From assembly GCF_035917575.1 (NCBI RefSeq), contig NZ_CP109090.1, positions 7,750,001-7,814,000 of the forward strand: a stretch of 64,000 nt of DNA, in the 5' to 3' direction. Of this stretch, positions 1 to 64,000 are shown one piece after another. Numbering within the stretch: the first letter of the stretch is position 1; each line of letters opens with the position of its first letter. The notes below the pieces were generated by a model that worked only from the letters and a program-made list of their open reading frames with translations, was not told the DNA's origin and did not search any database. The position numbers were made by a program, and so were the translations under genes. Origin of the DNA: Streptomyces sp. NBC_01788 (lineage in GTDB: Bacteria; Actinomycetota; Actinomycetes; Streptomycetales; Streptomycetaceae).

Positions 1-77
1 CACGTGGTCTTCCCGACTCCGAAGTGGCCCACCACAAGGATCTTGACCGCGGTGGAGACGGCTGAATCCAGGTACAC
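1..77 (-). CDS. Cvn-type small GTPase (CvnD-like), 5' part only
   Basis: The gene starts with GTG at 77 and runs off the left edge of the window, so only about 25 residues are visible. They read MYLDSAVSTAVKILVVGHFG and continue VGKTT, which is a complete Walker A P-loop (GHFGVGKTT). This N-terminus is typical of the GTPase encoded last in Streptomyces conservon (cvn) operons. Those operons form a membrane-associated complex likened to eukaryotic G-protein systems. The start lies 3 nt after the stop of the DUF742 gene, as expected for the fourth operon member. The effector and remaining G motifs are outside the window. Confidence 0.85.
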   Translation of the reverse strand, partial: MYLDSAVSTAVKILVVGHFGVGKTT

Positions 78-80
78 GTA

Positions 81-458
81 TCACGCTCCGAATCGGGCTT
101 TGAGGCCATCGAGTACCGCGCTGAGGATTTCCCGATCGACACGTTCGGCACGGGGGACGGGCTTCCTCGTGATGATGAGGCCGCCGTCCTCCAACTCCGC
201 CAGAAGAATCCGGACGATCCCCAGCGGCAGGTGAGTATGGGCGGCCACTTCCGCGACGGACAGAAAACCGTCCGTGACCATCTCCAGAACCTGGCCCGCC
301 TCCGGGGAAAGCATGCGGCCGACGGCGGAGACGCCGTCCTCCGCGGACACCAGGGTGGTGCGCTCGTAGGCGTGGTCCGGGGGCAGGGAACGCCCGTTCG
401 TGACCACGAACAGAGGCACTAAGGCCGAGGTCAGCTCGAGATCGGGCTCATCGCTCAC
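81..458 (-). CDS. DUF742 protein (CvnC-like)
   Basis: A 125-residue protein starting at GTG 458, which overlaps the Roadblock gene's stop in a GTGA tetranucleotide. It contains the usual DUF742 core: an N-terminal segment with LVPLFVVTNGRSLPPDHAYE, then a winged-helix-like part with VAEVAAHTHLPLGIVRILLAEL and GLIITRKP near the C-terminus. DUF742 proteins are the third component of cvn operons. They have helix-turn-helix-like folds, and their biochemical role is not well defined. The length fits the family. Gene order and spacing support membership of the operon with the flanking GTPase. Confidence 0.88.
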   Translation of the reverse strand: MSDEPDLELTSALVPLFVVTNGRSLPPDHAYERTTLVSAEDGVSAVGRMLSPEAGQVLEMVTDGFLSVAEVAAHTHLPLGIVRILLAELEDGGLIITRKPVPRAERVDREILSAVLDGLKARFGA

Positions 459-1300
459 TTGCTGCTCACCGCCCCTTGTGGTGACAGATGCTCGCTCAGC
501 CGGGGCACCACCTGGTGCAGCCGGGTCGTGAACTCCTCGATGTCGGCCTCGTGGTCGGCCGCCGCGGCCAGGAAGGCGCCCTGACCGGCCGAGATCAGGA
601 AGATCCAGCCGTGCTGGAACTCGATCACCGTCTGCCGCCACTTGGCGTGCTCGTGCACCCCGGCGAACTGCGAGGTGGCGCGGCTGTAGGCGTGGATGCC
701 GGTCATGGCCGCCGAGATCGTGTCCGCCAGGTCCTGGCTCATGCCCGTGGTGGCACCGCGGGGCAGGCCGTCGGCGCCCAGCAGCACCGCGTGACGGGCG
801 CCCCGCACCTGGTTGACCGCCTCGTCCAGGTCGGCGATCAGAACGCCGGTTCCCCGCCTGTCGCCCATCTGGCTCCCGGCACGGCCGGAACGCTCCGCCG
901 CGGCCTCCGCGTTGACCCGGGGAGGCGAGGTGAGGTTGTTGCCGAGCCTGGCGACGAGCCGGTGCATGCGGAAGGAGATCTGCTGCATGTCGACGTCGGG
1001 CGCCGCGGCCGCGGCGAGGTAGGCACCCTGCCCCGCCCCGATCAGGAAGATCCAGCCGTGGGAGAACTCGATGATCGTCTGGTTCCACTGCCTGTCCTCG
1101 CCCGGACCGGCGAAGTGGGAGGTCGCCCGGCTCAGTGCCTGCATCCCCGCCATGGCGGCGGATATGGTGCGCACGTCCTTCTCCGACATCCCGTCGGTAG
1201 CGCCGCGGGGAAGACCGTCTGCGGACAGCAGAACAGCGTGCCGCGCCTTCGGCACGTTGCTCACGATGTCCTCGAGCATCCACGACAGGTCGTTGGTCAT
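455..1300 (-). CDS. Roadblock/LC7 protein with two tandem domains (CvnB-like)
   Basis: A 281-residue protein with two full Roadblock/LC7 domains. Copy 1 spans about residues 1-125 and copy 2 about 155-275. Both contain ARHAVLL-ADGLPRGAT, then T(I)SAAM, SRATS-FAG, and a -IEF-HGWIFLI-AGQGA-LAAAA tract. A linker rich in Ala, Arg and Gly (about 126-154) joins them. Conservon Roadblock proteins are normally a single domain of about 130-140 residues, so this gene looks like an in-frame duplication-fusion. Roadblock domains dimerise and act as adaptors or GAP-like partners of small GTPases. The ATG overlaps the CvnA-like stop (ATGA), so translation is probably coupled. Confidence 0.9.
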   Translation of the reverse strand: MTNDLSWMLEDIVSNVPKARHAVLLSADGLPRGATDGMSEKDVRTISAAMAGMQALSRATSHFAGPGEDRQWNQTIIEFSHGWIFLIGAGQGAYLAAAAAPDVDMQQISFRMHRLVARLGNNLTSPPRVNAEAAAERSGRAGSQMGDRRGTGVLIADLDEAVNQVRGARHAVLLGADGLPRGATTGMSQDLADTISAAMTGIHAYSRATSQFAGVHEHAKWRQTVIEFQHGWIFLISAGQGAFLAAAADHEADIEEFTTRLHQVVPRLSEHLSPQGAVSSK

Positions 1301-2499
1301 GCGTTATCGGACCCTTCGATCGGAGCCGCGGAGAGGTTCCGGCCCGAGAGTGTGCCGCGCTGGAAAGCTCCCAGGCTTCGGCCGGAGCGGCCGGCTTCGT
1401 CCGCCGGCGCGACGGGCCGCGCCGAGTCGTCGTCGGCGGGAACACGGTCGGGAGCGGCGTCGGGAACACTGGCTATGGGCACCTGGCGCGCTCCGCGCTT
1501 GGGCAGACCGTGCGCGGTGCGCGTCCCGGCCTCGGACCGGCCCGTCGCACTGCGGATCGGGCTGACCTGGGAGACCTCGGCGGGCGCGATCTCCTCCTCG
1601 GTCCACAACTCCTCGGGCAGCAGGACGACCGCGCGGACGCCGCCGTAGCGGGAGATGCCGGTGACGTCCACCCGGAACCCGTACTGCTGGGCGAGCAGGC
1701 CGATGACGGGGAAACCGAACTTCGGCTGGTTGCCCAGGTGGGACAGCCGGGGGCGGAACTCGCCGGACAGCAGGGTGGACGCCTTCTGCCGGTCCTCGTC
1801 GTTCATGCCGACACCGGCGTCGTCGATGACGATGCACAGGTTCTTCTGCACCCGCTGGAAGGTCACCTCGATCGGCGAACCCTGCTGGGAGAAGCTGGCC
1901 GCGTTGTCGAGGAGTTCCGCGACGGCGAGAGCGACCGGCGAGACCGCGGACGCCTTCAACGCGAAACCGCTCTGCTGCATGATTTCGACACGGCGGAAGT
2001 TGCGAATTTGTCCCTGCGCGCTGCGCACCACGTCATAAACGCTCGCCGGCTTACTGCGGCGACCCAGCGGCGCACCGCACATCACCGCAATGCCCTGAGC
2101 CTTCCGCGCCATTTGCGCGTTGGCGTGGTTCACCTCCAGCAGATCACCGAGCACGGCGTGACCGCCGTACTTCCGCGTAATGTCCTCAAGAAGTGTCAAC
2201 TGCTCGGCCGCAAGGCTCTGGAGAAAACGTGCGGAGCCCTTGAGAACGGCCTTGGTGCTTTCCTCGGCTCCTTCTTCGGCCTCGCGGATGGTCTGGTCGT
2301 GCTCGGCCTTGTGACGCTGCAATTCCTGCCACACCGTGGCAAGTTGCCCCTCGGCCTCGCTCAGTTTCTGCGTGTAGGCGGCCTCGGCCTGGCTCTTTTT
2401 CGTCGTGATGGCATTATTTCGACGATAGAGCACCAGGACCGCGGCGACGGCGAGCACCACCGCGGCAACCAGGCACCAAACAAGTGCGTCTCGATTCAT
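1297..2499 (-). CDS. Sensor histidine kinase-like ATPase (CvnA-like)
   Basis: A 400-residue protein. One N-terminal membrane helix (about residues 7-26) is followed by a charged stretch that probably forms a coiled coil (about 35-90) and a HATPase_c fold. In that fold LAVAELLDNAASFS is the N-box and DDAGVGMND the G1 box, with a G2-like region around GFPVIGLLAQQYG. The C-terminal tail of about 100 residues is disordered and rich in Arg, Ala and Pro. No clear HisKA phosphoacceptor is visible, as is usual for CvnA proteins, which are kinase-like membrane sensors. First gene of the operon. A purine-rich site (AGGAAAGG) precedes the ATG. Confidence 0.88.
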   Translation of the reverse strand: MNRDALVWCLVAAVVLAVAAVLVLYRRNNAITTKKSQAEAAYTQKLSEAEGQLATVWQELQRHKAEHDQTIREAEEGAEESTKAVLKGSARFLQSLAAEQLTLLEDITRKYGGHAVLGDLLEVNHANAQMARKAQGIAVMCGAPLGRRSKPASVYDVVRSAQGQIRNFRRVEIMQQSGFALKASAVSPVALAVAELLDNAASFSQQGSPIEVTFQRVQKNLCIVIDDAGVGMNDEDRQKASTLLSGEFRPRLSHLGNQPKFGFPVIGLLAQQYGFRVDVTGISRYGGVRAVVLLPEELWTEEEIAPAEVSQVSPIRSATGRSEAGTRTAHGLPKRGARQVPIASVPDAAPDRVPADDDSARPVAPADEAGRSGRSLGAFQRGTLSGRNLSAAPIEGSDNA

Positions 2500-2971
2500 G
2501 GAAACCTTTCCTGGCGTTTAGCCTGCAGCCGTGGGTGGGTGGCGCCTCGTGGAAGTCCGCGGCACAACCGCTCGGAACGACCCTACGGCTGTTGCGTTGA
2601 GAACAGGCCGACCTCAATGCAGTGCCCGAGCCGAGTGGACCAAGGTCACGGACGCGGGGATGCTATCACTCAGTTAGGGCACCCTCTGCAGGTCCGGGAG
2701 AGCAAGTGCCCGGAGCCGTTGGCCACTTGGCCGCGCCCTGATATGCGCGGGTCTTGCTTCCCGCGGGCCGCCCGTTAACCGTTATGAGTTCGCTACATGA
2801 GGCGGATTGCGCGATATCTACGATTTATACGGCCAAGTCGCCATGCCCCGCAGTGATCTGACGGACCGTCGCGCGGGCGGCGCACCACACGCTCACAACC
2901 CCGCACCGCTTTTTTCACAGACGGCTCCGCGCACGCCCACGGGTCATTACGCAAGGACGCCTTCGGGATGC
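2500..2971. promoter_or_regulatory. Intergenic region upstream of the Cvn operon
   Basis: 472 bases without a supportable gene, lying upstream of the leftward Cvn operon and downstream of the DUF2264 gene. It is less GC-rich than its surroundings in two places. Around 2660-2690 the minus strand reads ACTGAGTGATAGCAT, and around 2800-2830 it contains GTATAAATCG. Either could be part of the operon promoter. I see no strong -35/-10 pair and no hairpin that I would call a terminator. Confidence 0.35.
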
Positions 2972-4867
2972 TCAACGGTTCCCCTCGTGCGACACGGCCG
3001 GCGGATCGAAGGCGACCCGGGTGCGGGCACCGTCGGCCCAGATCACTTCGACGCCCCTCTCGTCGGCCACGCACCGGGACACCGCCTCCGCCAGGGGCAC
3101 GGGATCGAGCTCGGCGGTCAGCGCGGCGAGCGCGACGTGCACACAGGTGCCCTTGGCCGGTCCCGTGAGGCGCGGCACCTCGGCCCACCGGGTCCAGGCG
3201 GTGCCCCGGGGAGCGCGGACCGTGCCGGGGGAGGGGTCCCAGCCGTGCAGCCCGAACAGCGCCGACACCACGTCCTGCTCCGGCCCGGTGGCCCAACCCG
3301 TCTGCGTGACGCGGGAATTGCCCGGGGCTCCGACCACCCGGTGCACCCGGAGCTCATGACGTCCGTACGCCACCGTGACGCTCTCCACCCGCAGGCCCGG
3401 CACCATCGGGGGCCCGGTGACGAAGACCGGCAGGTGCCAGGACGCCGCCCAGCCCCAGCCGTCGCCGTGGCCGGCACCCAGCGGGTGGATCCGGCGACGG
3501 GTACTGGGCCGGCCGTCCACCTCCACCGAGAGGTGGTTGTCCGCGACGTTCCCGGGCGCCGTCGGACCGGTCCGGGTCGAGTACGCCTGACGCGCGTAGT
3601 GCGGGTCGTCGCCGGCCTCCGCCTCGCCCACGTGCGGACGGACGTGGTCGCTGCCGTGGTTGTGCAGCCGTACGATCCCGTCGGCGCGGGTCGCCTGCAG
3701 CAGCAGCCCGGCGGCCGGCAGGGCGAGCATCCGGTCGGCCTCCTCCACCGGTGCGGGCCACTCCACCGCCGTCCACAGCGGATGGGAGGCCGGCGCGAGG
3801 AGCGACACGAACGCCTTCGACGCCCAGTACGGTGAGGACGGCCCCGAATACGCCTGCAGCGTGGCGGCGTGCGGACCGTGCCAGCCCAGGCTCAGCAGAC
3901 CGTCATCGGTCAACGCGCCCCGGTCCAGGAAGTACCGCAGGCTGCCGCTCACGAGCCGGCGCGAGGTGCCCGGAGCCAGCGGCGTGTGACCGGTCACGGC
4001 GCCGAGCCCGACCGCCGCCGAAGCGGCGAACCGGTACGTGAGCGAGCGCCCGTAGTGCACCGGAGCGCCGTCCCCGCCGAACATCAGGGAGAAGCTCTCC
4101 AGATGCGCGCGCAGCCGGTCGCCGTAGCGGGCGAGGAGCGCGCGGTCGCCGCCGAGGCGGGCGTCGAGCACCGGATACAGGTGCAGCGCCCAGCCGTTGT
4201 AGTGGTCGAAGGCACGGCCGTCGCCGTCGGAGTACCAGCCGTCGCCCGCGTACCAGCCCTCCAGCAGCTCCAGCGCGCGCTCCCGGGCCCGGGCGGTCTC
4301 CGCGTCGCCGCGCCCCACCGACTCGAGGAACCCCGCGACGGTGAACGGGAACAGGTACCAGTTGTTCGGCGCGGGCGTGTGCCGCAGCGCCCCGCGCAGC
4401 CAGGCCTCGGCCCGGTCCCGTACGCCGTCGTCGAGGTGCTTCCACAGCCAGGGCGCGGTCAGCCGCAGGCCGAGCGCGACCGACGCCGACTCGACCATCG
4501 GCTGGCCCTGCACATGGTGGCCGAGGATCACCGGCCAGGATTCCGTGTCGTCACGGCCGGGCGTAAGGGTGCCCGCGGCGAGGCCGCGCGCGTAGCGCTC
4601 CAGCAGGCCGTGCGGGTCGTCCCCGCCGGCACCGGCCACACGGAAGGCGGTGGCGAGAAAGGTACGGGCATACCCCTCCAGGCCGTCGGACCGCGTTCCC
4701 GAACGGGAGGGCCGCCCCGGCAGGTCGAGCAGGGCGTCGCCGGGCGTGCTCCACCGCCACGCCGCCGTCGTCAGACCGTCCGCCACCGCTTCCCAGTGGG
4801 CCCGGGTGTAACCGGTGTACGGGCTCGACGCGCGGTCCTCGGCGGGGAGTCCGAGAGGAATGCTCAT
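2972..4867 (-). CDS. DUF2264 family protein (glycoside hydrolase-like)
   Basis: A 631-residue soluble protein that matches the DUF2264 pattern. It has an N-terminal alpha-helical region with many Trp, Tyr and His residues (NNWYLFPFTVAGFLESVG, GWYSDGDGRAFDHYNGW), as in alpha/alpha-barrel sugar hydrolases. A C-terminal beta-rich part (about 400-631) follows. The family is linked to uronic-acid or rhamnogalacturonan-type glycoside processing, but the exact substrate here is unknown. There is no signal peptide, so it probably acts in the cytoplasm on imported oligosaccharides. Its ATG (4867) overlaps the stop of the upstream dehydrogenase (ATGA), so the two are co-translated. An upstream in-frame extension is rejected because it would run inside the dehydrogenase. 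Confidence 0.85.
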   Translation of the reverse strand: MSIPLGLPAEDRASSPYTGYTRAHWEAVADGLTTAAWRWSTPGDALLDLPGRPSRSGTRSDGLEGYARTFLATAFRVAGAGGDDPHGLLERYARGLAAGTLTPGRDDTESWPVILGHHVQGQPMVESASVALGLRLTAPWLWKHLDDGVRDRAEAWLRGALRHTPAPNNWYLFPFTVAGFLESVGRGDAETARARERALELLEGWYAGDGWYSDGDGRAFDHYNGWALHLYPVLDARLGGDRALLARYGDRLRAHLESFSLMFGGDGAPVHYGRSLTYRFAASAAVGLGAVTGHTPLAPGTSRRLVSGSLRYFLDRGALTDDGLLSLGWHGPHAATLQAYSGPSSPYWASKAFVSLLAPASHPLWTAVEWPAPVEEADRMLALPAAGLLLQATRADGIVRLHNHGSDHVRPHVGEAEAGDDPHYARQAYSTRTGPTAPGNVADNHLSVEVDGRPSTRRRIHPLGAGHGDGWGWAASWHLPVFVTGPPMVPGLRVESVTVAYGRHELRVHRVVGAPGNSRVTQTGWATGPEQDVVSALFGLHGWDPSPGTVRAPRGTAWTRWAEVPRLTGPAKGTCVHVALAALTAELDPVPLAEAVSRCVADERGVEVIWADGARTRVAFDPPAVSHEGNR

Positions 4868-5895
4868 GCGAGGAAGGCCAGCCTTTCGCGTCGTACGGGA
4901 TGGTGGAAGCCGGCGCCCGAGGCCCAGCGGGCGGTCTCGGCGAGGGCCAGTTCGGCCAGGCGCCGCCACTCGTTGCCCTCGGATCCGGCGAGGTGCGGGG
5001 TCAGGAGCGCGTGCTCGCAGTCCCACAACGGGTGGTCGGCGGGCAGGACTTCGGGCTCGGTGACATCGAGGACGGCGCGGATGCGGCCGGCGAGGACGGC
5101 CTCGGTGAGCGCCGCCTGGTCGACGACGGCGCCGCGCGCGGTGTTGATCAGTACGGCGCCGTCCGGCATGGAGCCGAGCAGGGCCCGGCCGATCAGACCG
5201 CGGGTCTCGGGCAGCAGCGGGGTGTGCACGCTGACGGTGTCGCAGCGACCGAACAGCTCCGCCAACCCCACCGCCTCCACGCCGAGTCCGGCTGCCTGGT
5301 CCGCGTCGACGTACGGGTCGTACAGCAGCACCTCGAAGTCGTGCGGGCGCAGCAGCTCGATGACTCGGCGGCCGACGAGCGAGGCCGACACGATGCCCAC
5401 GGTGCGGCCGTAGTTGCCGACGCGGACCGGGGTGCGCAGCCAGTTCCCGCGGGTGCGGCGGTCACGGTACTCGTGGGCGCGTTCCCGTACGTGCTTCCCG
5501 GTGAGCAGGATCATGCCGAGCGTGTACTCGGCCACCGGGACGGCGTTGGCGGCCGCGGCGGAGGACACCTCGACGCCCCGCTCCCAGCAGGCCTCGGTGA
5601 CGTGGCCGCGTACGCTGCCCGCCGTGTGCACGACGGCCCGCAGCCGGGGCGCCGCGGCCAGCGCGGCCGCGTCCAGGGGCGGGCAGCCCCAGCCGGTGAC
5701 CAGCAGGTCCACGTCGGCGAGCACGGAGCGGGCCCGCGCGGTGGTGAGGTCGTCGAGCACGGGCAGGGGCGCGAGGTCGCAGATCGCGCGGAGCGCGTCG
5801 AGCGCCGCGGCGTCGAGGACCGCCGCGGCGGCGTCCGGCGACATCGCCAGCGCGGCCCGAGGCCGGAAGCCGGGGCCCGGTCCGTCGCCGGTCAT
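4864..5895 (-). CDS. D-isomer-specific 2-hydroxyacid dehydrogenase
   Basis: A 343-residue NAD(P)-dependent oxidoreductase. The catalytic triad is visible: Arg in LINTARGAVVDQ, Glu in DVTEPEVLPADHPLWD, and His in LLTPHLAGSEGN. The dinucleotide-binding turn reads GIVSASLVGRRV. The usual GxGxxG therefore lacks its middle glycine, which should be noted when predicting cofactor use. The ATG at 5895 was chosen because upstream sequence loses coding character. It is paired with the DUF2264 gene by a 4-nt overlap, suggesting a sugar-acid catabolic unit in which a keto or hydroxy acid released by the hydrolase is reduced or oxidised. Confidence 0.88.
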   Translation of the reverse strand: MTGDGPGPGFRPRAALAMSPDAAAAVLDAAALDALRAICDLAPLPVLDDLTTARARSVLADVDLLVTGWGCPPLDAAALAAAPRLRAVVHTAGSVRGHVTEACWERGVEVSSAAAANAVPVAEYTLGMILLTGKHVRERAHEYRDRRTRGNWLRTPVRVGNYGRTVGIVSASLVGRRVIELLRPHDFEVLLYDPYVDADQAAGLGVEAVGLAELFGRCDTVSVHTPLLPETRGLIGRALLGSMPDGAVLINTARGAVVDQAALTEAVLAGRIRAVLDVTEPEVLPADHPLWDCEHALLTPHLAGSEGNEWRRLAELALAETARWASGAGFHHPVRRERLAFLA

Positions 5896-6038
5896 CGGGC
5901 GGCTCCCGCCGTCGGGACCTCGCGCCAGGGGCACTTGTGCCACGAGAGGCCGAGGACGGGCGCGGACACGGCGAGTTGAAAGCCCATGATCACCACCGGG
6001 TAGGATGCGGACGGGAAGCGGGCGGGGCCGTTCCACGT

Positions 6039-6200
6039 CTACAGGACGAGGCTCCCCGGATACAGGCGCTCCTCGGCCAGCGTGACGACCGGGGCGCGGG
6101 ATCCGGCCCGGGACCACAGGGACGAGTGCGTCGCGGCGGACACCATCCGGCCCGCGCACAGGACACCGGGCGCCATCCGCCCGAACCCGTCGGCGCGACT
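6039..6200 (-). pseudogene. Possible decayed 3' end of an unidentified gene
   Basis: Read on the minus strand, this stretch gives about 54 protein-like residues, including GRMVSAATHSSLWS and PVVTLAEERLYPGSLVL, ending at TAG (6041-6039). Composition and reading-frame bias look coding, but there is no plausible 5' part. The frame stops making sense exactly where the inverted repeat at 6201 begins. I cannot name the family. It may instead be a short gene starting at the ATG at 6176 (45 codons). Confidence 0.35.
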
Positions 6201-6287
6201 AGGGCCTGTTCCGAGTTCTCCGTCGTCCGCGCGGAGCGCGGGCGCACCGGGCGTCGGGGCGCAGGCGGGGAACTCGGAACAGACCCT
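6201..6287. repeat. 18-bp inverted repeat with a 51-bp spacer
   Basis: AGGGCCTGTTCCGAGTTC (6201-6218) is repeated inverted at 6270-6287 with one mismatch. In an RNA copied from the minus strand that mismatch becomes a G-U pair, so the stem would be complete. It begins 19 bases downstream of the stop of the leftward ligase gene (6306), so a terminator is the simplest reading. The paired ends, together with the gene tail cut off at its border, also fit a small non-autonomous mobile element. No target duplication is evident. Confidence 0.6.
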
Positions 6288-6305
6288 GGGGTCGGGGCGG
6301 TCCCG

Positions 6306-7784
6306 TCATTCGACCGGCCATGTGTGTCCAGGGGCGTTGAGATGCATGTAGTCGACGTACTGCTGCGTCATGCGCCGCAGGGCCTCGTGCCGGCCGCAGT
6401 GGGTGGTGGCGTCGATGTGGTGGAACATCTCCTTCTGCCAGATCGCGCCGTTGCGTCCGGTGACGCACCGCTGCTCGATGATGCCGAGCAGCGGCTCGCG
6501 CCAGGCGTCGTCCATGCCCGACTGCTCCAATCCCTGGTGGGCCAGCGGGAGCAGCCGCCGCAGCACGAGTTCGGGCACCGGCACCTCGCCCATGCCGGGC
6601 CAGTACAGCCGTGCCTCCATGCCGTGCCGCGCCGCGGTGTGCAGGTTCTCCTCGGCGGCCGAGAAGGACATCCGCGACCACACCGGGCGGTCCTCCTCCA
6701 CCAGGGCGCGCGTGAGCCCGTAGTAGAAGGCGCCGTTGGCGAGCGTGTCGGCGACGGTCGGCCCGGCGGGCAGTACCCGGTTCTCCACCCGCACGTGCGG
6801 CTTGTCGTGGGAGATGGCGTAGACGGGGCGGTTCCAGCGGTAGATCGTGCCGTTGTGCAGGGTGAGTTCGCCCAGCTCCGGGACGTCGCCCCGGTCCAGG
6901 GTCTCCGCGGGGTCCTGCTCGTCGCACAGCGGCAGCAGCGCCGGGAAGTAGCGCAGGTTCTCCTCGAAGAGGTCGAAGACGCTGTTGATCCACCGCTCGC
7001 CGAACCACACCCGGGGCCGTACCCCCTGCACCTTGATCTCTTCCGGGCGGGTGTCGGTGGCCTGCTCGAACAGCGGGATACGGGTCTCGTGCCACAGTTC
7101 CTTGCCGAACAGGAACGGCGAGTTGGCCGCCAGCGCGACCTGGACGCCGGCGATCGCCTGCGCCGCGTTCCAGTAGCCGGCGAACTCGTCGGGGGAGACC
7201 TGGAGATGGAACTGGGTACTGGTGCACGCGGCCTCGGGAGTGATCGTGTCCGCGTAGGTCCGCAGCCGGTCCACGCCGTCCACCTCGATGTGCAGATCCT
7301 CGCCCCGGGCCGCGAAGACCTGGTCGTTGAGCAGCCGGTAGCGGGGATTCTCCGACAGCGCCGCCTCGCCCACGTCCTCCTGCCGCAGCGTGGGCAGGAT
7401 GCCGACCATGATCAGATGCGCGCCGACGGAACCGGCGCGGTCCTCCGCGTGGTTCAGCGCGGCGCGGATCTCGGACTCCCAGGCGTCGGGTCCGCCCTCG
7501 GTCAGCCGCCTCGGCGGGATGTTGATCTCCAGGTTGAACCGGCCCAGCTCGGTCGACCATGCGGGGTCGGCGATGGCCTCCAGCACGTCGCTGTTGCGCA
7601 TCGCGGGTTCGGCCCCGTCGTCGCCCAGGTTCAGCTCGATCTCCAGCCCCACCTGGGGCCGCTCGGACTCGAACCGGGACTCGCGCAGCATCTGCGCGAA
7701 CGCGTCGAGACACTTCTGCATCTTGATCCGGTACCGGCGGCGGTCCTCGCGGGTGAAGACCAGCGCCGGGACGTCACGTCCCAT
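6306..7784 (-). CDS. Glutamate-cysteine ligase family 2 (GCS2-type) protein
   Basis: A 492-residue carboxylate-amine ligase. The glutamate-cysteine ligase signature is present: VGLEIELNL (residues 45-53), with acidic residues for Mg-ATP, then ACTSTQFHLQV (186-196) and NNSPF-like AANSPFLFGKELW. The family joins glutamate to an amine or cysteine using ATP. Streptomyces makes mycothiol rather than glutathione, so the true acceptor may not be cysteine. The ATG at 7784 is preceded by GGGAGGG at good spacing. A longer frame running upstream to 9044 crosses tandem repeats and an antisense region and is not real. The gene appears monocistronic, with an inverted repeat just after the stop. Confidence 0.85.
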   Translation of the reverse strand: MGRDVPALVFTREDRRRYRIKMQKCLDAFAQMLRESRFESERPQVGLEIELNLGDDGAEPAMRNSDVLEAIADPAWSTELGRFNLEINIPPRRLTEGGPDAWESEIRAALNHAEDRAGSVGAHLIMVGILPTLRQEDVGEAALSENPRYRLLNDQVFAARGEDLHIEVDGVDRLRTYADTITPEAACTSTQFHLQVSPDEFAGYWNAAQAIAGVQVALAANSPFLFGKELWHETRIPLFEQATDTRPEEIKVQGVRPRVWFGERWINSVFDLFEENLRYFPALLPLCDEQDPAETLDRGDVPELGELTLHNGTIYRWNRPVYAISHDKPHVRVENRVLPAGPTVADTLANGAFYYGLTRALVEEDRPVWSRMSFSAAEENLHTAARHGMEARLYWPGMGEVPVPELVLRRLLPLAHQGLEQSGMDDAWREPLLGIIEQRCVTGRNGAIWQKEMFHHIDATTHCGRHEALRRMTQQYVDYMHLNAPGHTWPVE

Positions 7785-8127
7785 CGGCCCTCCCGGAACC
7801 CCCTCCTCGGACACCTCACCACCCCAGCGTCGCACCACCGGGCAACCCTGACCAGGCGAGGACGCGAGCGCCCGCACACCGCGCACCCGGAGCGGGCCCA
7901 CCAGGGCCGATCCGGCCGGGCACGGTGTCCGGGAGGTTCTCGCGTCCGGTCGGTTCTCGTGTCCAGGCCGCGGACCCTGTCCCGGCGGGTCGCTCGACCC
8001 GGGCGTGGATCCGTTCCCCGCCGCCCGGAGGCGGCGACCGACACGCGCGCCGAACCCTCGGGTCCTGCCGCCGTCGCACCCGTCGGCCTCGCGAGCGCCG
8101 GGCCGCGAGGCCCGAAGGCCGTCGGCC
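7785..8127. other. Non-coding stretch upstream of the ligase gene
   Basis: Together with the tandem repeats that follow, this forms about 520 bases between two leftward genes. It should contain the ligase promoter. I see only the Shine-Dalgarno site at 7788-7794 and no convincing -10/-35 pair. Composition is extremely GC-rich without codon bias. Confidence 0.3.
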
Positions 8128-8319
8128 CCCTGCGGCCTTACGGTCGCCCGGCCCTGCGGCCTTACGGTCGCCCGGCCCTGCGGCCTTACGGTCGCCCGGC
8201 CCTGCGGCCTTACGGTCGCCCGGCCCTGCGGCCTTACGGTCGCCCGGCCCTGCGGCCTTACGGTCGCCCGGCCCCGCGGCCTCACGGCCGCCCGGCCCCG
8301 CGGCCTCACGGCCGCCCGG
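8128..8319. repeat. Eight-copy 24-bp tandem repeat
   Basis: Six consecutive identical 24-bp units (8128-8271) begin CCCTGCGGCCTTACGG and end TCGCCCGG. Two variant units follow (8272-8319) with CGCGGCCTCACGGCCGCCCGG-type changes that make them more palindromic. The array has no spacers. The last unit contains the stop codon of the leftward flavin monooxygenase (8308-8306), so the array covers its immediate 3' end. Since 24 is a multiple of three, the array can be read as an 8-residue peptide repeat (GRATVRPQ) from the minus strand, but it lies beyond the stop. Confidence 0.95.
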
Positions 8320-9532
8320 GGCCGCGGAGCGCGCTCTCCGGTGGGCGCTCGCGCAGTGCGCCGTAGGCGAAGAAGTACGCCGGCAGGCGCCGGCCCAGCC
8401 GGGATCCGATGAGCAGGCCGCTGGTGCCGAGAGGCTGCCGCCCCCGGAGGACGGGTGCGATGAACCCGGCGTGGGCGGCCCGTTGCAGAGCCTGCGTCAC
8501 GACGGTGGTCGGACGGCGGCGGCGCTGCACGGCGCGTACGTCGCGCAGCCCCACGGTCCCCCGGCGCAGCGGCTCGACCAGGTACCGGGCGGCGGCGACG
8601 GCGTCCTCCACGGCGAGGTTGATGCCGATGCCGAAGACCGGGGACATCGCGTGCGCGGCATCGCCGATGCACAGCAGTCCCGGACGGTGCCAGCGGCGCA
8701 GCCGGTCCAGCCGCACGTCCAGGAGCTTGACCTCGTCCCAGGAGCGCAGGGTGTGCGTGCGGTCCGCCGCCCAGGGCACGGCGGCGGCGAAGTCGGTCAG
8801 GAAGCGGTCGATCCCGGCGGCGCGGCGCTCCGCGTCGGTGCCCTTGGGGATGAGCGCGGCGCACTGCCAGTACGACCCGCGGTCGATCATCGCGGTCAGG
8901 AAGCGGTCGCCCGCGCCGCCGACCAGGCCGCTCGGGTCGCCCTCGTGCCGCGGCAGCCGGAACCACCAGGCGTCCATCGGGCAGTCGAAACGGCGCAGCC
9001 CCAGTTCCGGTCGCGAGCGGGCCAGCGATCCGCGGCCGTCGCACGCGACCGTGAGGACCGCGCGCAGTTCACCGGTGCGGCCGTCGGAGGTGCGGTAGCG
9101 CACCCCGGTGACCCGGCCGCGTTCGATCAGGAAGGAGGTCGCCTCGGTGTTCATCCGCACGTCGAAGGACGGCTCGCTCCGGGCCTCGTCCACGAGGAGG
9201 TCGAGCAGGTCCCACTGGGGCACCATCGCGACGTAGTTGTACGGGCCGGGAAGCACCGCGAGGTCCGCGACCGTCACCATCGACCGGCCGGGACCGGCGG
9301 GCAGTTGGACGGTGCGCACCCGGCGCTGGGGCAGCCGTGCGAAGCGCCCGGCCAGGCCCAGCTCGTCGAGCAGCGCCAAGGTCGAGGGGTGCACGGTGTC
9401 GCCGCGGAAGTCCCGCAGGAAGTCGCCGTGCTGCTCCAGCACGGTCACGGCGACGCCCGACCGGGCCAGCAGCAGCGCGAACACCATGCCCGCGGGCCCG
9501 CCTCCCACCACACAACACGTGGTCCGCTCCAT
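8306..9532 (-). CDS. FAD-dependent monooxygenase (PHBH family)
   Basis: A 408-residue flavoprotein of the p-hydroxybenzoate hydroxylase group. The N-terminal Rossmann motif is VVGGGPAGMVFALLLARSG. The DG motif appears as VACDGRGSLARS, and the GD motif as LCIGDAAHAMSPVFGIGINLAVEDA. These enzymes use NAD(P)H and O2 to hydroxylate aromatic or polyketide substrates; the substrate here is unknown. ATG 9532 is preceded directly by an in-frame GTG (9535). I prefer the ATG. The 3' end runs into the 24-bp tandem array. A perfect TATAAT lies about 47 bases upstream of the start, with a palindrome across the likely transcription start, so transcription appears controlled by a local repressor. Confidence 0.88.
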   Translation of the reverse strand: MERTTCCVVGGGPAGMVFALLLARSGVAVTVLEQHGDFLRDFRGDTVHPSTLALLDELGLAGRFARLPQRRVRTVQLPAGPGRSMVTVADLAVLPGPYNYVAMVPQWDLLDLLVDEARSEPSFDVRMNTEATSFLIERGRVTGVRYRTSDGRTGELRAVLTVACDGRGSLARSRPELGLRRFDCPMDAWWFRLPRHEGDPSGLVGGAGDRFLTAMIDRGSYWQCAALIPKGTDAERRAAGIDRFLTDFAAAVPWAADRTHTLRSWDEVKLLDVRLDRLRRWHRPGLLCIGDAAHAMSPVFGIGINLAVEDAVAAARYLVEPLRRGTVGLRDVRAVQRRRRPTTVVTQALQRAAHAGFIAPVLRGRQPLGTSGLLIGSRLGRRLPAYFFAYGALRERPPESALRGPGRP

Positions 9533-9560
9533 CACGGCCCCGCCTCTCAGGAGAGCAGCA

Positions 9561-9607
9561 ATTCACCGACTGATGAATATTATACTCCCCGCGTGGTGGG
9601 CGCACCG
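9561..9607 (-). promoter_or_regulatory. Promoter with TATAAT and palindromic operator
   Basis: On the minus strand TATAAT (9584-9579) is a perfect -10, unusual in this genome. Just downstream, 9578-9561 reads ATTCATCAGTCGGTGAAT, a palindrome (ATTCA-N-C-N4-G-N-TGAAT) placed over the expected transcription start. This is a typical position for a MarR- or TetR-type repressor. No clear -35 hexamer is present at 17 bp. It would drive the flavin monooxygenase. Confidence 0.6.
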
Positions 9608-10284
9608 CCTTTTCGCGGCCCGAGCCGACCGGACTCCGGAAGTGCGGCCCTCGAAGCGCGGAACCGGCCGCGGTCTCCACTCAACCCGCAACGCCCACCG
9701 GGGAGGTTGACCGCGCCGGTGACTCAACTGCGCAGAGGAGCAGGCGACTTCGGGGATGCTTCGGCGCGCGCCGCACGGCATCCGGGTGCCGATGCCGTTG
9801 CCGCCGGCGCTCCGAATGCGCGACTCGCGCGGGGGCGGTGCGTCGACGGCGAGTCTTTATGTGGTTCCATCACACTTTGTGTCCTCTTTGCGTATTCAGA
9901 GCGCGGGTTTACCAAAGACGGATGGCAGTTCGGCGCTGACAGCGGGCGGTCACCGTTCGGCTGCGGGCCATACGGATGGCGGGCGTGGACCGCGTACCCC
10001 CGCACGAGTTCGCCCGGCGCGCGGGCGGCTCGCCGACCGCTCAGGTCACCGGAAACCGGCCAGGACAAGGGGATTCGGCCCCTCCTGATCGAGACGGGGA
10101 GAGCCGTGTCCGAGGCCGCGTCCGGTCCCTCGCGCGGACGTATGGAGGGGGTGTCAGTAGTCCGAATGCGACGCTCAGGTGGTGGGGCGTCAGGATTCCG
10201 CTGAAGGTGATCACGTCGCCGCTGCGATTCCCGATTGAGTGGGCGTTGGGCCGGCTCTCGCAGTCGTGACGGAAGGAACCACCC
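9608..10284. other. Intergenic region between the monooxygenase and surface-protein genes
   Basis: About 680 bases between divergent genes. It holds a less GC-rich patch at 9855-9925 containing ACACTTTGTGT, a hairpin or operator-like inverted repeat. The minus strand carries a 48-codon open frame (9870-9724, starting MEPHKDSPSTHRPRASRAFG) with a weak GAGG site upstream, for which I have no other support. Near the right end, GGAAGGA at 10272-10278 is the ribosome-binding site of the next gene. Confidence 0.35.
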
Positions 10285-11247
10285 ATGCGTATCACCCGTA
10301 CTCTGTTCACCTCCGCGGCTCTGGCCGCGGCCGTGACGCTCTCCGCCCCTGCCGCGGGCGCGCTGACCGAGTCCGCGCTCCCCTCCGCGCAGCATCAGGC
10401 CGTCAAGGCCGACGGCGGCGCCCCCGGCGGGGACAACGGCGGCAACGACGAAGGCCGCGGTGGCCGTGACAACGGTGGCGGCGGCGACAACGGCGGTGGC
10501 CGCGACAACGGCGGTGGCCGCGACAACGGCGGTGGCCGTGACAAGGGCGGCGAGGGCCGCGGCAAGGGCGGCGAGGGCCGTGGCGAGGGCCGCGGTGAAG
10601 GCCGTGGCGAGGGCCGTGGTGAAGGCCGCGGTGAGGGCCGTGAGCACCGTGAGCACCGTGAGCACCGGCCGCACGGTGGCGTGCACGCCGGTGGCGGTGC
10701 CCTGGCCATGATGAACGCCGACAACGACCGCGGTGGCCGTGACGAGGGCGACCGTGGTGACCGTGACGAGGGTCGCGGTGGCCGTGAGAAGGGCGGCAAG
10801 GGCGAGCGTGGCGAGGGCCGTGACCACCGCGAGGGTCGCGAGGGTCGCGAGGGCCGTGAGGGCCGTGAGGGCCGTGAGGGCCGTGAGCACGGGCCGCACG
10901 GTGGCGTGCACGCCGGTGGCGGTGCCCTGGCCATGATGAACGCCGACAACGACCGCGGCGGCCGTGAAGAGGGCGAGCGTGGCGGTCGTGAGAAGGGCGG
11001 CAAGGGCGAGCACCGTGAGGGCCGTGAGGGCCACGAAGGCCGTGAGGGCCGTGAGGGCCGTGAGGGTCACGAAGGCCGTGAGGGCCGTGAGCACCGGCCG
11101 CACGGTGGCGTGCACGCCGGAGGCGGCGGCCTGGCCGAGTCCTCCAACGCCACCCTCGGCCTCGGGGCCGCGCTGCTGCTCGGCGGCCTGGGCGCCGGTG
11201 CGTACATGCTCCGCCGCCGTCAGGCGTCGGACCCTTCCGCGGCCTGA
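10285..11247 (+). CDS. Secreted Gly/Arg/Glu/His-rich repetitive surface protein
   Basis: A 320-residue protein with a signal peptide (about 1-26, MRITRTLFTSAALAAAVTLS then APAAGA) and a long low-complexity region built of GRE, GRD-NGG and REH units. It ends in a hydrophobic helix (about 288-306) followed by RRR, a wall-sorting-like tail. The element PHGGVHAGGGxLA occurs three times (129-141, 204-216, 272-284). The first two copies are followed by MMNADNDRGGR, and the last by ESSN and the C-terminal helix. DNA of the first two copies is identical over about 66 bases, so the amplification is recent. There is no LPXTG motif; LAESS just before the helix is the closest to LAXTG. A class F sortase lies 141 bases downstream. 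Confidence 0.85.
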   Translation: MRITRTLFTSAALAAAVTLSAPAAGALTESALPSAQHQAVKADGGAPGGDNGGNDEGRGGRDNGGGGDNGGGRDNGGGRDNGGGRDKGGEGRGKGGEGRGEGRGEGRGEGRGEGRGEGREHREHREHRPHGGVHAGGGALAMMNADNDRGGRDEGDRGDRDEGRGGREKGGKGERGEGRDHREGREGREGREGREGREGREHGPHGGVHAGGGALAMMNADNDRGGREEGERGGREKGGKGEHREGREGHEGREGREGREGHEGREGREHRPHGGVHAGGGGLAESSNATLGLGAALLLGGLGAGAYMLRRRQASDPSAA

Positions 11248-11272
11248 TCGGGCTGCTCTTGCTCGTCGCTGG

Positions 11273-11324
11273 GCTGCCGCGGTCTGCGTCACCTCCCCAG
11301 GAGGGCAGCGCAGGCCGCGGCAGC
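11273..11324 (+). terminator. Long hairpin between surface-protein and sortase genes
   Basis: GCTGCCGCGGTCTGCG (11273-11288) pairs with CGCAGGCCGCGGCAGC (11309-11324), with one internal non-standard pair and a 20-base loop. There is no U-tract. It lies 25 bases after the stop and 64 before the sortase start, so it could terminate transcription or reduce read-through into the sortase gene. Confidence 0.65.
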
Positions 11325-11388
11325 GGCGGCCGACCCCAACCGTCGCCCGCGGCCAGTACCACCCCTTGAATGACGAAAGGCACCGTCC

Positions 11389-12138
11389 ATGGCTTCTCAG
11401 CAGCCGCCCCAGACGGAGCAGAGCGGGACCAAGCCCGCCACGCGTCGTTACCGGCTTCGCCTGCTGTGGCCCGCGGCAGCGGTCGGGCTGGGCATCGCGC
11501 TCATCCACAACTCCCTGGTCGCCGCGCCCGTGGCGCACCCCAAGCACACCCAGCGCCCGGCGGCCGTCGCCCCCCGGGCCTCCACGTCGGCCGAACCGAG
11601 CGCCGACGCCGGCAGCAGTTCCCCCTCCAGTGCGGGCTCCAACGCCGGCGCGGAAGCCGACGACAAGTCACTGCCCCGCTCGCAACCGACACGGCTCTCG
11701 ATCCCGGACATCGGGGTGGACGCGCCCTTCACCAATCTGACCCTCAACGCCTCGGGACAGCTGAACCCACCGCCGGCCGACGACACCAACATGGTCGGAT
11801 GGTTCCAGGGCGGACCGTCGCCCGGTGAGCGCGGAGCGTCGGTCGTCGTGGGTCACCTGGACACCATGACCGGTCCCGCGGTCTTCGCCGAGCTGGACTC
11901 TCTCGAGCCCGGAGCCGCCGTGGACATCACGCGCGCCGACGGGACCGTCGCCCGCTTCAAGGTCGACTCCCTCGACTCCTTCAGCAAGGCGGACTTCCCC
12001 GACGACAAGGTCTACTCGGACACGACGACTCCCCAGCTGCGACTGATCACGTGCGGCGGAAACTTCAACCGCATCAGCAAGGACTACGAGGAGAACGTGG
12101 TCGTCTTCGCCCACCTCGACACGAGCTCCACCGGCTGA
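11389..12138 (+). CDS. Class F sortase
   Basis: A 249-residue transpeptidase with an N-terminal membrane anchor (about 24-46), a Ser/Ala/Pro-rich extracellular linker (about 55-97) and a sortase domain (about 100-245). The catalytic residues are visible: His156 in VVVGHLD, Cys222 in LITCGG, and Arg228 in FNRISKDY. Sortases cleave a C-terminal sorting signal and attach the protein to peptidoglycan. Class F enzymes are actinobacterial and their substrates are poorly known. The repetitive surface protein directly upstream is the obvious substrate or partner. Expression may be partly coupled to it through the intergenic hairpin. Confidence 0.92.
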   Translation: MASQQPPQTEQSGTKPATRRYRLRLLWPAAAVGLGIALIHNSLVAAPVAHPKHTQRPAAVAPRASTSAEPSADAGSSSPSSAGSNAGAEADDKSLPRSQPTRLSIPDIGVDAPFTNLTLNASGQLNPPPADDTNMVGWFQGGPSPGERGASVVVGHLDTMTGPAVFAELDSLEPGAAVDITRADGTVARFKVDSLDSFSKADFPDDKVYSDTTTPQLRLITCGGNFNRISKDYEENVVVFAHLDTSSTG

Positions 12139-12149
12139 GGAACCGGGAA

Positions 12150-12178
12150 GGGTGCGTACCAGTGCGCGGCGCGCACCC
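12150..12178 (+). terminator. Hairpin after the sortase gene
   Basis: GGGTGCG (12150-12156) pairs with CGCACCC (12172-12178), 12 bases after the sortase stop, and GCGC sequences in the loop could extend the stem. No U-run follows, as is usual in this genome. Confidence 0.5.
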
Positions 12179-12253
12179 ACCCCGGCCCGCCCGGCTCGCC
12201 GCCCGGCGTGCCGGCGGAGACAATGGACTGCCGGGAGCGGTGAGGTGGTTGCG

Positions 12254-13528
12254 ATGCCCGCATGGCACCTGCGCGACTATCACGACGACGATCTGGACCA
12301 GGCGATCCTCATCTGGGAGGAGAGCCGGCAGGCGGACGAGGAACCGGTCTTCCCGGTCTCGGAGGTGATGGCCGAGGCCCGGGCCGGACAGAACGCCGTG
12401 GTCGCCGTCGTGGGTGACGAACTCGTCGGCATGGCCGCGGCCCGGGCGAGCGGGCAGCGCGGCTGGATCCTCCTGGTGGCGCTCGCCGCCCGGTGGCGCC
12501 GGCGCGGCATCGGCAGCGCCCTCCTCACCGAACTGGAACGGCGTCTGAGGGCGCTGGGCGTACGTCGTATCAGCGCCCTGCTGCCCCCCGGTGCCGCCGG
12601 GACCTCGGCCCTGGAGCACTGCGGCTACCGGTTCCGGGACGACCTGGTCTTCTACGAGAAACTCGAACCGCAGGGACCCTCCGACGCCGGCGCCCTCACG
12701 GAACTGGGCGGCCGCATGCTTCCCGAGGGGCTCTGGGACGCCATGGCCGGCATGGAACGGGAGAAGCAGGTCGTGGAACGACGGGTCGTGCTCCCGCTGG
12801 CGGAGCCGGCGCTCGCCGACCGCTACGGCGTCGCCCCGCCGAAGGGTGTCATCCTCTTCGGCCCGCCCGGCACCGGGAAGACCAGCTTCGCCAAGGCGGT
12901 GGCCTCGCGACTCGCCTGGCCGTTCGTGGAGATCTTCCCCTCCCGGCTCGCCGCCGACACGAGCGAGGGGCTGGCGGCGGCGTTGCGGGGGGTGTTCGCC
13001 GACCTGGCGGAACTGGACTCGGTGCTGCTCTTCATCGACGAGGTCGAGGAGATCGCCGGCGTGCGGTCCGGAGTGGCGGTGGACCCGGGACACGGCGTCA
13101 CCAACGAACTGCTCAAGCTCATCCCGGGCTTCCGCGAGCACGACTCCCGGCTGCTGGTCTGCGCCACGAACTCGGTGCGCTCCCTCGACCCGGCGTTCCT
13201 GCGACCGGGCCGGTTCGACTACGTCATCCCGATCGGACCCCCCGACGCGACGGCCCGCTCGGCGATCTGGGACCGCTACCTCCGGGCCGCCGACCCGGTG
13301 GACGTGGCCCAACTGGTCGCCGCCAGCGAGCTGTTCACTCCGGCGGACATCGTGTTCGCCGCCCGCAAGGGCGCGCAGGCCGCCTTCGAGCGGGAGGTCG
13401 CGCGGCGGCAGGGCCGTCCGGCCACCACCGAGGACTACCTCGACGCCATCGCCGACACCCGGCCCACGCTCACCGCACAGGCGATCGAGGAGTTCACGGA
13501 GGACATCGAGAAGTTCAGTCGCCTCTGA
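12254..13528 (+). CDS. GNAT acetyltransferase fused to an AAA+ ATPase
   Basis: A 424-residue two-domain protein. Residues 1-138 form a GNAT fold with the acetyl-CoA loop RRRGIG (82-87), the SALLTELE helix and the typical C-terminal strand pair. Residues about 150-424 form a CDC48/FtsH-like AAA+ module: Walker A GPPGTGKT (203-210), Walker B LLFIDE (258-263), sensor Asn306 in CATNS, and Arg fingers in FLRPGRFD (317, 320). A C-terminal helical lid follows. This looks like an ATP-driven remodeller that may acetylate, or be steered by acetylation of, a client; the client is unknown. The ATG at 12254 follows GAGGTGG. No protease domain is present. Confidence 0.88.
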   Translation: MPAWHLRDYHDDDLDQAILIWEESRQADEEPVFPVSEVMAEARAGQNAVVAVVGDELVGMAAARASGQRGWILLVALAARWRRRGIGSALLTELERRLRALGVRRISALLPPGAAGTSALEHCGYRFRDDLVFYEKLEPQGPSDAGALTELGGRMLPEGLWDAMAGMEREKQVVERRVVLPLAEPALADRYGVAPPKGVILFGPPGTGKTSFAKAVASRLAWPFVEIFPSRLAADTSEGLAAALRGVFADLAELDSVLLFIDEVEEIAGVRSGVAVDPGHGVTNELLKLIPGFREHDSRLLVCATNSVRSLDPAFLRPGRFDYVIPIGPPDATARSAIWDRYLRAADPVDVAQLVAASELFTPADIVFAARKGAQAAFEREVARRQGRPATTEDYLDAIADTRPTLTAQAIEEFTEDIEKFSRL

Positions 13529-13539
13529 GACGGGCGACG

Positions 13540-14235
13540 ATGCCGGGCCGACGTGGACGACGAAGCCGGCGCGCCGCCACGGACGGCGCGGTCGGGCGGG
13601 AGGCGGGTGTGGCGAGGTCGCACAAGAGGGCAGCGCTGCGCCGGCGTGCGCGGCGCGGCGGTGCCGCGACCGGTGCCGCGGGCGCCTCCCGCGCGCCCGG
13701 CTCCTGGGGGCACACCGGTGAGCAACGGCAGCAGGCCCTGCGGAAACCGGCCGATCGGGCCGGCGCGCCCGCGGCCGCCCCGCTCCGGCGGCTCCTGTGG
13801 TGGTGCGGGTCCGCCGTGTTCCTGGCCGGCATCGTGCTGCTGGGTACGGTCGCCGCCTCCGCGGTGGGATGGGCGGGCACCCCGGGCGTGTTCACGGCCC
13901 GCGAGTGCCATCCGGCGGGAAGCGGCAAGGGAGGCAAGGGCACGACCTGCTCCGGGCTGTTCGTCGCCGAGGACGGAAGCCTCATCGACACGGCCGCGGC
14001 CCTGCACTGGGCGGAGGGCAGGGCAGGAGGGCGGATCCGGGTCCGCGCCCTGATCCTCGGCGGCTACCAGAGGGAGAGCGCGCTCGACGCGGCGCTGGTC
14101 GCCGTCCTCATCGCGCTGCTGGCCGCCCCGGCGATCGGCTGCGCGTTCGCCGGCCTGTCCCGCTGCGATCAGGACCGGCTCGCGGCCCTGCTGCCCGGCC
14201 CGGTGTTCAAGTCCTATGTGCGCTGGAGATCCTGA
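13540..14235 (+). CDS. Membrane protein with two predicted transmembrane helices, unknown function
   Basis: A 231-residue protein that I do not recognise. A basic, Arg-rich N-terminal segment (about 1-80, probably disordered) leads to a first membrane helix (LLWWCGSAVFLAGIVLLGTV). An extracytoplasmic loop containing two cysteines (ECHP and TTCSG) follows. The second helix is ALVAVLIALLAAPAIGCAFAG, followed by a short tail. The loop's CxGLFVAEDG sequence resembles small Streptomyces membrane proteins of unknown role. The start is uncertain: ATG at 13540 or a GTG near 13607. It begins 11 bases after the GNAT-AAA+ gene, so the two may be co-transcribed. Confidence 0.6.
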   Translation: MPGRRGRRSRRAATDGAVGREAGVARSHKRAALRRRARRGGAATGAAGASRAPGSWGHTGEQRQQALRKPADRAGAPAAAPLRRLLWWCGSAVFLAGIVLLGTVAASAVGWAGTPGVFTARECHPAGSGKGGKGTTCSGLFVAEDGSLIDTAAALHWAEGRAGGRIRVRALILGGYQRESALDAALVAVLIALLAAPAIGCAFAGLSRCDQDRLAALLPGPVFKSYVRWRS

Positions 14236-14323
14236 CGGCGGCCGCACCGGGGGGTACCGCGCGCCGGTGAGGCGCCGACCGGTGCGGCCCGGAGCACTGC
14301 ACGTGCCCGCGGGCCGCGGGTGG

Positions 14324-15436
14324 TCATGACGGGTCGCCGGCCGGTAGCTCCAGGAGGAGTTCGTAGCCCCCGTCGGCCGTAGGGCCGGAGGTGACCGTAC
14401 CGCCGAGGAGTTCGGCGCGCTGGCGCAGGCCGGCCAGGCCGTGCCGGGCGCTGGGCAGCGGGAGGGCCGGCCGGGTGGGGGCGGTGTTGGTGACCGTGGC
14501 GCGCAGGGTGCCGCCGCTGTGCTGGACGCGGACGGTCGCCCTGGCGCCGGGCGCGTGTTTGCGGATGTTGGTCAGCGCCTCCTGCACGGTGCGGTAGACG
14601 GCGCGCTGGACCGGGGGAGGGAGGTCCTCGGGCAGGTCCGTCTTCAGTTCCGCCTCGATGCCGCTGCCGTCCACCAGCCGTCGCAGGTCGGCGAGGGACG
14701 GCTGGGGGGTGAGTTCGGTGGGGCGGCTGCCGGAGGCGCGCAGCACGCTGACCATGTGCCGCAGCTCGTCGAGCGTCTCCACGCTGAGCCGCCGGATGGT
14801 CGCCGCGGCCTTCCGCGTCCCGGGGTCGGGGCCGGCCACCTGGAGCGCCCCGGCCTGGACGGCGATCAGGCTGACCTGGTGGGACACGACGTCGTGCATC
14901 TCACGGGCGAGCTGCGCGCGTTCCTTCGCCAGGACGCCCTGGGCGGTCAGCAGCCGCTCGTACTCGCGGGCCTCGGAGATCTCGGCGAGCCGCAGCGACA
15001 GATCGCGCCGGGCCTGCACCAACTGGCCCAGGAAGACGGGCGCGGCGGCGGTGGCCAGCGTGTAGCTGAGGTGGAAGAGGGTGCCGGTGCGGGTGAGTTC
15101 GGCGGCCTTCAGGGACGACCACGGCCAGGGCAGGAAGTCCGTGGCCGCGTGGACCAGGGCGCAGCCGGCCAGGAGCGGGCGGTGGCGGCTGAGCGAGGAG
15201 AGCGTGTACAGCGCGGCCATCGGGGCGATGACGGCCTCGCTCACCAGCGTGGCCGGGAGCGTCAGCACGAACGTCGTGAGGGGCAGCCGGCGGCGCAGCG
15301 CCAGGGCCAGGGCGGCGAGCAGCGCGCAGGCCGTGGCCACCCGCGGCTCGACGCGGACGTGGACCGCGGCGTCGGCCAGCGAGGCCAGGACCAGGGCGGC
15401 GTCCAGCAGAGCGGGCTGCGGCCGTCGGGGACTCAT
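14324..15436 (-). CDS. Sensor histidine kinase, NarL-type (HisKA_3)
   Basis: A 370-residue membrane kinase. Residues 1-145 form several hydrophobic helices with short loops. A coiled segment follows, and then the dimerisation/phosphoacceptor motif LAREMHDVVSHQVSLI with phospho-accepting His181. The ATPase domain carries the N-box VQEALTNIRKHA and the G-box ARHGLAGLRQRAELLGG. There is no periplasmic sensor domain of any size, so the stimulus is probably sensed in or near the membrane. The ATG overlaps the stop of the response regulator (ATGA), so the two are made together. Confidence 0.9.
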   Translation of the reverse strand: MSPRRPQPALLDAALVLASLADAAVHVRVEPRVATACALLAALALALRRRLPLTTFVLTLPATLVSEAVIAPMAALYTLSSLSRHRPLLAGCALVHAATDFLPWPWSSLKAAELTRTGTLFHLSYTLATAAAPVFLGQLVQARRDLSLRLAEISEAREYERLLTAQGVLAKERAQLAREMHDVVSHQVSLIAVQAGALQVAGPDPGTRKAAATIRRLSVETLDELRHMVSVLRASGSRPTELTPQPSLADLRRLVDGSGIEAELKTDLPEDLPPPVQRAVYRTVQEALTNIRKHAPGARATVRVQHSGGTLRATVTNTAPTRPALPLPSARHGLAGLRQRAELLGGTVTSGPTADGGYELLLELPAGDPS

Positions 15437-16101
15437 CCGGTACGGCCGTCCCGCGACGGCGGGAGCAGGCCCGCACGTTCGGCGACCAGCGCCGCCTCGA
15501 CGCGGCTGCCGACCCCGAGCTTGCCGAGTACGGCGCTGACATGCCCCTTCACGGTGCCGGTGCTCAGATGCAGCCGGGCGCCGATGTCGGTGTTGGCGAG
15601 CCCTTCGGCCATGAGGACGAGGACGGCACGCTCCCGTTCGGTCAGCCGGGCCGTGAGCCGGACTGCGGACGGCTCGCGCACACTGTTGTTGAGGTAGCCG
15701 TCCACCACCGTCCGGGTGACCGTGGAGGACAGCACCGTGCCGCCCTGGGCCAGGGCACGCACCAGGGACGGCAGGTGCTCGGGGTCGGTGTCCTTGAGCA
15801 GGAAACCGGCGGCTCCCGAGCGCAGCGCGGTCGCCACGTACTCGTCGGTGTCGAACGTGGTGAGCATGGCGACCACCGGAGGGTCCGGCAGACGCCGCAG
15901 GTCGGCCAGGACGATGAGCCCGTCCACGTCCGGCATCCGGATGTCCAGCAGTACGACATCGGGGTGCGACTCGCGCACCGCCCGCACCGCCTCCCCGCCG
16001 TGCACGGCCGCCACGACCTCGATGCCGTCCGCCGCGTTGAGGATGTGCGTGAAGCCCCCGCGGACCAGGGCCTCGTCGTCGACCACCACCACCCGGATCA
16101 C
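15433..16101 (-). CDS. Response regulator, NarL/LuxR family
   Basis: A 222-residue regulator. The receiver domain has the acidic pair DD (8-9), phospho-accepting Asp53 in LLDIRMPDVDG, Thr in MLTTFD and Lys in LLKDTD. The LuxR-type HTH (about 155-215) contains LTERERAVLVLMAEGLANTDIG and GTVKGHVSAVLGKLGV. GTG 16101 is favoured over an upstream GTG (16143) because GGAG lies at good distance and the receiver begins immediately (VIRVVVVDDE). It is the first gene of the regulator-kinase operon. The divergent membrane acyltransferase-like gene begins 160 bases away and is a likely target. Confidence 0.9.
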   Translation of the reverse strand: MIRVVVVDDEALVRGGFTHILNAADGIEVVAAVHGGEAVRAVRESHPDVVLLDIRMPDVDGLIVLADLRRLPDPPVVAMLTTFDTDEYVATALRSGAAGFLLKDTDPEHLPSLVRALAQGGTVLSSTVTRTVVDGYLNNSVREPSAVRLTARLTERERAVLVLMAEGLANTDIGARLHLSTGTVKGHVSAVLGKLGVGSRVEAALVAERAGLLPPSRDGRTG

Positions 16102-16261
16102 GTGCGCTCCGCTCGTCGCAGCCCGTCGCTCGATCTGTATCACGGAGAGCGTCCGCCTGCTTGCGGACCGTGCGTACTCCCGTCCACCGGCGGAACGGTG
16201 ACGGCCGGTCGGCCGGGGCGGCTACGGTCTACCGGCAGGGGTGCGTCCGGAAAGGTGGCAT

Positions 16262-17560
16262 ATGGGTTACGACGGGTATTTGGCACAGTCTGAGGACATG
16301 ACGCAGAACACATCGTCGGCCGTGCCGTCACAGACGCCGTCCGGGCCGGGCGCCGAGCCCGCCGCCACCCGCGCCGGGCCGCCCTCGACGGGACGGCTGA
16401 TCGGCATCGACCTCGCCCGGGGACTCGCGGTCTTCGGCATGTACTCGGCGCACGTCGGACCCGACGTGACCGTGGGCGGCCCTGTGGGGTTCGTGCTGGA
16501 GACGGCACGGGGCCGCTCCTCCGCGCTCTTCGCGGTGCTGGCCGGCTTCTCGCTGATCATCCTGACCGGTCGGCCGCGCCCCCGGACCGGGCGGGCCGGC
16601 CGCCAGGCCATGGTCAGGGTCGTGATCCGCGCCGTCGTGCTCGTGGTGCTCGGCTACGCCCTGACCGCGCTGGGCACCGGAGTCGACGTGATCCTCAGCT
16701 TCTACGGACTGCTCTTCCTGGCCGTCCTGCCGCTGTACCGGCTGCGGGCCGGGGTCCTCGCGCTCATCGCCGCGGCGGGTGCGCTGGTCCTGCCCCAGAT
16801 CCTCTTCGTGGTGCGGAAGTCGATCGAGGACGGGCAGTGGGCGGACGCGGTCGTCGCCCGGGACCCGCTGGCCCGGATCACCGGCACGGACGGCGTCATC
16901 GGACTGCTGTTCACCGGCGGGTATCCGGTACTCGCCTGGATCCCGTTCCTGGTCGCGGGCATGGCGGTGGCCCGGCTCGACCTCGGCAGGCCCGGTGTCA
17001 GGTCCCGGCTGGCCGCCGCTGGGGGCGCTCTAGCCCTGCTCGGCTACGGCGGCTCCTGGCTGGCCCTGCGCCTGGTCCCGCGCGCCCTGACGGCCGTCTC
17101 GGCCGCCACGGACGGCAGCTCGGCGAACTCGGCGTGGTGGTCCGACCGGGTCGGCGACACCGGGGACCACGTCCCGCCCGCCTGGCTGCTGGTGGCCGCA
17201 CCGCACAGCGAGACGACGTTCTCCATCCTCGGCAACACGGGCGTGGCCCTGGTGGTGATGGCCGTGTGCCTGACCGTCGCCGACCGGCTGCCACGGCTCA
17301 CGCGCGCGGCCGGACCCGTCGCCGCGGTCGGCATGATCGCGCTGACCGTGTACGTCCTGCACATCGTCGCTCTGTGGTTCCTCTCGGACGTCTGCCACGT
17401 GGCCGCGATCGACGACGACGGCATGTCCGGCCTTCCCGTGCTCCTCGCCTTCATCGCCGCCGCCGTGCTGCTGGCCGCCGTATGGACCCGGCTGTTCCGG
17501 CGCGGCCCCCTGGAGTCCCTGCTTCACATGGCCACCAGCCCGGCGCGGCACGTGCCGTAG
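16262..17560 (+). CDS. Polytopic membrane protein, acyltransferase/DUF1624-DUF418-like
   Basis: About 432 residues with roughly ten hydrophobic helices. The segment GRLIGIDLARGLAVFGMYSAH is the hallmark start of DUF1624/DUF418 and heparan-acetyltransferase-like membrane proteins. These are thought to transfer acyl groups from the cytoplasmic side to sugars or envelope polymers. The C-terminus contains PVAAVGMIALTVYVLHIVAL, the usual last-helix motif. I chose ATG 16262, preceded by AAAGGTGG. ATG 16298 (MTQNTSSAVPSQ) is a good alternative. It is divergent from the two-component operon. Confidence 0.75.
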   Translation: MGYDGYLAQSEDMTQNTSSAVPSQTPSGPGAEPAATRAGPPSTGRLIGIDLARGLAVFGMYSAHVGPDVTVGGPVGFVLETARGRSSALFAVLAGFSLIILTGRPRPRTGRAGRQAMVRVVIRAVVLVVLGYALTALGTGVDVILSFYGLLFLAVLPLYRLRAGVLALIAAAGALVLPQILFVVRKSIEDGQWADAVVARDPLARITGTDGVIGLLFTGGYPVLAWIPFLVAGMAVARLDLGRPGVRSRLAAAGGALALLGYGGSWLALRLVPRALTAVSAATDGSSANSAWWSDRVGDTGDHVPPAWLLVAAPHSETTFSILGNTGVALVVMAVCLTVADRLPRLTRAAGPVAAVGMIALTVYVLHIVALWFLSDVCHVAAIDDDGMSGLPVLLAFIAAAVLLAAVWTRLFRRGPLESLLHMATSPARHVP

Positions 17561-17613
17561 CGCCGGGCACCGCCGGACTGCCGCAATCGCGCCGCCTCGT
17601 CCCTGCCGCATCG

Positions 17614-17675
17614 CTAGTGCCGCGGCAGGCAACGTTTGCCCGCGACGGGGCGAACGTTGCCTGTCGGGGCACTAG
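17614..17675. repeat. Large imperfect palindrome (terminator or operator)
   Basis: CTAGTGCCGCGGCAGGC (17614-17630) continues to AACGTT at 17636, and its inverted copy lies at 17653-17675. Pairing holds for 19 of 23 positions, and GCCC/GGGC inside the loop can extend it. It lies 54 bases after the acyltransferase-like stop and 53 before the GH35 start. Both roles fit: terminator for the first gene, or operator for the second. The two AACGTT cores are compatible with LacI-family sites. Confidence 0.65.
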
Positions 17676-17727
17676 CATCCCCGGAGCCGGAGTTCCGTTC
17701 TCCGTACTCCACCTCGAAGGAGCGGCC

Positions 17728-19557
17728 GTGAAGAAGCCGGACGCGCGCCACCGCGTCATGAGAGAGGAACAGCCGGCGCCCGCCCTGTCCCACCCGGACG
17801 GAGAACTCCTGCGGTACGGCCGTCCGCACCGCGTGCTCGCCGGGTCGCTGCACTACTTCCGGGTGCACCCCGAGCAGTGGGCGGACCGGCTGGCACGACT
17901 GGCCGCCCTGGGTCTGAACACGGTCGACACCTATGTGCCGTGGAACTTCCACGAGCGGCACCGGGGCCGGGCGGGCTTCGACGGGTGGCGCGACGTCGAA
18001 CGGTTCCTGCGCCTCGCGCAGGAGGCCGGCCTGGACGCGATCGTGCGGCCCGGCCCGTACATCTGCGCGGAATGGGACAACGGCGGGCTGCCCGCCTGGC
18101 TGACGGGCACGCCGGGGATGCGTCCGCGGTCCTCCCACGGCCCCTTCCTGGACGCCGTGGCGGGCTGGTTCGACCGGTTGATCCCGCGTCTCGCCGCCCT
18201 TCAGGCCGCGCAAGGCGGGCCCGTCGTCGCGGTGCAGGTCGAGAACGAGTACGGCAGCTACGGCGACGACCACGTGTATCTGCGTCGGCTCCGCGACGCC
18301 CTGGTGGAGCGCGGCATCACCGAACTGCTCTTCACGGCCGACGGCCCGACCGAGCTGATGCTCGACGGCGGCACCCTGCCCGAGGAGCTCGCGGCCGCGA
18401 CGTTCGGCTCCCAGGCGGCCGAGGCCGCCGCCCTGCTGCGCAAGCGCCGCCGCGGCGAGCCGTTTTTCTGCGCGGAGTTCTGGAACGGCTGGTTCGACCA
18501 CTGGGGGGAGCCGCACCACGTCCGCTCGCCGCGGAGCGCGGCGGGGACGCTGGGCGACATCCTCGACGCCGGTGGCTCGGTCAGCCTCTACATGGCGCAC
18601 GGCGGCACCAACTTCGGGCTCTGGGCGGGCTCCAACCACGACGGCGAGTCCGTCCAGCCGACCGTGACCAGCTACGACTCGGACGCGCCGATCGCCGAAC
18701 ACGGCGGGCTCACCCCGAAGTTCCACGCCCTGCGCGACCAGCTCAACGCCCTGACCGGCCGCCCGGAGCAGCCGGCGCCCGCCGACCCCGTGCTGCTGGC
18801 ACCCCGCGTCGTCCCGGTCGTCCGGGGCGCCGGACTGCTGGGCGGGCTGGAAGCCGTGTCCCGGCAGGCGGACTCACCTCACCCGCTGACCTTCGAGGAG
18901 CTGGGACAGTCCTCGGGCCTGGTGCTCCACCGCGCGCAGCCGAAACTCCCCGAAGGCGCCATCGACCTGACCGTCAGCGGACTGCACGACCGCGCCCAGG
19001 TCTTCGTCGACGGCGTCCCGGCCGGGATCCTCGACCGGGAGACCGGCACGCTCACCCTCCAGGGCACGGGCCGGCGGGTGCGGCTGGAACTCCTCGTCGA
19101 GAACCAGGGGCGGATCAACTACGGACCGCTCCTCGGGCAGGGCAAGGGCATCCTCGGCCATGTCCGAGTGGGACGCCGGATGGTCCACGGCTGGACGACG
19201 CACCCGCTGCCGCTGGACGAGTGGTCGGGAGAGGAGGTCGCCCGCGCTGCGGCCGCCGGCGACCCGCGGGGCACGGCCGGGTTCGCCACGGCACGGTTCG
19301 CGGTGGACGAACGGGCGGACACCTTCCTGGCCCTCCCCGGCTTCGCCAAGGGGTTCGTCTGGATCAACGGCTTCCTGCTCGGCCGGTATTGGGAGATCGG
19401 CCCCCAGGTGACGCTCTACCTCCCGGCGCCGCTCCTGGTACCGGGCGAGAACACCGTCACCCTGCTGGAACTGGAACGCCTTGGGGAGCACATCGAACTG
19501 CGCGACGCGCCGGAGCTGGGGGAGCCCGAGGAGTACATCGAGACCTTCACCTCGTAG
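17728..19557 (+). CDS. Beta-galactosidase, glycoside hydrolase family 35
   Basis: A 609-residue enzyme. The GH35 barrel includes GSLHYFRVHPEQW, NTVDTYVPWNFHE and RPGPYICAEWDNGGLPAWL. The acid/base Glu174 is in AVQVENEYGSYGD and the nucleophile Glu250 in FFCAEFWNGWFDHWGE. Beta-sandwich domains make up the rest, ending near LEIGPQVTLYLPAPLL-type galactose-binding folds. There is no signal peptide, so it acts inside the cell on imported galactosides. GTG 17728 follows AAGGAG; ATG 17758 is a less likely start. It is a stand-alone gene preceded by a large palindrome that may bind a regulator. No transporter lies beside it. Confidence 0.92.
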   Translation: MKKPDARHRVMREEQPAPALSHPDGELLRYGRPHRVLAGSLHYFRVHPEQWADRLARLAALGLNTVDTYVPWNFHERHRGRAGFDGWRDVERFLRLAQEAGLDAIVRPGPYICAEWDNGGLPAWLTGTPGMRPRSSHGPFLDAVAGWFDRLIPRLAALQAAQGGPVVAVQVENEYGSYGDDHVYLRRLRDALVERGITELLFTADGPTELMLDGGTLPEELAAATFGSQAAEAAALLRKRRRGEPFFCAEFWNGWFDHWGEPHHVRSPRSAAGTLGDILDAGGSVSLYMAHGGTNFGLWAGSNHDGESVQPTVTSYDSDAPIAEHGGLTPKFHALRDQLNALTGRPEQPAPADPVLLAPRVVPVVRGAGLLGGLEAVSRQADSPHPLTFEELGQSSGLVLHRAQPKLPEGAIDLTVSGLHDRAQVFVDGVPAGILDRETGTLTLQGTGRRVRLELLVENQGRINYGPLLGQGKGILGHVRVGRRMVHGWTTHPLPLDEWSGEEVARAAAAGDPRGTAGFATARFAVDERADTFLALPGFAKGFVWINGFLLGRYWEIGPQVTLYLPAPLLVPGENTVTLLELERLGEHIELRDAPELGEPEEYIETFTS

Positions 19558-19664
19558 CGGCACCCCCGGCGCCCCGGCCACGAAGGCGCGCGGCCCGGGC
19601 GGCACCGGCACAACGCCGTCCCACGGTTCCGTCCGGGCCTGCTCCCAGGGCGCCCGACGGCGGA

Positions 19665-20459
19665 TCAGAAGACGACCCGGGCCCGGCGGACGGCCGCGAG
19701 CGCCGTATCCGCTCCCCGGACGAGTTCCAGCGGCACGTCCGGATCGCGTCCGGCCAGGGCGCGCAGACAGGCGACGGCGTCCGCCCGGACGACCGACGCC
19801 GGCTCGCCCGAGCCGAGCAGCCACGCGCCCCCGGCGGGCCCGGTCAGCTCCAGCGCGACGGGTGCCCCGGACCAGGCCAGGGCAAGATCGCGGATCACCT
19901 GCTCGACGATGAGCCGGTCGTGCTCGCCCACCACGAGGGACTGTCCCGTGGCCCGGGCCAGGTCGATGCGGTGCATCCACAGGTCGCGGTTGTAGATGGT
20001 GTCGAGCAGGTGGCCGACGGACATCCGGGGCGCCGCGGCCACACCGGTGTCGATCCTGGCGCGCCGCATCAGACCCGGGCGGCGCCGTCGCGCCCGTGCG
20101 GCACGGGGCCACAGCAGCGCGAATCGCGCGGCCAACTCCGGTCCGGACGCGCTCGTGTGGTCGGCGATCTGCGCCGCCATGTGGGCGTCGACCGGGCCCA
20201 TGCCAGGGTGGCGCCGCCTGCCCGTGATCTCCCTGCGCGCCATGGTGGCCAGGGAGATGTTGTCCTCGCACTGGGCGACGAGGTGGGAGACCAGGGTGCG
20301 CACGTCCCACTCCACGCAGTCGGTGGGACGGTGCCAGTCGTCGTCACCCAGCTTTTCCAGTACGGCCATGGCGGCCCGGCCTTCCGCTTCGGCGACCGCG
20401 GCCGACTGGTCACGGTCGGTCTGCGGCAGGCGTGCGGCCTCCCCGTAGGTCTGCGTCAT
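19665..20459 (-). CDS. Maleylpyruvate isomerase/DinB-like mycothiol-dependent protein
   Basis: A 264-residue helical protein of the actinobacterial maleylpyruvate isomerase N-terminal (DinB-like) family. Metal-ligand-type histidines are visible in TDCVEWDVRTLVSHLVAQ and YNRDLWMHRIDLARATG. Such enzymes use mycothiol for isomerisation or thiol-transfer reactions, but this gene's substrate is unknown. A strong AAGGAGGG sits 10 bases before the ATG at 20459, inside the 3' end of the TetR gene. The two genes thus overlap by 50 bases and are clearly one transcript. It is probably the function controlled by that TetR. Confidence 0.8.
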   Translation of the reverse strand: MTQTYGEAARLPQTDRDQSAAVAEAEGRAAMAVLEKLGDDDWHRPTDCVEWDVRTLVSHLVAQCEDNISLATMARREITGRRRHPGMGPVDAHMAAQIADHTSASGPELAARFALLWPRAARARRRRPGLMRRARIDTGVAAAPRMSVGHLLDTIYNRDLWMHRIDLARATGQSLVVGEHDRLIVEQVIRDLALAWSGAPVALELTGPAGGAWLLGSGEPASVVRADAVACLRALAGRDPDVPLELVRGADTALAAVRRARVVF

Positions 20460-21087
20460 CGCTCTCGCCCTCCTTGGGGGCGTAGAAGTGGAAGAACATG
20501 TCCATCGCCGTCCGGGTGAGCCGGGTGAAGCGCCCCTCCTCGACCCGCGCGGACGGCTCGTTGGCGAGCTGCTGGCTGATCACGCCCGCCATCAGCGCCG
20601 TGCACAGGGCCACCCCCTCCTCGTCGGCGGCGGCGGGCGACAGCTGCCCGGCGCGTACGGCGGCCCGGAGGGCGTCCCGCAGGAGTTCCAGTTGCCGCAC
20701 CGCGGGTTCGAAGGCCCGCGGGGTCGGTTCGAATCCCGGTACGGGCCGCCAGTACAGCAGTTGTGCCAGCACCGGATGGGCCATCGCCCAGGCGACGGTG
20801 GCCTGCTGGCCCGCCAGGAGGGCACCGCGCGGATCGCGGGACAGCATGTCCCGGTACGGCTCCAGGACACCGACCGTCTCCCGCATCCCCCGCTCGAACA
20901 GGGCGTCGTAGACGGCCGTCCTGGACGGGAAGTACTGGTAGAGCGAGGGCGGCCGCATCCCCATCCGCCGGGCCACCTCGGACATGCTCAGTGCGGCGAC
21001 GCCTTCTTCCGCCATCACCGCGAGCGCGGTGTCGAGGATCTCCCGCACGGTTTCGTTGCGCCGACGCAGTCTCCGGTCCTCCCTCAT
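20410..21087 (-). CDS. TetR family transcriptional regulator
   Basis: A 225-residue repressor. The N-terminal HTH (about 13-60) reads ETVREILDTALAVMAEEGV and MSEVARRMGMRPPSLYQYFPSRTAVYDALF. A C-terminal ligand domain follows (WHG-type TetR_C). It overlaps the downstream isomerase-like gene, so the two form an autoregulated pair. A CCTAATAGG palindrome and a TTGACT hexamer lie just upstream of its ATG, which fits self-repression. Confidence 0.9.
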   Translation of the reverse strand: MREDRRLRRRNETVREILDTALAVMAEEGVAALSMSEVARRMGMRPPSLYQYFPSRTAVYDALFERGMRETVGVLEPYRDMLSRDPRGALLAGQQATVAWAMAHPVLAQLLYWRPVPGFEPTPRAFEPAVRQLELLRDALRAAVRAGQLSPAAADEEGVALCTALMAGVISQQLANEPSARVEEGRFTRLTRTAMDMFFHFYAPKEGESDDADLRGGRTPAADRP

Positions 21088-21100
21088 GCCCTTAAGAAAC

Positions 21101-21123
21101 CCTAATAGGTGTAGAGAAGTCAA
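21101..21123 (-). promoter_or_regulatory. TetR promoter and candidate operator
   Basis: CCTAATAGG (21101-21109) is a palindrome 14 bases upstream of the TetR ATG. On the minus strand TTGACT lies at 21123-21118, a good -35 hexamer. The palindrome falls downstream of it, near the transcription start. Confidence 0.5.
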
Positions 21124-21268
21124 TACCCCGTCAGTTCTGCGATTGCGCGATCGCCCAGGACGCGCGGGAAAAGCAGAGACCTCGGCGCGCGTCGGCGGAC
21201 AGAATCCGGTGCGTGACGATCTCGGCCGAGCGGACGGCGGCCTCGCCTCCGGCAGGCCCGGCGGCTGG

Positions 21269-22642
21269 TCATCCGCCTCGAGCGCCCGCACGGAGCGGCC
21301 GGCTCGGGCCGGCTGTAAGGCGCAGGCCAGACCGGAGGCCGTCGGGGATCGTGTCCACCTCGCGGTCGAGCAGCAGCAGCCGGCCGGAGCGGGTGATGAG
21401 CCCGAGGTCCCCGGTGGTGAACCAGGGCCCGGACAACTTGGCGCGCATCCTCTCCGCTTCGCTGACGTATCCGGCGCACAGCGTCCGGGTGCGCGCCTGC
21501 ACCAGACCTGCCCTGCCCCGCCCCAGCGGCTGGAGGGTCGCCGGGTCCACCACACGCAGCCCGGTCCTGCCGGGCGCGCTCCGCCCCAGGTCACGGGTGG
21601 TGGGGTGGCGCTCGCCGATCGCGCGTACGGACCTGCGCGTCAGACAGCGGAAGGTGAGCGGCCCGGTCTCGGACTGTCCCCACACCTGCACCCACAGCGG
21701 CAGCCGGCGCCGGGTCGCGGTCAGGAACGTCCGTACCGTGGGCGGGTGGACGGCGTCGAAGGTGTTGATGTAGAGCCGGACGTCGTGGAACGGGGTGTCC
21801 GGCTCTCTCGCCAGCGGTTGCCAGCGTACGAAGGCCGAGGGCGCGGCCTCCAGCACGGTCGGCGGATGGGCGCGCAGGACGGGTTCGGCGAGCCGGAGGT
21901 CGTAGCCGTCCAGGATCACCGCAGCGCGCGGGGCGAGCCACAGCACGCTGATCGTCCAGGCGAGGCCCCGCCCGTGCGCGTACGACGCCGCCTGGGCGAC
22001 GGTGTCGTCACGCCGGGTGGACACCAGGGGCAGGCGGCGTGCCTCGGCGGCGGCGATCCGGTGGATCAGCGTCCGGGCGGAGTGCCGGACCAGCTTGGGG
22101 ATCCCGGTGGTTCCCGAGGTGTGCATGATGGCCAGGGTCAGGTCGTCCGGGCGGGGGCGGGGCGACGGTGTCCGGTGGCCGCGCACGTCCGCGAGCGTGA
22201 TCGCGCCCGGTGCCGGGGCGTCCAGGGTGAGGGTGCGGCGGGTGAAGGCGGTGAGGTCGGTCTCCGCGCCGCGCGCGGCCGCCAGCGTGACCGCGGTGGT
22301 GACCAGCGCGGTGGCGTCGAGGCGCCTGAGCAGCACCTGGAGCGTCTCCGCCGGGAGGCGGTCGGAGATCAGCGCGGGCACCGCGCCGATGCGGGCGGCG
22401 GCGCAGGCGAGCAGGACGTAGTCCCAGTGGTTGGGTTTGATCACGGCGACCCGGTCGCCCGGCGCCACGCCCAGCCCCTCCAGCCAGCCCGCGGCCTGGC
22501 TCACCAACCGGGCCAGGTCAGGGAGGTCGTACGTCGTCCGGCCGTCGTCCGCGATGTCCAGCGGCCGGCTCAGATGGACCGTCGTCCCGGTGCCGCGGTC
22601 GGCCAGGTCGTCGAAGAACCTTCCGGGGGCGGGGAGCTTCAT
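21269..22642 (-). CDS. Class I adenylate-forming enzyme lacking the C-terminal lid
   Basis: A 457-residue ANL-superfamily protein. The P-loop MHTSGTTGIPK (173-183), GQSETG (A5-like) and WFTTGDLGLI (A7-like) are present, and the hinge region LLLLDREVDTIP follows. About 25 residues later the frame ends. No reading frame downstream to 21120 encodes the usual 100-residue C-terminal domain with its catalytic lysine. Either the protein has lost the lid and activates acids poorly or differently, or it works with a partner. ATG 22642 is preceded by GGAGGT. It follows the UbiA gene in the same direction (112-base gap), suggesting joint action on an aromatic acid. Confidence 0.8.
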   Translation of the reverse strand: MKLPAPGRFFDDLADRGTGTTVHLSRPLDIADDGRTTYDLPDLARLVSQAAGWLEGLGVAPGDRVAVIKPNHWDYVLLACAAARIGAVPALISDRLPAETLQVLLRRLDATALVTTAVTLAAARGAETDLTAFTRRTLTLDAPAPGAITLADVRGHRTPSPRPRPDDLTLAIMHTSGTTGIPKLVRHSARTLIHRIAAAEARRLPLVSTRRDDTVAQAASYAHGRGLAWTISVLWLAPRAAVILDGYDLRLAEPVLRAHPPTVLEAAPSAFVRWQPLAREPDTPFHDVRLYINTFDAVHPPTVRTFLTATRRRLPLWVQVWGQSETGPLTFRCLTRRSVRAIGERHPTTRDLGRSAPGRTGLRVVDPATLQPLGRGRAGLVQARTRTLCAGYVSEAERMRAKLSGPWFTTGDLGLITRSGRLLLLDREVDTIPDGLRSGLRLTAGPSRPLRAGARGG

Positions 22643-22754
22643 CGGGTACCTCCGTGGAGTCACGTCACACGCACGGGAGTTGAAGGAAGGTGAGGCGCGG
22701 CGGGTCGGGCGGGGCGCGGGACGTCGGCTCCGGTACCCGCGCCGCCTTTCCGGC

Positions 22755-23753
22755 TCAGGCGGAGCCGGCGACCAGGAGGTTGACCGCCACCAGTGTGACG
22801 ACCAGGAGCCGGTGGGCCCGGATGCCGAGCAGCCGGCCGCGCAGAATGTCTCCGCGCACCATGCCGACCGTGAACTGCCGGGCGCGGGTCGCTTTCAGCG
22901 GGACGAAGGCGAGCGGGAACCACCACAGGGCGAGGTCCAGCAGCGGGGCGGTGACGATCACGGTGGTCTCGACCACCGAGAGCGCCCCGATGAACAGACG
23001 GTTGCCGCGGGGGGACAGCAGGCACGCGGCGGTCGGCCGGCCCGCCGCGCGGTCGGCTTCGGCATCGTGGGTGTTGGAGTACACGCCGAACAGGAGCGGA
23101 CCCAGCCCGAACAGGAACGCCTCCACGGCGGCGAGCCCGCCGGCCTTTCCGGTGAGCAGGCCGAACAGTGGCAGCACGAAGGCCCAGCCGACCACGGCGA
23201 GGAACACTTCCTGGAAGCCCCGGTGGCTGAGCCGCAGTCCCCAGGAGTACTGCGGGACGACGACGGCGGTGGCCACGAGCGCGAGCACGGCCCACAACGG
23301 GCGGTGCGGCGCCCAGAACAGCGCCGCCGCCCAGCACAGAGCCCCGGCGACGAGCGCGCACCCGGCGAAGCGGATCGCGGCCGTCTCGGTGAGCGTCCCG
23401 GCCGGCAGGGTCTTGCCTGCCAGTGCCCGCGCCGCCGCGTCCGGGCCGTGGTTGGCAGCGTCGCTTTCGTCCCGGTGGCCGGTGACGTCGTCGAACGCGA
23501 CGGCCGCCGCCACCAGGCACACCTCGCCCAGCAGGAACGCGGCCGACGTCAGCAGCGACGCCCCGTCGAGCCCTTGCCGGGCGGTGGGGAGCAGTGACAG
23601 GACGACGGCCACGCTGAGGTAGTAGTCGACCATGCCGAGCCTGGCCGGCCACAGGTAGGCGGACAGCCGGGCCCCCGGTCGCCGGCCGGGGTGGACGCCG
23701 GCCTCCCGGGGTGGCGGCTTTGCTGCGGTTCCGGTGTTGAGGTCACTGGTCAT
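22755..23753 (-). CDS. UbiA family prenyltransferase
   Basis: A 332-residue membrane protein with about eight hydrophobic helices and the two Asp-rich motifs of the UbiA superfamily. The first is DDVTGHRDESD (88-98) and the second is SNTHDAEADRAAGRP (Asp230, Asp234). These bind Mg and the prenyl diphosphate. Such enzymes attach isoprenoid chains to aromatic or quinone precursors, or cyclise terpenes. The substrate is unknown. ATG 23753 is preceded by GGGAG. The adenylating enzyme follows it, so the pair may be a small meroterpenoid or lipid modification unit. No isoprenoid synthase is in the window. Confidence 0.85.
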   Translation of the reverse strand: MTSDLNTGTAAKPPPREAGVHPGRRPGARLSAYLWPARLGMVDYYLSVAVVLSLLPTARQGLDGASLLTSAAFLLGEVCLVAAAVAFDDVTGHRDESDAANHGPDAAARALAGKTLPAGTLTETAAIRFAGCALVAGALCWAAALFWAPHRPLWAVLALVATAVVVPQYSWGLRLSHRGFQEVFLAVVGWAFVLPLFGLLTGKAGGLAAVEAFLFGLGPLLFGVYSNTHDAEADRAAGRPTAACLLSPRGNRLFIGALSVVETTVIVTAPLLDLALWWFPLAFVPLKATRARQFTVGMVRGDILRGRLLGIRAHRLLVVTLVAVNLLVAGSA

Positions 23754-24392
23754 GGACGCTCCCTGTGGTCGTGGCGTCGGGCGTCCGCGGAGCGCGGAGC
23801 AACGGTGCCGCCCGGACGAAACCGGCCCCGGCGAGCGTGGTCCGCTCCCCGGCCGCCCGGACCGACGGCAGCGTGCTGCCCGTCCGCGACCCCGAAGCGC
23901 CGCAGTCGCCTGCCCTGCCCGGGACCCCATGGGCCGTCAGGGCACTGTCAGCGCCGAACCGCCGGTCGGCGACAGCGGATCCGTGCATGAGATCTCCTCG
24001 GACGTCTCGGGCCCGCTGCCCGACGACACACACAGAAGATCACATTGCGCAATTGTCATCTCGCTCTCCGTGCCGGCTCCGTCCCTGGCCGCACTGCGGC
24101 ATCCCAGCCGTACGGCCAGGGTTTCCCGCCGGGACGGCCGGTTTTGCGGGCGCACAGGTTTCACTGTGCGGAGTGACCCTGATCGCCCGGTCGGAGGCGC
24201 GCGGCCTGTCGGCCTCCGGGGCCCGCGGCGGCCCGGTGCACGACGCAGGGTGGTGACGGCCGACGAGCCGCCGGACCCGCCCGGCCACCGGGCCCCGGCG
24301 GGTGGGAAAGGCGCGGAGGTGTGTAAGGAGGTGCGGTTCGTTCCCGCCGACGCTCCCGCGGTGGGCCGGCCCCGCGAGCCGGACGGACGCGG
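23754..24392. promoter_or_regulatory. Long upstream region of the UbiA gene with ATTGCGCAAT palindrome
   Basis: 639 bases between two leftward genes, with no frame I can support. The only distinct element is a perfect 10-bp palindrome ATTGCGCAAT (24044-24053) within a locally AT-richer patch (24030-24060). On the minus strand this patch could hold the UbiA promoter, about 290 bases upstream. Such a palindrome is a common regulator-binding core. Confidence 0.4.
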
Positions 24393-25055
24393 TCAGCGGC
24401 TCCGAGGTGTCACCAGTCCCGACTCGTAGGCGAGGACGACGAGTTGGGCACGGTCGCGGACATGGAGCTTGACCATGGCCCGGTTGACATGGGTCTTCGC
24501 GGTCATCGGGCTGATCACCATGCGGTCGGCGATCTGGTCGTTGGACAGCCCCTGCGCGACCAGGGCGACGGCCTCGCGCTCGCGGTTGGTCAACTCCCTG
24601 AGCCCCGGGCCGGCTTCCGCGCCGAGCGGCTGGGTGACGTACCGGCTGATCAGCTTGCGGGTGATCGACGGCGCGAGCAGGGCGTCGCCCCGCGCGGCCA
24701 CACGCACCGCGTGCAGGAAGTCCTCCGGCACGATGTCCTTGACGAGGAACCCGGCCGCGCCCGCGCGCAGCGCGTCCAGAACGTACTCGTCCAGGCCGTA
24801 GTTGGTCAGGATGACGACGTGCACCCCGGACAGCGCGGGGTCCGCGGCGATGTGCCGGGTCATCTCGATGCCGTCGAGGACCGGCATCCGGATGTCGACG
24901 AGCGCGATGTCGGGCAGGTGCTCCCGGACCAGTGCCAGGCCCTCCTGCCCGTCACCGGCCTCGGCCACCACCTCGATGTCGCCCTCCAGGTCGAGCAGCG
25001 CGCGGAATCCGCTGCGCAGGAGCGGCTGGTCGTCGACGAGCAGGACACGGATCAC
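24393..25055 (-). CDS. Response regulator, NarL/LuxR family
   Basis: A 220-residue regulator. Its receiver has DD at 8-9, phospho-Asp54 in ALVDIRMPVLDG, and Lys in FLVKDIVPED. The LuxR HTH is LTNREREAVALVAQGLSNDQIADRM with MTAKTHVNRAMVKLHV. It starts at GTG 25055, overlapping the kinase's stop (GTGA). It forms a pair with the kinase upstream and very probably controls the divergent MMPL exporter. Confidence 0.9.
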   Translation of the reverse strand: MIRVLLVDDQPLLRSGFRALLDLEGDIEVVAEAGDGQEGLALVREHLPDIALVDIRMPVLDGIEMTRHIAADPALSGVHVVILTNYGLDEYVLDALRAGAAGFLVKDIVPEDFLHAVRVAARGDALLAPSITRKLISRYVTQPLGAEAGPGLRELTNREREAVALVAQGLSNDQIADRMVISPMTAKTHVNRAMVKLHVRDRAQLVVLAYESGLVTPRSR

Positions 25056-26176
25056 GACGCCTGCTCCACGGGGAGTTCGGCCTGGACGGTGAAGCCCCCC
25101 TCGACGCGCGGCTCGGCCCGCAGCCGGCCCCCGAGTGCGGTGACGCGCTCCCGCATCCCGAGCAGTCCGACGCCGGGCGTCGGGGTGGTCTCCCGTGTGG
25201 CCCTGCCGTCGTCGTCGACGCGTATCGTCAGTGCGTCCGGACGGCAGTCGATCCGGACCGACGCCGAGTCCGCGGCGGCATGCCGGGCGATGTTGGTGAG
25301 CGACTCCTGCACGATCCGGTAGACGGTCCGGTCCACCGCGGCGGGCACGTCGTGCCGTCGCCCTCTGATCGTCAGCGTCGCGTCCAGGCCGATCGCACGG
25401 GCCCGTTCCACCAACTCCGGTACGTGGTCGAGGCCGCGCGGCGGGGCCGTGTCGTCGTCGCGCAGCGCCTCCAGGGTCGCGCGCAGTTCCCGGCTCGCCT
25501 CACGTCCGGCCTCCTGGATCGCCAGCAGGGACGACGGCACCTGCTCGCCGCGCCTGCGGGCCACATGGACGGCGACCTCGGCCTGCACCTTGATGATCGA
25601 GATCTGGTGGGTGAGGGAATCGTGCAACTCCCGTGCGATGTGCAGCCGTTCCTCGTCGGCGCGGCGCCGCGCGGTCTCCTCCCGGGTGCGCTCGGCCTCG
25701 TCCGCCCGCCGTTCGGCCTGCCGCAGTGCCTCGCCCGCCGCGCCGGCCGCGATCAGCCAGGCCACCTCCAGGGCGCCGCGGGCCCGCGCGAACGCCTCAC
25801 CGGTGTCGTGCAGCGAGACCAGGGCCGCCAGGGGGAGAGCGGCCAGCATCGCGACGCTCGCCACCACCGTGGCGGTGCGGTGACCCGCCCGCACGGCGGC
25901 GTACACGGCGAACAGGTAGGCGACGGCGGGCACATCGAAACCCGCCGCCTGATAACCCACCGCGCACAGTCCGGTGACGGCCAGCACCGGCAGCGGGGCC
26001 CGGCGGCGGGCGGTCAGCGCCAGGCCACCGGCCACCAGCAGCGCGCAGCCGAACAGACCGGGGTCGCCGGCCGGTTGCCGCCCGGACAGCCCGGTGGCCA
26101 GCAGCGCCCCCGCCACACCGACGGCGATCGCCCAGTCCCCGGCACCGGCCGGGACACCGAACCGTCCTCTGTCCAT
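25052..26176 (-). CDS. Sensor histidine kinase, NarL-type (HisKA_3)
   Basis: A 374-residue kinase. The N-terminal half has about five membrane helices. A coiled coil (about 148-175, rich in Arg and Glu) joins them to the phosphoacceptor motif HIARELHDSLTHQISII with His185. The ATPase part has the N-box VQESLTNIARHA, the D-box RVDDDG and the G-box GVGLLGMRERVTALGG. It is first in the operon with its response regulator and is divergent from the MMPL transporter, with 209 bases between them. Confidence 0.9.
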   Translation of the reverse strand: MDRGRFGVPAGAGDWAIAVGVAGALLATGLSGRQPAGDPGLFGCALLVAGGLALTARRRAPLPVLAVTGLCAVGYQAAGFDVPAVAYLFAVYAAVRAGHRTATVVASVAMLAALPLAALVSLHDTGEAFARARGALEVAWLIAAGAAGEALRQAERRADEAERTREETARRRADEERLHIARELHDSLTHQISIIKVQAEVAVHVARRRGEQVPSSLLAIQEAGREASRELRATLEALRDDDTAPPRGLDHVPELVERARAIGLDATLTIRGRRHDVPAAVDRTVYRIVQESLTNIARHAAADSASVRIDCRPDALTIRVDDDGRATRETTPTPGVGLLGMRERVTALGGRLRAEPRVEGGFTVQAELPVEQAS

Positions 26177-26234
26177 GGGCGCACCCTAGCCGGACGGCGC
26201 CGCGGGCGGGTCCCGCTCACGGACGAGCGCCCGA

Positions 26235-26252
26235 CTACCGCGCCCGTGGTAG
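26235..26252. promoter_or_regulatory. Inverted repeat between two-component operon and MMPL gene
   Basis: CTACCGCGCCCGTGGTAG, a perfect 5-bp inverted repeat with an 8-bp spacer, centred in the divergent intergenic region. It is a candidate binding site for the adjacent response regulator. A second CCGCGGTAT lies at about 26265-26273. Confidence 0.45.
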
Positions 26253-26385
26253 AGGGGCGGCGTCCGCGGTATCCGCCGTGGCCGCGTGCGCCGTCGGCGG
26301 CAGCCCGAAGTGCCTGCGCCCGGGGGACGTTCGACGGTGGGTCCGGCGGACATGATCGGGCGACGTCCAGTCGCAGGAGGAGAAG

Positions 26386-28566
26386 ATGACGGCAACCGAC
26401 AACCCCCGTACGGAAGGAGCCCTGGCGGCACTGGCCCGGTTCTGCTACCGGCGGCGCCGCCTGGTGCTCCTGGCATGGATCGCAGGCGTGATCGCCGTGG
26501 CGTTCGCCGGCTTCGGTTACGGCGCCGCCCCCGACAACGACTTCTCCGGCGGAAGCTCCGACTCCGCCAAGGCGCAGGCGCTGATCGAGAAGTACTTCCC
26601 CGAGCGGCAGGGGGACACGCTGACCCTCGCGATCAAGGCGGACAAGGGCATCGACGACCCGGCCGCCCGGCAGAGGATCGAGAAGGTCATCGCCGATCTG
26701 GACGCCTCACCCGTGACGGGACCGGTGACCTCGCCGTACCAGGACGAGAACCTGGTGACGAAGGACCGCCGTATCGCCCGTACGACCATCCCACTGACCG
26801 TCAAGGACGTGCGGAAGACCGAGGTCAAGCCCCTGGTGAGCCTGGTCAAGGAGGCCTCCGGGGACGGCGTGACACTGGGGCTCGGCGGACAGATGGCGGA
26901 GAAGGCCGAGACACCCCCGCAGGGCTCGTCCGAGAGCGTGGGCATCGTGGCCGCCGCGGTGATCCTGTTCATCGCCTTCGGGTCACTCGTGGCGATGGGC
27001 CTGCCGATCGTGACCGCGCTGCCGGCGATCGTCGCGGGCCTCGCCCTGACGAAGCTGGTGGCCTATCTGGTCCCCGCACCCGATTTCACCGCGATCCTGG
27101 CCGCGATGATCGGGCTCGGCGTCGGCATCGACTACGCGCTGTTCATCGTGACCCGCTACAAGGACGGCCTCCAGGCCGGCGACACGCCCGAGACCGCCAC
27201 GGTCAAGGCCATCACCACGGCCGGCCACGCGGTCCTGTTCGCCGGCACGACCGTCGTGATCGCGCTGCTGGGCCTGATCGTCATGGGACAGCGGCTGATG
27301 ACCGGAGTGGCCGTCGCCACGTCGGTGATCGTGCTGGTGACCATGATCGCCGCGGTGACCCTGCTGCCCGCGTTCCTGGGCTTCACCGGGCACAGGATCA
27401 ACGCGCTGCGCCTGCCCCGTCGTACGTTCCGGCGCAGCGGGGCCGACGGTGCCCCGGCGCGGGAGCGCCGTACGCTCGCCGAGCGCTGGGCCGGCGTGGT
27501 GCAGCGCAGGCCGCTGGCCGCCGCGGTACTGGCCGGCACGGCCCTGCTGGTGCTGGCCGCCCCCACGCTGTCGATGCGGCTGAGCAACCCCGACGCCAGC
27601 GTCCAGCCCCGTGACAGGAGCAGCTACACCTCGTACAAGATCCTCTCCGAGGGCTTCGGGCCCGGCTACGCCGCTCCCCTGATCCTCGCCACCGAGGCCG
27701 GTCCCCATCACAGCGACCTGCGTGCCGTCGCCGAAGCCGTCGCCGGGACCGAGGGCATCGCCTATGCCACGCCGCCCCAGGTCAGCGAGGACGGGCAGGC
27801 CGCGCTCCTCATGGCCTTCCCCAGGACCGGATACCAGGACAAGGCGACCGCGGACCTGGTCCACCGGCTCCGCGACGACGTGCTGCCGAAGGCGCCCGGC
27901 GGTGCGGCGGTCCATGTCGGCGGCCCGAACGCCGTCACGATCGACACGGCCGAGGACATCGGCTCGCGCCTGCCCTTGATGATCGCGGTCGTCATCGCGC
28001 TGTCCCTGGTGCTGCTGATCGCGCTGGTCCGGTCGGTCACCATCGCGCTCCAGGCCGCCGTGATGAACCTGCTGGCGATCGGCGCCGCCTACGGCGTGCT
28101 CGTCGCGGTCGTCCAGTGGGGATGGCTGGGCCCGGCCCTCGGTTTCCCCACCGCGATGCCGGTCACGACCTGGGTACCGATGATGATCTTCCCGGTGCTG
28201 TTCGGCCTGTCGATGGACTACGAGGTCTTCCTGATCTCGCGGGTCCGCGAGGAGTACGAGCGCACCGGCGACACCCGTACGGCCGTCGCGCGCGGGATGG
28301 CACGGACGGCCAAGGTCATCACGGCCGCCGCCGCCATCATGGTCGCCGTCTTCACGACCTCCCTGCTCGGCCCCGACGTCGCCGTCAAACAGGGAGGCCT
28401 GGGCATGGCCGTCGCCGTCCTCGTCGACGCCACCGTCATCCGGCTGATCCTCGTTCCCGCGGTCATGGAACTGTGCGGGGACACCAACTGGTGGATGCCC
28501 GGCCGCCGGACCCGGAGGACGACGACGGCTCCGGACACCCGGGTCGGGGAGGAGACCAGGGTCTGA
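26386..28566 (+). CDS. MMPL family transporter (RND-type exporter)
   Basis: A 726-residue membrane protein with the duplicated MMPL architecture: one helix, a large extracytoplasmic loop (about 50-185), then five helices, repeated. The proton-relay-type motifs are GVGIDYALFIVTRYKDG in the first half and FGLSMDYEVFLISRVREEY in the second. MMPL proteins export lipids, siderophores or hydrophobic drugs by proton-motive force. GGAGGAGAAG precedes the ATG. Its divergent two-component pair suggests induction by envelope stress or a toxic lipophilic compound. The closest actinobacterial relatives of this length are usually annotated as drug exporters. Confidence 0.92.
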   Translation: MTATDNPRTEGALAALARFCYRRRRLVLLAWIAGVIAVAFAGFGYGAAPDNDFSGGSSDSAKAQALIEKYFPERQGDTLTLAIKADKGIDDPAARQRIEKVIADLDASPVTGPVTSPYQDENLVTKDRRIARTTIPLTVKDVRKTEVKPLVSLVKEASGDGVTLGLGGQMAEKAETPPQGSSESVGIVAAAVILFIAFGSLVAMGLPIVTALPAIVAGLALTKLVAYLVPAPDFTAILAAMIGLGVGIDYALFIVTRYKDGLQAGDTPETATVKAITTAGHAVLFAGTTVVIALLGLIVMGQRLMTGVAVATSVIVLVTMIAAVTLLPAFLGFTGHRINALRLPRRTFRRSGADGAPARERRTLAERWAGVVQRRPLAAAVLAGTALLVLAAPTLSMRLSNPDASVQPRDRSSYTSYKILSEGFGPGYAAPLILATEAGPHHSDLRAVAEAVAGTEGIAYATPPQVSEDGQAALLMAFPRTGYQDKATADLVHRLRDDVLPKAPGGAAVHVGGPNAVTIDTAEDIGSRLPLMIAVVIALSLVLLIALVRSVTIALQAAVMNLLAIGAAYGVLVAVVQWGWLGPALGFPTAMPVTTWVPMMIFPVLFGLSMDYEVFLISRVREEYERTGDTRTAVARGMARTAKVITAAAAIMVAVFTTSLLGPDVAVKQGGLGMAVAVLVDATVIRLILVPAVMELCGDTNWWMPGRRTRRTTTAPDTRVGEETRV

Positions 28567-28615
28567 CCGCCCGCGCCGGGTGGCCCCCACGGTGCATGAC
28601 GTAGCGTCCGGTCCC

Positions 28616-29674
28616 ATGGAACCCATGGCTCACGTGCGGCCGGCACAGGGCGCCCGGCCTCGGGCCCGTGATCTCGGCATCGTCTTCGGGCGGGGCGGCA
28701 CCGGTCCCCTCAACGCGATCACCGACGTTCCGGGCGTCCGGGTCGGGCACGCCACCGTCCGGCGTCCTCCCGACGTGCACAGCGGGGTGACCGCCGTCGT
28801 GCCCGGTGACGTCGCGCCCCACGCGCCGCTGCCCGCGGGGGTGTTCACCGGCAACGGCTACGGCAAGCTCATCGGCACCACCCAGGTCACCGAACTCGGC
28901 GCGCTGGAGACGCCGGTGCTGCTCACCTCCACCCTGTCGGCGTTCCGGGTCGCCGACGCCCTCCTCGGGTGGATGCTCGAACGGCCCGGATGCGGTGAGG
29001 TGCGGAGCCTCAACCCGGTCGTGGGCGAGTGCAACGACGGCTTCCTGTCCGACATCCGGGCGCGGCCGGTGCACGGGGAGCACGTCCGGGCCGCGCTCGA
29101 CGGGGCGTCCGGCGGTCCGGTGGCCGAGGGCTGCGTCGGTGCGGGCACCGGAACGGGCGCCCTGGGCTTCAAGGCGGGGATCGGAACCGCCTCGCGCACG
29201 CCCGCCCTTGCGGGCCGGCCGTACATGGCCGGGGTCCTGGTGCAGGCGAACTTCGGCGGCACGCTGCGGGTGCTCGGCCGCTGCGTCACCCCGCGGTCCG
29301 TGGGCCTGACCGGCGACCCGGCGCCCGCGGCGGAGACCGGCTCCTGCATGATCGTGGTGGCCACGGACGCCCCCGTCGACGCGCGGCAGCTCACCCGTGT
29401 CGCCCGGCGGGCCGTGTTCGCCCTGGCCCGCACGGGCGCGGCCTACAGCCACGGCAGCGGCGACTACGCCATCGCCTTCGGCACGCGACCGCAGGCGGCC
29501 CCGGTGGCGGACGACGAACTGGGGCCCCTGTTCGAGGCAGTCCTCGACGCCGTCGAGGAGGCGGTGCTCAACTCCCTGCTGGCCGCGACCACGACCACGG
29601 GCTTCGGCGGCCGCACCCTGCCGGCCCTGCCCGCGGACCGGCTGCTGGACGCCCTCAACACCCCCGCCCTCTGA
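28616..29674 (+). CDS. P1/S58 family aminopeptidase (DmpA-like)
   Basis: A 352-residue Ntn-hydrolase-like enzyme of the DmpA/BapA group. The autocleavage site is conserved as the Gly242-Ser243 bond in ETGSCMIVVATDAP. Ser243 would become the N-terminal nucleophile of the beta chain. Upstream features include ITDVPGVRVGHATV, VFTGNGYGKLIG, NPVVGECNDGFL and GCVGAGTGTGALGFKAGIG. Enzymes of this family release N-terminal residues, including D-Ala or beta-amino acids. The start is ATG 28616 or 28625; neither has a strong ribosome-binding site. It seems monocistronic. Confidence 0.88.
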   Translation: MEPMAHVRPAQGARPRARDLGIVFGRGGTGPLNAITDVPGVRVGHATVRRPPDVHSGVTAVVPGDVAPHAPLPAGVFTGNGYGKLIGTTQVTELGALETPVLLTSTLSAFRVADALLGWMLERPGCGEVRSLNPVVGECNDGFLSDIRARPVHGEHVRAALDGASGGPVAEGCVGAGTGTGALGFKAGIGTASRTPALAGRPYMAGVLVQANFGGTLRVLGRCVTPRSVGLTGDPAPAAETGSCMIVVATDAPVDARQLTRVARRAVFALARTGAAYSHGSGDYAIAFGTRPQAAPVADDELGPLFEAVLDAVEEAVLNSLLAATTTTGFGGRTLPALPADRLLDALNTPAL

Positions 29675-29717
29675 CCGATTTCGTGTCAGGGGGTGGGGAG
29701 GGGGAGCGGGTCCTCGT

Positions 29718-29855
29718 CCCCGGTTCGGTGGTGAGGATCATGCGGTCCGGTACGTGAGCGGTGTCCCGGCGCCCCGTGAGCCAGCAGAGAAAGGCCGGTA
29801 CGGCCGGGCCGACGATCCAGGAGATGTCCGTGCCGCCGAGCGGCTTCACCCTCGG
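29718..29855 (-). pseudogene. C-terminal fragment of an NCS1-type purine/cytosine permease
   Basis: The minus strand encodes KPLGGTDISWIVGPAV and continues to VPDRMIL. This matches the last membrane helix and tail of NCS1 nucleobase permeases, where GG(T/A)DISW(I/L)VG is a familiar element. No other part of such a permease is present on either side, and the frame has no start. It is a remnant, best explained by a deletion. The assignment is from motif memory. Confidence 0.5.
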
Positions 29856-29884
29856 GCCGGTGCAGAAACCGGTGCGGCCGGGCG

Positions 29885-30934
29885 TCACACGGCGGACCGG
29901 AACCCGGCCGGGCGCCGCCTGAGCGCCGGTTCGGCGAGGGACGGCGGAGTCCAGACGCCGTCCGGGGGGTATATGTCGGTCCCGGGCGGCACGATCTCGT
30001 CGATCCGGTCGAGTACCGCGTCGTCCAGCGCCACGGACCTGCCCTTGAGCGTGCTGTGCAACTGCCCCATCGTACGCGGACCGATGATCACCGATGTGAC
30101 GGCCGGATGGGCGAGCGGGAAGGCGACGGCCAACTCAGGCAGGGAGCAGCCCACTTCCTCGGCCAGTTCGACGAGCTGCTCGACGATCTCCAGCTTCGCC
30201 GCCGTGCGCGGCGCCGCCGGATCGAAGCGGTCGGGGTGCAGGGTGGGGCGCCCGCTGCTCAGATCGAGAGCCCGGCCCTTGCGGTAGCGGCCGGTCAGGA
30301 ACCCGGAGGCCAGCGGACTCCAGGTCAGCACCCCCATGCCCAGCCGCTGCGCCACCGGCAGCACATGCCTCTCGACGCCGCGGGCCAGCAGCGAGTACGG
30401 CGGCTGTTCGGTGCGGAACCGCTGGAGGCCCCGCCGGCCGGCCACGTGGTACGCCTCGACGATCTCGTCGGCGGGGAAGGTGGAGCAGCCGAACGCTCTG
30501 ATCTTGCCCTGCCGCACAAGATCGGTGAGGGCCCAGAGTGTCTCCTCGATGTCGGTCGTGTGGTCCGGCCGGTGCACCTGGTACAGGTCGATCCAGTCCG
30601 TTCCCAGCCGCCGCAGACTGTCCTCCACCTCCCGGACGATCCAGCGCCGTGAGTTGCCGCCGCGGTTGGGGCCGTCCCCCATGGGGAAGTGGACCTTGGT
30701 CGCGAGCACCACGTCGTCGCGCCGGCCCTTCAGCGCCTTGCCGACGATCGTCTCCGACTCTCCGGCGGAGTACATGTCGGCGGTGTCGACGAAGTTGATC
30801 CCCTCGTCCAGCGCGGCGTGGACGATCCGGACGCACTCGTCGTGGTCGGCGTTGCCCACGAACCCGAACATCATGGTGCCGAGGCAGTAGGGGCTGACCT
30901 CGATGCCGGTCCCGCCCAGAACGCGGTGGCGCAT
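29885..30934 (-). CDS. Aldo/keto reductase
   Basis: A 349-residue TIM-barrel NADPH oxidoreductase. The catalytic tetrad is Asp50 and Tyr55 (FVDTADMYSAGES), Lys80 (ATKVHF) and His121 (LYQVHRPD). The cofactor segment IIGPRTMGQL lies near the C-terminus. The protein resembles the YajO/Tas-like and general sugar-aldehyde AKR groups. The substrate cannot be told. GGAG precedes ATG 30934. The gene stands alone between a permease remnant and a divergent CBS protein gene. Confidence 0.92.
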   Translation of the reverse strand: MRHRVLGGTGIEVSPYCLGTMMFGFVGNADHDECVRIVHAALDEGINFVDTADMYSAGESETIVGKALKGRRDDVVLATKVHFPMGDGPNRGGNSRRWIVREVEDSLRRLGTDWIDLYQVHRPDHTTDIEETLWALTDLVRQGKIRAFGCSTFPADEIVEAYHVAGRRGLQRFRTEQPPYSLLARGVERHVLPVAQRLGMGVLTWSPLASGFLTGRYRKGRALDLSSGRPTLHPDRFDPAAPRTAAKLEIVEQLVELAEEVGCSLPELAVAFPLAHPAVTSVIIGPRTMGQLHSTLKGRSVALDDAVLDRIDEIVPPGTDIYPPDGVWTPPSLAEPALRRRPAGFRSAV

Positions 30935-31112
30935 ACGACTCTCCTTGGATGGCGTCCACTTGGGTGGGACGACCCTACGAATTGGAGTCCGCTCCAAGGC
31001 AAGCGCGGGCCACGGGCGAAGGGACGTTCGGGCTCCCGCCGTGGGCTGTTCGGCCGCAGCGGGACGGGAGCGCGTGCGGTGGACTGGGGAGTGACAGGAA
31101 GGGCGCTGAGTG

Positions 31113-31835
31113 ATGAGACGACGCAGTGTGGGCGAGTTGATGTGCCCCACCGCCGTGAGCGTGCGACCGGGCACGGCGTTCAAGGAGATCGCACGCGTCC
31201 TCGACGAGTACGACGTCACCGCCGTCCCGGTGGTCGACGACGAGGATCGGCCGATCGGGGTGGTGTCCGAGGCGGACCTGCTGCGCAGGCAGACGTGCGG
31301 CGGCGTGGGCAGGAACGCGGGGGAGCTGATGACGAGCCCCGCCGTGGTCGCGGAGCCCGGCTGGCACGCCGTGCGTGCCGCGCGGGCCATGGAGCGGCAC
31401 AGGGTCAAGCGCCTGCCGGTGGTGGACGGAGACGGCCGGCTGATCGGCGTGATCAGCCGCCGAGACCTCGTGCGGCTGTTCCTCCGCCGGGACCGCGCCA
31501 TTCAGGAGGAGATCCTGGAGGACGTCATCGTCCGGACGCTGGGCCTGCGGCCGTCCGCGCTCGCGGTCGAAGTCACCGAGGGCCGGGTCACGCTCAGCGG
31601 GACGGTGGAGCGCAGGAGCCTGATCCCGGCCACCGTGCGGCTGTGCGACAGCGTCGACGGCGTGGTGGAGGTGGTGAACCGGCTCGGCTTCGACCGGGAC
31701 GACACTGTCAATACTCCCGCCGTACACGGTGGTTCGGTTCATCCGGAGGCCGGCGTGGGCGCGACGCGGGGCGGTGGGCACGGCCCGTCGTGGGTACTGT
31801 CACCGCCCCGGCTCCGGCTCGGAAGCCGGTGGTGA
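31113..31835 (+). CDS. CBS-domain pair plus BON domain protein
   Basis: A 240-residue soluble protein. Two CBS motifs span about 1-60 (VGELMCPTAVSV, VTAVPVVDDEDRPIGVVSEADLL) and about 70-130 (AGELMTSPAVVAEPGWHAV, VKRLPVVDGDGRLIGVISRRDLV). A BON domain follows (about 145-205, ALAVEVTEGRVTLSGTVERR). CBS pairs sense adenosine nucleotides; BON domains bind membranes or phospholipids. CBS-BON proteins are common and often uncharacterised in Streptomyces. ATG 31113 overlaps an upstream GTG (31110). AGGAAGG lies upstream. Confidence 0.88.
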   Translation: MRRRSVGELMCPTAVSVRPGTAFKEIARVLDEYDVTAVPVVDDEDRPIGVVSEADLLRRQTCGGVGRNAGELMTSPAVVAEPGWHAVRAARAMERHRVKRLPVVDGDGRLIGVISRRDLVRLFLRRDRAIQEEILEDVIVRTLGLRPSALAVEVTEGRVTLSGTVERRSLIPATVRLCDSVDGVVEVVNRLGFDRDDTVNTPAVHGGSVHPEAGVGATRGGGHGPSWVLSPPRLRLGSRW

Positions 31836-32201
31836 GCCGGTCGGTCGACGCGTCGGCGGTTCCCGGCAAGGTTCACCGGCTCGCGACGCCCGGCACGGCT
31901 CCCCCAAGCTCTTCGAGCAGGGGGGACCCCAGCCGCGTTGTCGAGCTTTCCGGCGAACCCTCCCGGCCACAGCACTGGGCGAGGCCGGCGCCCGCGACGC
32001 GGAGCCCCGCCGGTCGGCGGGCGAGGCCGTCCAGCGCGCTCAGCGGTCGGTCGGCGTCGTCGCCGCGGCCGCACGGCGCGAGCCCGACCCGTACGCCGGC
32101 CTCGTCGCCCGGACCCGGGTGTCTCCCGGAGCGGCTGGAGCAACGGGCGACGGGCTCGGAGCCCTGGCCGGCACCGTCGCAGGGGCGGCGGGCCGGGGGT
32201 T
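31836..32201. repeat. Non-coding region with CCCCCAAGCTC hairpin
   Basis: 366 bases between two convergent genes. The notable element is CCCCCAAGCTC-TTC-GAGCAGGGGGG (31901-31925), a near-perfect hairpin. This type of C-run/G-run stem-loop recurs in Streptomyces intergenic regions and probably acts as a two-way terminator. The remainder shows no start, ribosome-binding site or codon bias that I would call a gene. Confidence 0.6.
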
Positions 32202-33080
32202 TCAGCGACCACGCCCGTGGAGCATCAGGTCCGCGACGACGGGGCGGTGGTCGGACGCCTCCGCTGCGACCTCCCTGGCAGCGGTCACGGTGATGTCGGG
32301 GGAGACGGCCACGAAGTCGATGCGCTTTTCGGGCCGGCCCGCCGGGTAGGTCCCGCCGCCGTCCGGGTCTGCGTCCCCGAGCCGCTGCCACAGCGGCGCC
32401 AACTCCGGTGCGTTCGCCTCTGCGTTGAAGTCCCCGACCAGGATCTTCGGGCCGCGGTCGGCGGCGAGCGCGTCGAGCATGTCCGCCACCTGGGCCCTGC
32501 GGACCGACGGGTCGCCACGGTAGTCCAGGTGCGTGTCGTAGACGTGTACGTGCGCACCCCTGACGTTGAGCGTCACCTCGGCGAAGCCGGGCGCCGGGGC
32601 GGGCACCGGATCGGGCGTCTGCGTGGAGAGCCGGGTGATCTCGTGGTTCTCGGCCTCCAGCACCGGGTGACGGCTCAGCACGGCGACGCCGAACCGGCGG
32701 CGCTCGGCGCCCTCGGTGGCAGGGTCCATGTCGTAGACGGGTGCGAAGAACACCCGCATGCCCAGCGTCCCGGCCAGCTCCCGGGCCTCGTCGGCGAAGT
32801 CGCTGCGGGCGCCCCAGTGGACGTCGACCTCCTGGAGCCCGACCACGTCGGCGTGCAGCTCACGAATCGCCCGCGCGGTCCGGTCGAGATCGAAGACCTC
32901 GTCCTCACCCGCCCCGGCATGGATGTTGAAGGTCGCCACCCGCAGCGGGACCGCCGGGGCGCGCGACCCGGCGGTCCCGGCGTCCGCGGCCGTCGCCGGT
33001 GCCGCCACGGCGAGCGCGGCGGTGGCGGCCAGCACGGCGGCGAGGCCGCGCCGGACAGGACGTCGGAACGTGGGCTTCAT
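32202..33080 (-). CDS. Secreted endonuclease/exonuclease/phosphatase family protein
   Basis: A 292-residue EEP-fold hydrolase with a signal peptide (about 1-32, ending ATAADAG). Catalytic signatures are N52 (VATFNIHAG), E84 (VGLQEVDVHWG), YDTHLDYRGD, ILVGDFNAEAN and the C-terminal SDHRPVVA. The fold covers sphingomyelinases, inositol phosphatases and nucleases. The HxD/SDH pattern fits a phosphodiesterase, but the substrate is unknown. It is divergent from a secreted sialidase, so both may be nutrient-scavenging enzymes under shared control. Confidence 0.87.
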   Translation of the reverse strand: MKPTFRRPVRRGLAAVLAATAALAVAAPATAADAGTAGSRAPAVPLRVATFNIHAGAGEDEVFDLDRTARAIRELHADVVGLQEVDVHWGARSDFADEARELAGTLGMRVFFAPVYDMDPATEGAERRRFGVAVLSRHPVLEAENHEITRLSTQTPDPVPAPAPGFAEVTLNVRGAHVHVYDTHLDYRGDPSVRRAQVADMLDALAADRGPKILVGDFNAEANAPELAPLWQRLGDADPDGGGTYPAGRPEKRIDFVAVSPDITVTAAREVAAEASDHRPVVADLMLHGRGR

Positions 33081-33226
33081 GCCGTCGACCCCTTCACCGT
33101 CTCCTCGGACAGCAGCACAACTGCGCCTGGGACGAGTGTGGTTGACGACCCCGCCCGCGTCGAGACCGCGCCCGTGGAGGCCCTGAGGGCACATCAGCGC
33201 GACGAAGGCCGCCGACGGAAGGGTTC

Positions 33227-33245
33227 ACGTCGGACGTCAGACGTC
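33227..33245. promoter_or_regulatory. Three ACGTC heptad direct repeats in a divergent promoter region
   Basis: ACGTCGG-ACGTCAG-ACGTCAT forms three direct repeats at exact 7-bp intervals, each helped by a palindromic GACGTC. They lie 54 bases before the sialidase ATG and 147 bases before the divergent phosphodiesterase ATG. Such evenly spaced repeats suggest an activator or repressor site. Confidence 0.45.
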
Positions 33246-33298
33246 ATATGATCCGCGACGGCGGCAGACGCCCTGCCGTTCCGAGCGATAGGACAGCG

Positions 33299-35188
33299 AT
33301 GTCTCACTTCCGGCGAAGGCTCCGATGGGGAGCAGGACTGGTGGGGCTCTCCACCGTCGTGGCACTGGCGGGCGGCGTGCCCGCGACCGCGGCCACCAAG
33401 CAGGCACCGGACTTCGATGCCACGCCCCCTCAGGCCGGCAAGCCCTTCTACGCGGAGCAGCAACTCGCGACCAACGGCCAGGGTGGGTTCCCGAACTACC
33501 GCATCCCGGCACTGGCCGTCACCAACCACGGCGACATCCTCGCCGCCTACGACGGCCGGCCCACCGCGATCGACGCGCCCGGCCCCAACTCCGTCCTCCA
33601 GCGCCGCTCCACCGACGACGGCGCCACCTGGGGGACGCAGACGGTCGTCCACGGGGGGAAGCAGGCACCCGTCGAGGGCTACTCCGATCCCAGTTACCTC
33701 GTCGACCGCTCAACCGGCGACATCTTCAACTTCCACGTGAAGTCCTTCGACCAGGGCTTCGGCGGGTCCCGGCCGGGCGTCGACCCCCAGGACCGCAACG
33801 TGCTGCACGCCGAGGTCAGCGTCTCCCACGACGACGGCCGCACCTGGCAGCACGAGGTCATCACCTCGGACGTCACCGCCGACCTCGGCTGGCGCTCCCG
33901 GTTCGCCGCGTCGGGCCAGGGCATCCAGCTGAAGTACGGCACGTACGCCGGGCGGCTGCTCCAGCAGTACACGATCATCAACGGCGCCGGTGCCTTCCAG
34001 GCCGTGTCCGTGTACTCCGACGACCACGGAAAGACCTGGAAGGTCGGCGAACCGGTCGGCTCGGGCATGGACGAGAACAAGACCGTGGAGCTCTCCGACG
34101 GCCGCGTCATGCTCAACTCCCGTGACTCGGGACGCTCCGGCTACCGCAAGGTCGCGATCTCCGACGATGGCGGCGTCACCTACGGCACCGTGACCATCGA
34201 CCGGGAACTGCCCGACCCGGCGAACAACGCCTCCATCGTCCGCGCCTTCCCCAACGCGCCGAAGGGCTCTGCTCGCGCCAAGGTGCTGCTCTTCTCCAAC
34301 GCGGGCTCCACCGGCCAACGCGCCAACGGCACGGTCCGGATGAGCTTCGACGACGGCGAGACCTGGCCGGTCGCACGGGTCTTCCAGCCGGCCGGTATGG
34401 CCTACTCGACGCTGGCGACCCTGCCCGACGGCAAGGTCGGCCTGCTCTACGAGCCCGACGGCGGCAACGGCGGCATCCGCTTCGCCCGCTTCAACCTCGC
34501 CTGGCTCCAGGGCGTCGCCGCGCCGCTGACCGCCGGGAACCTCACGGTCGAGCGCGGTGCCACGGCGGCCTTCCAACTCACGGTGGCGAACCAGAGCGGG
34601 TCGGCCCTCCACGTGAAGGACCTCGGCCTCGGGGTGCCGGCGGGCTGGACGTACGAACTGACGCCGCCGGACCTGATCCTCCCGGACTCCTCCAAGCGCG
34701 TCACCGTCACCCTCGGCGTCCCCGAGGGCGCGACCGGCGGCACCTATCCCGTGACCGCCACGCTCACGGACGCCAAGGGGCGCACATCCCGCGGGTCCTT
34801 CACCGTCGAGGTGCCGAAGACGGCCGACGACAACGCACCGGGGCGCATCCAGGTGACCGGCGGCACGCTCACCAACCCGCGGAACGACGGCTACCAGGCC
34901 GGTGACAGGCTGGTCTTCACCTACACCGTCACCAACCTGTCCGACGCGGCCACCACGGTGGTGCCGAGCGGGAACCTCAGGGATCTCGACCCGGCGGCCG
35001 ACTCACGCAACTGCCGGTGGCGCGGCCTCGCGGCGCACGCCTCCTACACGTGCGCCTTCCCGTACCACGTCGTCTCACAGGAGGACCTGGACGCGGGGCA
35101 CTTCACACCGGTGACCGAGTGGACCTCGACCTCTGACGACACCGTCACCGTGGTCGGGCACACCGGCGAGCGCGTCGAACTGGGCTGA
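33299..35188 (+). CDS. Secreted sialidase (exo-alpha-sialidase, GH33)
   Basis: A 629-residue secreted enzyme with a signal peptide (about 1-33) and a six-bladed propeller. The YRIP motif (67-70) and five Asp boxes are visible, including STDDGATW, SHDDGRTW, SDDHGKTW and SFDDGETW. Beyond the catalytic domain (about 430) is a NEW3-type beta-sandwich (LTVERGATAAFQLTVANQSG). A further beta domain follows (about 535-629, VFTYTVTNLSDAATTVV). It releases terminal sialic acids from glycans outside the cell. AGGA precedes the ATG. A perfect hairpin lies 14 bases after the stop. Confidence 0.92.
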   Translation: MSHFRRRLRWGAGLVGLSTVVALAGGVPATAATKQAPDFDATPPQAGKPFYAEQQLATNGQGGFPNYRIPALAVTNHGDILAAYDGRPTAIDAPGPNSVLQRRSTDDGATWGTQTVVHGGKQAPVEGYSDPSYLVDRSTGDIFNFHVKSFDQGFGGSRPGVDPQDRNVLHAEVSVSHDDGRTWQHEVITSDVTADLGWRSRFAASGQGIQLKYGTYAGRLLQQYTIINGAGAFQAVSVYSDDHGKTWKVGEPVGSGMDENKTVELSDGRVMLNSRDSGRSGYRKVAISDDGGVTYGTVTIDRELPDPANNASIVRAFPNAPKGSARAKVLLFSNAGSTGQRANGTVRMSFDDGETWPVARVFQPAGMAYSTLATLPDGKVGLLYEPDGGNGGIRFARFNLAWLQGVAAPLTAGNLTVERGATAAFQLTVANQSGSALHVKDLGLGVPAGWTYELTPPDLILPDSSKRVTVTLGVPEGATGGTYPVTATLTDAKGRTSRGSFTVEVPKTADDNAPGRIQVTGGTLTNPRNDGYQAGDRLVFTYTVTNLSDAATTVVPSGNLRDLDPAADSRNCRWRGLAAHASYTCAFPYHVVSQEDLDAGHFTPVTEWTSTSDDTVTVVGHTGERVELG

Positions 35189-35202
35189 CCCGACCCGTCG
35201 TC

Positions 35203-35238
35203 GAACCGCCTCGCGGGGCAACTCCCGCGAGGCGGTTC
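35203..35238. terminator. Bidirectional terminator
   Basis: GAACCGCCTCGCGGG (35203-35217) pairs perfectly with CCCGCGAGGCGGTTC (35224-35238) around a 6-base loop. It sits between the rightward sialidase stop and the leftward monooxygenase stop, which begins at 35240, so it can end both transcripts. Confidence 0.85.
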
Positions 35239-35239
35239 G

Positions 35240-35572
35240 TCATTCCTGCTCGGCGACGGCCATCTCGCCGAGCAGCGACCAGTCGTCCTGCGCCAGCGTC
35301 GTGTTGACGATGCGGGGCGTCTCGGCCAGGTGGGGCGGCAGGGTCCGCTGCGCGGCCCTGAAGTGCTCCGACCGCACGTGGGCCGCCCCCGCCTCGTCGT
35401 CGCGGAAGGCCTCGACCAGGATGTACTCCGTCGGGTCCTCGACGCTGCGGGACCAGTCGAACCACAGGCAGCCCGGCTCGGCGCGGGTGGCCGCGGTGAA
35501 CTCGTCGGCGATGCGCGGCCACTGGTCGGCGTATTCGGGGCGGACACGGAACTTGGCGGTGATGAAGATCAT
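35240..35572 (-). CDS. Antibiotic biosynthesis monooxygenase (ABM) domain protein
   Basis: A 110-residue dimeric ferredoxin-like protein. FITAKFRVRPEY begins the fold, followed by EPGCLWFDWSRS and EYILVEAFRDDEA. The ABM family covers cofactor-free quinol monooxygenases and heme-degrading relatives; the substrate here is unknown. It has no obvious operon partner and stops 2 bases from the shared terminator. Confidence 0.85.
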   Translation of the reverse strand: MIFITAKFRVRPEYADQWPRIADEFTAATRAEPGCLWFDWSRSVEDPTEYILVEAFRDDEAGAAHVRSEHFRAAQRTLPPHLAETPRIVNTTLAQDDWSLLGEMAVAEQE

Positions 35573-35705
35573 CGGTCTCCCTCAAGAAAACGGCCGTAGC
35601 CGTGACGGGCCGGACACGGCAGGCTTTGATGATCGTAGCCGACGGGGAACAAACCGCCCGGGGGTGCGGCGGTGCACCGCCGGATGGGGGAAGGGGCGGA
35701 ACCTG

Positions 35706-36284
35706 ATGGGGATCGCGCTGGTGGTGGCCCTGGCCCTCGTCGTGGCCGCGGCCGTCGTCACGGGCCTGGTGCGGGCCGGGCGACGCGAGGCGGCGGCCGA
35801 GAGAGGCCGGCTCGCCGAGGAGGCACGGCGGCGGGCGCGCCGGTCGCTGGAAGCGGTCTGGGCGATGGACGACCGCCGGTTCGAGGAGTACGTCGCCGAA
35901 CTGTGCCGCCGGGACGGCTGCACCGACGTCCGGCGGGTCGGCGGCGCGGGCGATCTGGGCGCCGACGTGACCGGCCGCCTGCCCGACGGGCGCCGCATCG
36001 TCATCCAGTGCAAGCGGTACGCCAAGCACCGCAGCGTCGGCAGCCGTGACCTCCAGACCTTCAACGGCACCGCACGAGCCGAGCACCGGGCCGACGTCCC
36101 GGTCTTCGTCGCCTCCTGCGTCTTCACCCGGCCGGCCCGCGAGTTCGCGGCCCGGCACCGGCTCCGCCTCATCGACGTCGATCTGCTCGGCTTCTGGAAC
36201 AGCGGCACCGCGCTGGCCTCGCTCCTGGACCTGGACATCGGCCGGTCCGGAACCAACCGCCGGCTCCACCCGGACCACGACTGA
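35706..36284 (+). CDS. Membrane-anchored Mrr-type restriction endonuclease-like protein
   Basis: A 192-residue protein. One N-terminal helix (about 2-23) is followed by an Arg/Glu-rich stalk (about 25-50) and a PD-(D/E)xK nuclease fold. The candidate active-site residues are in GAGDLGADVTG (Asp83, Asp87) and VIQCKRY (Gln101, Lys103). This is the Mrr_cat pattern. Mrr enzymes cut modified DNA, and the membrane-anchored version may guard against incoming DNA. No methyltransferase is present nearby. The ATG at 35706 follows GGGGAAGG. Confidence 0.82.
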   Translation: MGIALVVALALVVAAAVVTGLVRAGRREAAAERGRLAEEARRRARRSLEAVWAMDDRRFEEYVAELCRRDGCTDVRRVGGAGDLGADVTGRLPDGRRIVIQCKRYAKHRSVGSRDLQTFNGTARAEHRADVPVFVASCVFTRPAREFAARHRLRLIDVDLLGFWNSGTALASLLDLDIGRSGTNRRLHPDHD

Positions 36285-36355
36285 CCGGCGCCCCGCGCGC
36301 CCGAGGCACACGGGGACAGCCCCGCCGGGCCGGGCGGCAACCGGGACCGGGCGCG

Positions 36356-36733
36356 TCATCCCAGCGGGACCAGGGACCATCCCTCGTGCTGACGGAGGGC
36401 CAGGTGCCACACGGCGGCCGGTACGACCCCCACGCCGGCCACGAGGATGTCGGCGGTCAGGCCGCGCCCGGAAAGGCTGTTGGCGCAGGCGAGGACGCGC
36501 GCCCCGGTCTCCAGCAGCCGGGTGACCTGTTCACCGGACTCCTCACCCAGGACGAGGTCCAGTCCGGCGCCGTAGGCCACGACCTCCACCTCGACGGGCC
36601 GGTCCGCCGCCGCCACCAGGTTCTGCACCGCGCGCACCACGCGGTCCGGTTCGGGAGCCGCCACGACGGCACGTACGGGAGCGGGGAAACCGGCCCTGGC
36701 GGCCCTGGCGGCCTCGGCGTTCTCGGCGTTCAT
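36356..36733 (-). CDS. DsrE-like family protein
   Basis: A 125-residue small alpha/beta protein. The VEVVAYGAGLDLVLG segment and VLACANSLSGRG, with Cys83 in the position of DsrE's reactive cysteine, fit the DsrE/YchN-like family of sulfur-relay-like proteins. The tail AVWHLALRQHEGWSLVPLG is the usual ending. No sulfur-oxidation genes are nearby, so its role is unknown. ATG 36733 is followed by an Ala/Glu-rich stretch of about 15 residues. Confidence 0.8.
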   Translation of the reverse strand: MNAENAEAARAARAGFPAPVRAVVAAPEPDRVVRAVQNLVAAADRPVEVEVVAYGAGLDLVLGEESGEQVTRLLETGARVLACANSLSGRGLTADILVAGVGVVPAAVWHLALRQHEGWSLVPLG

Positions 36734-36870
36734 GGGACCACCCTCGCATATCGGACAGTGTCTCGACGGGGGCCCGCGCGGCGGCGCGGCACGACGCGGC
36801 CGGCGGGACGGTCCGCCCGGCCGAACCGGGCGTACGCCTCGTCGCCGCGCCGCCGTCGTGCCCGCGTCCG

Positions 36871-38760
36871 TCAGCGGTCCTGGGACAGGCGGAGCAGGTC
36901 CGCGAAGACCCCGTTCGCCTCGACGAGTTCGTCGTACGGGCCCTGCTCGGTGATGCGGCCCTGCTCCATGACCACGACGTGGTCGGCGATCCTGGTGTTC
37001 TCCAGGCGGTGCGTGACGACGATGGTGATGCGTTCGCCGGCGATGGCCTTGATCCTCCCGAAGATTCCGTGCTCGCCCCGCGGGTCCATCTGCGAGGTCG
37101 GTTCGTCCAGGATCAGCAGCGGCGTCTGCCGGTAGAGCGCGCGTCCGCAGACCAGGCGCTGCCACTGGCCGCCGGACAGTTCGGCACCGCCCCACAGCTC
37201 CTTGGCGAGCAGGGTGTCGAGCCGCCGCGGCAGCTTCTCGACCGCCTCCCGCATGCCCACGGCATCGACCGCCTCCCAGACCGGTCCGTCGTCGTAGGTG
37301 CGGGGCTGGCCGAGGGTGATGTTCTCGCGGGTGCGCAGGGGCCAGCAGGCGAAGTTCTGCGGGACGAGGGCGGTGCGCTTCCACACGGCGTCGGGATCGG
37401 CGTCGGCGAGGTCGGTGCCGTCCCAGACGACGCGGCCCTTGTCGGCGAGGAGGATGCCCGTGATGAGCTTGGCGAGGGTGGACTTGCCCGAGCCGTTCTC
37501 GCCGACGATGGCGAGGATCTGACCGCGCCGCAGGGTGAGCGACACCCCGTTGACCGCCGGTTCGTCCTTGCCCGGGTACCGGTAGACGACCTCGTCGAGC
37601 CGGATCTCGTCCACGCGTTCGGGGATGGTCAGTTCACCGCGCCTGGGGGCGCGGTCGCGGGCCATGTCGAGGAAGGACCGCATGTCGGCCAGGTAGAGCG
37701 AGGTGTGGAACATGGCGGCGCCGTTGACGACGAACTGCGACAGCGCGCCCAGCGTGGTCTGCACGGCGACCACGGCGGTGGCGGCGACCGGAAGGGCGAC
37801 ACGCCCGGTGGTGGCCAGCCAGGCGAGGGTGGCCCAGGTGCCGAGCAGGAACACGCCGCCCAGGGCACTGGTCGCCAGCACGATGCGCAGCATGCGGGGC
37901 GCTGCGGTGAGGGTGCGCTGGTCGATGCGGTCGGACAGGGCGCGGTACCAGTAGACGAGGTAGCCGGTCATGCCGTTGGCGCGGACCTCGTCCCCGTAGC
38001 GCGAGTAGGTGGCCCACCAGCGCATCATGGAGCGGACGTTGCGGTCGCCGACGTTGAGGTAGTGGGTCTCGTAGTCGACGCGCGCGGACAGTACGGCGCC
38101 CACACCGGCCGGGACGACGGCCAGCAGGAGCAGCGGCAGCATCAGCGGGTGCAGGGCGGTGATGACGCCGCTCGCCGCGATCATGCGGATGAGCGCGGCC
38201 GTGAACCGCTGGCTGTCCTGGATCATGAACCGGGTCCGGGTGGCGCCGACCTCGGCGGCCTCCTGCCGGTCGGCGAAGCCGTCCTCCCCGTACGCCGACG
38301 CCTCGACCCGGCAGACGGCGGTGACGAGCGCGATGTCCGCCTCGGTCGTCAGCAGCGGTGTGATCCGCCCGTCGGCGTAGGAGGACAGGGCGCCGCTGAT
38401 CCGGCCGACTGCCGCGGCGGCCATCACCACCGTCAGCGAGGGAAGCGCGCCGTTCAGGCGTTCGGTGACGGTACCGGTGCCGAGGATGTGGGTCATGGCC
38501 CGCGCGGTGAACGCGAGAACGAGCGCGGCCGTGGCGCCCGTGAGGAGCTGGCAGGCCAGCAGGAGCACCACGCCGGTCCTGTCGACGGACCAGGCCATGC
38601 GCGCGGTGTGCCCGAGTACGGAGGGAAGCCGGCGGCACATGGCGCCGAAACCGGCCTCCGCCAGCGGGTTCCTGCCGTACTTGCCCTCGAAGCTGATGGT
38701 GGCGGGAGGTGGAGGGGGAGGCGTTTCCCCGTTCACGGTCGAGGCGTCAGTCACAGTCAC
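36871..38760 (-). CDS. ABC exporter with fused membrane and ATPase domains
   Basis: A 629-residue half-transporter. Six membrane helices (about 50-370) precede the nucleotide-binding domain, which has Walker A GENGSGKST (420-428), the LSGGQ signature (528-532), Walker B LLILDE (548-553) and H-loop His584. A Pro-rich N-terminus (about 13-19) precedes the first helix. It exports a small molecule, lipid or peptide as a homodimer or heterodimer; the cargo is unknown. GTG 38760 follows AAGGAGGG. It is divergent from a secreted phosphoesterase. Confidence 0.9.
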   Translation of the reverse strand: MTVTDASTVNGETPPPPPPATISFEGKYGRNPLAEAGFGAMCRRLPSVLGHTARMAWSVDRTGVVLLLACQLLTGATAALVLAFTARAMTHILGTGTVTERLNGALPSLTVVMAAAAVGRISGALSSYADGRITPLLTTEADIALVTAVCRVEASAYGEDGFADRQEAAEVGATRTRFMIQDSQRFTAALIRMIAASGVITALHPLMLPLLLLAVVPAGVGAVLSARVDYETHYLNVGDRNVRSMMRWWATYSRYGDEVRANGMTGYLVYWYRALSDRIDQRTLTAAPRMLRIVLATSALGGVFLLGTWATLAWLATTGRVALPVAATAVVAVQTTLGALSQFVVNGAAMFHTSLYLADMRSFLDMARDRAPRRGELTIPERVDEIRLDEVVYRYPGKDEPAVNGVSLTLRRGQILAIVGENGSGKSTLAKLITGILLADKGRVVWDGTDLADADPDAVWKRTALVPQNFACWPLRTRENITLGQPRTYDDGPVWEAVDAVGMREAVEKLPRRLDTLLAKELWGGAELSGGQWQRLVCGRALYRQTPLLILDEPTSQMDPRGEHGIFGRIKAIAGERITIVVTHRLENTRIADHVVVMEQGRITEQGPYDELVEANGVFADLLRLSQDR

Positions 38761-39155
38761 CTGAATCCCTCCTTGGGGCTCGCACCGCGCCTGGATGGCT
38801 CGGCAGTGCCCGGTACAACGAGGTGTCCGGAGAATCGAACACGCTCGATTCCGGACGCGGTGGACCCCTTGAGCTGCAAGGGGTCGCTCGGGTGGCCGCC
38901 GCAGTTGAGCCGCCGCCGGGCGAGGGCGGGTTGGCCGAAACGCCGATGCCCGAGACGCCTGGGGCGCATGGGTTTTGCAGGGCGCGACCCCGGTCCGCAC
39001 CGCCGGCCGATCCGCTGGCCCACGGCCGGGCGCGTCCCCTGTCCGAGGAGGCGACGACCCGTTACCTTTCTCCGCGCCGGCACACCTTGGCCCGATCGAC
39101 GCGCGCGCCGGAACCGGCTCCTGACCTGCCGTCAACCACCGCTGGAGACAGCCAC
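38761..39155. promoter_or_regulatory. Divergent region between ABC exporter and phosphoesterase
   Basis: 395 bases containing both Shine-Dalgarno sites at its ends (AAGGAGGG on the minus strand near 38770 and GGAG near 39143). I see no clear gene or strong palindrome. A less GC-rich patch around 38810-38840 and one around 39057-39075 are possible promoter positions. Confidence 0.35.
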
Positions 39156-40802
39156 ATGGGACGCAGCACACGACTCCGGCCGCCTGCCGGACGCCGACTG
39201 CCCGCTGTCGCGGCCGGTACGGCGGCCGCCCTGATCCTGGCCCTGAACCCCTCGTCGGCCTCGGGCACCGCACCGGCGTCGCACACCCTGCCCGGCGGCT
39301 ACCGGCACCTGGTCGTGATCTACGAGGAGAACCACTCCTTCGACAACCTCTACGGCACCTGGGGACCGGTCGGCGGCCAGAAGGTCGAGGGCCTGGCCCG
39401 GGCCACCGCCCGGCAGCGCACCCAGCGCGCCCAGGACGGCACGCCCTATCGTTGCCTGCTCCAGAACGACGTGAACCTGACCAGCCCGCCCCTGCCGTCG
39501 ACCTGCCGCGACACCGCCCACGGGGTGGAGGCGAGCGCGTTCGCCAACGAGCCGTTCACCATCGACGACCACATCCGGCCGCGGGACCGCACCTGCCCGG
39601 CGCCCGGAGTCCAGGCGGACGACGGCGTGGCCAAGGACTCTCCGGGCGCCCTGCCCGGCGGCTGCACCCGGGACCTGGTGCACCGCTTCTACCAGAACCG
39701 GTACGCCATCGACGGCGGCCGGCAGGACCGCTACGTCACCGCCTCCGACGCCGTCGGCCTCACCATGGGCCACTACGCCACCACGTCGCTGCCGATCCAC
39801 CGCTACCTGCACGCCCCGGGCGCCCCGCGCTACGTCCTGGCCGACCACTTCTTCCAGGGCGCGTTCGGCGGCTCCTTCCTCAACCACCAGTACCTGATCG
39901 CCGCGCGGGCGCCGCGGGACACCAGCGACGGCGCGTCCGGCGCGAAGAACACGGTCCTCGACGCCAACGGCATGCCCACGTCGTACCCGCTGTACTGGGC
40001 GACCGGCCCGGTGGTGGACGGCGCGCTGACCACCGCCTGCCCGGACAGCGCCCCGGTGGACTACGCGCGCGCGTGCGGCAGCCTGGCCGTCAACACGGTG
40101 CAGCCGTCCAGCGCACCGCACGGCAGCGGCCCCCGGATCCCGCTGATCGACGACGCGAAGTACCCCAACATCGGCGACCGGCTCACCGCCGCCGGCATCT
40201 CCTGGAACTGGTACTCCGGCGGCTGGGACGACGCGGAGGCCGGGCACCCCGGGCCGCTCTTCCAGTACCACCACCAGCCGTTCAACTACTTCGCCGGCTA
40301 CGCCCCCGGCACGCCGGGCCGCAGCCACCTGCGCGACGAGACGGAGTTCCTGCGCGCGGCCGGGACCGGCACCCTGCCGGCCGTCAGCTTCGTCAAGCCC
40401 TACGGCGCCGAGAACGAGCACCCCGGCTACGCTGCCGAGGCGTACGGCAGCGACCACCTCGTCGACCTGCTGAAGGCGGTGACGGAGGGTCCGCAGGCCC
40501 GTGACACGCTCGTGGTCGTCACCTACGACGAGTTCGGCGGCCAGTGGGACCACCTGCCGCCCCCCGGACCGGGCTCGCCCACGCGCGGCGCCCACGACGC
40601 CTGGGGCCCCGGCACCCGCGTCCCGGCCCTGGTCGTCTCCCGCTCGCTGCCGCGCTCGGCCGTCGACCACACCGTCTACGACACCACCTCCATCCTTGCC
40701 ACCATCGAGCGGAGCTACGGCCTGCAGCCCGTCGCCACCCGTGACGCGGTCGTCAACGACCTGTCTACGGCCGTCGCCGCCGGCGGCCGTAGGACCAGGT
40801 AG
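39156..40802 (+). CDS. Secreted phosphoesterase (phospholipase C/acid phosphatase family)
   Basis: A 548-residue secreted enzyme. After a signal peptide (about 1-36) it begins with HLVVIYEENHSFDNLYGTWGP, the defining first motif of the PF04185-type phosphoesterases (phosphatidylcholine-hydrolysing PLC and acid phosphatase AcpA). Other motifs are GHYATTSLPIHRY and TLVVVTYDEFGGQWDHLPPP, with metal-binding Asp, Glu and His. It cleaves phosphate esters outside the cell, but whether the substrate is phospholipid or a small ester is not determined. Its 3' end overlaps the convergent membrane-protein gene by 38 bases. Confidence 0.9.
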   Translation: MGRSTRLRPPAGRRLPAVAAGTAAALILALNPSSASGTAPASHTLPGGYRHLVVIYEENHSFDNLYGTWGPVGGQKVEGLARATARQRTQRAQDGTPYRCLLQNDVNLTSPPLPSTCRDTAHGVEASAFANEPFTIDDHIRPRDRTCPAPGVQADDGVAKDSPGALPGGCTRDLVHRFYQNRYAIDGGRQDRYVTASDAVGLTMGHYATTSLPIHRYLHAPGAPRYVLADHFFQGAFGGSFLNHQYLIAARAPRDTSDGASGAKNTVLDANGMPTSYPLYWATGPVVDGALTTACPDSAPVDYARACGSLAVNTVQPSSAPHGSGPRIPLIDDAKYPNIGDRLTAAGISWNWYSGGWDDAEAGHPGPLFQYHHQPFNYFAGYAPGTPGRSHLRDETEFLRAAGTGTLPAVSFVKPYGAENEHPGYAAEAYGSDHLVDLLKAVTEGPQARDTLVVVTYDEFGGQWDHLPPPGPGSPTRGAHDAWGPGTRVPALVVSRSLPRSAVDHTVYDTTSILATIERSYGLQPVATRDAVVNDLSTAVAAGGRRTR

Positions 40803-41226
40803 CGGCCCCCGGCACCGGCGCTCCCGCCGGAGACGCCGCGCTGCGCCGCCGGAAAGCGACGGCCTGCCAGATGGCGAGGAGCAGCAGGGTGCCGGTTTCG
40901 GCCAGGATGCTGAGCAGGGCCTGCGGTGCGGGCTGCAGGCCGTGTTCGGTGAATCCGAAGACGCCCACCGTGCGGGAGGCGGCGAAGCCGCCGAGGGCGC
41001 CCAGCGCCACCCCCGCGGCGGCGAGTTTCAGCAGCGGCGGCATCCCGATCAGCAGCAGCGCGGCGACGGCGAAGGAGACGCTCGCCTGGAGCAGGAACAG
41101 GGGCCCCACGACGGGGAGGAAGCGGTACTCGTCGACGTAGAGCCGGGCGTGGATGTATCCGCTCCCGGCGAGCATGACGGCGATCGCGGTACGCGCGGCC
41201 GGGGCGAGGAGTCCTCCGGCGGTCAT
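40765..41226 (-). CDS. Small membrane protein, four predicted helices, third gene of the cupredoxin operon
   Basis: A 153-residue protein that I do not recognise. Four hydrophobic segments are visible: AARTAIAVMLAGSGYIHARL, VGPLFLLQASVSFAVAALLL, AAAGVALGALGGFAASR and LLSILAETGTLLLLAIWQAV. A basic tail follows. The motif GYIHARLYVDEYRFLP in the first loop is conserved-looking. The ATG overlaps the metallophosphoesterase stop (ATGA), so it belongs to that operon. It may be a membrane partner for the two exported proteins. Confidence 0.72.
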   Translation of the reverse strand: MTAGGLLAPAARTAIAVMLAGSGYIHARLYVDEYRFLPVVGPLFLLQASVSFAVAALLLIGMPPLLKLAAAGVALGALGGFAASRTVGVFGFTEHGLQPAPQALLSILAETGTLLLLAIWQAVAFRRRSAASPAGAPVPGAATWSYGRRRRRP

Positions 41227-42275
41227 GTCAGCCTCTCGTCCTTGATCGCCAGCTCCCGGTCGCCCTGCCGGTAGCCCACCGTGCGGATGCCGAGCGCGTC
41301 CTTGAGCTGTCGGGCGGGCACGACCTGCGGAGTGGGCGCGGGGGCCCGTCCCGGCTTCGGCAGCGGATAGGCCGTGGTGGTGGCGGAGTGGAAGGTGATG
41401 TTGCCGTCCGTCTTGGTGAAGAGCTGGTGGACATGCCCGTTGAGACAGGTGACGGAGGAGAAGCGGCGCAGGAGCGCGATGACGCGCAGCGCGTCGTCCG
41501 TACTCCAGCCCCACCGCGGGTACATGGCGAACAGCGGGATGTGGCTGAAGACCACGATGGGCGTGTCCGAGGACAGTCCCCTGAGGTCCCTGCGGACGAA
41601 CTCGATCTGCTCCTCGCCGAGATGGCCGAGCTTCTCCAGGCTCAGGGTGTTGACCAGGGCGATGAAGTGCACGCCGTGGGTGTCGAAGCTGTACCAGCCT
41701 TCGCCGAGCGTGCCCTTGCCGAAGGTGTGCCGGTAGGCGCGTCCTGCGTCGCCGATGGAGTCGTGCTCGCCGGGCACCGTGAAGACACGGTCGGTCCGCA
41801 TCCCGGTCATCATCTGCCTGACCTGGTCGAACTGCGAGGGCGTGGAGAGATGGGTCAGATCCCCGCTGTGCATCACGAAGTCGGGCCGGAAACCGAGCGA
41901 GTTGACCTGGCGGATCGCCTCGGAGAAGGAGCCGGCCACGTCCATGTTCGCCGGGCCCTGGAAGCCGATGTGGCTGTCGGAGACCTGCACGAACCGCAGC
42001 GCGCCGCTCGCCGTCGTACCGGCTCCCGCCGCCATGGCTCCGGCGGCCGTGGTGCCGGGGGCGCCGCTCCTGTCGGCGATGTGGCTGATCACCTCCCCAC
42101 TGGCCACGGTCAGCACCACGGCACCGCCGAACCACCCCGCGTGCCGCAGGAGCTGGCGCCGGGTCATGCCGTTCGGGCCGTCGGGCTGCCCGGTGTCGTC
42201 CAGCGGTGCCGGATCGAGCCTGCCATCGGGCCTGCCATCGGGCCTGCCATCGGGCCTGTCGGGGTACGCGGTCAT
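41223..42275 (-). CDS. Tat-type metallophosphoesterase
   Basis: A 350-residue exported metallophosphatase. A variable N-terminus with three PDGR repeats (about 8-19) precedes the twin-arginine motif MTRRQLLRHAGWFGGAVVL (37-55). The calcineurin-like fold follows: Asp100/His102 in VSDSHIG, HSGDLTHL, PGEHD (normally GNHD), FSHIPLF and LNGHVHQL. The Glu in place of Asn in the third motif is unusual and could alter catalysis. It overlaps both operon neighbours by 4 bases. Substrate unknown. Confidence 0.88.
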   Translation of the reverse strand: MTAYPDRPDGRPDGRPDGRLDPAPLDDTGQPDGPNGMTRRQLLRHAGWFGGAVVLTVASGEVISHIADRSGAPGTTAAGAMAAGAGTTASGALRFVQVSDSHIGFQGPANMDVAGSFSEAIRQVNSLGFRPDFVMHSGDLTHLSTPSQFDQVRQMMTGMRTDRVFTVPGEHDSIGDAGRAYRHTFGKGTLGEGWYSFDTHGVHFIALVNTLSLEKLGHLGEEQIEFVRRDLRGLSSDTPIVVFSHIPLFAMYPRWGWSTDDALRVIALLRRFSSVTCLNGHVHQLFTKTDGNITFHSATTTAYPLPKPGRAPAPTPQVVPARQLKDALGIRTVGYRQGDRELAIKDERLT

Positions 42276-42856
42276 CGGGTCACCTCCACGGTGGCGGTCA
42301 TGAACGGATGGATCGTGCAGAGGTAGTGGTAGGTGCCGGGCGCGGTGAACCGGTAGCGATACGTGGCGTGGGTGGCCAGGGCGGCCGAGCGCAACGGGCC
42401 GCCCGAACCGGCGCTGGTGACGGTGTGCGCGTCGGTGTCCTGGTTGGTCCAGGTCACCGTCGTGCCCGCTTTGACCTTCAGCGCGGCCGGGGAGAACGCG
42501 AAGTTCTTGATCGCCACGGCGCTTCCCGACACCGGCGCGGCCGGTGCGCGCGCGCTCGGGGACGTCATGGGCATGGTCATGCTGGGCATCGGCGGGGCGC
42601 CCGTCGAGGAGCCCGCCGGGCCTCCCGGCCCGGTGGCGCCGGGCGTCCCGGCCGGCTGACTCTGCCCCTGACCAGGCGTGATGCCGCCGGCCGCGGCGGA
42701 CGGGGAATGCGACGACTGGCCGCACGCGCTGAGCAGCCCCAGCGTGCCGACGGCCGCGACGGCCAGCCCTCCGGCCGCGAGGCGTGAGCGCCGGCGCGGC
42801 GGATGTGGGCGACGTGGGCGACGCGGTGGACAGGGTGGACCGATGTTCAGGTGCAT
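42272..42856 (-). CDS. Cupredoxin lipoprotein
   Basis: A 194-residue exported copper protein. A lipobox LLSAC (Cys45) follows a basic N-terminus. A linker rich in Gly, Pro, Ser and Met (about 46-112, MPSMTMPMTSPS) could also bind copper. The cupredoxin domain has the type-1 ligands His144 (DAHTV), Cys180, His183 and Met186 (YLCTIHPFM). It is thus a plastocyanin/amicyanin-like electron carrier or copper-binding protein anchored to the outer face of the membrane. The ATG is about 18 bases after the purine-rich GGGAACG. It is first in a three-gene overlapping operon. Confidence 0.9.
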   Translation of the reverse strand: MHLNIGPPCPPRRPRRPHPPRRRSRLAAGGLAVAAVGTLGLLSACGQSSHSPSAAAGGITPGQGQSQPAGTPGATGPGGPAGSSTGAPPMPSMTMPMTSPSARAPAAPVSGSAVAIKNFAFSPAALKVKAGTTVTWTNQDTDAHTVTSAGSGGPLRSAALATHATYRYRFTAPGTYHYLCTIHPFMTATVEVTR

Positions 42857-43161
42857 GGTGATCGTTCCCAACTGATCGGGACGGAGAGTCCGAGTGGGGC
42901 CGCGCGCGACCGCGCGGGACCGGACCCGTGGGGGATATGGCGCGTATCCGCGCTCTTGCGTGGTTTCACGGACGGTGAGGGCCGTACGGTTCGGTGATCG
43001 AGCGCCTTTTTGTCGCACTGACCTCTCCGTGGCCCATGGCGGCCTGCCGGACGCGACACGACAAAAGGGGGCATCTGCGCGATGATCGGCATATGCCATG
43101 GGCTCACCGAAAACGTGGTCCAACGGCCGATCCGGAACGCTCCGCGCGCCGTGTCCCTGGT
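42857..43161. promoter_or_regulatory. Divergent promoter region, cupredoxin operon and ECF sigma factor
   Basis: 305 bases between the cupredoxin start and the sigma factor start. On the minus strand GAAACCACG (about 42971-42963), followed about 16 bases later by CGCCATAT, could be an ECF-type -35/-10 set for the cupredoxin operon, but I cannot confirm the consensus. A run of ACAAAAGGGGG lies at about 43062. An alternative sigma start at 43093 (ATG) lies in this stretch. Confidence 0.4.
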
Positions 43162-43695
43162 ATGGGGACCGCTTCGACCACGGACGAGGAACTGCTCCGC
43201 ACTCTGTACGCCGAGCACGCGGGCCCCCTTTTCCACTACGTGCTGCGACTGACCTCAGGAGACCGGCAGTGGGCCGAGGACGTCGTGCAGGAGACGCTGC
43301 TGCGCGCGTGGCAGCACCCCGACGCGTTCGAACCGGATCGCGGTCCGGCGCGGGCCTGGCTCTGCACGGTCGCCCGGCATGTGGTCATCGACGGCCACCG
43401 GGCCCGCAGGGCCAGGCCGGCCGAGGTGGACGGCGACGCCCTGGAGCAGGCCGCCGAGCAGACGCGCGGCGAGGACCAGATCGAGCAGGCGCTGCAGAGC
43501 TGGGCGGTCGCCGACGCTCTGCGGACGCTGTCCCCGGACCACCGCGCCGTCCTCATGGAGACGTACTACCGGGGCCGGACCATGGTGGAGGCCGCCGAAG
43601 TGCTGGGCATCCCGCTCGGCACCGTGAAGTCGCGGACCTACTACGCCCTGCACGCCCTCAGGCTGGCGCTCCAGGAACGAGGGATCGAGTCATGA
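43162..43695 (+). CDS. ECF sigma factor (SigK/SigL-like)
   Basis: A 177-residue group 4 sigma factor. Region 2 is visible (AEHAGPLFHYVLRLTSGDRQWAEDVVQETLLRAWQH), with the core DVVQETLLRAW. Region 4 follows (LRTLSPDHRAVLMETYYRGRTMVEAAEVLGIPLGTVKSRTYYALHALR). The start is uncertain between 43162 and 43093. It lies 25 bases upstream of its anti-sigma gene and is divergent from the cupredoxin operon, which is its likely target along with itself. Confidence 0.9.
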   Translation: MGTASTTDEELLRTLYAEHAGPLFHYVLRLTSGDRQWAEDVVQETLLRAWQHPDAFEPDRGPARAWLCTVARHVVIDGHRARRARPAEVDGDALEQAAEQTRGEDQIEQALQSWAVADALRTLSPDHRAVLMETYYRGRTMVEAAEVLGIPLGTVKSRTYYALHALRLALQERGIES

Positions 43696-43720
43696 CGGCG
43701 GCGTGGAGGAGGTGCCGACC

Positions 43721-44524
43721 ATGAACGCGGACCACGACGCCCTCCGGCTGGCGCTGGGCGGATACATCCTGGGCGCGCTCTCCCCGGCGGAGAGCGAGCA
43801 GGTGCGCGCCCACCTCGCGACGTGCGACGAGTGCCGGCAGGAACACGCCGAGCTGGCGGGACTGCCGGCCCTGCTCGCGACGGTCACGGAAGCCGACGTC
43901 GGCCTCGAGGCCTCGGGGGCGCCGATGCCCGCGGTCGGCGGGGACCTGGCCGAACGGCTGGTGCGGCGGGCCGCCGACAGCACGGCGGACACGCCTCCGG
44001 CGCGCTCCGGCGCGCCCCCGGCGGCCGCTCAGGCGCCCGAAGCGGGCCTCCTCGGCCGGATGCTCCGGCAGGCCGCGACCAGGCGCCGCAGGACCTGGCG
44101 ACTGCAGTGGGCCGGAGCCGCCGCCTCCCTGGCGCTCATCGGGTCGGCGATCGGCGGCACCTGGCTCGCCACCAGCGGATCCGTGGTCAGTGAGGCGACA
44201 CCGCCCGGACCGACCGCGCAGGCCCCGTCGCGCACCTTCACCGGACGCGATGCCGCCACCGGCGTCACCGCGTCGGTGAAGGTCTCGCCCTCCGCGTGGG
44301 GCAGCGTCCTCCAGGTCTCCGCCGGAGGGGCGCCCGCGGGCATCGTCTGCCGCCTGCAGGCGATCGGGCCCGGCGGCAGCAGGACGGACGCCGCCACCTG
44401 GCGGGCGGGCCAGTACCCTCCCGGCACCACGATTCCCGGAGCCGTTCCCCTCTCGCCGGGGGCCATCCAGCACTTCGAGATCATCACGGGCAATGGTCAG
44501 AAGCTGGTCACGATCCGGGCGTAG
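43721..44524 (+). CDS. Membrane anti-sigma factor with zinc (ZAS) motif
   Basis: A 267-residue protein. The anti-sigma zinc motif is HLATCDEC (His31, Cys35, Cys38). One membrane helix (about 126-148, WAGAAASLALIGSAIGGTWL) follows a linker. The extracytoplasmic domain (about 150-267) resembles RskA-type sensors. ATG 43721 follows GGAGGAGG. It would hold the adjacent sigma factor at the membrane and release it on a signal, possibly redox or metal-related given the divergent copper operon. Confidence 0.9.
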   Translation: MNADHDALRLALGGYILGALSPAESEQVRAHLATCDECRQEHAELAGLPALLATVTEADVGLEASGAPMPAVGGDLAERLVRRAADSTADTPPARSGAPPAAAQAPEAGLLGRMLRQAATRRRRTWRLQWAGAAASLALIGSAIGGTWLATSGSVVSEATPPGPTAQAPSRTFTGRDAATGVTASVKVSPSAWGSVLQVSAGGAPAGIVCRLQAIGPGGSRTDAATWRAGQYPPGTTIPGAVPLSPGAIQHFEIITGNGQKLVTIRA

Positions 44525-44712
44525 GCGCTGCCCGGGAAACCGCACCCGCAGAAAAACCGCGAAAGGTGCAATCAGCCCCGAACCGTGTGGTACTCGCTCT
44601 CCGTGCAACTGGATGAGGGGTCCAACTCGGGTACAGCCGAAGCGATTCCACCCGGTTCGCGGGCGGCCCCTCGGATTCCGGCCTCCGCACCCTACAGAAG
44701 AGCCACACGATC

Positions 44713-45141
44713 ATGTTTGTGACCGATCCTGCCTGTCCGAGCCCCCCACTGCTCTCGCACTGCAGCCACCAGGCGCTGCTCACCCTCCCCGCGCAGGCGG
44801 CGCACGTCCCGGCCGCCCGTCACTTCGCGGCAGACCTGCTGGACTGCTGGCGCGTCCCCCAGAGCGAGCGGGACTCCGCCGTCCTCATCGTCGACGAACT
44901 CGCCGCGAACGCAGCCCAGTACGGGCGTGAGCACATGACGCTGCTGCTCTTCCTCGACAACGACACCCTGCACATCGTCGTCAGCGACTCCGGAACCGCC
45001 GTGGAGCACTGCCAACGCGAGGCGGCCCCGGACGAACACGGCCGCGGCACCGCCATCGTCCGCTACCTCGCGGAGTCGACCGAGGTCCACCAGACACGCG
45101 GCGGCCGAGAGGTCCGCGCCTGTCTGCGGTGCAGGGCGTGA
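44713..45141 (+). CDS. ATP-binding anti-sigma-like regulator (HATPase_c)
   Basis: A 142-residue protein with a GHKL fold. The N-box VLIVDELAANAAQYG and the G-type loop VSDSGTAVEHCQREAAPDEHGRGTAIVRYLAE are visible. Streptomyces has many such RsbW-like proteins, which phosphorylate or bind anti-sigma antagonists. No antagonist gene is adjacent, so its partner is unknown. It is followed closely by the convergent MgtC gene. Confidence 0.85.
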   Translation: MFVTDPACPSPPLLSHCSHQALLTLPAQAAHVPAARHFAADLLDCWRVPQSERDSAVLIVDELAANAAQYGREHMTLLLFLDNDTLHIVVSDSGTAVEHCQREAAPDEHGRGTAIVRYLAESTEVHQTRGGREVRACLRCRA

Positions 45142-45160
45142 CACGGCCCCGCACGCGCCC

Positions 45161-45889
45161 CTATCCCTCGTCGCCCGTCGTCATCTCCACGTCGATCACT
45201 CCGTCGTCCTGGAAGAGCTCGGACGCCAGTCGCGCGGGATCCTGGGTGCCCTCCAGTTCCAGCAACACCTTCGCGGCGTCGTCGGTGCGGCCGGGCAGCC
45301 GCTCCACCCTGACCTGGAGGATGCGGAAGCCCATGCGGGTGCAGACCTGCATCAGGCGCGGCAGCAGCGCGGTGCCGGTCCGGTAGGTCAGGCGCGCCTC
45401 GAAGATGTGGGTGGAGGTGCCCGGCAGCAGCCGGGTGGACAGCACGAAGGGGTATCCGCGGACGACCAGGAAGTGCACGATGGTGGTCGCCATCGCGAGG
45501 ATGGGCAGTCCGCCGCCGCAGGCCATGCCGACCGCGCAGGTCAGCCAGACGGTCGCCGCCGTGGTCAGGCCGCGTACCGCGTCCCGGCGCACGAAGATCA
45601 GCCCGCCGCCGATGAACCCGATCCCCGAGACGATCTGCGCCGCCACCCGGGACGGGTCGAAGGAGACGTTCTCCAGCCCCAGGACATTGCTGAACCCGTG
45701 CTGCGAGACCTCCATCATCAAGGCGCTGGAGATCCCGACCAGCGTGTGCGTCCGCAGACCCGCGCTCTTCTGCTTGGCCTCCCGCTCCCAGCCGATCAGG
45801 GTCGACAACAGCAGCGCCAGCCCCAGCTCGGACAGCTGCCGTACACCCTGCCCGCTCAAGTCCCACAACGCCGCCGCGAGCTCCGTCAC
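45161..45889 (-). CDS. MgtC/SapB family membrane protein
   Basis: A 242-residue protein. Four or five membrane helices include LLLSTLIGWEREAKQKSAGLRTHTLVGISSALMMEVS and IVSGIGFIGGGLIFVRRD, the core of MgtC proteins. A cytoplasmic C-terminal domain of ACT-like fold follows (about 160-242). MgtC proteins are linked to magnesium limitation and modulation of F1Fo ATP synthase. GTG 45889 follows a very strong AGGAGGTGCGC. The gene stands alone. Confidence 0.9.
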   Translation of the reverse strand: MTELAAALWDLSGQGVRQLSELGLALLLSTLIGWEREAKQKSAGLRTHTLVGISSALMMEVSQHGFSNVLGLENVSFDPSRVAAQIVSGIGFIGGGLIFVRRDAVRGLTTAATVWLTCAVGMACGGGLPILAMATTIVHFLVVRGYPFVLSTRLLPGTSTHIFEARLTYRTGTALLPRLMQVCTRMGFRILQVRVERLPGRTDDAAKVLLELEGTQDPARLASELFQDDGVIDVEMTTGDEG

Positions 45890-46081
45890 GCGCACCTCCT
45901 GACCCGTACGTTCTCCATCAAGCCGACATCTACCCCCAACCTGGCACGTCACGATCAGCGCCGCCCGGAGTTCGCGCCCCGGTTCCGGCCAAAGAGGCAA
46001 GGAGCGGGCCGACGGCCGTCCCGTCGCGGGCGGTAGCGTTGCGCCCGGACGGCCATTTCCCGGCGGCGCAGGGGGCGATCG

Positions 46082-46528
46082 ATGGACCAGCAGTTGAACC
46101 TGGTGACCTTGGGCGTGGGGGACTTGACGGCCAGCCGCCGGTTCTACACCGAGGGCCTGGGCTGGACGCCGCTGCTCGACCTGGACGAGATCGTCTTCTA
46201 CCAGGTCGGCTGGGGGCTGGCCCTGGGGCTCTTCCCCCTGGCCGACCTCGGCGCCGACACCGGGCAGGCCGCGGTGGCCGGCACCCCCTTCACCCTCGCG
46301 CGGAACCTCGACTCGCCCGCCGAGGTGGACGTGGCCGTGGAGAGGGCTCGTGCGGCGGGGGCGACGGTCCTCAAGGAGCCGCGACGCGCGGCGTTCGGGG
46401 GCTATCACGCCTATTTCGCCGATCCGGACGGCCACCGCTGGGAGGTGTGCCACAACCCCGGCTGGTCGGTCGCCGACGACGGCACCGTGACACTGACGGC
46501 CGTCGAGGCGGTGGACGCGGAGGGCTGA
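46082..46528 (+). CDS. VOC family (glyoxalase-like) protein
   Basis: A 148-residue protein of the vicinal oxygen chelate superfamily. A beta-alpha-beta-beta-beta repeat is visible, with LVTLGVGDLTASRRFYTEGLGW and AYFADPDGHRWEVCHNPGW. The typical function is a metalloenzyme (glyoxalase, dioxygenase, fosfomycin resistance) or metal-independent binding. The usual metal residues cannot all be placed, so the function is open. Confidence 0.85.
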   Translation: MDQQLNLVTLGVGDLTASRRFYTEGLGWTPLLDLDEIVFYQVGWGLALGLFPLADLGADTGQAAVAGTPFTLARNLDSPAEVDVAVERARAAGATVLKEPRRAAFGGYHAYFADPDGHRWEVCHNPGWSVADDGTVTLTAVEAVDAEG

Positions 46529-46566
46529 CGAAGACTGCGGAGAAGAATCCACCCGGCCGGGTCAAC

Positions 46567-46595
46567 GCGGGGCACGCCTCTGTTGCGTGCCCCGC
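46567..46595. terminator. Hairpin after the VOC gene
   Basis: GCGGGGCACGC (46567-46577) and GCGTGCCCCGC (46585-46595) form a perfect 11-bp stem with a 7-base loop, 39 bases after the stop. No U-run follows. Confidence 0.75.
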
Positions 46596-46691
46596 CAGGC
46601 GAGTGTTCGGTGGGGCGTGGCCCCTTTCATTCCGCCGCTCGTTCCGCGCGCAGTCGATGGGCCCTGACCGTCGGACCCAGGAGATTCGCCG

Positions 46692-47765
46692 ATGGACATA
46701 CCCGAAGGTTCCCACCGCAGCCGCCGCCACTTCCTCGGCGCCGCGACCGCTGCCGTCGCCGCCGCCGAACTCGGCCTGACCGCCCCCGCGCAGGGCCGGT
46801 CGGGAGAGGAAAAGCCGGAGGTTCCTCCCACGGCCGAGCCGGGAGCGAACAAGTCCTTCAGCTCGCTGAAGCAGAAGGCCGCCGGTGTTCTGAACGTCGG
46901 ATATGCGGAGGCCGGCCCCGCGCACGGACGCCCCGTCATTCTTCTGCACGGCTGGCCCTACGACATCCACAGCTATGTCGACGTCGCGCCTCTGCTGGCG
47001 GCGCAGGGCTACAGAGTGATCGTCCCCTATCTACGGGGCCACGGCACGACTCGTTTCCTGTCGGGCAGCACGCCCCGCAATGCCCAGCAGTCGGTGTTCG
47101 CCCTCGACATCATTGCCCTGATGGACGCCCTCGGGATCGACAAGGCGGTCCTCGCCGGTTTCGACTGGGGCTCGCGGACGGCCGACATCATCGCCGCTCT
47201 CTGGCCGCAGCGCTGCACGGGCCTGGTCTCCGTGACCGGCTACCTGATCACCGACCCGCAGGCCAACAAGCTGCCGTCGCCGCCCAAGTCCGAGTGGGCA
47301 TGGTGGTACCAGTACTACTTCGCGACGGAGAGAGGTGTGCTCGGCCTCAAGAAGTACCGGCACGACCTGGGCAAACTCATCTGGAAGTTCAACTCCCCGA
47401 CCTGGCACTTCGACGAGGCCACCTACGAGCGCACCGCCGCGGCCTTCGACAACCCGGACTACGTCAGCATCGTGATCGACAACTATCGGTGGCGGCTGGG
47501 ACTGGCCAAGGGCGAACCGCAGTACGACGCCCTGGAGAAGCGGCTTGCCCAAGGACCCGTCATCAAGGTCCCCACGATCACCATCGATGGCGCGGACGAC
47601 CCCTTCACGCCGCCGGGAAACGGATCGTCCTACGCCAAGAAGTTCTCCGGAAAGTACGCGCACAGAACCCTGAAGGTCGGCCACAACGTGCCGCAGGAAG
47701 CACCCGTCGACTTCGCCAGGGCCGTCGTCGACGTCTACGGCTTCGCCGAGCCCGTCTCGAAATGA
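46692..47765 (+). CDS. Tat-exported alpha/beta hydrolase (epoxide hydrolase/dehalogenase-like)
   Basis: A 357-residue hydrolase with a twin-arginine signal (RSRRHFLGAATAAVAAAE, 9-26). The fold carries HGWPYD (oxyanion, 86-91), the nucleophile Asp158 in GFDWGSRTA, an acid in IDGADDPFTPP and His331 in VGHNVPQEAP. An Asp nucleophile, rather than Ser, is the mark of epoxide hydrolases and haloalkane dehalogenases. The exported, folded form suggests action on an extracellular substrate. AGGAG precedes the ATG. Its end overlaps the convergent LysR gene by 31 bases. Confidence 0.88.
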   Translation: MDIPEGSHRSRRHFLGAATAAVAAAELGLTAPAQGRSGEEKPEVPPTAEPGANKSFSSLKQKAAGVLNVGYAEAGPAHGRPVILLHGWPYDIHSYVDVAPLLAAQGYRVIVPYLRGHGTTRFLSGSTPRNAQQSVFALDIIALMDALGIDKAVLAGFDWGSRTADIIAALWPQRCTGLVSVTGYLITDPQANKLPSPPKSEWAWWYQYYFATERGVLGLKKYRHDLGKLIWKFNSPTWHFDEATYERTAAAFDNPDYVSIVIDNYRWRLGLAKGEPQYDALEKRLAQGPVIKVPTITIDGADDPFTPPGNGSSYAKKFSGKYAHRTLKVGHNVPQEAPVDFARAVVDVYGFAEPVSK

Positions 47766-48703
47766 GCGCGCGGTGTGCCGCCCTCCGTCCGGCCGGAGTG
47801 GAGGGTGACCGCGTGGAGGAGGGCGTCGCGGCAGGCGAGGACGGCGGGGTGGCGGCTGCCGCCGCGGCGGACGACGGTGGAGATGCGTCGTGCGCGCTGA
47901 CCGCGGGGGAGCTGCCGCAGGGTGACCGTGGGGGAGTGCCCGTCCCAGACCAGGTCGGGGAGGAAGGCCGCGGCGTGCTGCTGCTCGACGAGACGGAGGT
48001 GGAGCAGCAGGTCGGTGGTCTCGAAGCGTACGTCGGGTTCGAATCCGGCGTTGCGGCACAGGGTCATGGCCCAGTGCCGTGCGGCCGTGCCCTCGGGTTC
48101 CATCACCCAGGCGTGCCCCTCGAGTGAGCGCAGCGCCGCCATCGCGCCGTCGGTGTCCTGGCCGTCGGCCAGGTGAGGCAGGGCGAGGCGCAGCGGGTCG
48201 TCGAGCAGGTCCTCCTGTTCGAGTTCGGAGGGCCGCGGGTTGGGGTTGCCGGGGTACTCCTCGGCGAGGACCAGGTCGAAGTCACGGGCCAGCAGGGCGG
48301 GCAGAGCCTTCTCGGGTTCCATGTGCGTCACGTGCACGCGCAGTTGCGGGTGCCGGTCGCGCAACAGGCCGAGCGCGGTGGGGACCAGGGCCAGGGCGGC
48401 CGTCTGGAACGAGGCGACGCGCAGGGTGCCGGTCAGATCGGACAGCGAGGTGGCGATGTCCGCCTCGGCGCGCTCCAGACGTTCGAGGACCGCCTCGGTG
48501 TGGGCGACGAGGATCTCGGCCTGCTCGGTCAGCCGCACCCGCCGTCCGGCCGGTTCCAGCAGCGGTACGCCGACCTCGGCCTCCAGTTGCGAGAGCTGCT
48601 GGGAGACGGAGGAGGGAGCGTAGGACAGGGCGGCGGCGACGGCGGCCAGAGTGCCGCGGTGCTTCAGTTCGCGCAGCAGCCGCAGCCGGTGCAGATCGAA
48701 CAT
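47735..48703 (-). CDS. LysR family transcriptional regulator
   Basis: A 322-residue regulator. Its N-terminal winged HTH (about 1-60, LRELKHRGTLAAVAAALSYAPSSVSQQLSQLEAEVG) is followed by an effector domain of about 220 residues. It is divergent from the ammonia-lyase and LysE genes, with 111 bases between, and probably controls them in response to an amino acid. The 3' end overlaps the convergent hydrolase gene. Confidence 0.9.
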   Translation of the reverse strand: MFDLHRLRLLRELKHRGTLAAVAAALSYAPSSVSQQLSQLEAEVGVPLLEPAGRRVRLTEQAEILVAHTEAVLERLERAEADIATSLSDLTGTLRVASFQTAALALVPTALGLLRDRHPQLRVHVTHMEPEKALPALLARDFDLVLAEEYPGNPNPRPSELEQEDLLDDPLRLALPHLADGQDTDGAMAALRSLEGHAWVMEPEGTAARHWAMTLCRNAGFEPDVRFETTDLLLHLRLVEQQHAAAFLPDLVWDGHSPTVTLRQLPRGQRARRISTVVRRGGSRHPAVLACRDALLHAVTLHSGRTEGGTPRAHFETGSAKP

Positions 48704-48814
48704 CGCAGCCCCTCACCGTCACGGAGCGACGACCTGAACCATCGGTTTCTCCGACGAGTATAAGTCGAAAACATTCGCTGGACCGATCGTAGGAGGCCGT
48801 CGGACCCTGGTCGT
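48704..48814. promoter_or_regulatory. LysR-type divergent promoter region
   Basis: A palindrome CGAA-AACA-TTCG (48766-48777), extended by AGT and GCT flanks, sits midway between the regulator and ammonia-lyase genes. ATCGGT (48741) and ACCGAT (48782) form a wider inverted pair. These are placed as expected for a LysR operator. AGGAGG at 48791-48796 is 18 bases before the assigned GTG, a long spacing. Confidence 0.5.
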
Positions 48815-49936
48815 GTGTCCGACAACGCCTTCCGCCGCCGTAATCCGCCGTGGTCCATGCGCCCCCGTGCCCGCGCCTGGCGGTGCGGCCCCGCGCCCGC
48901 CGGGGTACGGGACTTCCATGCCGCGCTGCCCGGCTACGCACCCACCCCGCTGACCGAACTGCCACCGCTCGCAGACGAGTTGGGCGCCGGTCGGGTCTTC
49001 GTCAAGGACGAGTCGAGCCGGCTGGGGCTGCCCGCGTTCAAGGCCCTGGGCGCGTCCTGGGCGGTCCACCGAACCCTCGCCGAGCGGGCCGCGAGCGGCG
49101 CCGGGCCGGGACCGGTCGTGCTGGTGACCGCCACCGACGGCAACCACGGCCGGGCGGTGGCCCGCACGGCACGCCTGCTCGGGCAGCACGCCCACGTCTT
49201 CGTACCGCGCGGAGTGCATCCGGGGGCCGTGGCGGCCATCGCCGCCGAGAACGCGGAGGTGACCGAGGTTCCGGGCCCCTACGACGAAGCCGTGCGCCGG
49301 GCCGCCGAGGCCGCCGCCGCGCCGGACTCGGTGCTGGTCCAGGACACCGCCTGGCCGGGCTACGAACGGATCCCGGGGTGGATCGTCGAGGGCTACTCGA
49401 CCCTCTGCGCGGAGATCGACGAGCAACTGGCGGCCGCGGGGGCCGCCGAGGGCCCCGACCTCGTCTCCATACCGGTGGGCGTCGGCTCGCTGGCCCAGGC
49501 CGTGGTCACCCACTACCGCAGCCGCCCCTCCGGGCACGCTCCCGCGCTGCTGTCGGTGGAGCCGCGGTCCGCCGCCTGCGTCCTGGAAAGCCTCACCCGC
49601 GGCGAACCCGTCACCGTCACCGGCGGCGACACCACCATGGCGGGGCTGAACTGCGGCACCCCCTCCAGCATCGCCTGGCCCTACCTGCACGGCGGCCTGG
49701 ACGCCGCTGTCGCCGTCCCCGACGCCGACAGCGCCCACGCGGCCGCCCGCCTCGCCGCTCTCGGGGTCTCCTCGGGCCCCTGCGGAGCCGCCGCGCTCGC
49801 CGGTCTCCGCGCGGTGCTGGCCGGCATGGGCGGCGAGGAGCGCCGTACGGCCCTGGGGCTCGACGGGACCTCGGTGGTCGTGCTGCTGAGCACCGAGGGC
49901 CGCGACGCGAACCCGCACTCCGTCACCCACCACTGA
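48815..49936 (+). CDS. PLP-dependent diaminopropionate ammonia-lyase-like enzyme
   Basis: A 373-residue fold-type II PLP enzyme. The Schiff-base lysine is Lys76 in SRLGLPAFKALGASWA, the substrate loop is TATDGNHGRAVA, and the phosphate-binding Gly-rich segment is SIPVGVGSLAQAVV. The arrangement is that of diaminopropionate ammonia-lyase and serine/threonine dehydratase relatives. The gene is followed by a LysE-type exporter. The unit may detoxify and export an amino acid. The GTG start is not certain, because the ribosome-binding site is distant. Confidence 0.85.
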   Translation: MSDNAFRRRNPPWSMRPRARAWRCGPAPAGVRDFHAALPGYAPTPLTELPPLADELGAGRVFVKDESSRLGLPAFKALGASWAVHRTLAERAASGAGPGPVVLVTATDGNHGRAVARTARLLGQHAHVFVPRGVHPGAVAAIAAENAEVTEVPGPYDEAVRRAAEAAAAPDSVLVQDTAWPGYERIPGWIVEGYSTLCAEIDEQLAAAGAAEGPDLVSIPVGVGSLAQAVVTHYRSRPSGHAPALLSVEPRSAACVLESLTRGEPVTVTGGDTTMAGLNCGTPSSIAWPYLHGGLDAAVAVPDADSAHAAARLAALGVSSGPCGAAALAGLRAVLAGMGGEERRTALGLDGTSVVVLLSTEGRDANPHSVTHH

Positions 49937-50004
49937 ACGCGCCACACCGGAAGGACATCCGCGTTGACCACCCCCGAAGGCCCGAGCAGGAGGAGGGCGG
50001 CGGC

Positions 50005-50628
50005 GTGCTGACCCACCTCGCGGCCGCGACCGTCGTCCTCGGCCTGCTGACCGTCGTGCCCGGCCCGGACATGGCGGTGGTCACCCGGCGCGCCCTCGTG
50101 GCCGGCACCGGGGACGCGCTGCGCACCGTGGGCGGGATCGTGACCGGGCTGCTGCTGTGGGGCGCGCTGAGCGTGGCCGGACTCGCGGCCGTGCTCGCCG
50201 CCTCGCCCACGGCGTACCTGGTCGTCAAGCTCCTCGGCGCCGGCTACCTGGTCCTGCTGGGCGGGCAGGCGCTGTGGCGGAACCGCAGGGGCGCCGCGGA
50301 TCCCGCCCGCACGGACAGCGGCTCGCCCGCCGCCGGAAGCGCCTGGCGGACCGGCCTGGTCAGCAACGCCCTCAACCCGAAGATCGCCGTCTTCTACTCA
50401 GGACTGCTCCCCACCCTGGCCCCGCCCCGGATGCCCGCCGCCTGGGCCATGACGCTGCTGGTCCTCCTCCACGCCACTCTGACGGTCATCTGGCTGGGCG
50501 GTTACGCTCTGCTGCTTTCCAGGGCCGGAGGCGTCCTCGAAAGGCCGGGGTTGCGCCGGGTGCTCGGACGCACCACGGGCGTCGTACTGATCGGTCTCGC
50601 TGTCGTGGTCGCGGCCTCGGCCGGCTGA
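50005..50628 (+). CDS. LysE family amino acid exporter
   Basis: A 207-residue membrane protein with about six helices. The LysE/RhtB signature is seen in LLTVVPGPDMAVVTRRALVAG, and the SNALNPKIAVFY segment is in the middle. It exports lysine, threonine, homoserine or similar amino acids. GTG 50005 follows GGAGGAGGG. It is co-directional with the ammonia-lyase gene, 68 bases downstream, under the divergent LysR. Substrate unknown. Confidence 0.9.
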   Translation: MLTHLAAATVVLGLLTVVPGPDMAVVTRRALVAGTGDALRTVGGIVTGLLLWGALSVAGLAAVLAASPTAYLVVKLLGAGYLVLLGGQALWRNRRGAADPARTDSGSPAAGSAWRTGLVSNALNPKIAVFYSGLLPTLAPPRMPAAWAMTLLVLLHATLTVIWLGGYALLLSRAGGVLERPGLRRVLGRTTGVVLIGLAVVVAASAG

Positions 50629-50758
50629 ACCCCGCGTGCCACCGGACCCGGGTGAAACCGAAAGTTAAACCCGAGGTCACCCGCGGTCGGTCCGCGCGAC
50701 GTCGAGGCAGCGGACAAAGGGAGGAGACCCGAACATACGCAAGAAGGGCGGCACCCCC

Positions 50759-50890
50759 GTGCCCCACATATTGACCTCGCTCCTTACGCAAGTGGCGGTC
50801 GCCGTGATCGAGGCGCTCGTCGTCCGTCTGCTCGTGCAGCTCTGGAACGCCTTCGCCCGCGGCGGCCACCCGATGGCGGCCGCCGCTTGA
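50759..50890 (+). CDS. Tiny hydrophobic peptide (43 residues), unknown function
   Basis: The peptide reads VPHILTSLLTQVAVAVIEAL followed by VVRLLVQLWNAFARGG and an Ala-rich end, forming one hydrophobic or amphipathic helix. GTG 50759 is preceded by GAAGGG at loose spacing. In the same frame GGAGGAG lies ahead of an ATA at 50735, which would give a longer peptide beginning with basic residues (RKKGGTP). The codons ATA and TTG are rare in this genome. It could be a small membrane peptide, such as a toxin-like or regulator-like peptide, but there is no homology call. It is 131 bases past the LysE stop. Confidence 0.45.
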   Translation: MPHILTSLLTQVAVAVIEALVVRLLVQLWNAFARGGHPMAAAA

Positions 50891-50946
50891 CGCGCCTCAG
50901 GCGCACTCCGAGCATCTGACCTGCGCGTCCGATCGCAGGCAGGGCC

Positions 50947-52203
50947 TCAGTGGCAGTCGAGCAGTCCCGCCGACTGCTTGGCGGCCAGGATCCGGCGCAC
51001 GCTGTCGTCGACCTTGGCCCGGAAAGAGGCGTCCTGCCGCATCCGGGCCTCGACGGCCTGCGTCATCGCGGGTACGGTGCTCGGCCGCACCGTGAGGATC
51101 ATGTTTCCGCCCGCCGCGATGAAGTTCACGGCCCGCTGGGCGGGGGTGAAGGACTGCACCGCGACCGCGTTGCCGATGTCGTCCGAGATGACCACGCCCT
51201 TGAAGCCGAGCCGGCCGCGCAGCAAGTCACTGATCACCGTTGGTGAGAAGGCCGCCAGATGCTTGGGGTCGATCTTGGTGTACGTGGCCGACGACACCAT
51301 CACGAAGGGGGAGCCGGCCCGTATCCCGGCCCGGAAGGGCTCGAGGCCGGCACTGTTCGCGGTCGTCACCGAGTCCACGACGTTGGCGGTGACGTCGGTG
51401 TTGCCGATCACCTGGCCCAGCCCGGGGAAGTGCTTGAGCGTGGTCAGCACGCCCGACTGCGCGAAGCCGGCGGCGAAGGCGCCGGAGTGGGAGGTCACGG
51501 TCTCCGGAGTGTGGCCGTACTCCCGCCGGAAGGACCCGATGGGCATGTTGCGGGTGCCCAGACTGGTCGGCACCACGTCGGCGATCGGCGCCAGGTTCAG
51601 GTTGACCCCCGCCGCCTTCAGCTGCGTGGCCCAGCCGGCGGCCTGACTGCGCAGTGTCGAGGCCGGCCAGCTGCCCTGGGTCAGGCCGTTGGGCATGGCC
51701 GAGAAGCCAGGGCCGTTGAGCACCTGTACCTGGCCGCCCTCCTGGTCGGTGGCGACCAGCAGACCGACCCGGCGGCCGCCGACCTGGTCCGCCTGGCCCC
51801 GGAAGCCGTCGACCGTTTTTTTGGTCGCGGTCACTCCGGCGGTGCTGCGGCCGGTCAGCATGATGGCGCCCACGTGGTGGTCGCGCAGGGTGCGCAACTG
51901 CGCCTGGTCGGGATGGGCCGCGGAGATCCCGCCCATGAACAGCTGTCCGACCCGCTGAGCGGTGGTCATGCCGGAGAAGTAGCGGTCGGTGCAGGTGGCG
52001 GCCCCGGTCGGCGAGGGGGTGCTCGCGGCTGCGGGGGGCGGGTCGGCCGCGGTGGTGGCGGGGGACCGGGGCGAGTCGCCTATTCGCCCGGGCGTGACCG
52101 ACGCACCGCAGCCGGTGGCGGCCAGCGCCAGGGTGACCAACGGTGCCGCGCAGCGCAGGGCTGTGGAACGGCGGCTCCTGATCTGCCGGACACGTGATGT
52201 CAT
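50947..52203 (-). CDS. GH3 beta-N-acetylhexosaminidase lipoprotein
   Basis: A 418-residue exported enzyme. After a lipobox (LAATGC, Cys32) and a Ser/Pro/Ala-rich linker, the GH3 barrel has VATDQEGGQVQVL, KHFPGLGQ and the nucleophile Asp in VVISDDIG. These are the hallmarks of NagZ-type enzymes that act on peptidoglycan-derived GlcNAc. The cell-wall role fits its neighbour, a lytic transglycosylase. Alone on its transcript; a strong hairpin for the upstream gene lies 172 bases before its start. Confidence 0.9.
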   Translation of the reverse strand: MTSRVRQIRSRRSTALRCAAPLVTLALAATGCGASVTPGRIGDSPRSPATTAADPPPAAASTPSPTGAATCTDRYFSGMTTAQRVGQLFMGGISAAHPDQAQLRTLRDHHVGAIMLTGRSTAGVTATKKTVDGFRGQADQVGGRRVGLLVATDQEGGQVQVLNGPGFSAMPNGLTQGSWPASTLRSQAAGWATQLKAAGVNLNLAPIADVVPTSLGTRNMPIGSFRREYGHTPETVTSHSGAFAAGFAQSGVLTTLKHFPGLGQVIGNTDVTANVVDSVTTANSAGLEPFRAGIRAGSPFVMVSSATYTKIDPKHLAAFSPTVISDLLRGRLGFKGVVISDDIGNAVAVQSFTPAQRAVNFIAAGGNMILTVRPSTVPAMTQAVEARMRQDASFRAKVDDSVRRILAAKQSAGLLDCH

Positions 52204-52374
52204 GGGTTCGTCTCCTGGCCTGTACGGGTGCGGGGGCCTCCCCCACAGCCGCCTGTCTCGCGGCTGTTTCCTCGTGGCGAGCCGTGCCCGCCACGACCAT
52301 CACACGGTACTTTATTGGGCATTTGTCCGCCCCTTCGATGATTACGCAGGGTGCGGGCGACCCCAACGGCGGAA

Positions 52375-52417
52375 CGGGCCGGTGCCGGCAGCGGTTGTCG
52401 CTGCCGGCACCGGCCCG
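52375..52417. terminator. Terminator of the transglycosylase gene
   Basis: CGGGCCGGTGCCGGCAGCG (52375-52393) pairs perfectly with 52399-52417, a 19-bp stem with a 5-base loop. It lies 51 bases downstream of the leftward transglycosylase stop. Confidence 0.85.
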
Positions 52418-52467
52418 TGGTGCGCGTGCGTGTGTGCGTGCGCTGGATCGGTACCGCGTGGGCGGGA

Positions 52468-52995
52468 TCAGTACGCGGAGTTGACCCGGTCGATGGAACC
52501 GTAGCGGTGGGCCGCGTAGTTGGCCGCGGCGGTGATGTTGGCCACCGGGTCGGTGAGGCTGTGGGCCGTGCCGGCGACGTGGTAGGCGTTGAACGTCGGG
52601 GAGATGACCTGGAGGAGACCCTTGGACGGGGTGCCCTTGCGGGCGTTGATGTCCCAGTTGTTCTGGGCGTTGGGGTTGCCCCCGGACTCACGCATGATGT
52701 TGCGGTGCAGGCCCTCGTAGCTGCCGGGGATGCCCTTGGCCTTCATGATGGCCAGGGACTGCCGGATCCAGCCGTCGAGGTTGTTGCTGTAGCCGGACTT
52801 GCCGGTGTAGGCGGTGCGGCTGTCGGTGGAGTGGGCCGCGACCACGGAGGCGGGGTGCACCTGGGTCGCTTCGGCAGCCTGTGCGGGCGACGGCATCAGG
52901 GTCAGGGCGGCGGCAGCGGCGCCGGTCGTGGCGATGCCGGTGAGGGTGAGGGTGCGCAGACGGGCGAAGCGGGCGGTGCGAGTGGTCGTGGCCAT
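52468..52995 (-). CDS. Secreted lytic transglycosylase-like (SLT) protein
   Basis: A 175-residue secreted peptidoglycan hydrolase. A signal peptide (about 1-40, ending PAQA) is followed by a short linker and an SLT domain. The catalytic Glu103 is in NIMRESGGNPNAQNN, and GLLQV (126-130) completes the family motif. Such small SLT proteins in Streptomyces act in spore germination or wall remodelling. GGAGAG precedes the ATG. The leader upstream is a probable riboswitch. Confidence 0.9.
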   Translation of the reverse strand: MATTTRTARFARLRTLTLTGIATTGAAAAALTLMPSPAQAAEATQVHPASVVAAHSTDSRTAYTGKSGYSNNLDGWIRQSLAIMKAKGIPGSYEGLHRNIMRESGGNPNAQNNWDINARKGTPSKGLLQVISPTFNAYHVAGTAHSLTDPVANITAAANYAAHRYGSIDRVNSAY

Positions 52996-53020
52996 ACGGA
53001 AGTAACTCTCCAGTGGGGTG

Positions 53021-53147
53021 TGTCGTCAGGCGCCGACCGCAATCGTTTGCGGTGACGCTGGGGCGGTGCCCCGTGCTGCACAGACCTGAGCGGGCGGAGC
53101 CGGCGGAGTTCGCCGGGTCGTCCGTCTCGTGGCTCGGAGCAACGACA
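53021..53147 (-). ncRNA. Structured leader, probable ydaO/yuaA (c-di-AMP) riboswitch
   Basis: The 5' leader of the transglycosylase gene folds as a closed domain. TGTCGT (minus strand at 53147-53142) pairs with ACGACA (53026-53021). Inside are three hairpins: CCGGCG-AACTC-CGCCGG, GGGGC-ACC-GCCCC and CCGCAA-ACGA-TTGCGG. In Streptomyces, c-di-AMP riboswitches precede rpf and other cell-wall hydrolase genes. The layout fits, but I have not matched the full consensus. Confidence 0.6.
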
Positions 53148-53699
53148 GCAATGGTTAGCCGCCGGCCGGTCGGCGCGCAATCATGTGACGTACTACCCGA
53201 CTGCGTAGTAAATGCCCGAAATGCTCCATCTTGGGGCATTCCTCGCTGCCTATGGCCGTCCGCTCGCTACGACCGGCATTAGGACGTGATCTGGCTCCTA
53301 TGCGTGGCGTCACATCATCGGGCTCTCTCGGGGCCGAAAAAAGCCCCCAAAACGGACAAGGGGACCCTTTGGGGGGAGGGGGTCCCCGGAAGGCGGGAAA
53401 AGGGCCCCCTCGATCCAAAGGGGACCTTTGAGGTTCTCAAAGCAGAAGTGTTAACGTTTCGCCGTGAAGACAGCAGCCGCGTACCGCGCAGACGCCCCTT
53501 ACGGCGCCTGCCGCGCCGTCATGGGCGTACCGCTCGTGGCTCGCCTGCATGTCGATCTCTGCCGCTGCGTGTCCGCGGCTTGTCGCGCCTGACCGCGAAC
53601 TCATCGATGCGGCGGCGCCGTTGCCCCGTCTTCTGGGCGCCGCTCCTGTAACCCCCCGCTCGAAATCACCTTTCCGCGCGTCCCTACTGGAGTGTGTCC
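53148..53699. other. Unusual G/A-rich intergenic region upstream of the symporter
   Basis: About 550 bases. At 53211-53240 is AATGCCC-N16-GGGCATT, a palindrome next to the transglycosylase promoter. From 53335 to 53440 lies a patch rich in G and A runs. Hairpins there are GGGGACC/GGTCCCC (53360-53387) and CAAAGG/CCTTTG (53416-53430), which share the element AAGGGGACC. GTTAACGTTTCGCC at 53450-53463 is AT-richer and could hold the symporter promoter. No gene is supported. Confidence 0.45.
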
Positions 53700-55037
53700 G
53701 TGTCCGCGAACACCGCCGATCCGAAGCCCGCGAACTCCGGCTTCCGGATACCCGTCCCCTTCTGGGCCCAAGTCCTGATCGGCCTCGCCGTCGGCCTGAT
53801 CCTCGGCTTCGTCGCCCGTACCTTCGACGTGTCCTGGCTCGCCACCACCCTCGACAAGGTGGGCGGCATCTTCGTTCAGCTCCTGAAGCTGGCCGTGGCA
53901 CCGCTGGTCTTCTTCGCGATCCTGGTGTCGATCACCAACCTGCGGAAGGTCAACAACGCGGCCCGCCTGGCCGGCCGGACCCTCCTCTGGTTCATGATCA
54001 CCTCGTTGATCGCGGTCGTCATCGGCCTCGTCATCGGGCTGGTCTCCAACCCGGGCTCCGGCTCCGCCCTCACCCCGGCCGACGGCGGCAGGCCGGACCA
54101 CGCCGGCGGCTGGCTCGACTTCCTCACCGGCATCATCCCGACCGACGTCATGACGCCGTTCACCGAACTGAACGTGCTTCAGATCGTCTTCATGGCGGTC
54201 GTCGCCGGTATCGCGATCCTCAAGATCGGCGAGAAGGCCCAGCCGGTTCTCGCGCTCTCCGAGTCCATCCTGGAGCTGCTCCAGAAGGCCCTGTGGTGGG
54301 TGATCCTGCTCGCCCCGATCGGCTCCGCGGGCCTGATCGGCCGCGCCATCGTGCAGTACGGCTGGGACCTGCTCGGCAACTACGCGACCTTCACCGCCGA
54401 CATCTACATCGGCTGCGCCCTGGTCCTGTTCGGTGTCTACCCGCTGCTGCTCGCCGTCGTCGGGAAGCTGAACCCGATCCAGTTCTTCAAGGGCGCCTGG
54501 CCCGCCATCCAGCTGGCGTTCGTCTCCCGCTCCTCGGTCGGCACCATGCCGGTCACCCAGCAGTCGGCGATCCGCCTCGGCGTCCCGAAGGACTACGCCT
54601 CCTTCGCCGTGCCGTTCGGCGCGACGACCAAGATGGACGGCTGCGCGGCCATCTACCCGGCCATCTCCGCGATTTTCGTGGCGCAGATCTTCGATGTGCA
54701 GCTCGGCGTCAAGGAGTACCTGCTCATCGCCTTCGTCTCGGTCTTCGGTTCGGCGGCCACCGCCGGTCTGACGGGCGCCACCGTCATGCTGACGCTCACG
54801 CTGTCCACCCTCGGCCTGCCGATGGAGGGTGTGGGTCTGCTGCTCGCCATCGACCCGATCCTGGACATGATGCGCACGGCGACCAACGTCGCCGGTCAGG
54901 CGCTCGTCCCGGTGCTCGTCTCCGCCCGTGAGAAGATCCTGGACCACGCGAAGTACGACAGCGCCTCGGGCTCCCCGGCCGACCGCGTGGAGAGCCTCTA
55001 CGACGACCCGACGCAGGCGGCCCCGGTTTCCGCCTGA
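53700..55037 (+). CDS. Dicarboxylate/amino acid:cation symporter (DctA/GltP family)
   Basis: A 445-residue membrane transporter. Typical features are IFVQLLKLAVAPLVFFAILVSI, the serine-rich loop SRSSVGTMPVTQ, the PFGATTKMDGCAAIYPAISAIFVAQI region and DPILDMMRTATNVAGQ, where Asp/Asn/Thr residues bind substrate and cation. It imports C4-dicarboxylates, aspartate or glutamate. GTG 53700 is favoured because GGAG lies 7 bases before it; GTG 53694 gives two more residues. Confidence 0.93.
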   Translation: MSANTADPKPANSGFRIPVPFWAQVLIGLAVGLILGFVARTFDVSWLATTLDKVGGIFVQLLKLAVAPLVFFAILVSITNLRKVNNAARLAGRTLLWFMITSLIAVVIGLVIGLVSNPGSGSALTPADGGRPDHAGGWLDFLTGIIPTDVMTPFTELNVLQIVFMAVVAGIAILKIGEKAQPVLALSESILELLQKALWWVILLAPIGSAGLIGRAIVQYGWDLLGNYATFTADIYIGCALVLFGVYPLLLAVVGKLNPIQFFKGAWPAIQLAFVSRSSVGTMPVTQQSAIRLGVPKDYASFAVPFGATTKMDGCAAIYPAISAIFVAQIFDVQLGVKEYLLIAFVSVFGSAATAGLTGATVMLTLTLSTLGLPMEGVGLLLAIDPILDMMRTATNVAGQALVPVLVSAREKILDHAKYDSASGSPADRVESLYDDPTQAAPVSA

Positions 55038-55066
55038 CGCCCACTCCCCTCAGGGGGCCGCAACAT

Positions 55067-55103
55067 CCTCCGCCCTGCCGGCAGTTGGCCGGCAGGGCGG
55101 AGG
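55067..55103. terminator. Bidirectional terminator
   Basis: CCTCCGCCCTGCCGGC (55067-55082) and GCCGGCAGGGCGGAGG (55088-55103) form a perfect 16-bp stem with a 5-base loop. It lies between the convergent symporter and secreted-peptide genes. Confidence 0.88.
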
Positions 55104-55120
55104 TGCGTTTCCTGAGGCGG

Positions 55121-55351
55121 TTACTTCTTGTGGCAGCCCCACTTGCCGTTGACCTTCTTGAGGTGCTCACCCTTCGGGCACTTCTTGTGCGGCATCTTGG
55201 TGGGGTCCGGCACGGCCGCGTGGTGACTGCTGGTCACCTTGGTGTTCGCCGGTGCCGCGAGGGCGGTTCCTGCAGATGCCACGGCTGCTCCACTGGCGAG
55301 CATGCCCGCGGCGACGCTGGCGGTCAGAGCGCGCATCATCCTGCTTCGCAT
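55121..55351 (-). CDS. Small secreted cationic peptide with two cysteines
   Basis: A 76-residue protein. A signal peptide (about 1-33, ending ALAAP) leaves a mature chain of about 43 residues, ending KKCPKGEHLKKVNGKWGCHKK. The two cysteines, 15 residues apart, could form a disulfide in a small cationic loop. The function is unknown; an antimicrobial, wall-binding or signalling peptide are possible. GAAAGG precedes ATG 55351. Confidence 0.7.
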   Translation of the reverse strand: MRSRMMRALTASVAAGMLASGAAVASAGTALAAPANTKVTSSHHAAVPDPTKMPHKKCPKGEHLKKVNGKWGCHKK

Positions 55352-55542
55352 GATCGACAGCCTTTCTGTAGTCGGCGTCACTGCCTCTCAGTTCGATTCT
55401 TGGCACCGCCCCCCGCAGCCCGCATCTCGATCACGGGCGAACTCGCGCCCGCGAACCCGGCTTTCCGCCTGAATCCCGGCCTTGGGCCGCCGTGGAAACA
55501 AGAACACGCCGTGCACCGCCGACTCCCGTAAAGTTCCCGGTC

Positions 55543-56055
55543 ATGACCGAGTTGCGCGGCGCGTTCGTCCTCCTCCGCCCCACGGTCCGCGAGGACATCC
55601 CCGCCCTGGCCGAGATCCGGGCCACACCGGAAGTACGCGCACGCTGGAGGGGCGGGGACGACCTCGCGGCGGACATCGCCGCCCATCTGGAGGACTCCGG
55701 CATCCGGTGCCTGACCATCCACCACCGGCAGCGGCCCGTCGGCATGATCCAGTGGCACGCCGAGGAGGAGCCGGACTACCGGCACGCCGGGATCGACATC
55801 TTCCTCGATCCCGCGGTGCACGGCAGAGGCCTTGGCGCCGACGCCGTACGGACCCTGGCCCGCCATCTCGTCGACGCCCACGGCCACCACCGCCTGGTCA
55901 TCGACCCGGCAGCCGACAACGCCGCCGCGATCCGCTGCTACACCAAGGTGGGCTTCCGGCCGGTCGGTGTCATGCGGCGGTACGAGCGCGGCGCCGACGG
56001 CACCTGGCACGACGGCCTCCTGATGGACCTCCTCGCCGACGAACTGGTGCGGTGA
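55543..56055 (+). CDS. GNAT acetyltransferase (AAC(6')-like)
   Basis: A 170-residue acetyltransferase. The fold starts GAFVLLRPTVREDIPALAEI and includes the acetyl-CoA loop HGRGLGADAVRTLARHL, then NAAAIRCYTKVGFRPVGVMRRYER. This arrangement is shared with aminoglycoside 6'-N-acetyltransferases and RimJ-like enzymes, but nothing here proves resistance. ATG 55543 has only a weak ribosome-binding site. It lies 122 bases upstream of an MFS transporter in the same direction. Confidence 0.85.
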   Translation: MTELRGAFVLLRPTVREDIPALAEIRATPEVRARWRGGDDLAADIAAHLEDSGIRCLTIHHRQRPVGMIQWHAEEEPDYRHAGIDIFLDPAVHGRGLGADAVRTLARHLVDAHGHHRLVIDPAADNAAAIRCYTKVGFRPVGVMRRYERGADGTWHDGLLMDLLADELVR

Positions 56056-56177
56056 GGACGGTGACGCGGCAGATCATGGCGCGGCGGACGACGACGGGGC
56101 GCACCTGCGTTAATCCATGGATGTATGGAGTAGTGTGCTCGCAGTTCTCGTAGGACGCCCGGAAGGAGCCCCATCCC

Positions 56178-57440
56178 GTGACGAGCACCGCGGCTTCGTC
56201 CGCCCTCGCCGCCGGTCCCGACGTGCAGCGCCGCATCCTGAGAGTCCTCGTCGCCTCCCAGATCCTCAGCGGGGCCGGGCTCGCGGCGGGCATCACCGTC
56301 GGGGCGCTGCTGGCCCAGGACATGCTCGGCACCGCGGGTCTGGCCGGACTGCCCAGCGCCCTGTTCACCGCGGGCAGCGCGTTCGCCGCGATAGCCGTCG
56401 GCCGGCTGTCCCAGGCCCGGGGCCGCCGTCCGGGCCTGGCCGCCGGATACCTCACCGGCGCGGTCGGCAGCGCCGGCGTCCTCGCCGCCGCGGCCCTCGG
56501 CAGCCCCGTCCTCTTGTTCACCGCACTGTTCGTCTACGGTGCCGGCACCGCCACCAACCTCCAGGCCCGCTACGCCGGCGCCGACCTCGCCGCCCCCACG
56601 CACCGCGCCCGCGCCGTGTCCACCGTCCTGGTCGCCACCACCCTCGGCGGCGTCGCCGGCCCCAACCTGGCCGCCCCCACCGGCGACCTCGCCACCTTCC
56701 TCGGCATCCCCCGCCTGGCCGGCCCCTTCCTTCTCTCCGGGGCCGCGTACGCGGCGGCCGCCTGCGTCCTCGCGCTCCGGCTGCGCCCCGACCCCCTCCT
56801 GCTGGCCCGCAGCCTCGCCGAAGCCGAGCAGAGCCCCGCCGCGCAGCCCGCGCAGGCCGGCCCGGCCGTCGAAGGGGCGCCGGAGAGGCCGCGCGGCGGT
56901 GTGGTGCTCGGAGCCCTGGTCATGGTCCTCACCCAGCTCGTCATGGTCGCGGTGATGACCATGACGCCGGTCCACCTGCACGACCACGGCCACGGCACCG
57001 CCGCCTCCGGCCTGGTCATCGCCATCCACGTCGGCGCGATGTACCTGCCCTCGCCGCTGACCGGCCGCCTCGTCGACCGCTACGGCCGGGTCGCGGTCGC
57101 CGCCGCCTCCGGGGTCACCCTCCTGGTCGCGGGCCTGGTCGCGGCCCTCGCCCCCGGCGACTCCGTCGCCCTGCTGGCACTCGCCCTGGCGCTGCTCGGC
57201 CTGGGCTGGAACTTCGGACTCGTCTCGGGCACCGCGATCATCACCGACACGGTGCCCCTGGCCACCCGCGCCAAGACCCAGGGCATGGTGGACGTCTCCA
57301 TCGCCATCGCGGGCGCCACCGGGGGACTGGCCTCCGGCATCGTCGTGGACCTCGCCGGCTATCCCGTCCTCGCCCTGACCGCGGGTGTCCTCGCCCTCGC
57401 CGTCCTTCCCGCCATCGCCGTCACCGCCCACCGCCGATGA
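56178..57440 (+). CDS. Major facilitator superfamily transporter
   Basis: A 420-residue polytopic protein with 12 predicted helices and the loop motif GRLSQARGRRPGLAAGYL between helices 2 and 3. It is probably an exporter. GTG 56178 follows GGAAGGAG. Upstream, 56112-56134, is an AT-richer patch with CCATGGATGTATGG, a possible operator. It converges on the decarboxylase gene with 7 bases between stops. Confidence 0.88.
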   Translation: MTSTAASSALAAGPDVQRRILRVLVASQILSGAGLAAGITVGALLAQDMLGTAGLAGLPSALFTAGSAFAAIAVGRLSQARGRRPGLAAGYLTGAVGSAGVLAAAALGSPVLLFTALFVYGAGTATNLQARYAGADLAAPTHRARAVSTVLVATTLGGVAGPNLAAPTGDLATFLGIPRLAGPFLLSGAAYAAAACVLALRLRPDPLLLARSLAEAEQSPAAQPAQAGPAVEGAPERPRGGVVLGALVMVLTQLVMVAVMTMTPVHLHDHGHGTAASGLVIAIHVGAMYLPSPLTGRLVDRYGRVAVAAASGVTLLVAGLVAALAPGDSVALLALALALLGLGWNFGLVSGTAIITDTVPLATRAKTQGMVDVSIAIAGATGGLASGIVVDLAGYPVLALTAGVLALAVLPAIAVTAHRR

Positions 57441-57447
57441 AGCGGGG

Positions 57448-59166
57448 TCAGATCTGGACTCCCGGGCGGTGCTGGGGGCCGCGCGGGCCGTAGTCGATGT
57501 CCGCCATGCGGTGTCCGGAGGCGACGGCGGTCGGCGGCGCGTCGTACTTGTCCATGATCGCCTCGATGAAGATCATGCTGTCGTGCGGTGCCGCGAGCGC
57601 GTCCCTCAGTTCGGCCGGGGTCCGCACGACGGCCGTCCGGGCGTTCGTCCCGGGATGGAGGACCCTCGGGAGGTCGGCGTACGCCCAGTTGGCGACGTCG
57701 TTGAAGCGCCCGTCCCTGCCGCAGATGGTCCGCTCGATGGTGTAACCGCCGTTGTTGATCAGGAAGATGACCGGCTTCAGGCTGTGCCTGAGCATGGTGG
57801 ACACCTCCTGCGCCGTGAGCTGGAAGGATCCGTCGCCCACGAACAGCAGGTGGCGGCGTTCCGGCGCGGCCAGGAGCGTGCCCAGGACCGCCCCCACGCT
57901 GTAACCGATCGAACCCCAGACGGCCTGCGTGACGATGGGGCACCGCGGCGGCAGGTCCAGGCCCCAGCAGCCGGCCTCGGAGGTGCCGTCCTCGGCGATG
58001 AGTACGTCGCCCTCGCGGACGAAGTCCTGGACGACGCTCCAGTACGCCGCCTGGGTCAGCGGATCGGACCCCGCCACCCCTCCGGGCTCTCGCGGTGTAC
58101 GCGCCGGACGTGAGTATCCGGATTCCCTGCCCTGGACGCTGTCCGCGACCCGGCGGAGCAGTTCCTTCAGATGGACGCCCTGGTAGTTCTCCGGGCCGAT
58201 GTCCACACCGTCCCCGCGGGCGTCGATCCGGCCCGGCGGGAGCCCGTCGCTGAAGCCGCCGCAGGTGGTGTCCACCCGCCGCACCCCGATCGCCAGCAGC
58301 CCGTCGCTGTGCTCCACCGCCTCGCGGATCTCGGGCTTGCTGCCCGAACCCGCGTACAGACCGAGGAAATACGGGCTGTTCTCGTCGACGATCCCCTTGC
58401 AGGTGTTCATGGCCGCGATCGGGGCCTTCAGCTTGGCGGCCAACTCCAAAAGCTCACCCGTCACCTGGAAGCGGTCCGCGTCGAGGTCGAGCAGAATCGC
58501 CGGCGAACGGGCATTGCTGAGGCGCGTGACGATCGCGCCGGCACACGCCGCCAGCCGCTCCGGGTCGCTCCTCGGCATCGCGAGCACCAGCGGCTCCGAC
58601 GGAACCTCGACGTCCAGGTGCGCGATGTCGGAGGGCAGTTCCATGTAGACCGGAAGCTTGCGCCGCCAGGCGGTCAGGATGAGCCGGTCGATCTCCGCCA
58701 CGGCGTTCTGCGGTGTCAGCCGGGCCTGTGCCGCGGTGACCTGCGTGTAGCCGCGCAGCACGTCGTCGTACTCGGGCTCCCCGGAGGTGTGGTGCATCCG
58801 GAGTTCGCGGTCGAGCGCCTTCAGCGGAACCGATCCGCAGACGCAGACGACGGGAACGTGCTCGCTGTAGGCGCCCGCGACACCGTTGATGGCGCTCCAC
58901 GCCCCGACCCCGTGGGTCACGACGAGCCCGGAGATCCCGTTCATCCGCGCGTAACCGTCGGCGGCGTAGGAGGCGTTCAACTCGTTGCAGTTGCCGACCC
59001 ACATGAAGTCGTGGCGCTCCTCCATCTGAAGGAGGAACTCGAGGTTGTAGTCACCCGCGACACCGAAGAGGTGCCCGATGCCCGCCTCCCGCAGGCGCCG
59101 CAGGAGGAAGTCACCGATGGTCGCCGTCGACGACGCGGTCGTGGGCGGTGTGGTCGTAGTCGTCAT
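57448..59166 (-). CDS. Thiamine-diphosphate decarboxylase (pyruvate/indolepyruvate decarboxylase-like)
   Basis: A 572-residue ThDP enzyme. The cofactor-activating Glu62 is in GNCNELNASYAADGYAR, the catalytic His pair is His125-His126 (MHHTSG), the ThDP/Mg motif runs GDGSFQLTAQEV to NNGGYT (444-476), and Glu478 (GYTIE) is the second active-site acid. Together these are specific to 2-keto acid decarboxylases that release aldehydes, such as pyruvate or indolepyruvate decarboxylase. The natural substrate is unknown. Pyruvate decarboxylase-type enzymes are uncommon in Streptomyces. It follows the encapsulin gene in the same direction, 85 bases away. Confidence 0.92.
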   Translation of the reverse strand: MTTTTTPPTTASSTATIGDFLLRRLREAGIGHLFGVAGDYNLEFLLQMEERHDFMWVGNCNELNASYAADGYARMNGISGLVVTHGVGAWSAINGVAGAYSEHVPVVCVCGSVPLKALDRELRMHHTSGEPEYDDVLRGYTQVTAAQARLTPQNAVAEIDRLILTAWRRKLPVYMELPSDIAHLDVEVPSEPLVLAMPRSDPERLAACAGAIVTRLSNARSPAILLDLDADRFQVTGELLELAAKLKAPIAAMNTCKGIVDENSPYFLGLYAGSGSKPEIREAVEHSDGLLAIGVRRVDTTCGGFSDGLPPGRIDARGDGVDIGPENYQGVHLKELLRRVADSVQGRESGYSRPARTPREPGGVAGSDPLTQAAYWSVVQDFVREGDVLIAEDGTSEAGCWGLDLPPRCPIVTQAVWGSIGYSVGAVLGTLLAAPERRHLLFVGDGSFQLTAQEVSTMLRHSLKPVIFLINNGGYTIERTICGRDGRFNDVANWAYADLPRVLHPGTNARTAVVRTPAELRDALAAPHDSMIFIEAIMDKYDAPPTAVASGHRMADIDYGPRGPQHRPGVQI

Positions 59167-59251
59167 GATGTCCCGTCCCCTGCCGGGCGGTTTCGTCGGG
59201 AATCCCCCGTATGGTGGCCTTCATGTCCGCCCCCGCCGCGGCCGCCGTGGA

Positions 59252-60067
59252 TCAGCCGGACGAGGACGTCGACTCCCGTGCGGGTACGACGGCTTCGCCG
59301 GTGTGTACGAGGAAGGTCAGCGTCTCCTGGAAGTACAGACGGATGCTGGTGTCGTCGTGCGACAGGTAACCGATGGACAGGTCCTGGCCGAGACGCAGTT
59401 CGAAGTCCCCGCCCCGCGTCGACAGCAGGAACGCCCCGTCTATGGCGGGCGCCCAGACGATGTCGCCGTCCAGCACCCGGCCGATGTGTTCGATGATCGG
59501 GTAGCCGTAGTCGGAGGTCTCGCTGACCGCGGTGTACGCCGCGGCGCTCAGCGCCAGTGCGTACGGGCCGCCGACCCCCGCGAGCCGCAACTCGGTCAGG
59601 GCCTTGCTGACGACGTCCGGGAACTGGCGTGTCTCGGCCGGCAGGGTCACGGCGGAGTTGGACGAACTCTCCCGCAGACCGGCGATGTCCGCGGACGGGT
59701 AGCCCTCGAACACGGCACGGTCCTCGGCGAAGGCGATCTGCCGCGCGGCGTCCTTGACCGGCTGCCAGTCCGCGTCCTTGGCCCCGCGTGCGACGTCGTC
59801 GACCTGCTGCCGGTCCACGGTGAACGGCACCCGCAGCTCGACCAGCGGCTGGAACCGGCGTACGCGCGCCTCGACCCCTTCGGCCGGAGCCGCCACGGTC
59901 CGCAGGTGCCCGGTCCCCACACCGGCCGACTCCGGGCCGCCCGGCTCGGGCACGTCGACGACGCGGCGGGCCGCGACGTGCCGTTTGAACGTACGCCGGG
60001 CCTCCTCCTCCAGATCGGCCCACGCGGCGGCGGAGATGGGTGCCAGTTCGCGGTGCAGATTGTCCAT
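59252..60067 (-). CDS. Family 1 encapsulin shell protein
   Basis: A 271-residue HK97-fold shell protein. The start MDNLHRELAPISAAAWADLEEEARRTF is the usual encapsulin N-terminus. It continues with RVVDVPEPGG, REVEL-type VELRVPFTV and GRRGGDFELRLGQDLSIGY near the C-terminus. Subunits assemble into a nanocompartment that encloses cargo enzymes carrying a C-terminal peptide. It lies 19 bases after the DyP peroxidase gene, whose C-terminus is such a peptide. AGGAGG precedes the ATG by 12 bases. Confidence 0.93.
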   Translation of the reverse strand: MDNLHRELAPISAAAWADLEEEARRTFKRHVAARRVVDVPEPGGPESAGVGTGHLRTVAAPAEGVEARVRRFQPLVELRVPFTVDRQQVDDVARGAKDADWQPVKDAARQIAFAEDRAVFEGYPSADIAGLRESSSNSAVTLPAETRQFPDVVSKALTELRLAGVGGPYALALSAAAYTAVSETSDYGYPIIEHIGRVLDGDIVWAPAIDGAFLLSTRGGDFELRLGQDLSIGYLSHDDTSIRLYFQETLTFLVHTGEAVVPARESTSSSG

Positions 60068-60086
60068 CGCGGATGCTCGCCTCCTG

Positions 60087-61151
60087 TCACATCCTCAGAT
60101 CGCCGATCCCCAGCGAGCCGTCCGCGGCCGGCGTCCGGACCACCGCCGGCACGGGCTCGGTCCCGTCGGCGCCTCCGCCGCCCTCCTCGCTCGCACGCTC
60201 GGCCGGCGCGTCGGGGAGCTCGTCGAGGAAGTCACTGGTGGGCACGGCGAACAACGACCCGGTCACCGCGGTGGAGAAGTCCAGGATCCGGTCGTGGGTG
60301 GCGGGCGGTGCGCCCAGGAACATGCGCTCCAGCATCCGCTCGATCACGGCCGGAGTACGGGCGTAGCCGATGAAGTACGTGCCGAACTCGCCCTGCCCCA
60401 CGGTCCCGAAGGGCATGTTGTCACGCAGGATCTCGTGCTTCGTCCCGTCCGGGTCCTCGATCGTGGTCATCGCCACGTGCGAGTCGGCGGGCTTGACCGC
60501 GTCGTCCAGTTCGATGTCGGACAGCTTCCGGCGGCCGATCACCATCTCCTGCGCCTCCACCGGCAGCGCGTTCCACGCCTCCAGATCGTGCACGTACTTC
60601 TGCACGGCCACATAGCTGCCCCCGGCGAACTCCGGGTCCTCGTCGCCGATCAGGACCGCCGTGTGCGCCGCCCGGCCCGTCGGGTTCTCCGTGCCGTCCA
60701 CGAAACCGAGCAGGTCCCGCACGTCCAAGTACTTGAATCCATGCACCTCGTCCCGCACGGCGACGACGCCGCGAATCCGTTCCATGATCTCGGAGGCCAG
60801 CGCGAAGCAGAGGTCCGGGCGGGCCGCGCGGATGTGGAACAGCAGGTCGCCGGGGGTGGAGACCGCCCGGTGCCGCGCCCCGGCCAGCTCGCGGAACCGA
60901 TGCAGCTCCGCCGGACGCGGGCCCGCGAACAGCCGGTCCCAGGCCTCCGAGCCGACGCCCACGACCACGCTCAGCTTCCCCTCCGGCGTCGCCCGGAACC
61001 CGACCGCCTTCTGCAGCCCGTTCAGTTCGGTCAACGTGTCCCGTACGACAGGCTCGCCGCCCCGGTCGATGGTCAGGACCAGGAAGATCGCCGCACCTGT
61101 CAGCGGGGACAGCACCGGCTGGGGCTCCGGGGTCCGGGAGTCTGCGTACAC
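60087..61151 (-). CDS. DyP-type heme peroxidase, encapsulin cargo
   Basis: A 354-residue heme peroxidase. The DyP signature GFVDGTENP (149-157) with catalytic Asp152, heme-binding His225 (DSHVAM) and distal Arg243 (ILRDNMPFG) are visible. After the domain (about 310) a disordered acidic, Gly-rich linker leads to the C-terminal targeting peptide DGSLGIGDLRM (344-354), a close match to known SLGIGSL-type encapsulin-loading peptides. It oxidises dyes, phenols or other reductants with hydrogen peroxide. It is first in the operon with the shell gene. GTG 61151 follows GGAAGGGG. Confidence 0.94.
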   Translation of the reverse strand: MYADSRTPEPQPVLSPLTGAAIFLVLTIDRGGEPVVRDTLTELNGLQKAVGFRATPEGKLSVVVGVGSEAWDRLFAGPRPAELHRFRELAGARHRAVSTPGDLLFHIRAARPDLCFALASEIMERIRGVVAVRDEVHGFKYLDVRDLLGFVDGTENPTGRAAHTAVLIGDEDPEFAGGSYVAVQKYVHDLEAWNALPVEAQEMVIGRRKLSDIELDDAVKPADSHVAMTTIEDPDGTKHEILRDNMPFGTVGQGEFGTYFIGYARTPAVIERMLERMFLGAPPATHDRILDFSTAVTGSLFAVPTSDFLDELPDAPAERASEEGGGGADGTEPVPAVVRTPAADGSLGIGDLRM

Positions 61152-61363
61152 GGAGCACGCCCCTTCCTGACGGTCACGGGCGGGCACCTGTTCACCGTAT
61201 GGCCGGTACTCGGCACCCGCCACCGCGTCTCGGCCGCCCAGGTCCGGACCGCGCGGCGACCGGTTTGACTTGCCGCGCGCCCGTGGGAGCCTGTAGGAAG
61301 GGCTGCCCGAGGGGGAGGACGGCCAGGTCAGGACCAGGCGTTCCTTCTGCGAGAAGACATGCC

Positions 61364-61588
61364 ATGAACGACACAGACGACTTCACGCGGTGGCTCACGA
61401 GTCACACCGACGAGCTGAACCGCCTGGGATCCCTCGCCCGTTCCGTCGCGAACGACCCCCAATGGCCCGTGACGGCCACGATCGAGACCTACCGCGAGTA
61501 CCTGGAGAGCCGCGGCGCCGCCCCAGAGGTGATCGACACCCTGTCCCGGGCCTGGAGCGAGTTCGAGGACCTGCACCACTTGCACTGA
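61364..61588 (+). CDS. Small YozE SAM-like protein
   Basis: A 74-residue acidic protein. FTRWLTSHTDELNRLGSLARSVANDPQWP followed by YREYLESRGAAPEVIDTLSRAW fits the YozE_SAM_like fold, a short helical domain of unknown role. It lies on its own between two leftward operons. ATG 61364 was chosen because an AGAAGA site lies at suitable distance. Confidence 0.75.
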   Translation: MNDTDDFTRWLTSHTDELNRLGSLARSVANDPQWPVTATIETYREYLESRGAAPEVIDTLSRAWSEFEDLHHLH

Positions 61589-61608
61589 GGACAGGGGACC
61601 GGCGTCCC

Positions 61609-62790
61609 TCAGACGCGCGCCGGCTGTGCCCCGGGGTCGGCATGCTCGTGCTCGCAGGCGTCGTCGATGCCGTAGGTGTCCCAGGCGGGGAACGGGTCGA
61701 CGGGCGGCAGGCTTTCGCCGTCGGCCATGAGGCAGTCGGTCAGTGCCGCGTGCAGTGCTTCCGCGCGCAGGTGCGTGCCGATGAAGACCAGCTCCTGGTC
61801 TTCGGGACTGCCGGCGTCACGGGCGCCGGAGGGTTCGAAACGTGCGACGGACCCGGCCTGTGACCACAGCCCCGTCACCTGCCGGCGGCCGGCCAGGGTG
61901 AAGAACCCCTTGGAGCGCAGCACCTCGCCGAACGCGCCGCTGTCCAGCTTCCCGGTCACGAACGTCCACAGCCGGCCGGGGTGGAACGGCCGCCCGGCGC
62001 GGAAGACGGTCGAGGAGATCCCGTACTCCTCCGTCTCCGGAACGTGGTCGCCGTTCAGCTCCCTCACCCAGCCGGGGGCCTGCTGGGCGCGTTCCAGGTC
62101 GAACAGCCGGGTGCCCAGTACGTCGCCGGCCCGCACCCGGCCGTGGATGGCCGGGACGACGCGCGCGAGCGGGTTGAGGCGGGTGAGCGCGGCCCGCAGC
62201 CGTCCGGCCGACTCCTCTTCGACGAGGTCGAGCTTGTTCAGCACGATGACGTCCGCGAACTCGACCTGGTCCATCAGCAGGTCGCTGACCGTGCGCTCGT
62301 CGTCCTCGTACTGGTCGAGACCGCGCTCGACGAGTTCGTCGCCGCCGGTCAGCTCGGGCAGGAAGCCGGCGGCGTCGACGACCGTGACCATGGTGTCGAG
62401 CCGGGCCGTCTCGGCCAGGGTGGCGCCGTCGTCGCGGGCGAACGCGAACGTGGCCGCCACGGGCAGGGGTTCCGAAATGCCCGAGGACTCGATGAGCAGG
62501 TAGTCGAAGCGGCCCTCGCGGGCCAGCCGGTCCACCTCTTCGAGCAGGTCGTCGCGCAGCGTGCAGCAGATGCAGCCGTTGGTCATCTCGACCAGGCGTT
62601 CCTCGGTGCGTGAGAGGGCCGCCTCACCGCCGCGCACCAGGGCGGCGTCGATGTTGACCTCGCTCATGTCGTTGACGATGACGGCGACGCGCAGCCCCTC
62701 ACGGTTGGCGAGGACGTGGTTGAGGAGGGTCGTCTTGCCCGCGCCGAGGAATCCGGACAGGACCGTGACGGGGAGTCGGTCGGAAGGCAT
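61609..62790 (-). CDS. CobW/COG0523 family GTPase (zinc metallochaperone type)
   Basis: A 393-residue P-loop GTPase. Walker A is GFLGAGKTT (13-21), the metal-binding motif GCICC (72-76) contains CxCC, the switch/G4 motif is [12 protein letters not shown], and a CobW C-terminal domain (about 260-375) is followed by a His/Asp-rich tail ([10 protein letters not shown]). These GTPases deliver zinc or other metals to target proteins under starvation. The gene starts 6 bases after the L32 stop and is in its operon, downstream of a Zur-type box. Confidence 0.92.
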
Positions 62791-62796
62791 CGGCGG

Positions 62797-62967
62797 TCAG
62801 CCCTCGGGGCGCAGCAGGCCGCGCTCGTAGGCCTTCACGAGCCGCTGGGGCACGAGGTACGCGACGCCGTCGACGGTGACCGGGACGAGGGCGGGTGTGG
62901 CCGCCTTCCACTGGGCGCGGCGGTGGCGGGTGTTGCTGCGGGACATCTTGCGCTTGGGAACGGCCAT
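62797..62967 (-). CDS. rpmF: Ribosomal protein bL32, cysteine-free (zinc-independent) paralog
   Basis: A 56-residue protein beginning [20 protein letters not shown], the typical bL32 start. The canonical form has a CxxC...CxxC zinc ribbon at its C-terminus; this one has no cysteine at all. It is therefore the C-minus paralog, which replaces zinc-binding L32 when zinc is scarce and frees zinc stored in ribosomes. It is first in an operon with CobW and is controlled by a probable Zur box. Confidence 0.93.
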
Positions 62968-63015
62968 GGGGTCCTCCTGGTTCGGGTCACCTTCGGTGAG
63001 CACCAGGAGGCTACA

Positions 63016-63030
63016 TGAAAACGAATCTCA
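63016..63030 (-). promoter_or_regulatory. Zur box
   Basis: TGAAAACGAATCTCA (63016-63030) closely fits the Streptomyces Zur consensus, TGAAAAYGATTTTCA, with the symmetric outer TGA/TCA. It lies 48 bases upstream of the bL32 start and would repress the L32-CobW operon when zinc is abundant. Confidence 0.75.
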
Positions 63031-63050
63031 TTACTATTTGAGGGAAGGGC

Positions 63051-63082
63051 CGAGGCCGGCACCTTCGGGGGTGCCGGCCTCG
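63051..63082 (-). terminator. Terminator of the His-rich gene
   Basis: CGAGGCCGGCACC (63051-63063) pairs perfectly with GGTGCCGGCCTCG (63070-63082) around TTCGGG. It lies 26 bases after the leftward His-rich stop and separates that gene from the zinc operon. Confidence 0.85.
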
Positions 63083-63107
63083 GGTCGCTCGGGGGCTTCC
63101 GTCTGCG

Positions 63108-63410
63108 TCAGTGGTCGTCCCAGTGCCCCTCGTGGGTGGCGTGGCGGTGTCCGTCGTGCGCGTAGTCGACGTGGTCCTCGTGGGGCACGGCCACATGTCC
63201 GCAGCCCTCGCCGTGCTGGTGGTCGTGGTGGGCGTGGGTGGTGTGGCCGGTGGTCACGCACTCGTCGACATGGCCGTCGTGGAGCTTGTGGAGGTGTCCG
63301 TCGTGCGCGTAGTCGACGTGGTCGCCGTGCGGGACGGCGACGTGACCGCAGCCCTCGCCGTGGCTGTGGGTGTGGTCGTCGTGGGTGCGGTGTGCGGCGG
63401 CGGTGCTCAT
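63108..63410 (-). CDS. Histidine-rich metal-binding protein with a duplicated module
   Basis: A 100-residue soluble protein rich in His, Asp and Gly. Two copies of HGEGCGHVAVPHxDHVDYAHDGHxH (about 15-41 and about 64-92) flank a short linker (HDGHVDECVTTGHTTHA). Each module has one cysteine and many histidines, and is an evident metal store or chaperone, most likely for zinc or nickel. AGGAG lies 8 bases before the ATG. It is divergent from the NiCoT gene and separated from the zinc operon by a terminator. Confidence 0.87.
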   Translation of the reverse strand: MSTAAAHRTHDDHTHSHGEGCGHVAVPHGDHVDYAHDGHLHKLHDGHVDECVTTGHTTHAHHDHQHGEGCGHVAVPHEDHVDYAHDGHRHATHEGHWDDH

Positions 63411-63686
63411 GCGCTGCTCCTGGGGGAGGGGATGTCGTCCGGCGGCCCGCGGGCGGTGCTGTCGCGGGCCGTGCGTCATGAAGTCAATATAGGTCGATTT
63501 GTGAGTATTCGAGGGGGATGCCATGGGGGCTGGGGCGTGCGCTCGGCCTGGCCGGGAGGGGTTCCACGGGGGCAGCCGAATTGACCGCCCCTTTGCTGCC
63601 TCATCCTTGTAGTTGCAACCTATGTGCAGAAACCTGGAGGTGCGGCTGAAGACAGCCGCTCAGCGACGACTAAGGCCCGCATCTCC
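63411..63686. promoter_or_regulatory. Divergent metal-controlled region with Nur-like box
   Basis: 276 bases. On the right, TTGCAA-CCTAT-GTGCAG (63613-63629) matches the Streptomyces Nur box pattern tTGCaa-N5-ttGCAA in its left half and the core GCA of the right. It is followed by a hairpin GCGGCT/AGCCGC (63642-63659) in the transporter's leader. On the left, an AT-richer patch at 63478-63512 (TCAATATAGGTCGATTTGTGA) lies upstream of the His-rich gene and may be its promoter and operator. Confidence 0.6.
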
Positions 63687-64000
63687 ATGCCCACCGCACC
63701 CGGCACCGCTCCCACGAGCCCCGCCGCGACCGCTGCCGCACGGGGCCTCACCTGGCACCGCGTCCGCACGTCGATGACGCGGAGGGAGTGGGCCGGTGCC
63801 GGCGGGATGGCCGCCTTCATCCTCGCGCTGCACGTCATCGGCTGGTTCGCACTGGTCGCGATCGTCGCACCGCGGCACTACAGCGTGGGCACCCAGGCCT
63901 TCGGTACGGGCATGGGAGTCACCGCCTACACGCTCGGCATGCGGCACGCCTTCGACGCCGACCACATCGCCGCGATCGACAACACCACCCGCAAGATGAT
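63687..64000 (+). CDS. Nickel/cobalt transporter (NiCoT/HoxN family), 5' part only
   Basis: About 104 residues are visible before the window ends. A Thr/Ala/Pro-rich N-terminus leads to the first helix (MAAFILALHVIGWFALVAIVAP). The NiCoT signature RHAFDADHIAAIDNTTRKM then appears; its HxxxxDH motif is the high-affinity Ni/Co binding element. It imports nickel or cobalt. A Nur-like site lies about 58 bases upstream of the ATG, which suggests nickel repression. Confidence 0.92.
   Translation, partial: MPTAPGTAPTSPAATAAARGLTWHRVRTSMTRREWAGAGGMAAFILALHVIGWFALVAIVAPRHYSVGTQAFGTGMGVTAYTLGMRHAFDADHIAAIDNTTRKM

Follow-up and report, generated by a model that had tools for sequence, protein, structure and literature searches.

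Known sortases need a membrane-retained signal in their substrates, consisting of a motif, a helix and a basic tail. According to the available part of one source, all sortases share His-Cys-Arg (PMC13257024), and the class F enzyme of C. acnes is reported there to recognise LPXTG. The accessible text of a 2026 study of Actinoplanes missouriensis (PMC13251363) states that it is unknown what class F sortases do physiologically, reports that deletion of all four class F sortases changed none of the phenotypes examined, and sets aside the neighbours of SrtF1 and SrtF4, although possible substrates, for want of known pentapeptides. In a literature search that had most subscription papers outside its reach, no paper describing a V-x-[T/A]-G-x-G-G signal was found, and searching for internal, multiple or tandem sorting signals returned nothing relevant; GVDTG occurred in one paper of the literature searched, on an allergen.

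Here we analyse a Streptomyces locus in which such a motif occurs several times in the protein encoded next to a class F sortase. The original prediction held class F substrates to be largely unidentified, which needs qualifying, since the signal is partly known already: the GVDTG model of NCBIfam matches the tail of the protein. The terminal domain is thus already modelled, and the new part is the repeated internal copies.

The gene pair and its surroundings

The window, by which we mean the whole stretch of 64,000 nucleotides analysed, belongs to a genome of 8.27 Mb on one contig. As had been predicted, it encodes a secreted protein of 320 residues followed by a class F sortase; the sortase gene lies downstream after a gap of 141 nt in the list of open reading frames. 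The features of the pair are as follows.

10285..11247, + strand: substrate gene, 320 aa (open reading frame; NF058571 GVDTG_CTERM match at residues 272-312)
10285..10362, + strand: signal peptide MRITRTLFTSAALAAAVTLSAPAAGA, read from the sequence, with a presumed cleavage point
10669..10707, + strand: internal copy 1, PHGGVHAGGGALA, starting at residue 129
10894..10932, + strand: internal copy 2, PHGGVHAGGGALA, starting at residue 204
11098..11136, + strand: terminal copy PHGGVHA/GGGGLA, predicted class F sorting motif, starting at residue 272
11152..11211, + strand: hydrophobic helix of the sorting domain (hydropathy tail scan, the same gene in L146; sequence)
11212..11220, + strand: RRR, positively charged tail (sequence)
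11389..12138, + strand: class F sortase gene, 249 aa, hydrophobic segment at the N-terminus (NF033748, PF04203, Foldseek)
11854..11856, + strand: catalytic His156, invariant in 28 aligned sortases and in 107/107 aligned class F/E domains
12052..12054, + strand: catalytic Cys222, invariant in 28 aligned sortases and in 107/107 aligned domains
12094..12096, + strand: Asn236, aligned with the class E catalytic Arg (alignment only)

The sortase frame scored 211.3 bits against NF033748 (class F), passing the curated cut-off of 166, and 82.5 bits against PF04203. An AF2 model of the enzyme had a mean pLDDT of 65.2, with most of the first 90 residues below 50, and when it was submitted to Foldseek all 50 matches listed were solved sortases of classes A, C, D and E, with E-values down to 6.1e-9. 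Searching the sequences of solved structures with the single sequence as query gave no match; with a profile, 4d70 was the one sortase recovered, beside 46 rows of antibody chains matched by chance.

Between its signal peptide and its hydrophobic helix with RRR, the substrate consists of a long Gly/Arg/Glu/Asp repeat region with PHGGVHAGGG[AG]LA elements. The three predicted PHGGVHAGGGxLA elements were found at residues 129, 204 and 272, and the further claim that two of them lie in recently duplicated DNA is a fair one, copies 1 and 2 having 67 identical nt in common (10667-10733 and 10892-10958). Copy 3 shares an identity of 36 nt with copy 1 and of 25 nt with copy 2. Motif, helix and basic tail follow one another in order at the C-terminus, at the terminal copy only, and the internal copies consist of the motif alone. 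Across 27 aligned substrates, M1, R2, R5 and L7 of the signal peptide are invariant, as are R311 and R312 of the tail, with R310 kept in at least 90%.

A scan covering promoters and terminators of the sigma-70 type only found none at the locus. An open frame of 607 aa runs antisense to the substrate gene (window 9724-11547, minus strand) and is most likely an artefact of high G+C content and a 3-base repeat pattern. Elsewhere in the window, eight copies of a 24-nt unit with a 98% match occupy 8128-8319, at the 3' end of a gene for a FAD-binding-domain protein (8306-9535, minus strand) and upstream of or within an open reading frame of the glutamate-cysteine-ligase family (6306-9044, minus strand; start uncertain). 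The protein encoded at 12254-13528 combines a GNAT acetyltransferase domain with an AAA ATPase domain similar to proteasome-activating nucleotidases and CDC48.

The terminal copy as probable sorting signal

Conservation and model matches make it very probable that the adjoining class F sortase recognises PHGGVHAGGG as its sorting signal. NF058571 GVDTG_CTERM matched residues 272-312 of the substrate with 29.6 bits, a narrow pass at a cut-off of 29, and it matched 23 of the 27 aligned family members at E<=0.001. Because the model covers these residues, it is PHGGVHAGGG, and not LAESS, that stands at the known sorting motif, and by our own reading the GVDTG of the model would be GVHAG here. At 26 of 28 loci with a named sortase ortholog, the C-terminal part of the upstream protein consists of P-x-GG-[VM]-H-[TA]-G-[GS]-G-x-[LM]-[AV], a helix and a basic tail. 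P1 of the motif is Ala in some of these species and Thr in others, and HAG therefore stands for the usual Thr-Gly. Since V-x-[T/A]-G-x-G-G is common to tails encoded next to class F sortases throughout Actinomycetota, the cut is predicted at VHA/GGG, after Ala278 (nt 11118) and before Gly279.

The translated substrate frame has no LPXTG or LAXTG pentapeptide before the helix. LAESS could be taken as a variant of LAXTG that serves as signal for a class E or class F sortase: it stands ahead of the helix, LAXTG is used by class E sortases according to the part of PMC5148588 available, and two class E sortases above cut-off are encoded elsewhere in the same genome. However, the segment reads LAQSS, LAQDS, MAMTG, LATNS or LVQPA in orthologs, whereas PxGG[VM]H[TA]G[GS]G is kept in 27/27 terminal copies, and we give this explanation almost no credence. 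The non-canonical signal PHGGVHAGGG-LAESS that had been proposed thus survives in its first part, which is conserved and lies under GVDTG_CTERM, and not in its LAESS part.

Pairing of sortase and motif protein

The 28 named sortase orthologs are all from Streptomyces, one of them filed as [Kitasatospora] papulosa, and 26 have the motif protein directly upstream on the same strand. The two exceptions are L115, which has only 138 nt upstream, and L121, where a 100-N gap lies at the expected gene end and no motif was read upstream of the gap.

For the genus, 199 genomes were searched with a profile (18 rows) built from nothing but the terminal domain, which gave matches in at least 128. We took the best 110 places among these matches (E<=3.5e-12; 30 loci given and 80 more), leaving out weaker ones, many of which covered the helix part only. 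A same-strand class F sortase adjoins the motif protein in 100 of these best 110 places. As to the motif occurring without sortases, which had been named as a sign against the original prediction, ten places lack the neighbour: two are uninformative (L275, whose contig ends 331 nt downstream, and L216, with a 100-N gap just downstream), and each of the other eight genomes has a gene for a related sortase (46-57% identical), lying about 1.25 kb downstream in two and carrying an internal stop codon in one (G014).

Beyond the genus, we sampled 90 genomes of Actinomycetota. Class F or F-like sortases (E<=1e-15) occurred in 21 genomes, 12 of them above the curated cut-off and nine with weaker, F-like matches, and GVDTG matches (E<=0.001) in ten, all of which are among the 21. 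Of the 21 GVDTG matches phylum-wide, 16 adjoin a class F or F-like sortase, one of them divergently; the other five start at profile position 10 or later and cover nothing but the helix part. Among 99 genomes sampled at order level, a class F sortase was present in 94 and a GVDTG protein above cut-off in 83; in the five genomes lacking the sortase, the best GVDTG E-values were 7.2e-4, 0.0058 and 0.0079, with two having no match.

The neighbours of all 59 phylum sortases were also read independently of the GVDTG model. By the residue at the Arg-equivalent position, 48 of these enzymes are Asn-type, nine Arg-type and two without a type. A same-strand neighbour with a sorting-like tail accompanies 38 of the 48 Asn-type sortases; the strict pattern [VIMA]-x-[TA]-G-x-[GA]-G was present in 22 of these 38 neighbours versus 1 of 56 control open reading frames bearing tails elsewhere, and a looser pattern in 33 of 38 versus 10 of 56 away from class F sortases, the patterns having been written after the tails were seen, so that these counts are descriptive rather than predictive. 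By the loose motif and the same-strand tail test, 15 of 48 Asn-type sortases had no motif neighbour. Among the nine Arg-type sortases, two had a tail neighbour and none the motif.

A second class F sortase of the same genome (G000:C1:1863000-1868000, L156) is paired with a single-copy relative with the tail GPRGGVQAGGGGLASS, and a similar pair with the tail PEGGVHAGGGGLADT is found at L160 in G001; no internal copies were found in either partner protein. At L155 and L147/L192, one type of class F sortase stands beside a divergently transcribed tail protein in which GGVRGG[VL]GG replaces V-x-[T/A]-G.

The active site of the sortase

The enzyme had been credited with full catalytic residues, and this holds for His156 and Cys222 and not for Arg, the aligned position being Asn236. 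Of 105 class F or F-like domains, 97 have Asn at the Arg-equivalent position and seven have Arg, one domain (L150) being badly extracted; another residue may act in place of the Arg. In the phylum sample, every one of the 29 domains that pass the class F cut-off has Asn. Both class E sortases of this genome have Arg at this position. All nine Arg-type phylum domains score below the class F cut-off and therefore may not be class F.

These counts, and the lack of a class F knockout phenotype in A. missouriensis reported in the part of PMC13251363 consulted, could be accommodated if the protein were simply membrane-anchored or secreted and the adjoining 'sortase' were no transpeptidase. Against this stand the invariant His and Cys, the conserved sortase fold, and the reported LPXTG recognition by the C. 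acnes enzyme (PMC13257024, in its accessible portion), as well as the loose motif beside 33 of 48 Asn-type but 0 of 9 Arg-type sortases, all nine of which are below cut-off. We consider this reading very unlikely. Motif pairing goes with the Asn type, which suggests an active site that is changed rather than dead.

Internal copies across the family

The family was pooled from the genus loci, the window, the 28 ortholog loci, L063 and L067, giving 130 non-identical proteins; L115 and L121 (substrate unreadable), L208 and L222 (last match in the helix region) and seven identical proteins were left out of the counts. L208 and L222 do have genuine copies, but their third 'copy' is spurious. The 130 proteins hold 222 internal copies. 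In the 124 with intact 5' ends, six with open 5' ends being left out of this distribution, 17 have none, 49 one, 23 two, 20 three, 13 four and two five, so that 107 carry between one and five.

Loose matches to the motif number 227 inside the 130 family proteins versus 10.7 expected in shuffled sequence. In 400 random pairs of proteins the motif is 81% identical, whereas the spacers, at 27% identity versus 21.5% when shuffled, have diverged nearly to randomness; in composition the spacers are 53.5% D/E/K/R/H and 19% Gly. No decayed copies came to light in a scan that allowed as many as three mismatches over eleven positions (8 or more matching). The four Gly codons show 278 silent differences between neighbouring copies of one gene, and the lack of replacements there rests on the decay scan, as the collecting pattern fixes the Gly and T/A positions. 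Two proteins with an unusual P2 residue (VDAG in L234, VKAG in L232) have it in every copy, which favours use of the internal copies by the sortase, although duplication alone could explain it. Family proteins are related and copies duplicate within genes, so copies are not independent events.

A protein-database search with the terminal domain returned six relatives, five with one internal copy; the sixth, P0003, has no internal copy and ends in SGAVKAGGGG. A quickly built sortase tree, its support values unread, places the sortases of multi-copy partners in one clade, together with single-copy members such as L119 and L157. Going by these alignments and counts, the internal copies are a conserved feature of the family, beyond this strain. 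Two candidate accounts of them could be ruled out: they are no quirk of this strain, being common to the clade, and no general trait of class F partners, since 45 other partners, about half of them close relatives of one Streptomyces subfamily and hence non-independent, gave 4 loose internal matches versus 7.4 expected, no excess over chance.

Possible use of the internal copies

We think it probable, with moderate confidence, that the two genes encode a cognate sortase-substrate pair in which the substrate carries several selected sortase-recognition sites. The signal peptide would direct export of the substrate, which the C-terminal helix and RRR would retain in the membrane. Cys222 would then attack VHA/GGGG in the terminal copy, and the upstream part would be joined to the cell wall, catalysis and acceptor both being presumed. 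The conservation of the internal PxGG[VM]H[TA]GGG copies suggests that selection has preserved them as additional sites recognised by this sortase, at which a probably disordered, highly charged chain could be captured or cleaved more than once. On the hyphal surface this would yield a Gly-rich polyampholyte layer attached at multiple places.

Alternatively, only the terminal copy may be used, the internal ones being by-products of a repeat expansion that started from the sorting signal, or uncut structural or ligand-binding repeats of a wall-spanning stalk. Internal copies are followed by no membrane helix, which speaks against multi-site use; within-gene repeats expand readily; and 17 of 124 proteins have no internal copy, so that internal copies are unneeded for pairing. 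Position 10 of the motif differs as well: 211 of the 222 internal copies have Ala there, as against 55 of the 130 terminal copies, 74 of which have Gly, and internal and terminal copies are therefore not identical sites. Yet pure by-products should decay, and no decayed copy was found beside the 222 that were kept; the positions fixed internally (V/M/I, T/A, G, G) are, besides, those common to unrelated single-copy class F tails, which supports multi-site use. A binding role as an HxxxH metal site is unlikely, since the position of the first His holds H, R, E, S, K or N. We regard use of the terminal copy alone as possible, if rather unlikely.

In a more extreme scheme, which we think doubtful, the substrate would be a polyprotein: the class F sortase would cut every VH[T/A]/GGG, and the pieces would be linked to the glycine bridge of the wall and to each other. 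Each cut would leave a GGG amino end on the downstream piece, and such an end is the chemistry that sortases use as acceptor. If true, one gene and one enzyme would yield a covalent, species-specific, charged and Gly-rich hyphal network.

If the conserved internal sites, of which a substrate has up to five, are used as in the cognate pair that we favour, this would amount to a new mode of action for a sortase, with VHTGGG as a candidate tag for orthogonal ligation. The V-x-[T/A]-G-x-G-G rule should also make candidate substrates of the kind set aside earlier findable and testable with short peptides; PHGGVHAGGGALA, PHGGVHTGGGALA and PHGGVHAGGGGLA are candidate recognition peptides for the class F sortase.

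Comparison with known systems

The closest described domain is GVDTG_CTERM (NF058571), compared here by name, length and scores: the terminal domain passes its cut-off, but P1 is Ala here, and the model covers the C-terminus only, without internal copies. The enzyme resembles the NF033748 class F sortases, SrtF1-4 of A. missouriensis and the C. acnes sortase, in family score, fold, His and Cys; unlike the LPXTG attributed to the C. acnes enzyme in the available text of PMC13257024, the partner here carries VHAG, in several copies. AMIS_11010 and AMIS_36440, which lie beside SrtF1 and SrtF4, share with our substrate a signal peptide, a transmembrane region, a basic tail and the absence of a canonical pentapeptide; they were compared by description only, and the accessible part of PMC13251363 describes no repeated motif for them. 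Finally, the Streptomyces class E sortases and their LAXTG chaplins, as presented in the part of PMC5148588 available, offer a parallel in wall anchoring without LPXTG, and differ from the present pair in the motif (LAXTG versus V-x-[T/A]-G-x-G-G), in enzyme class and, for the two class E sortases of this genome, in having Arg at the position of the class F Asn.
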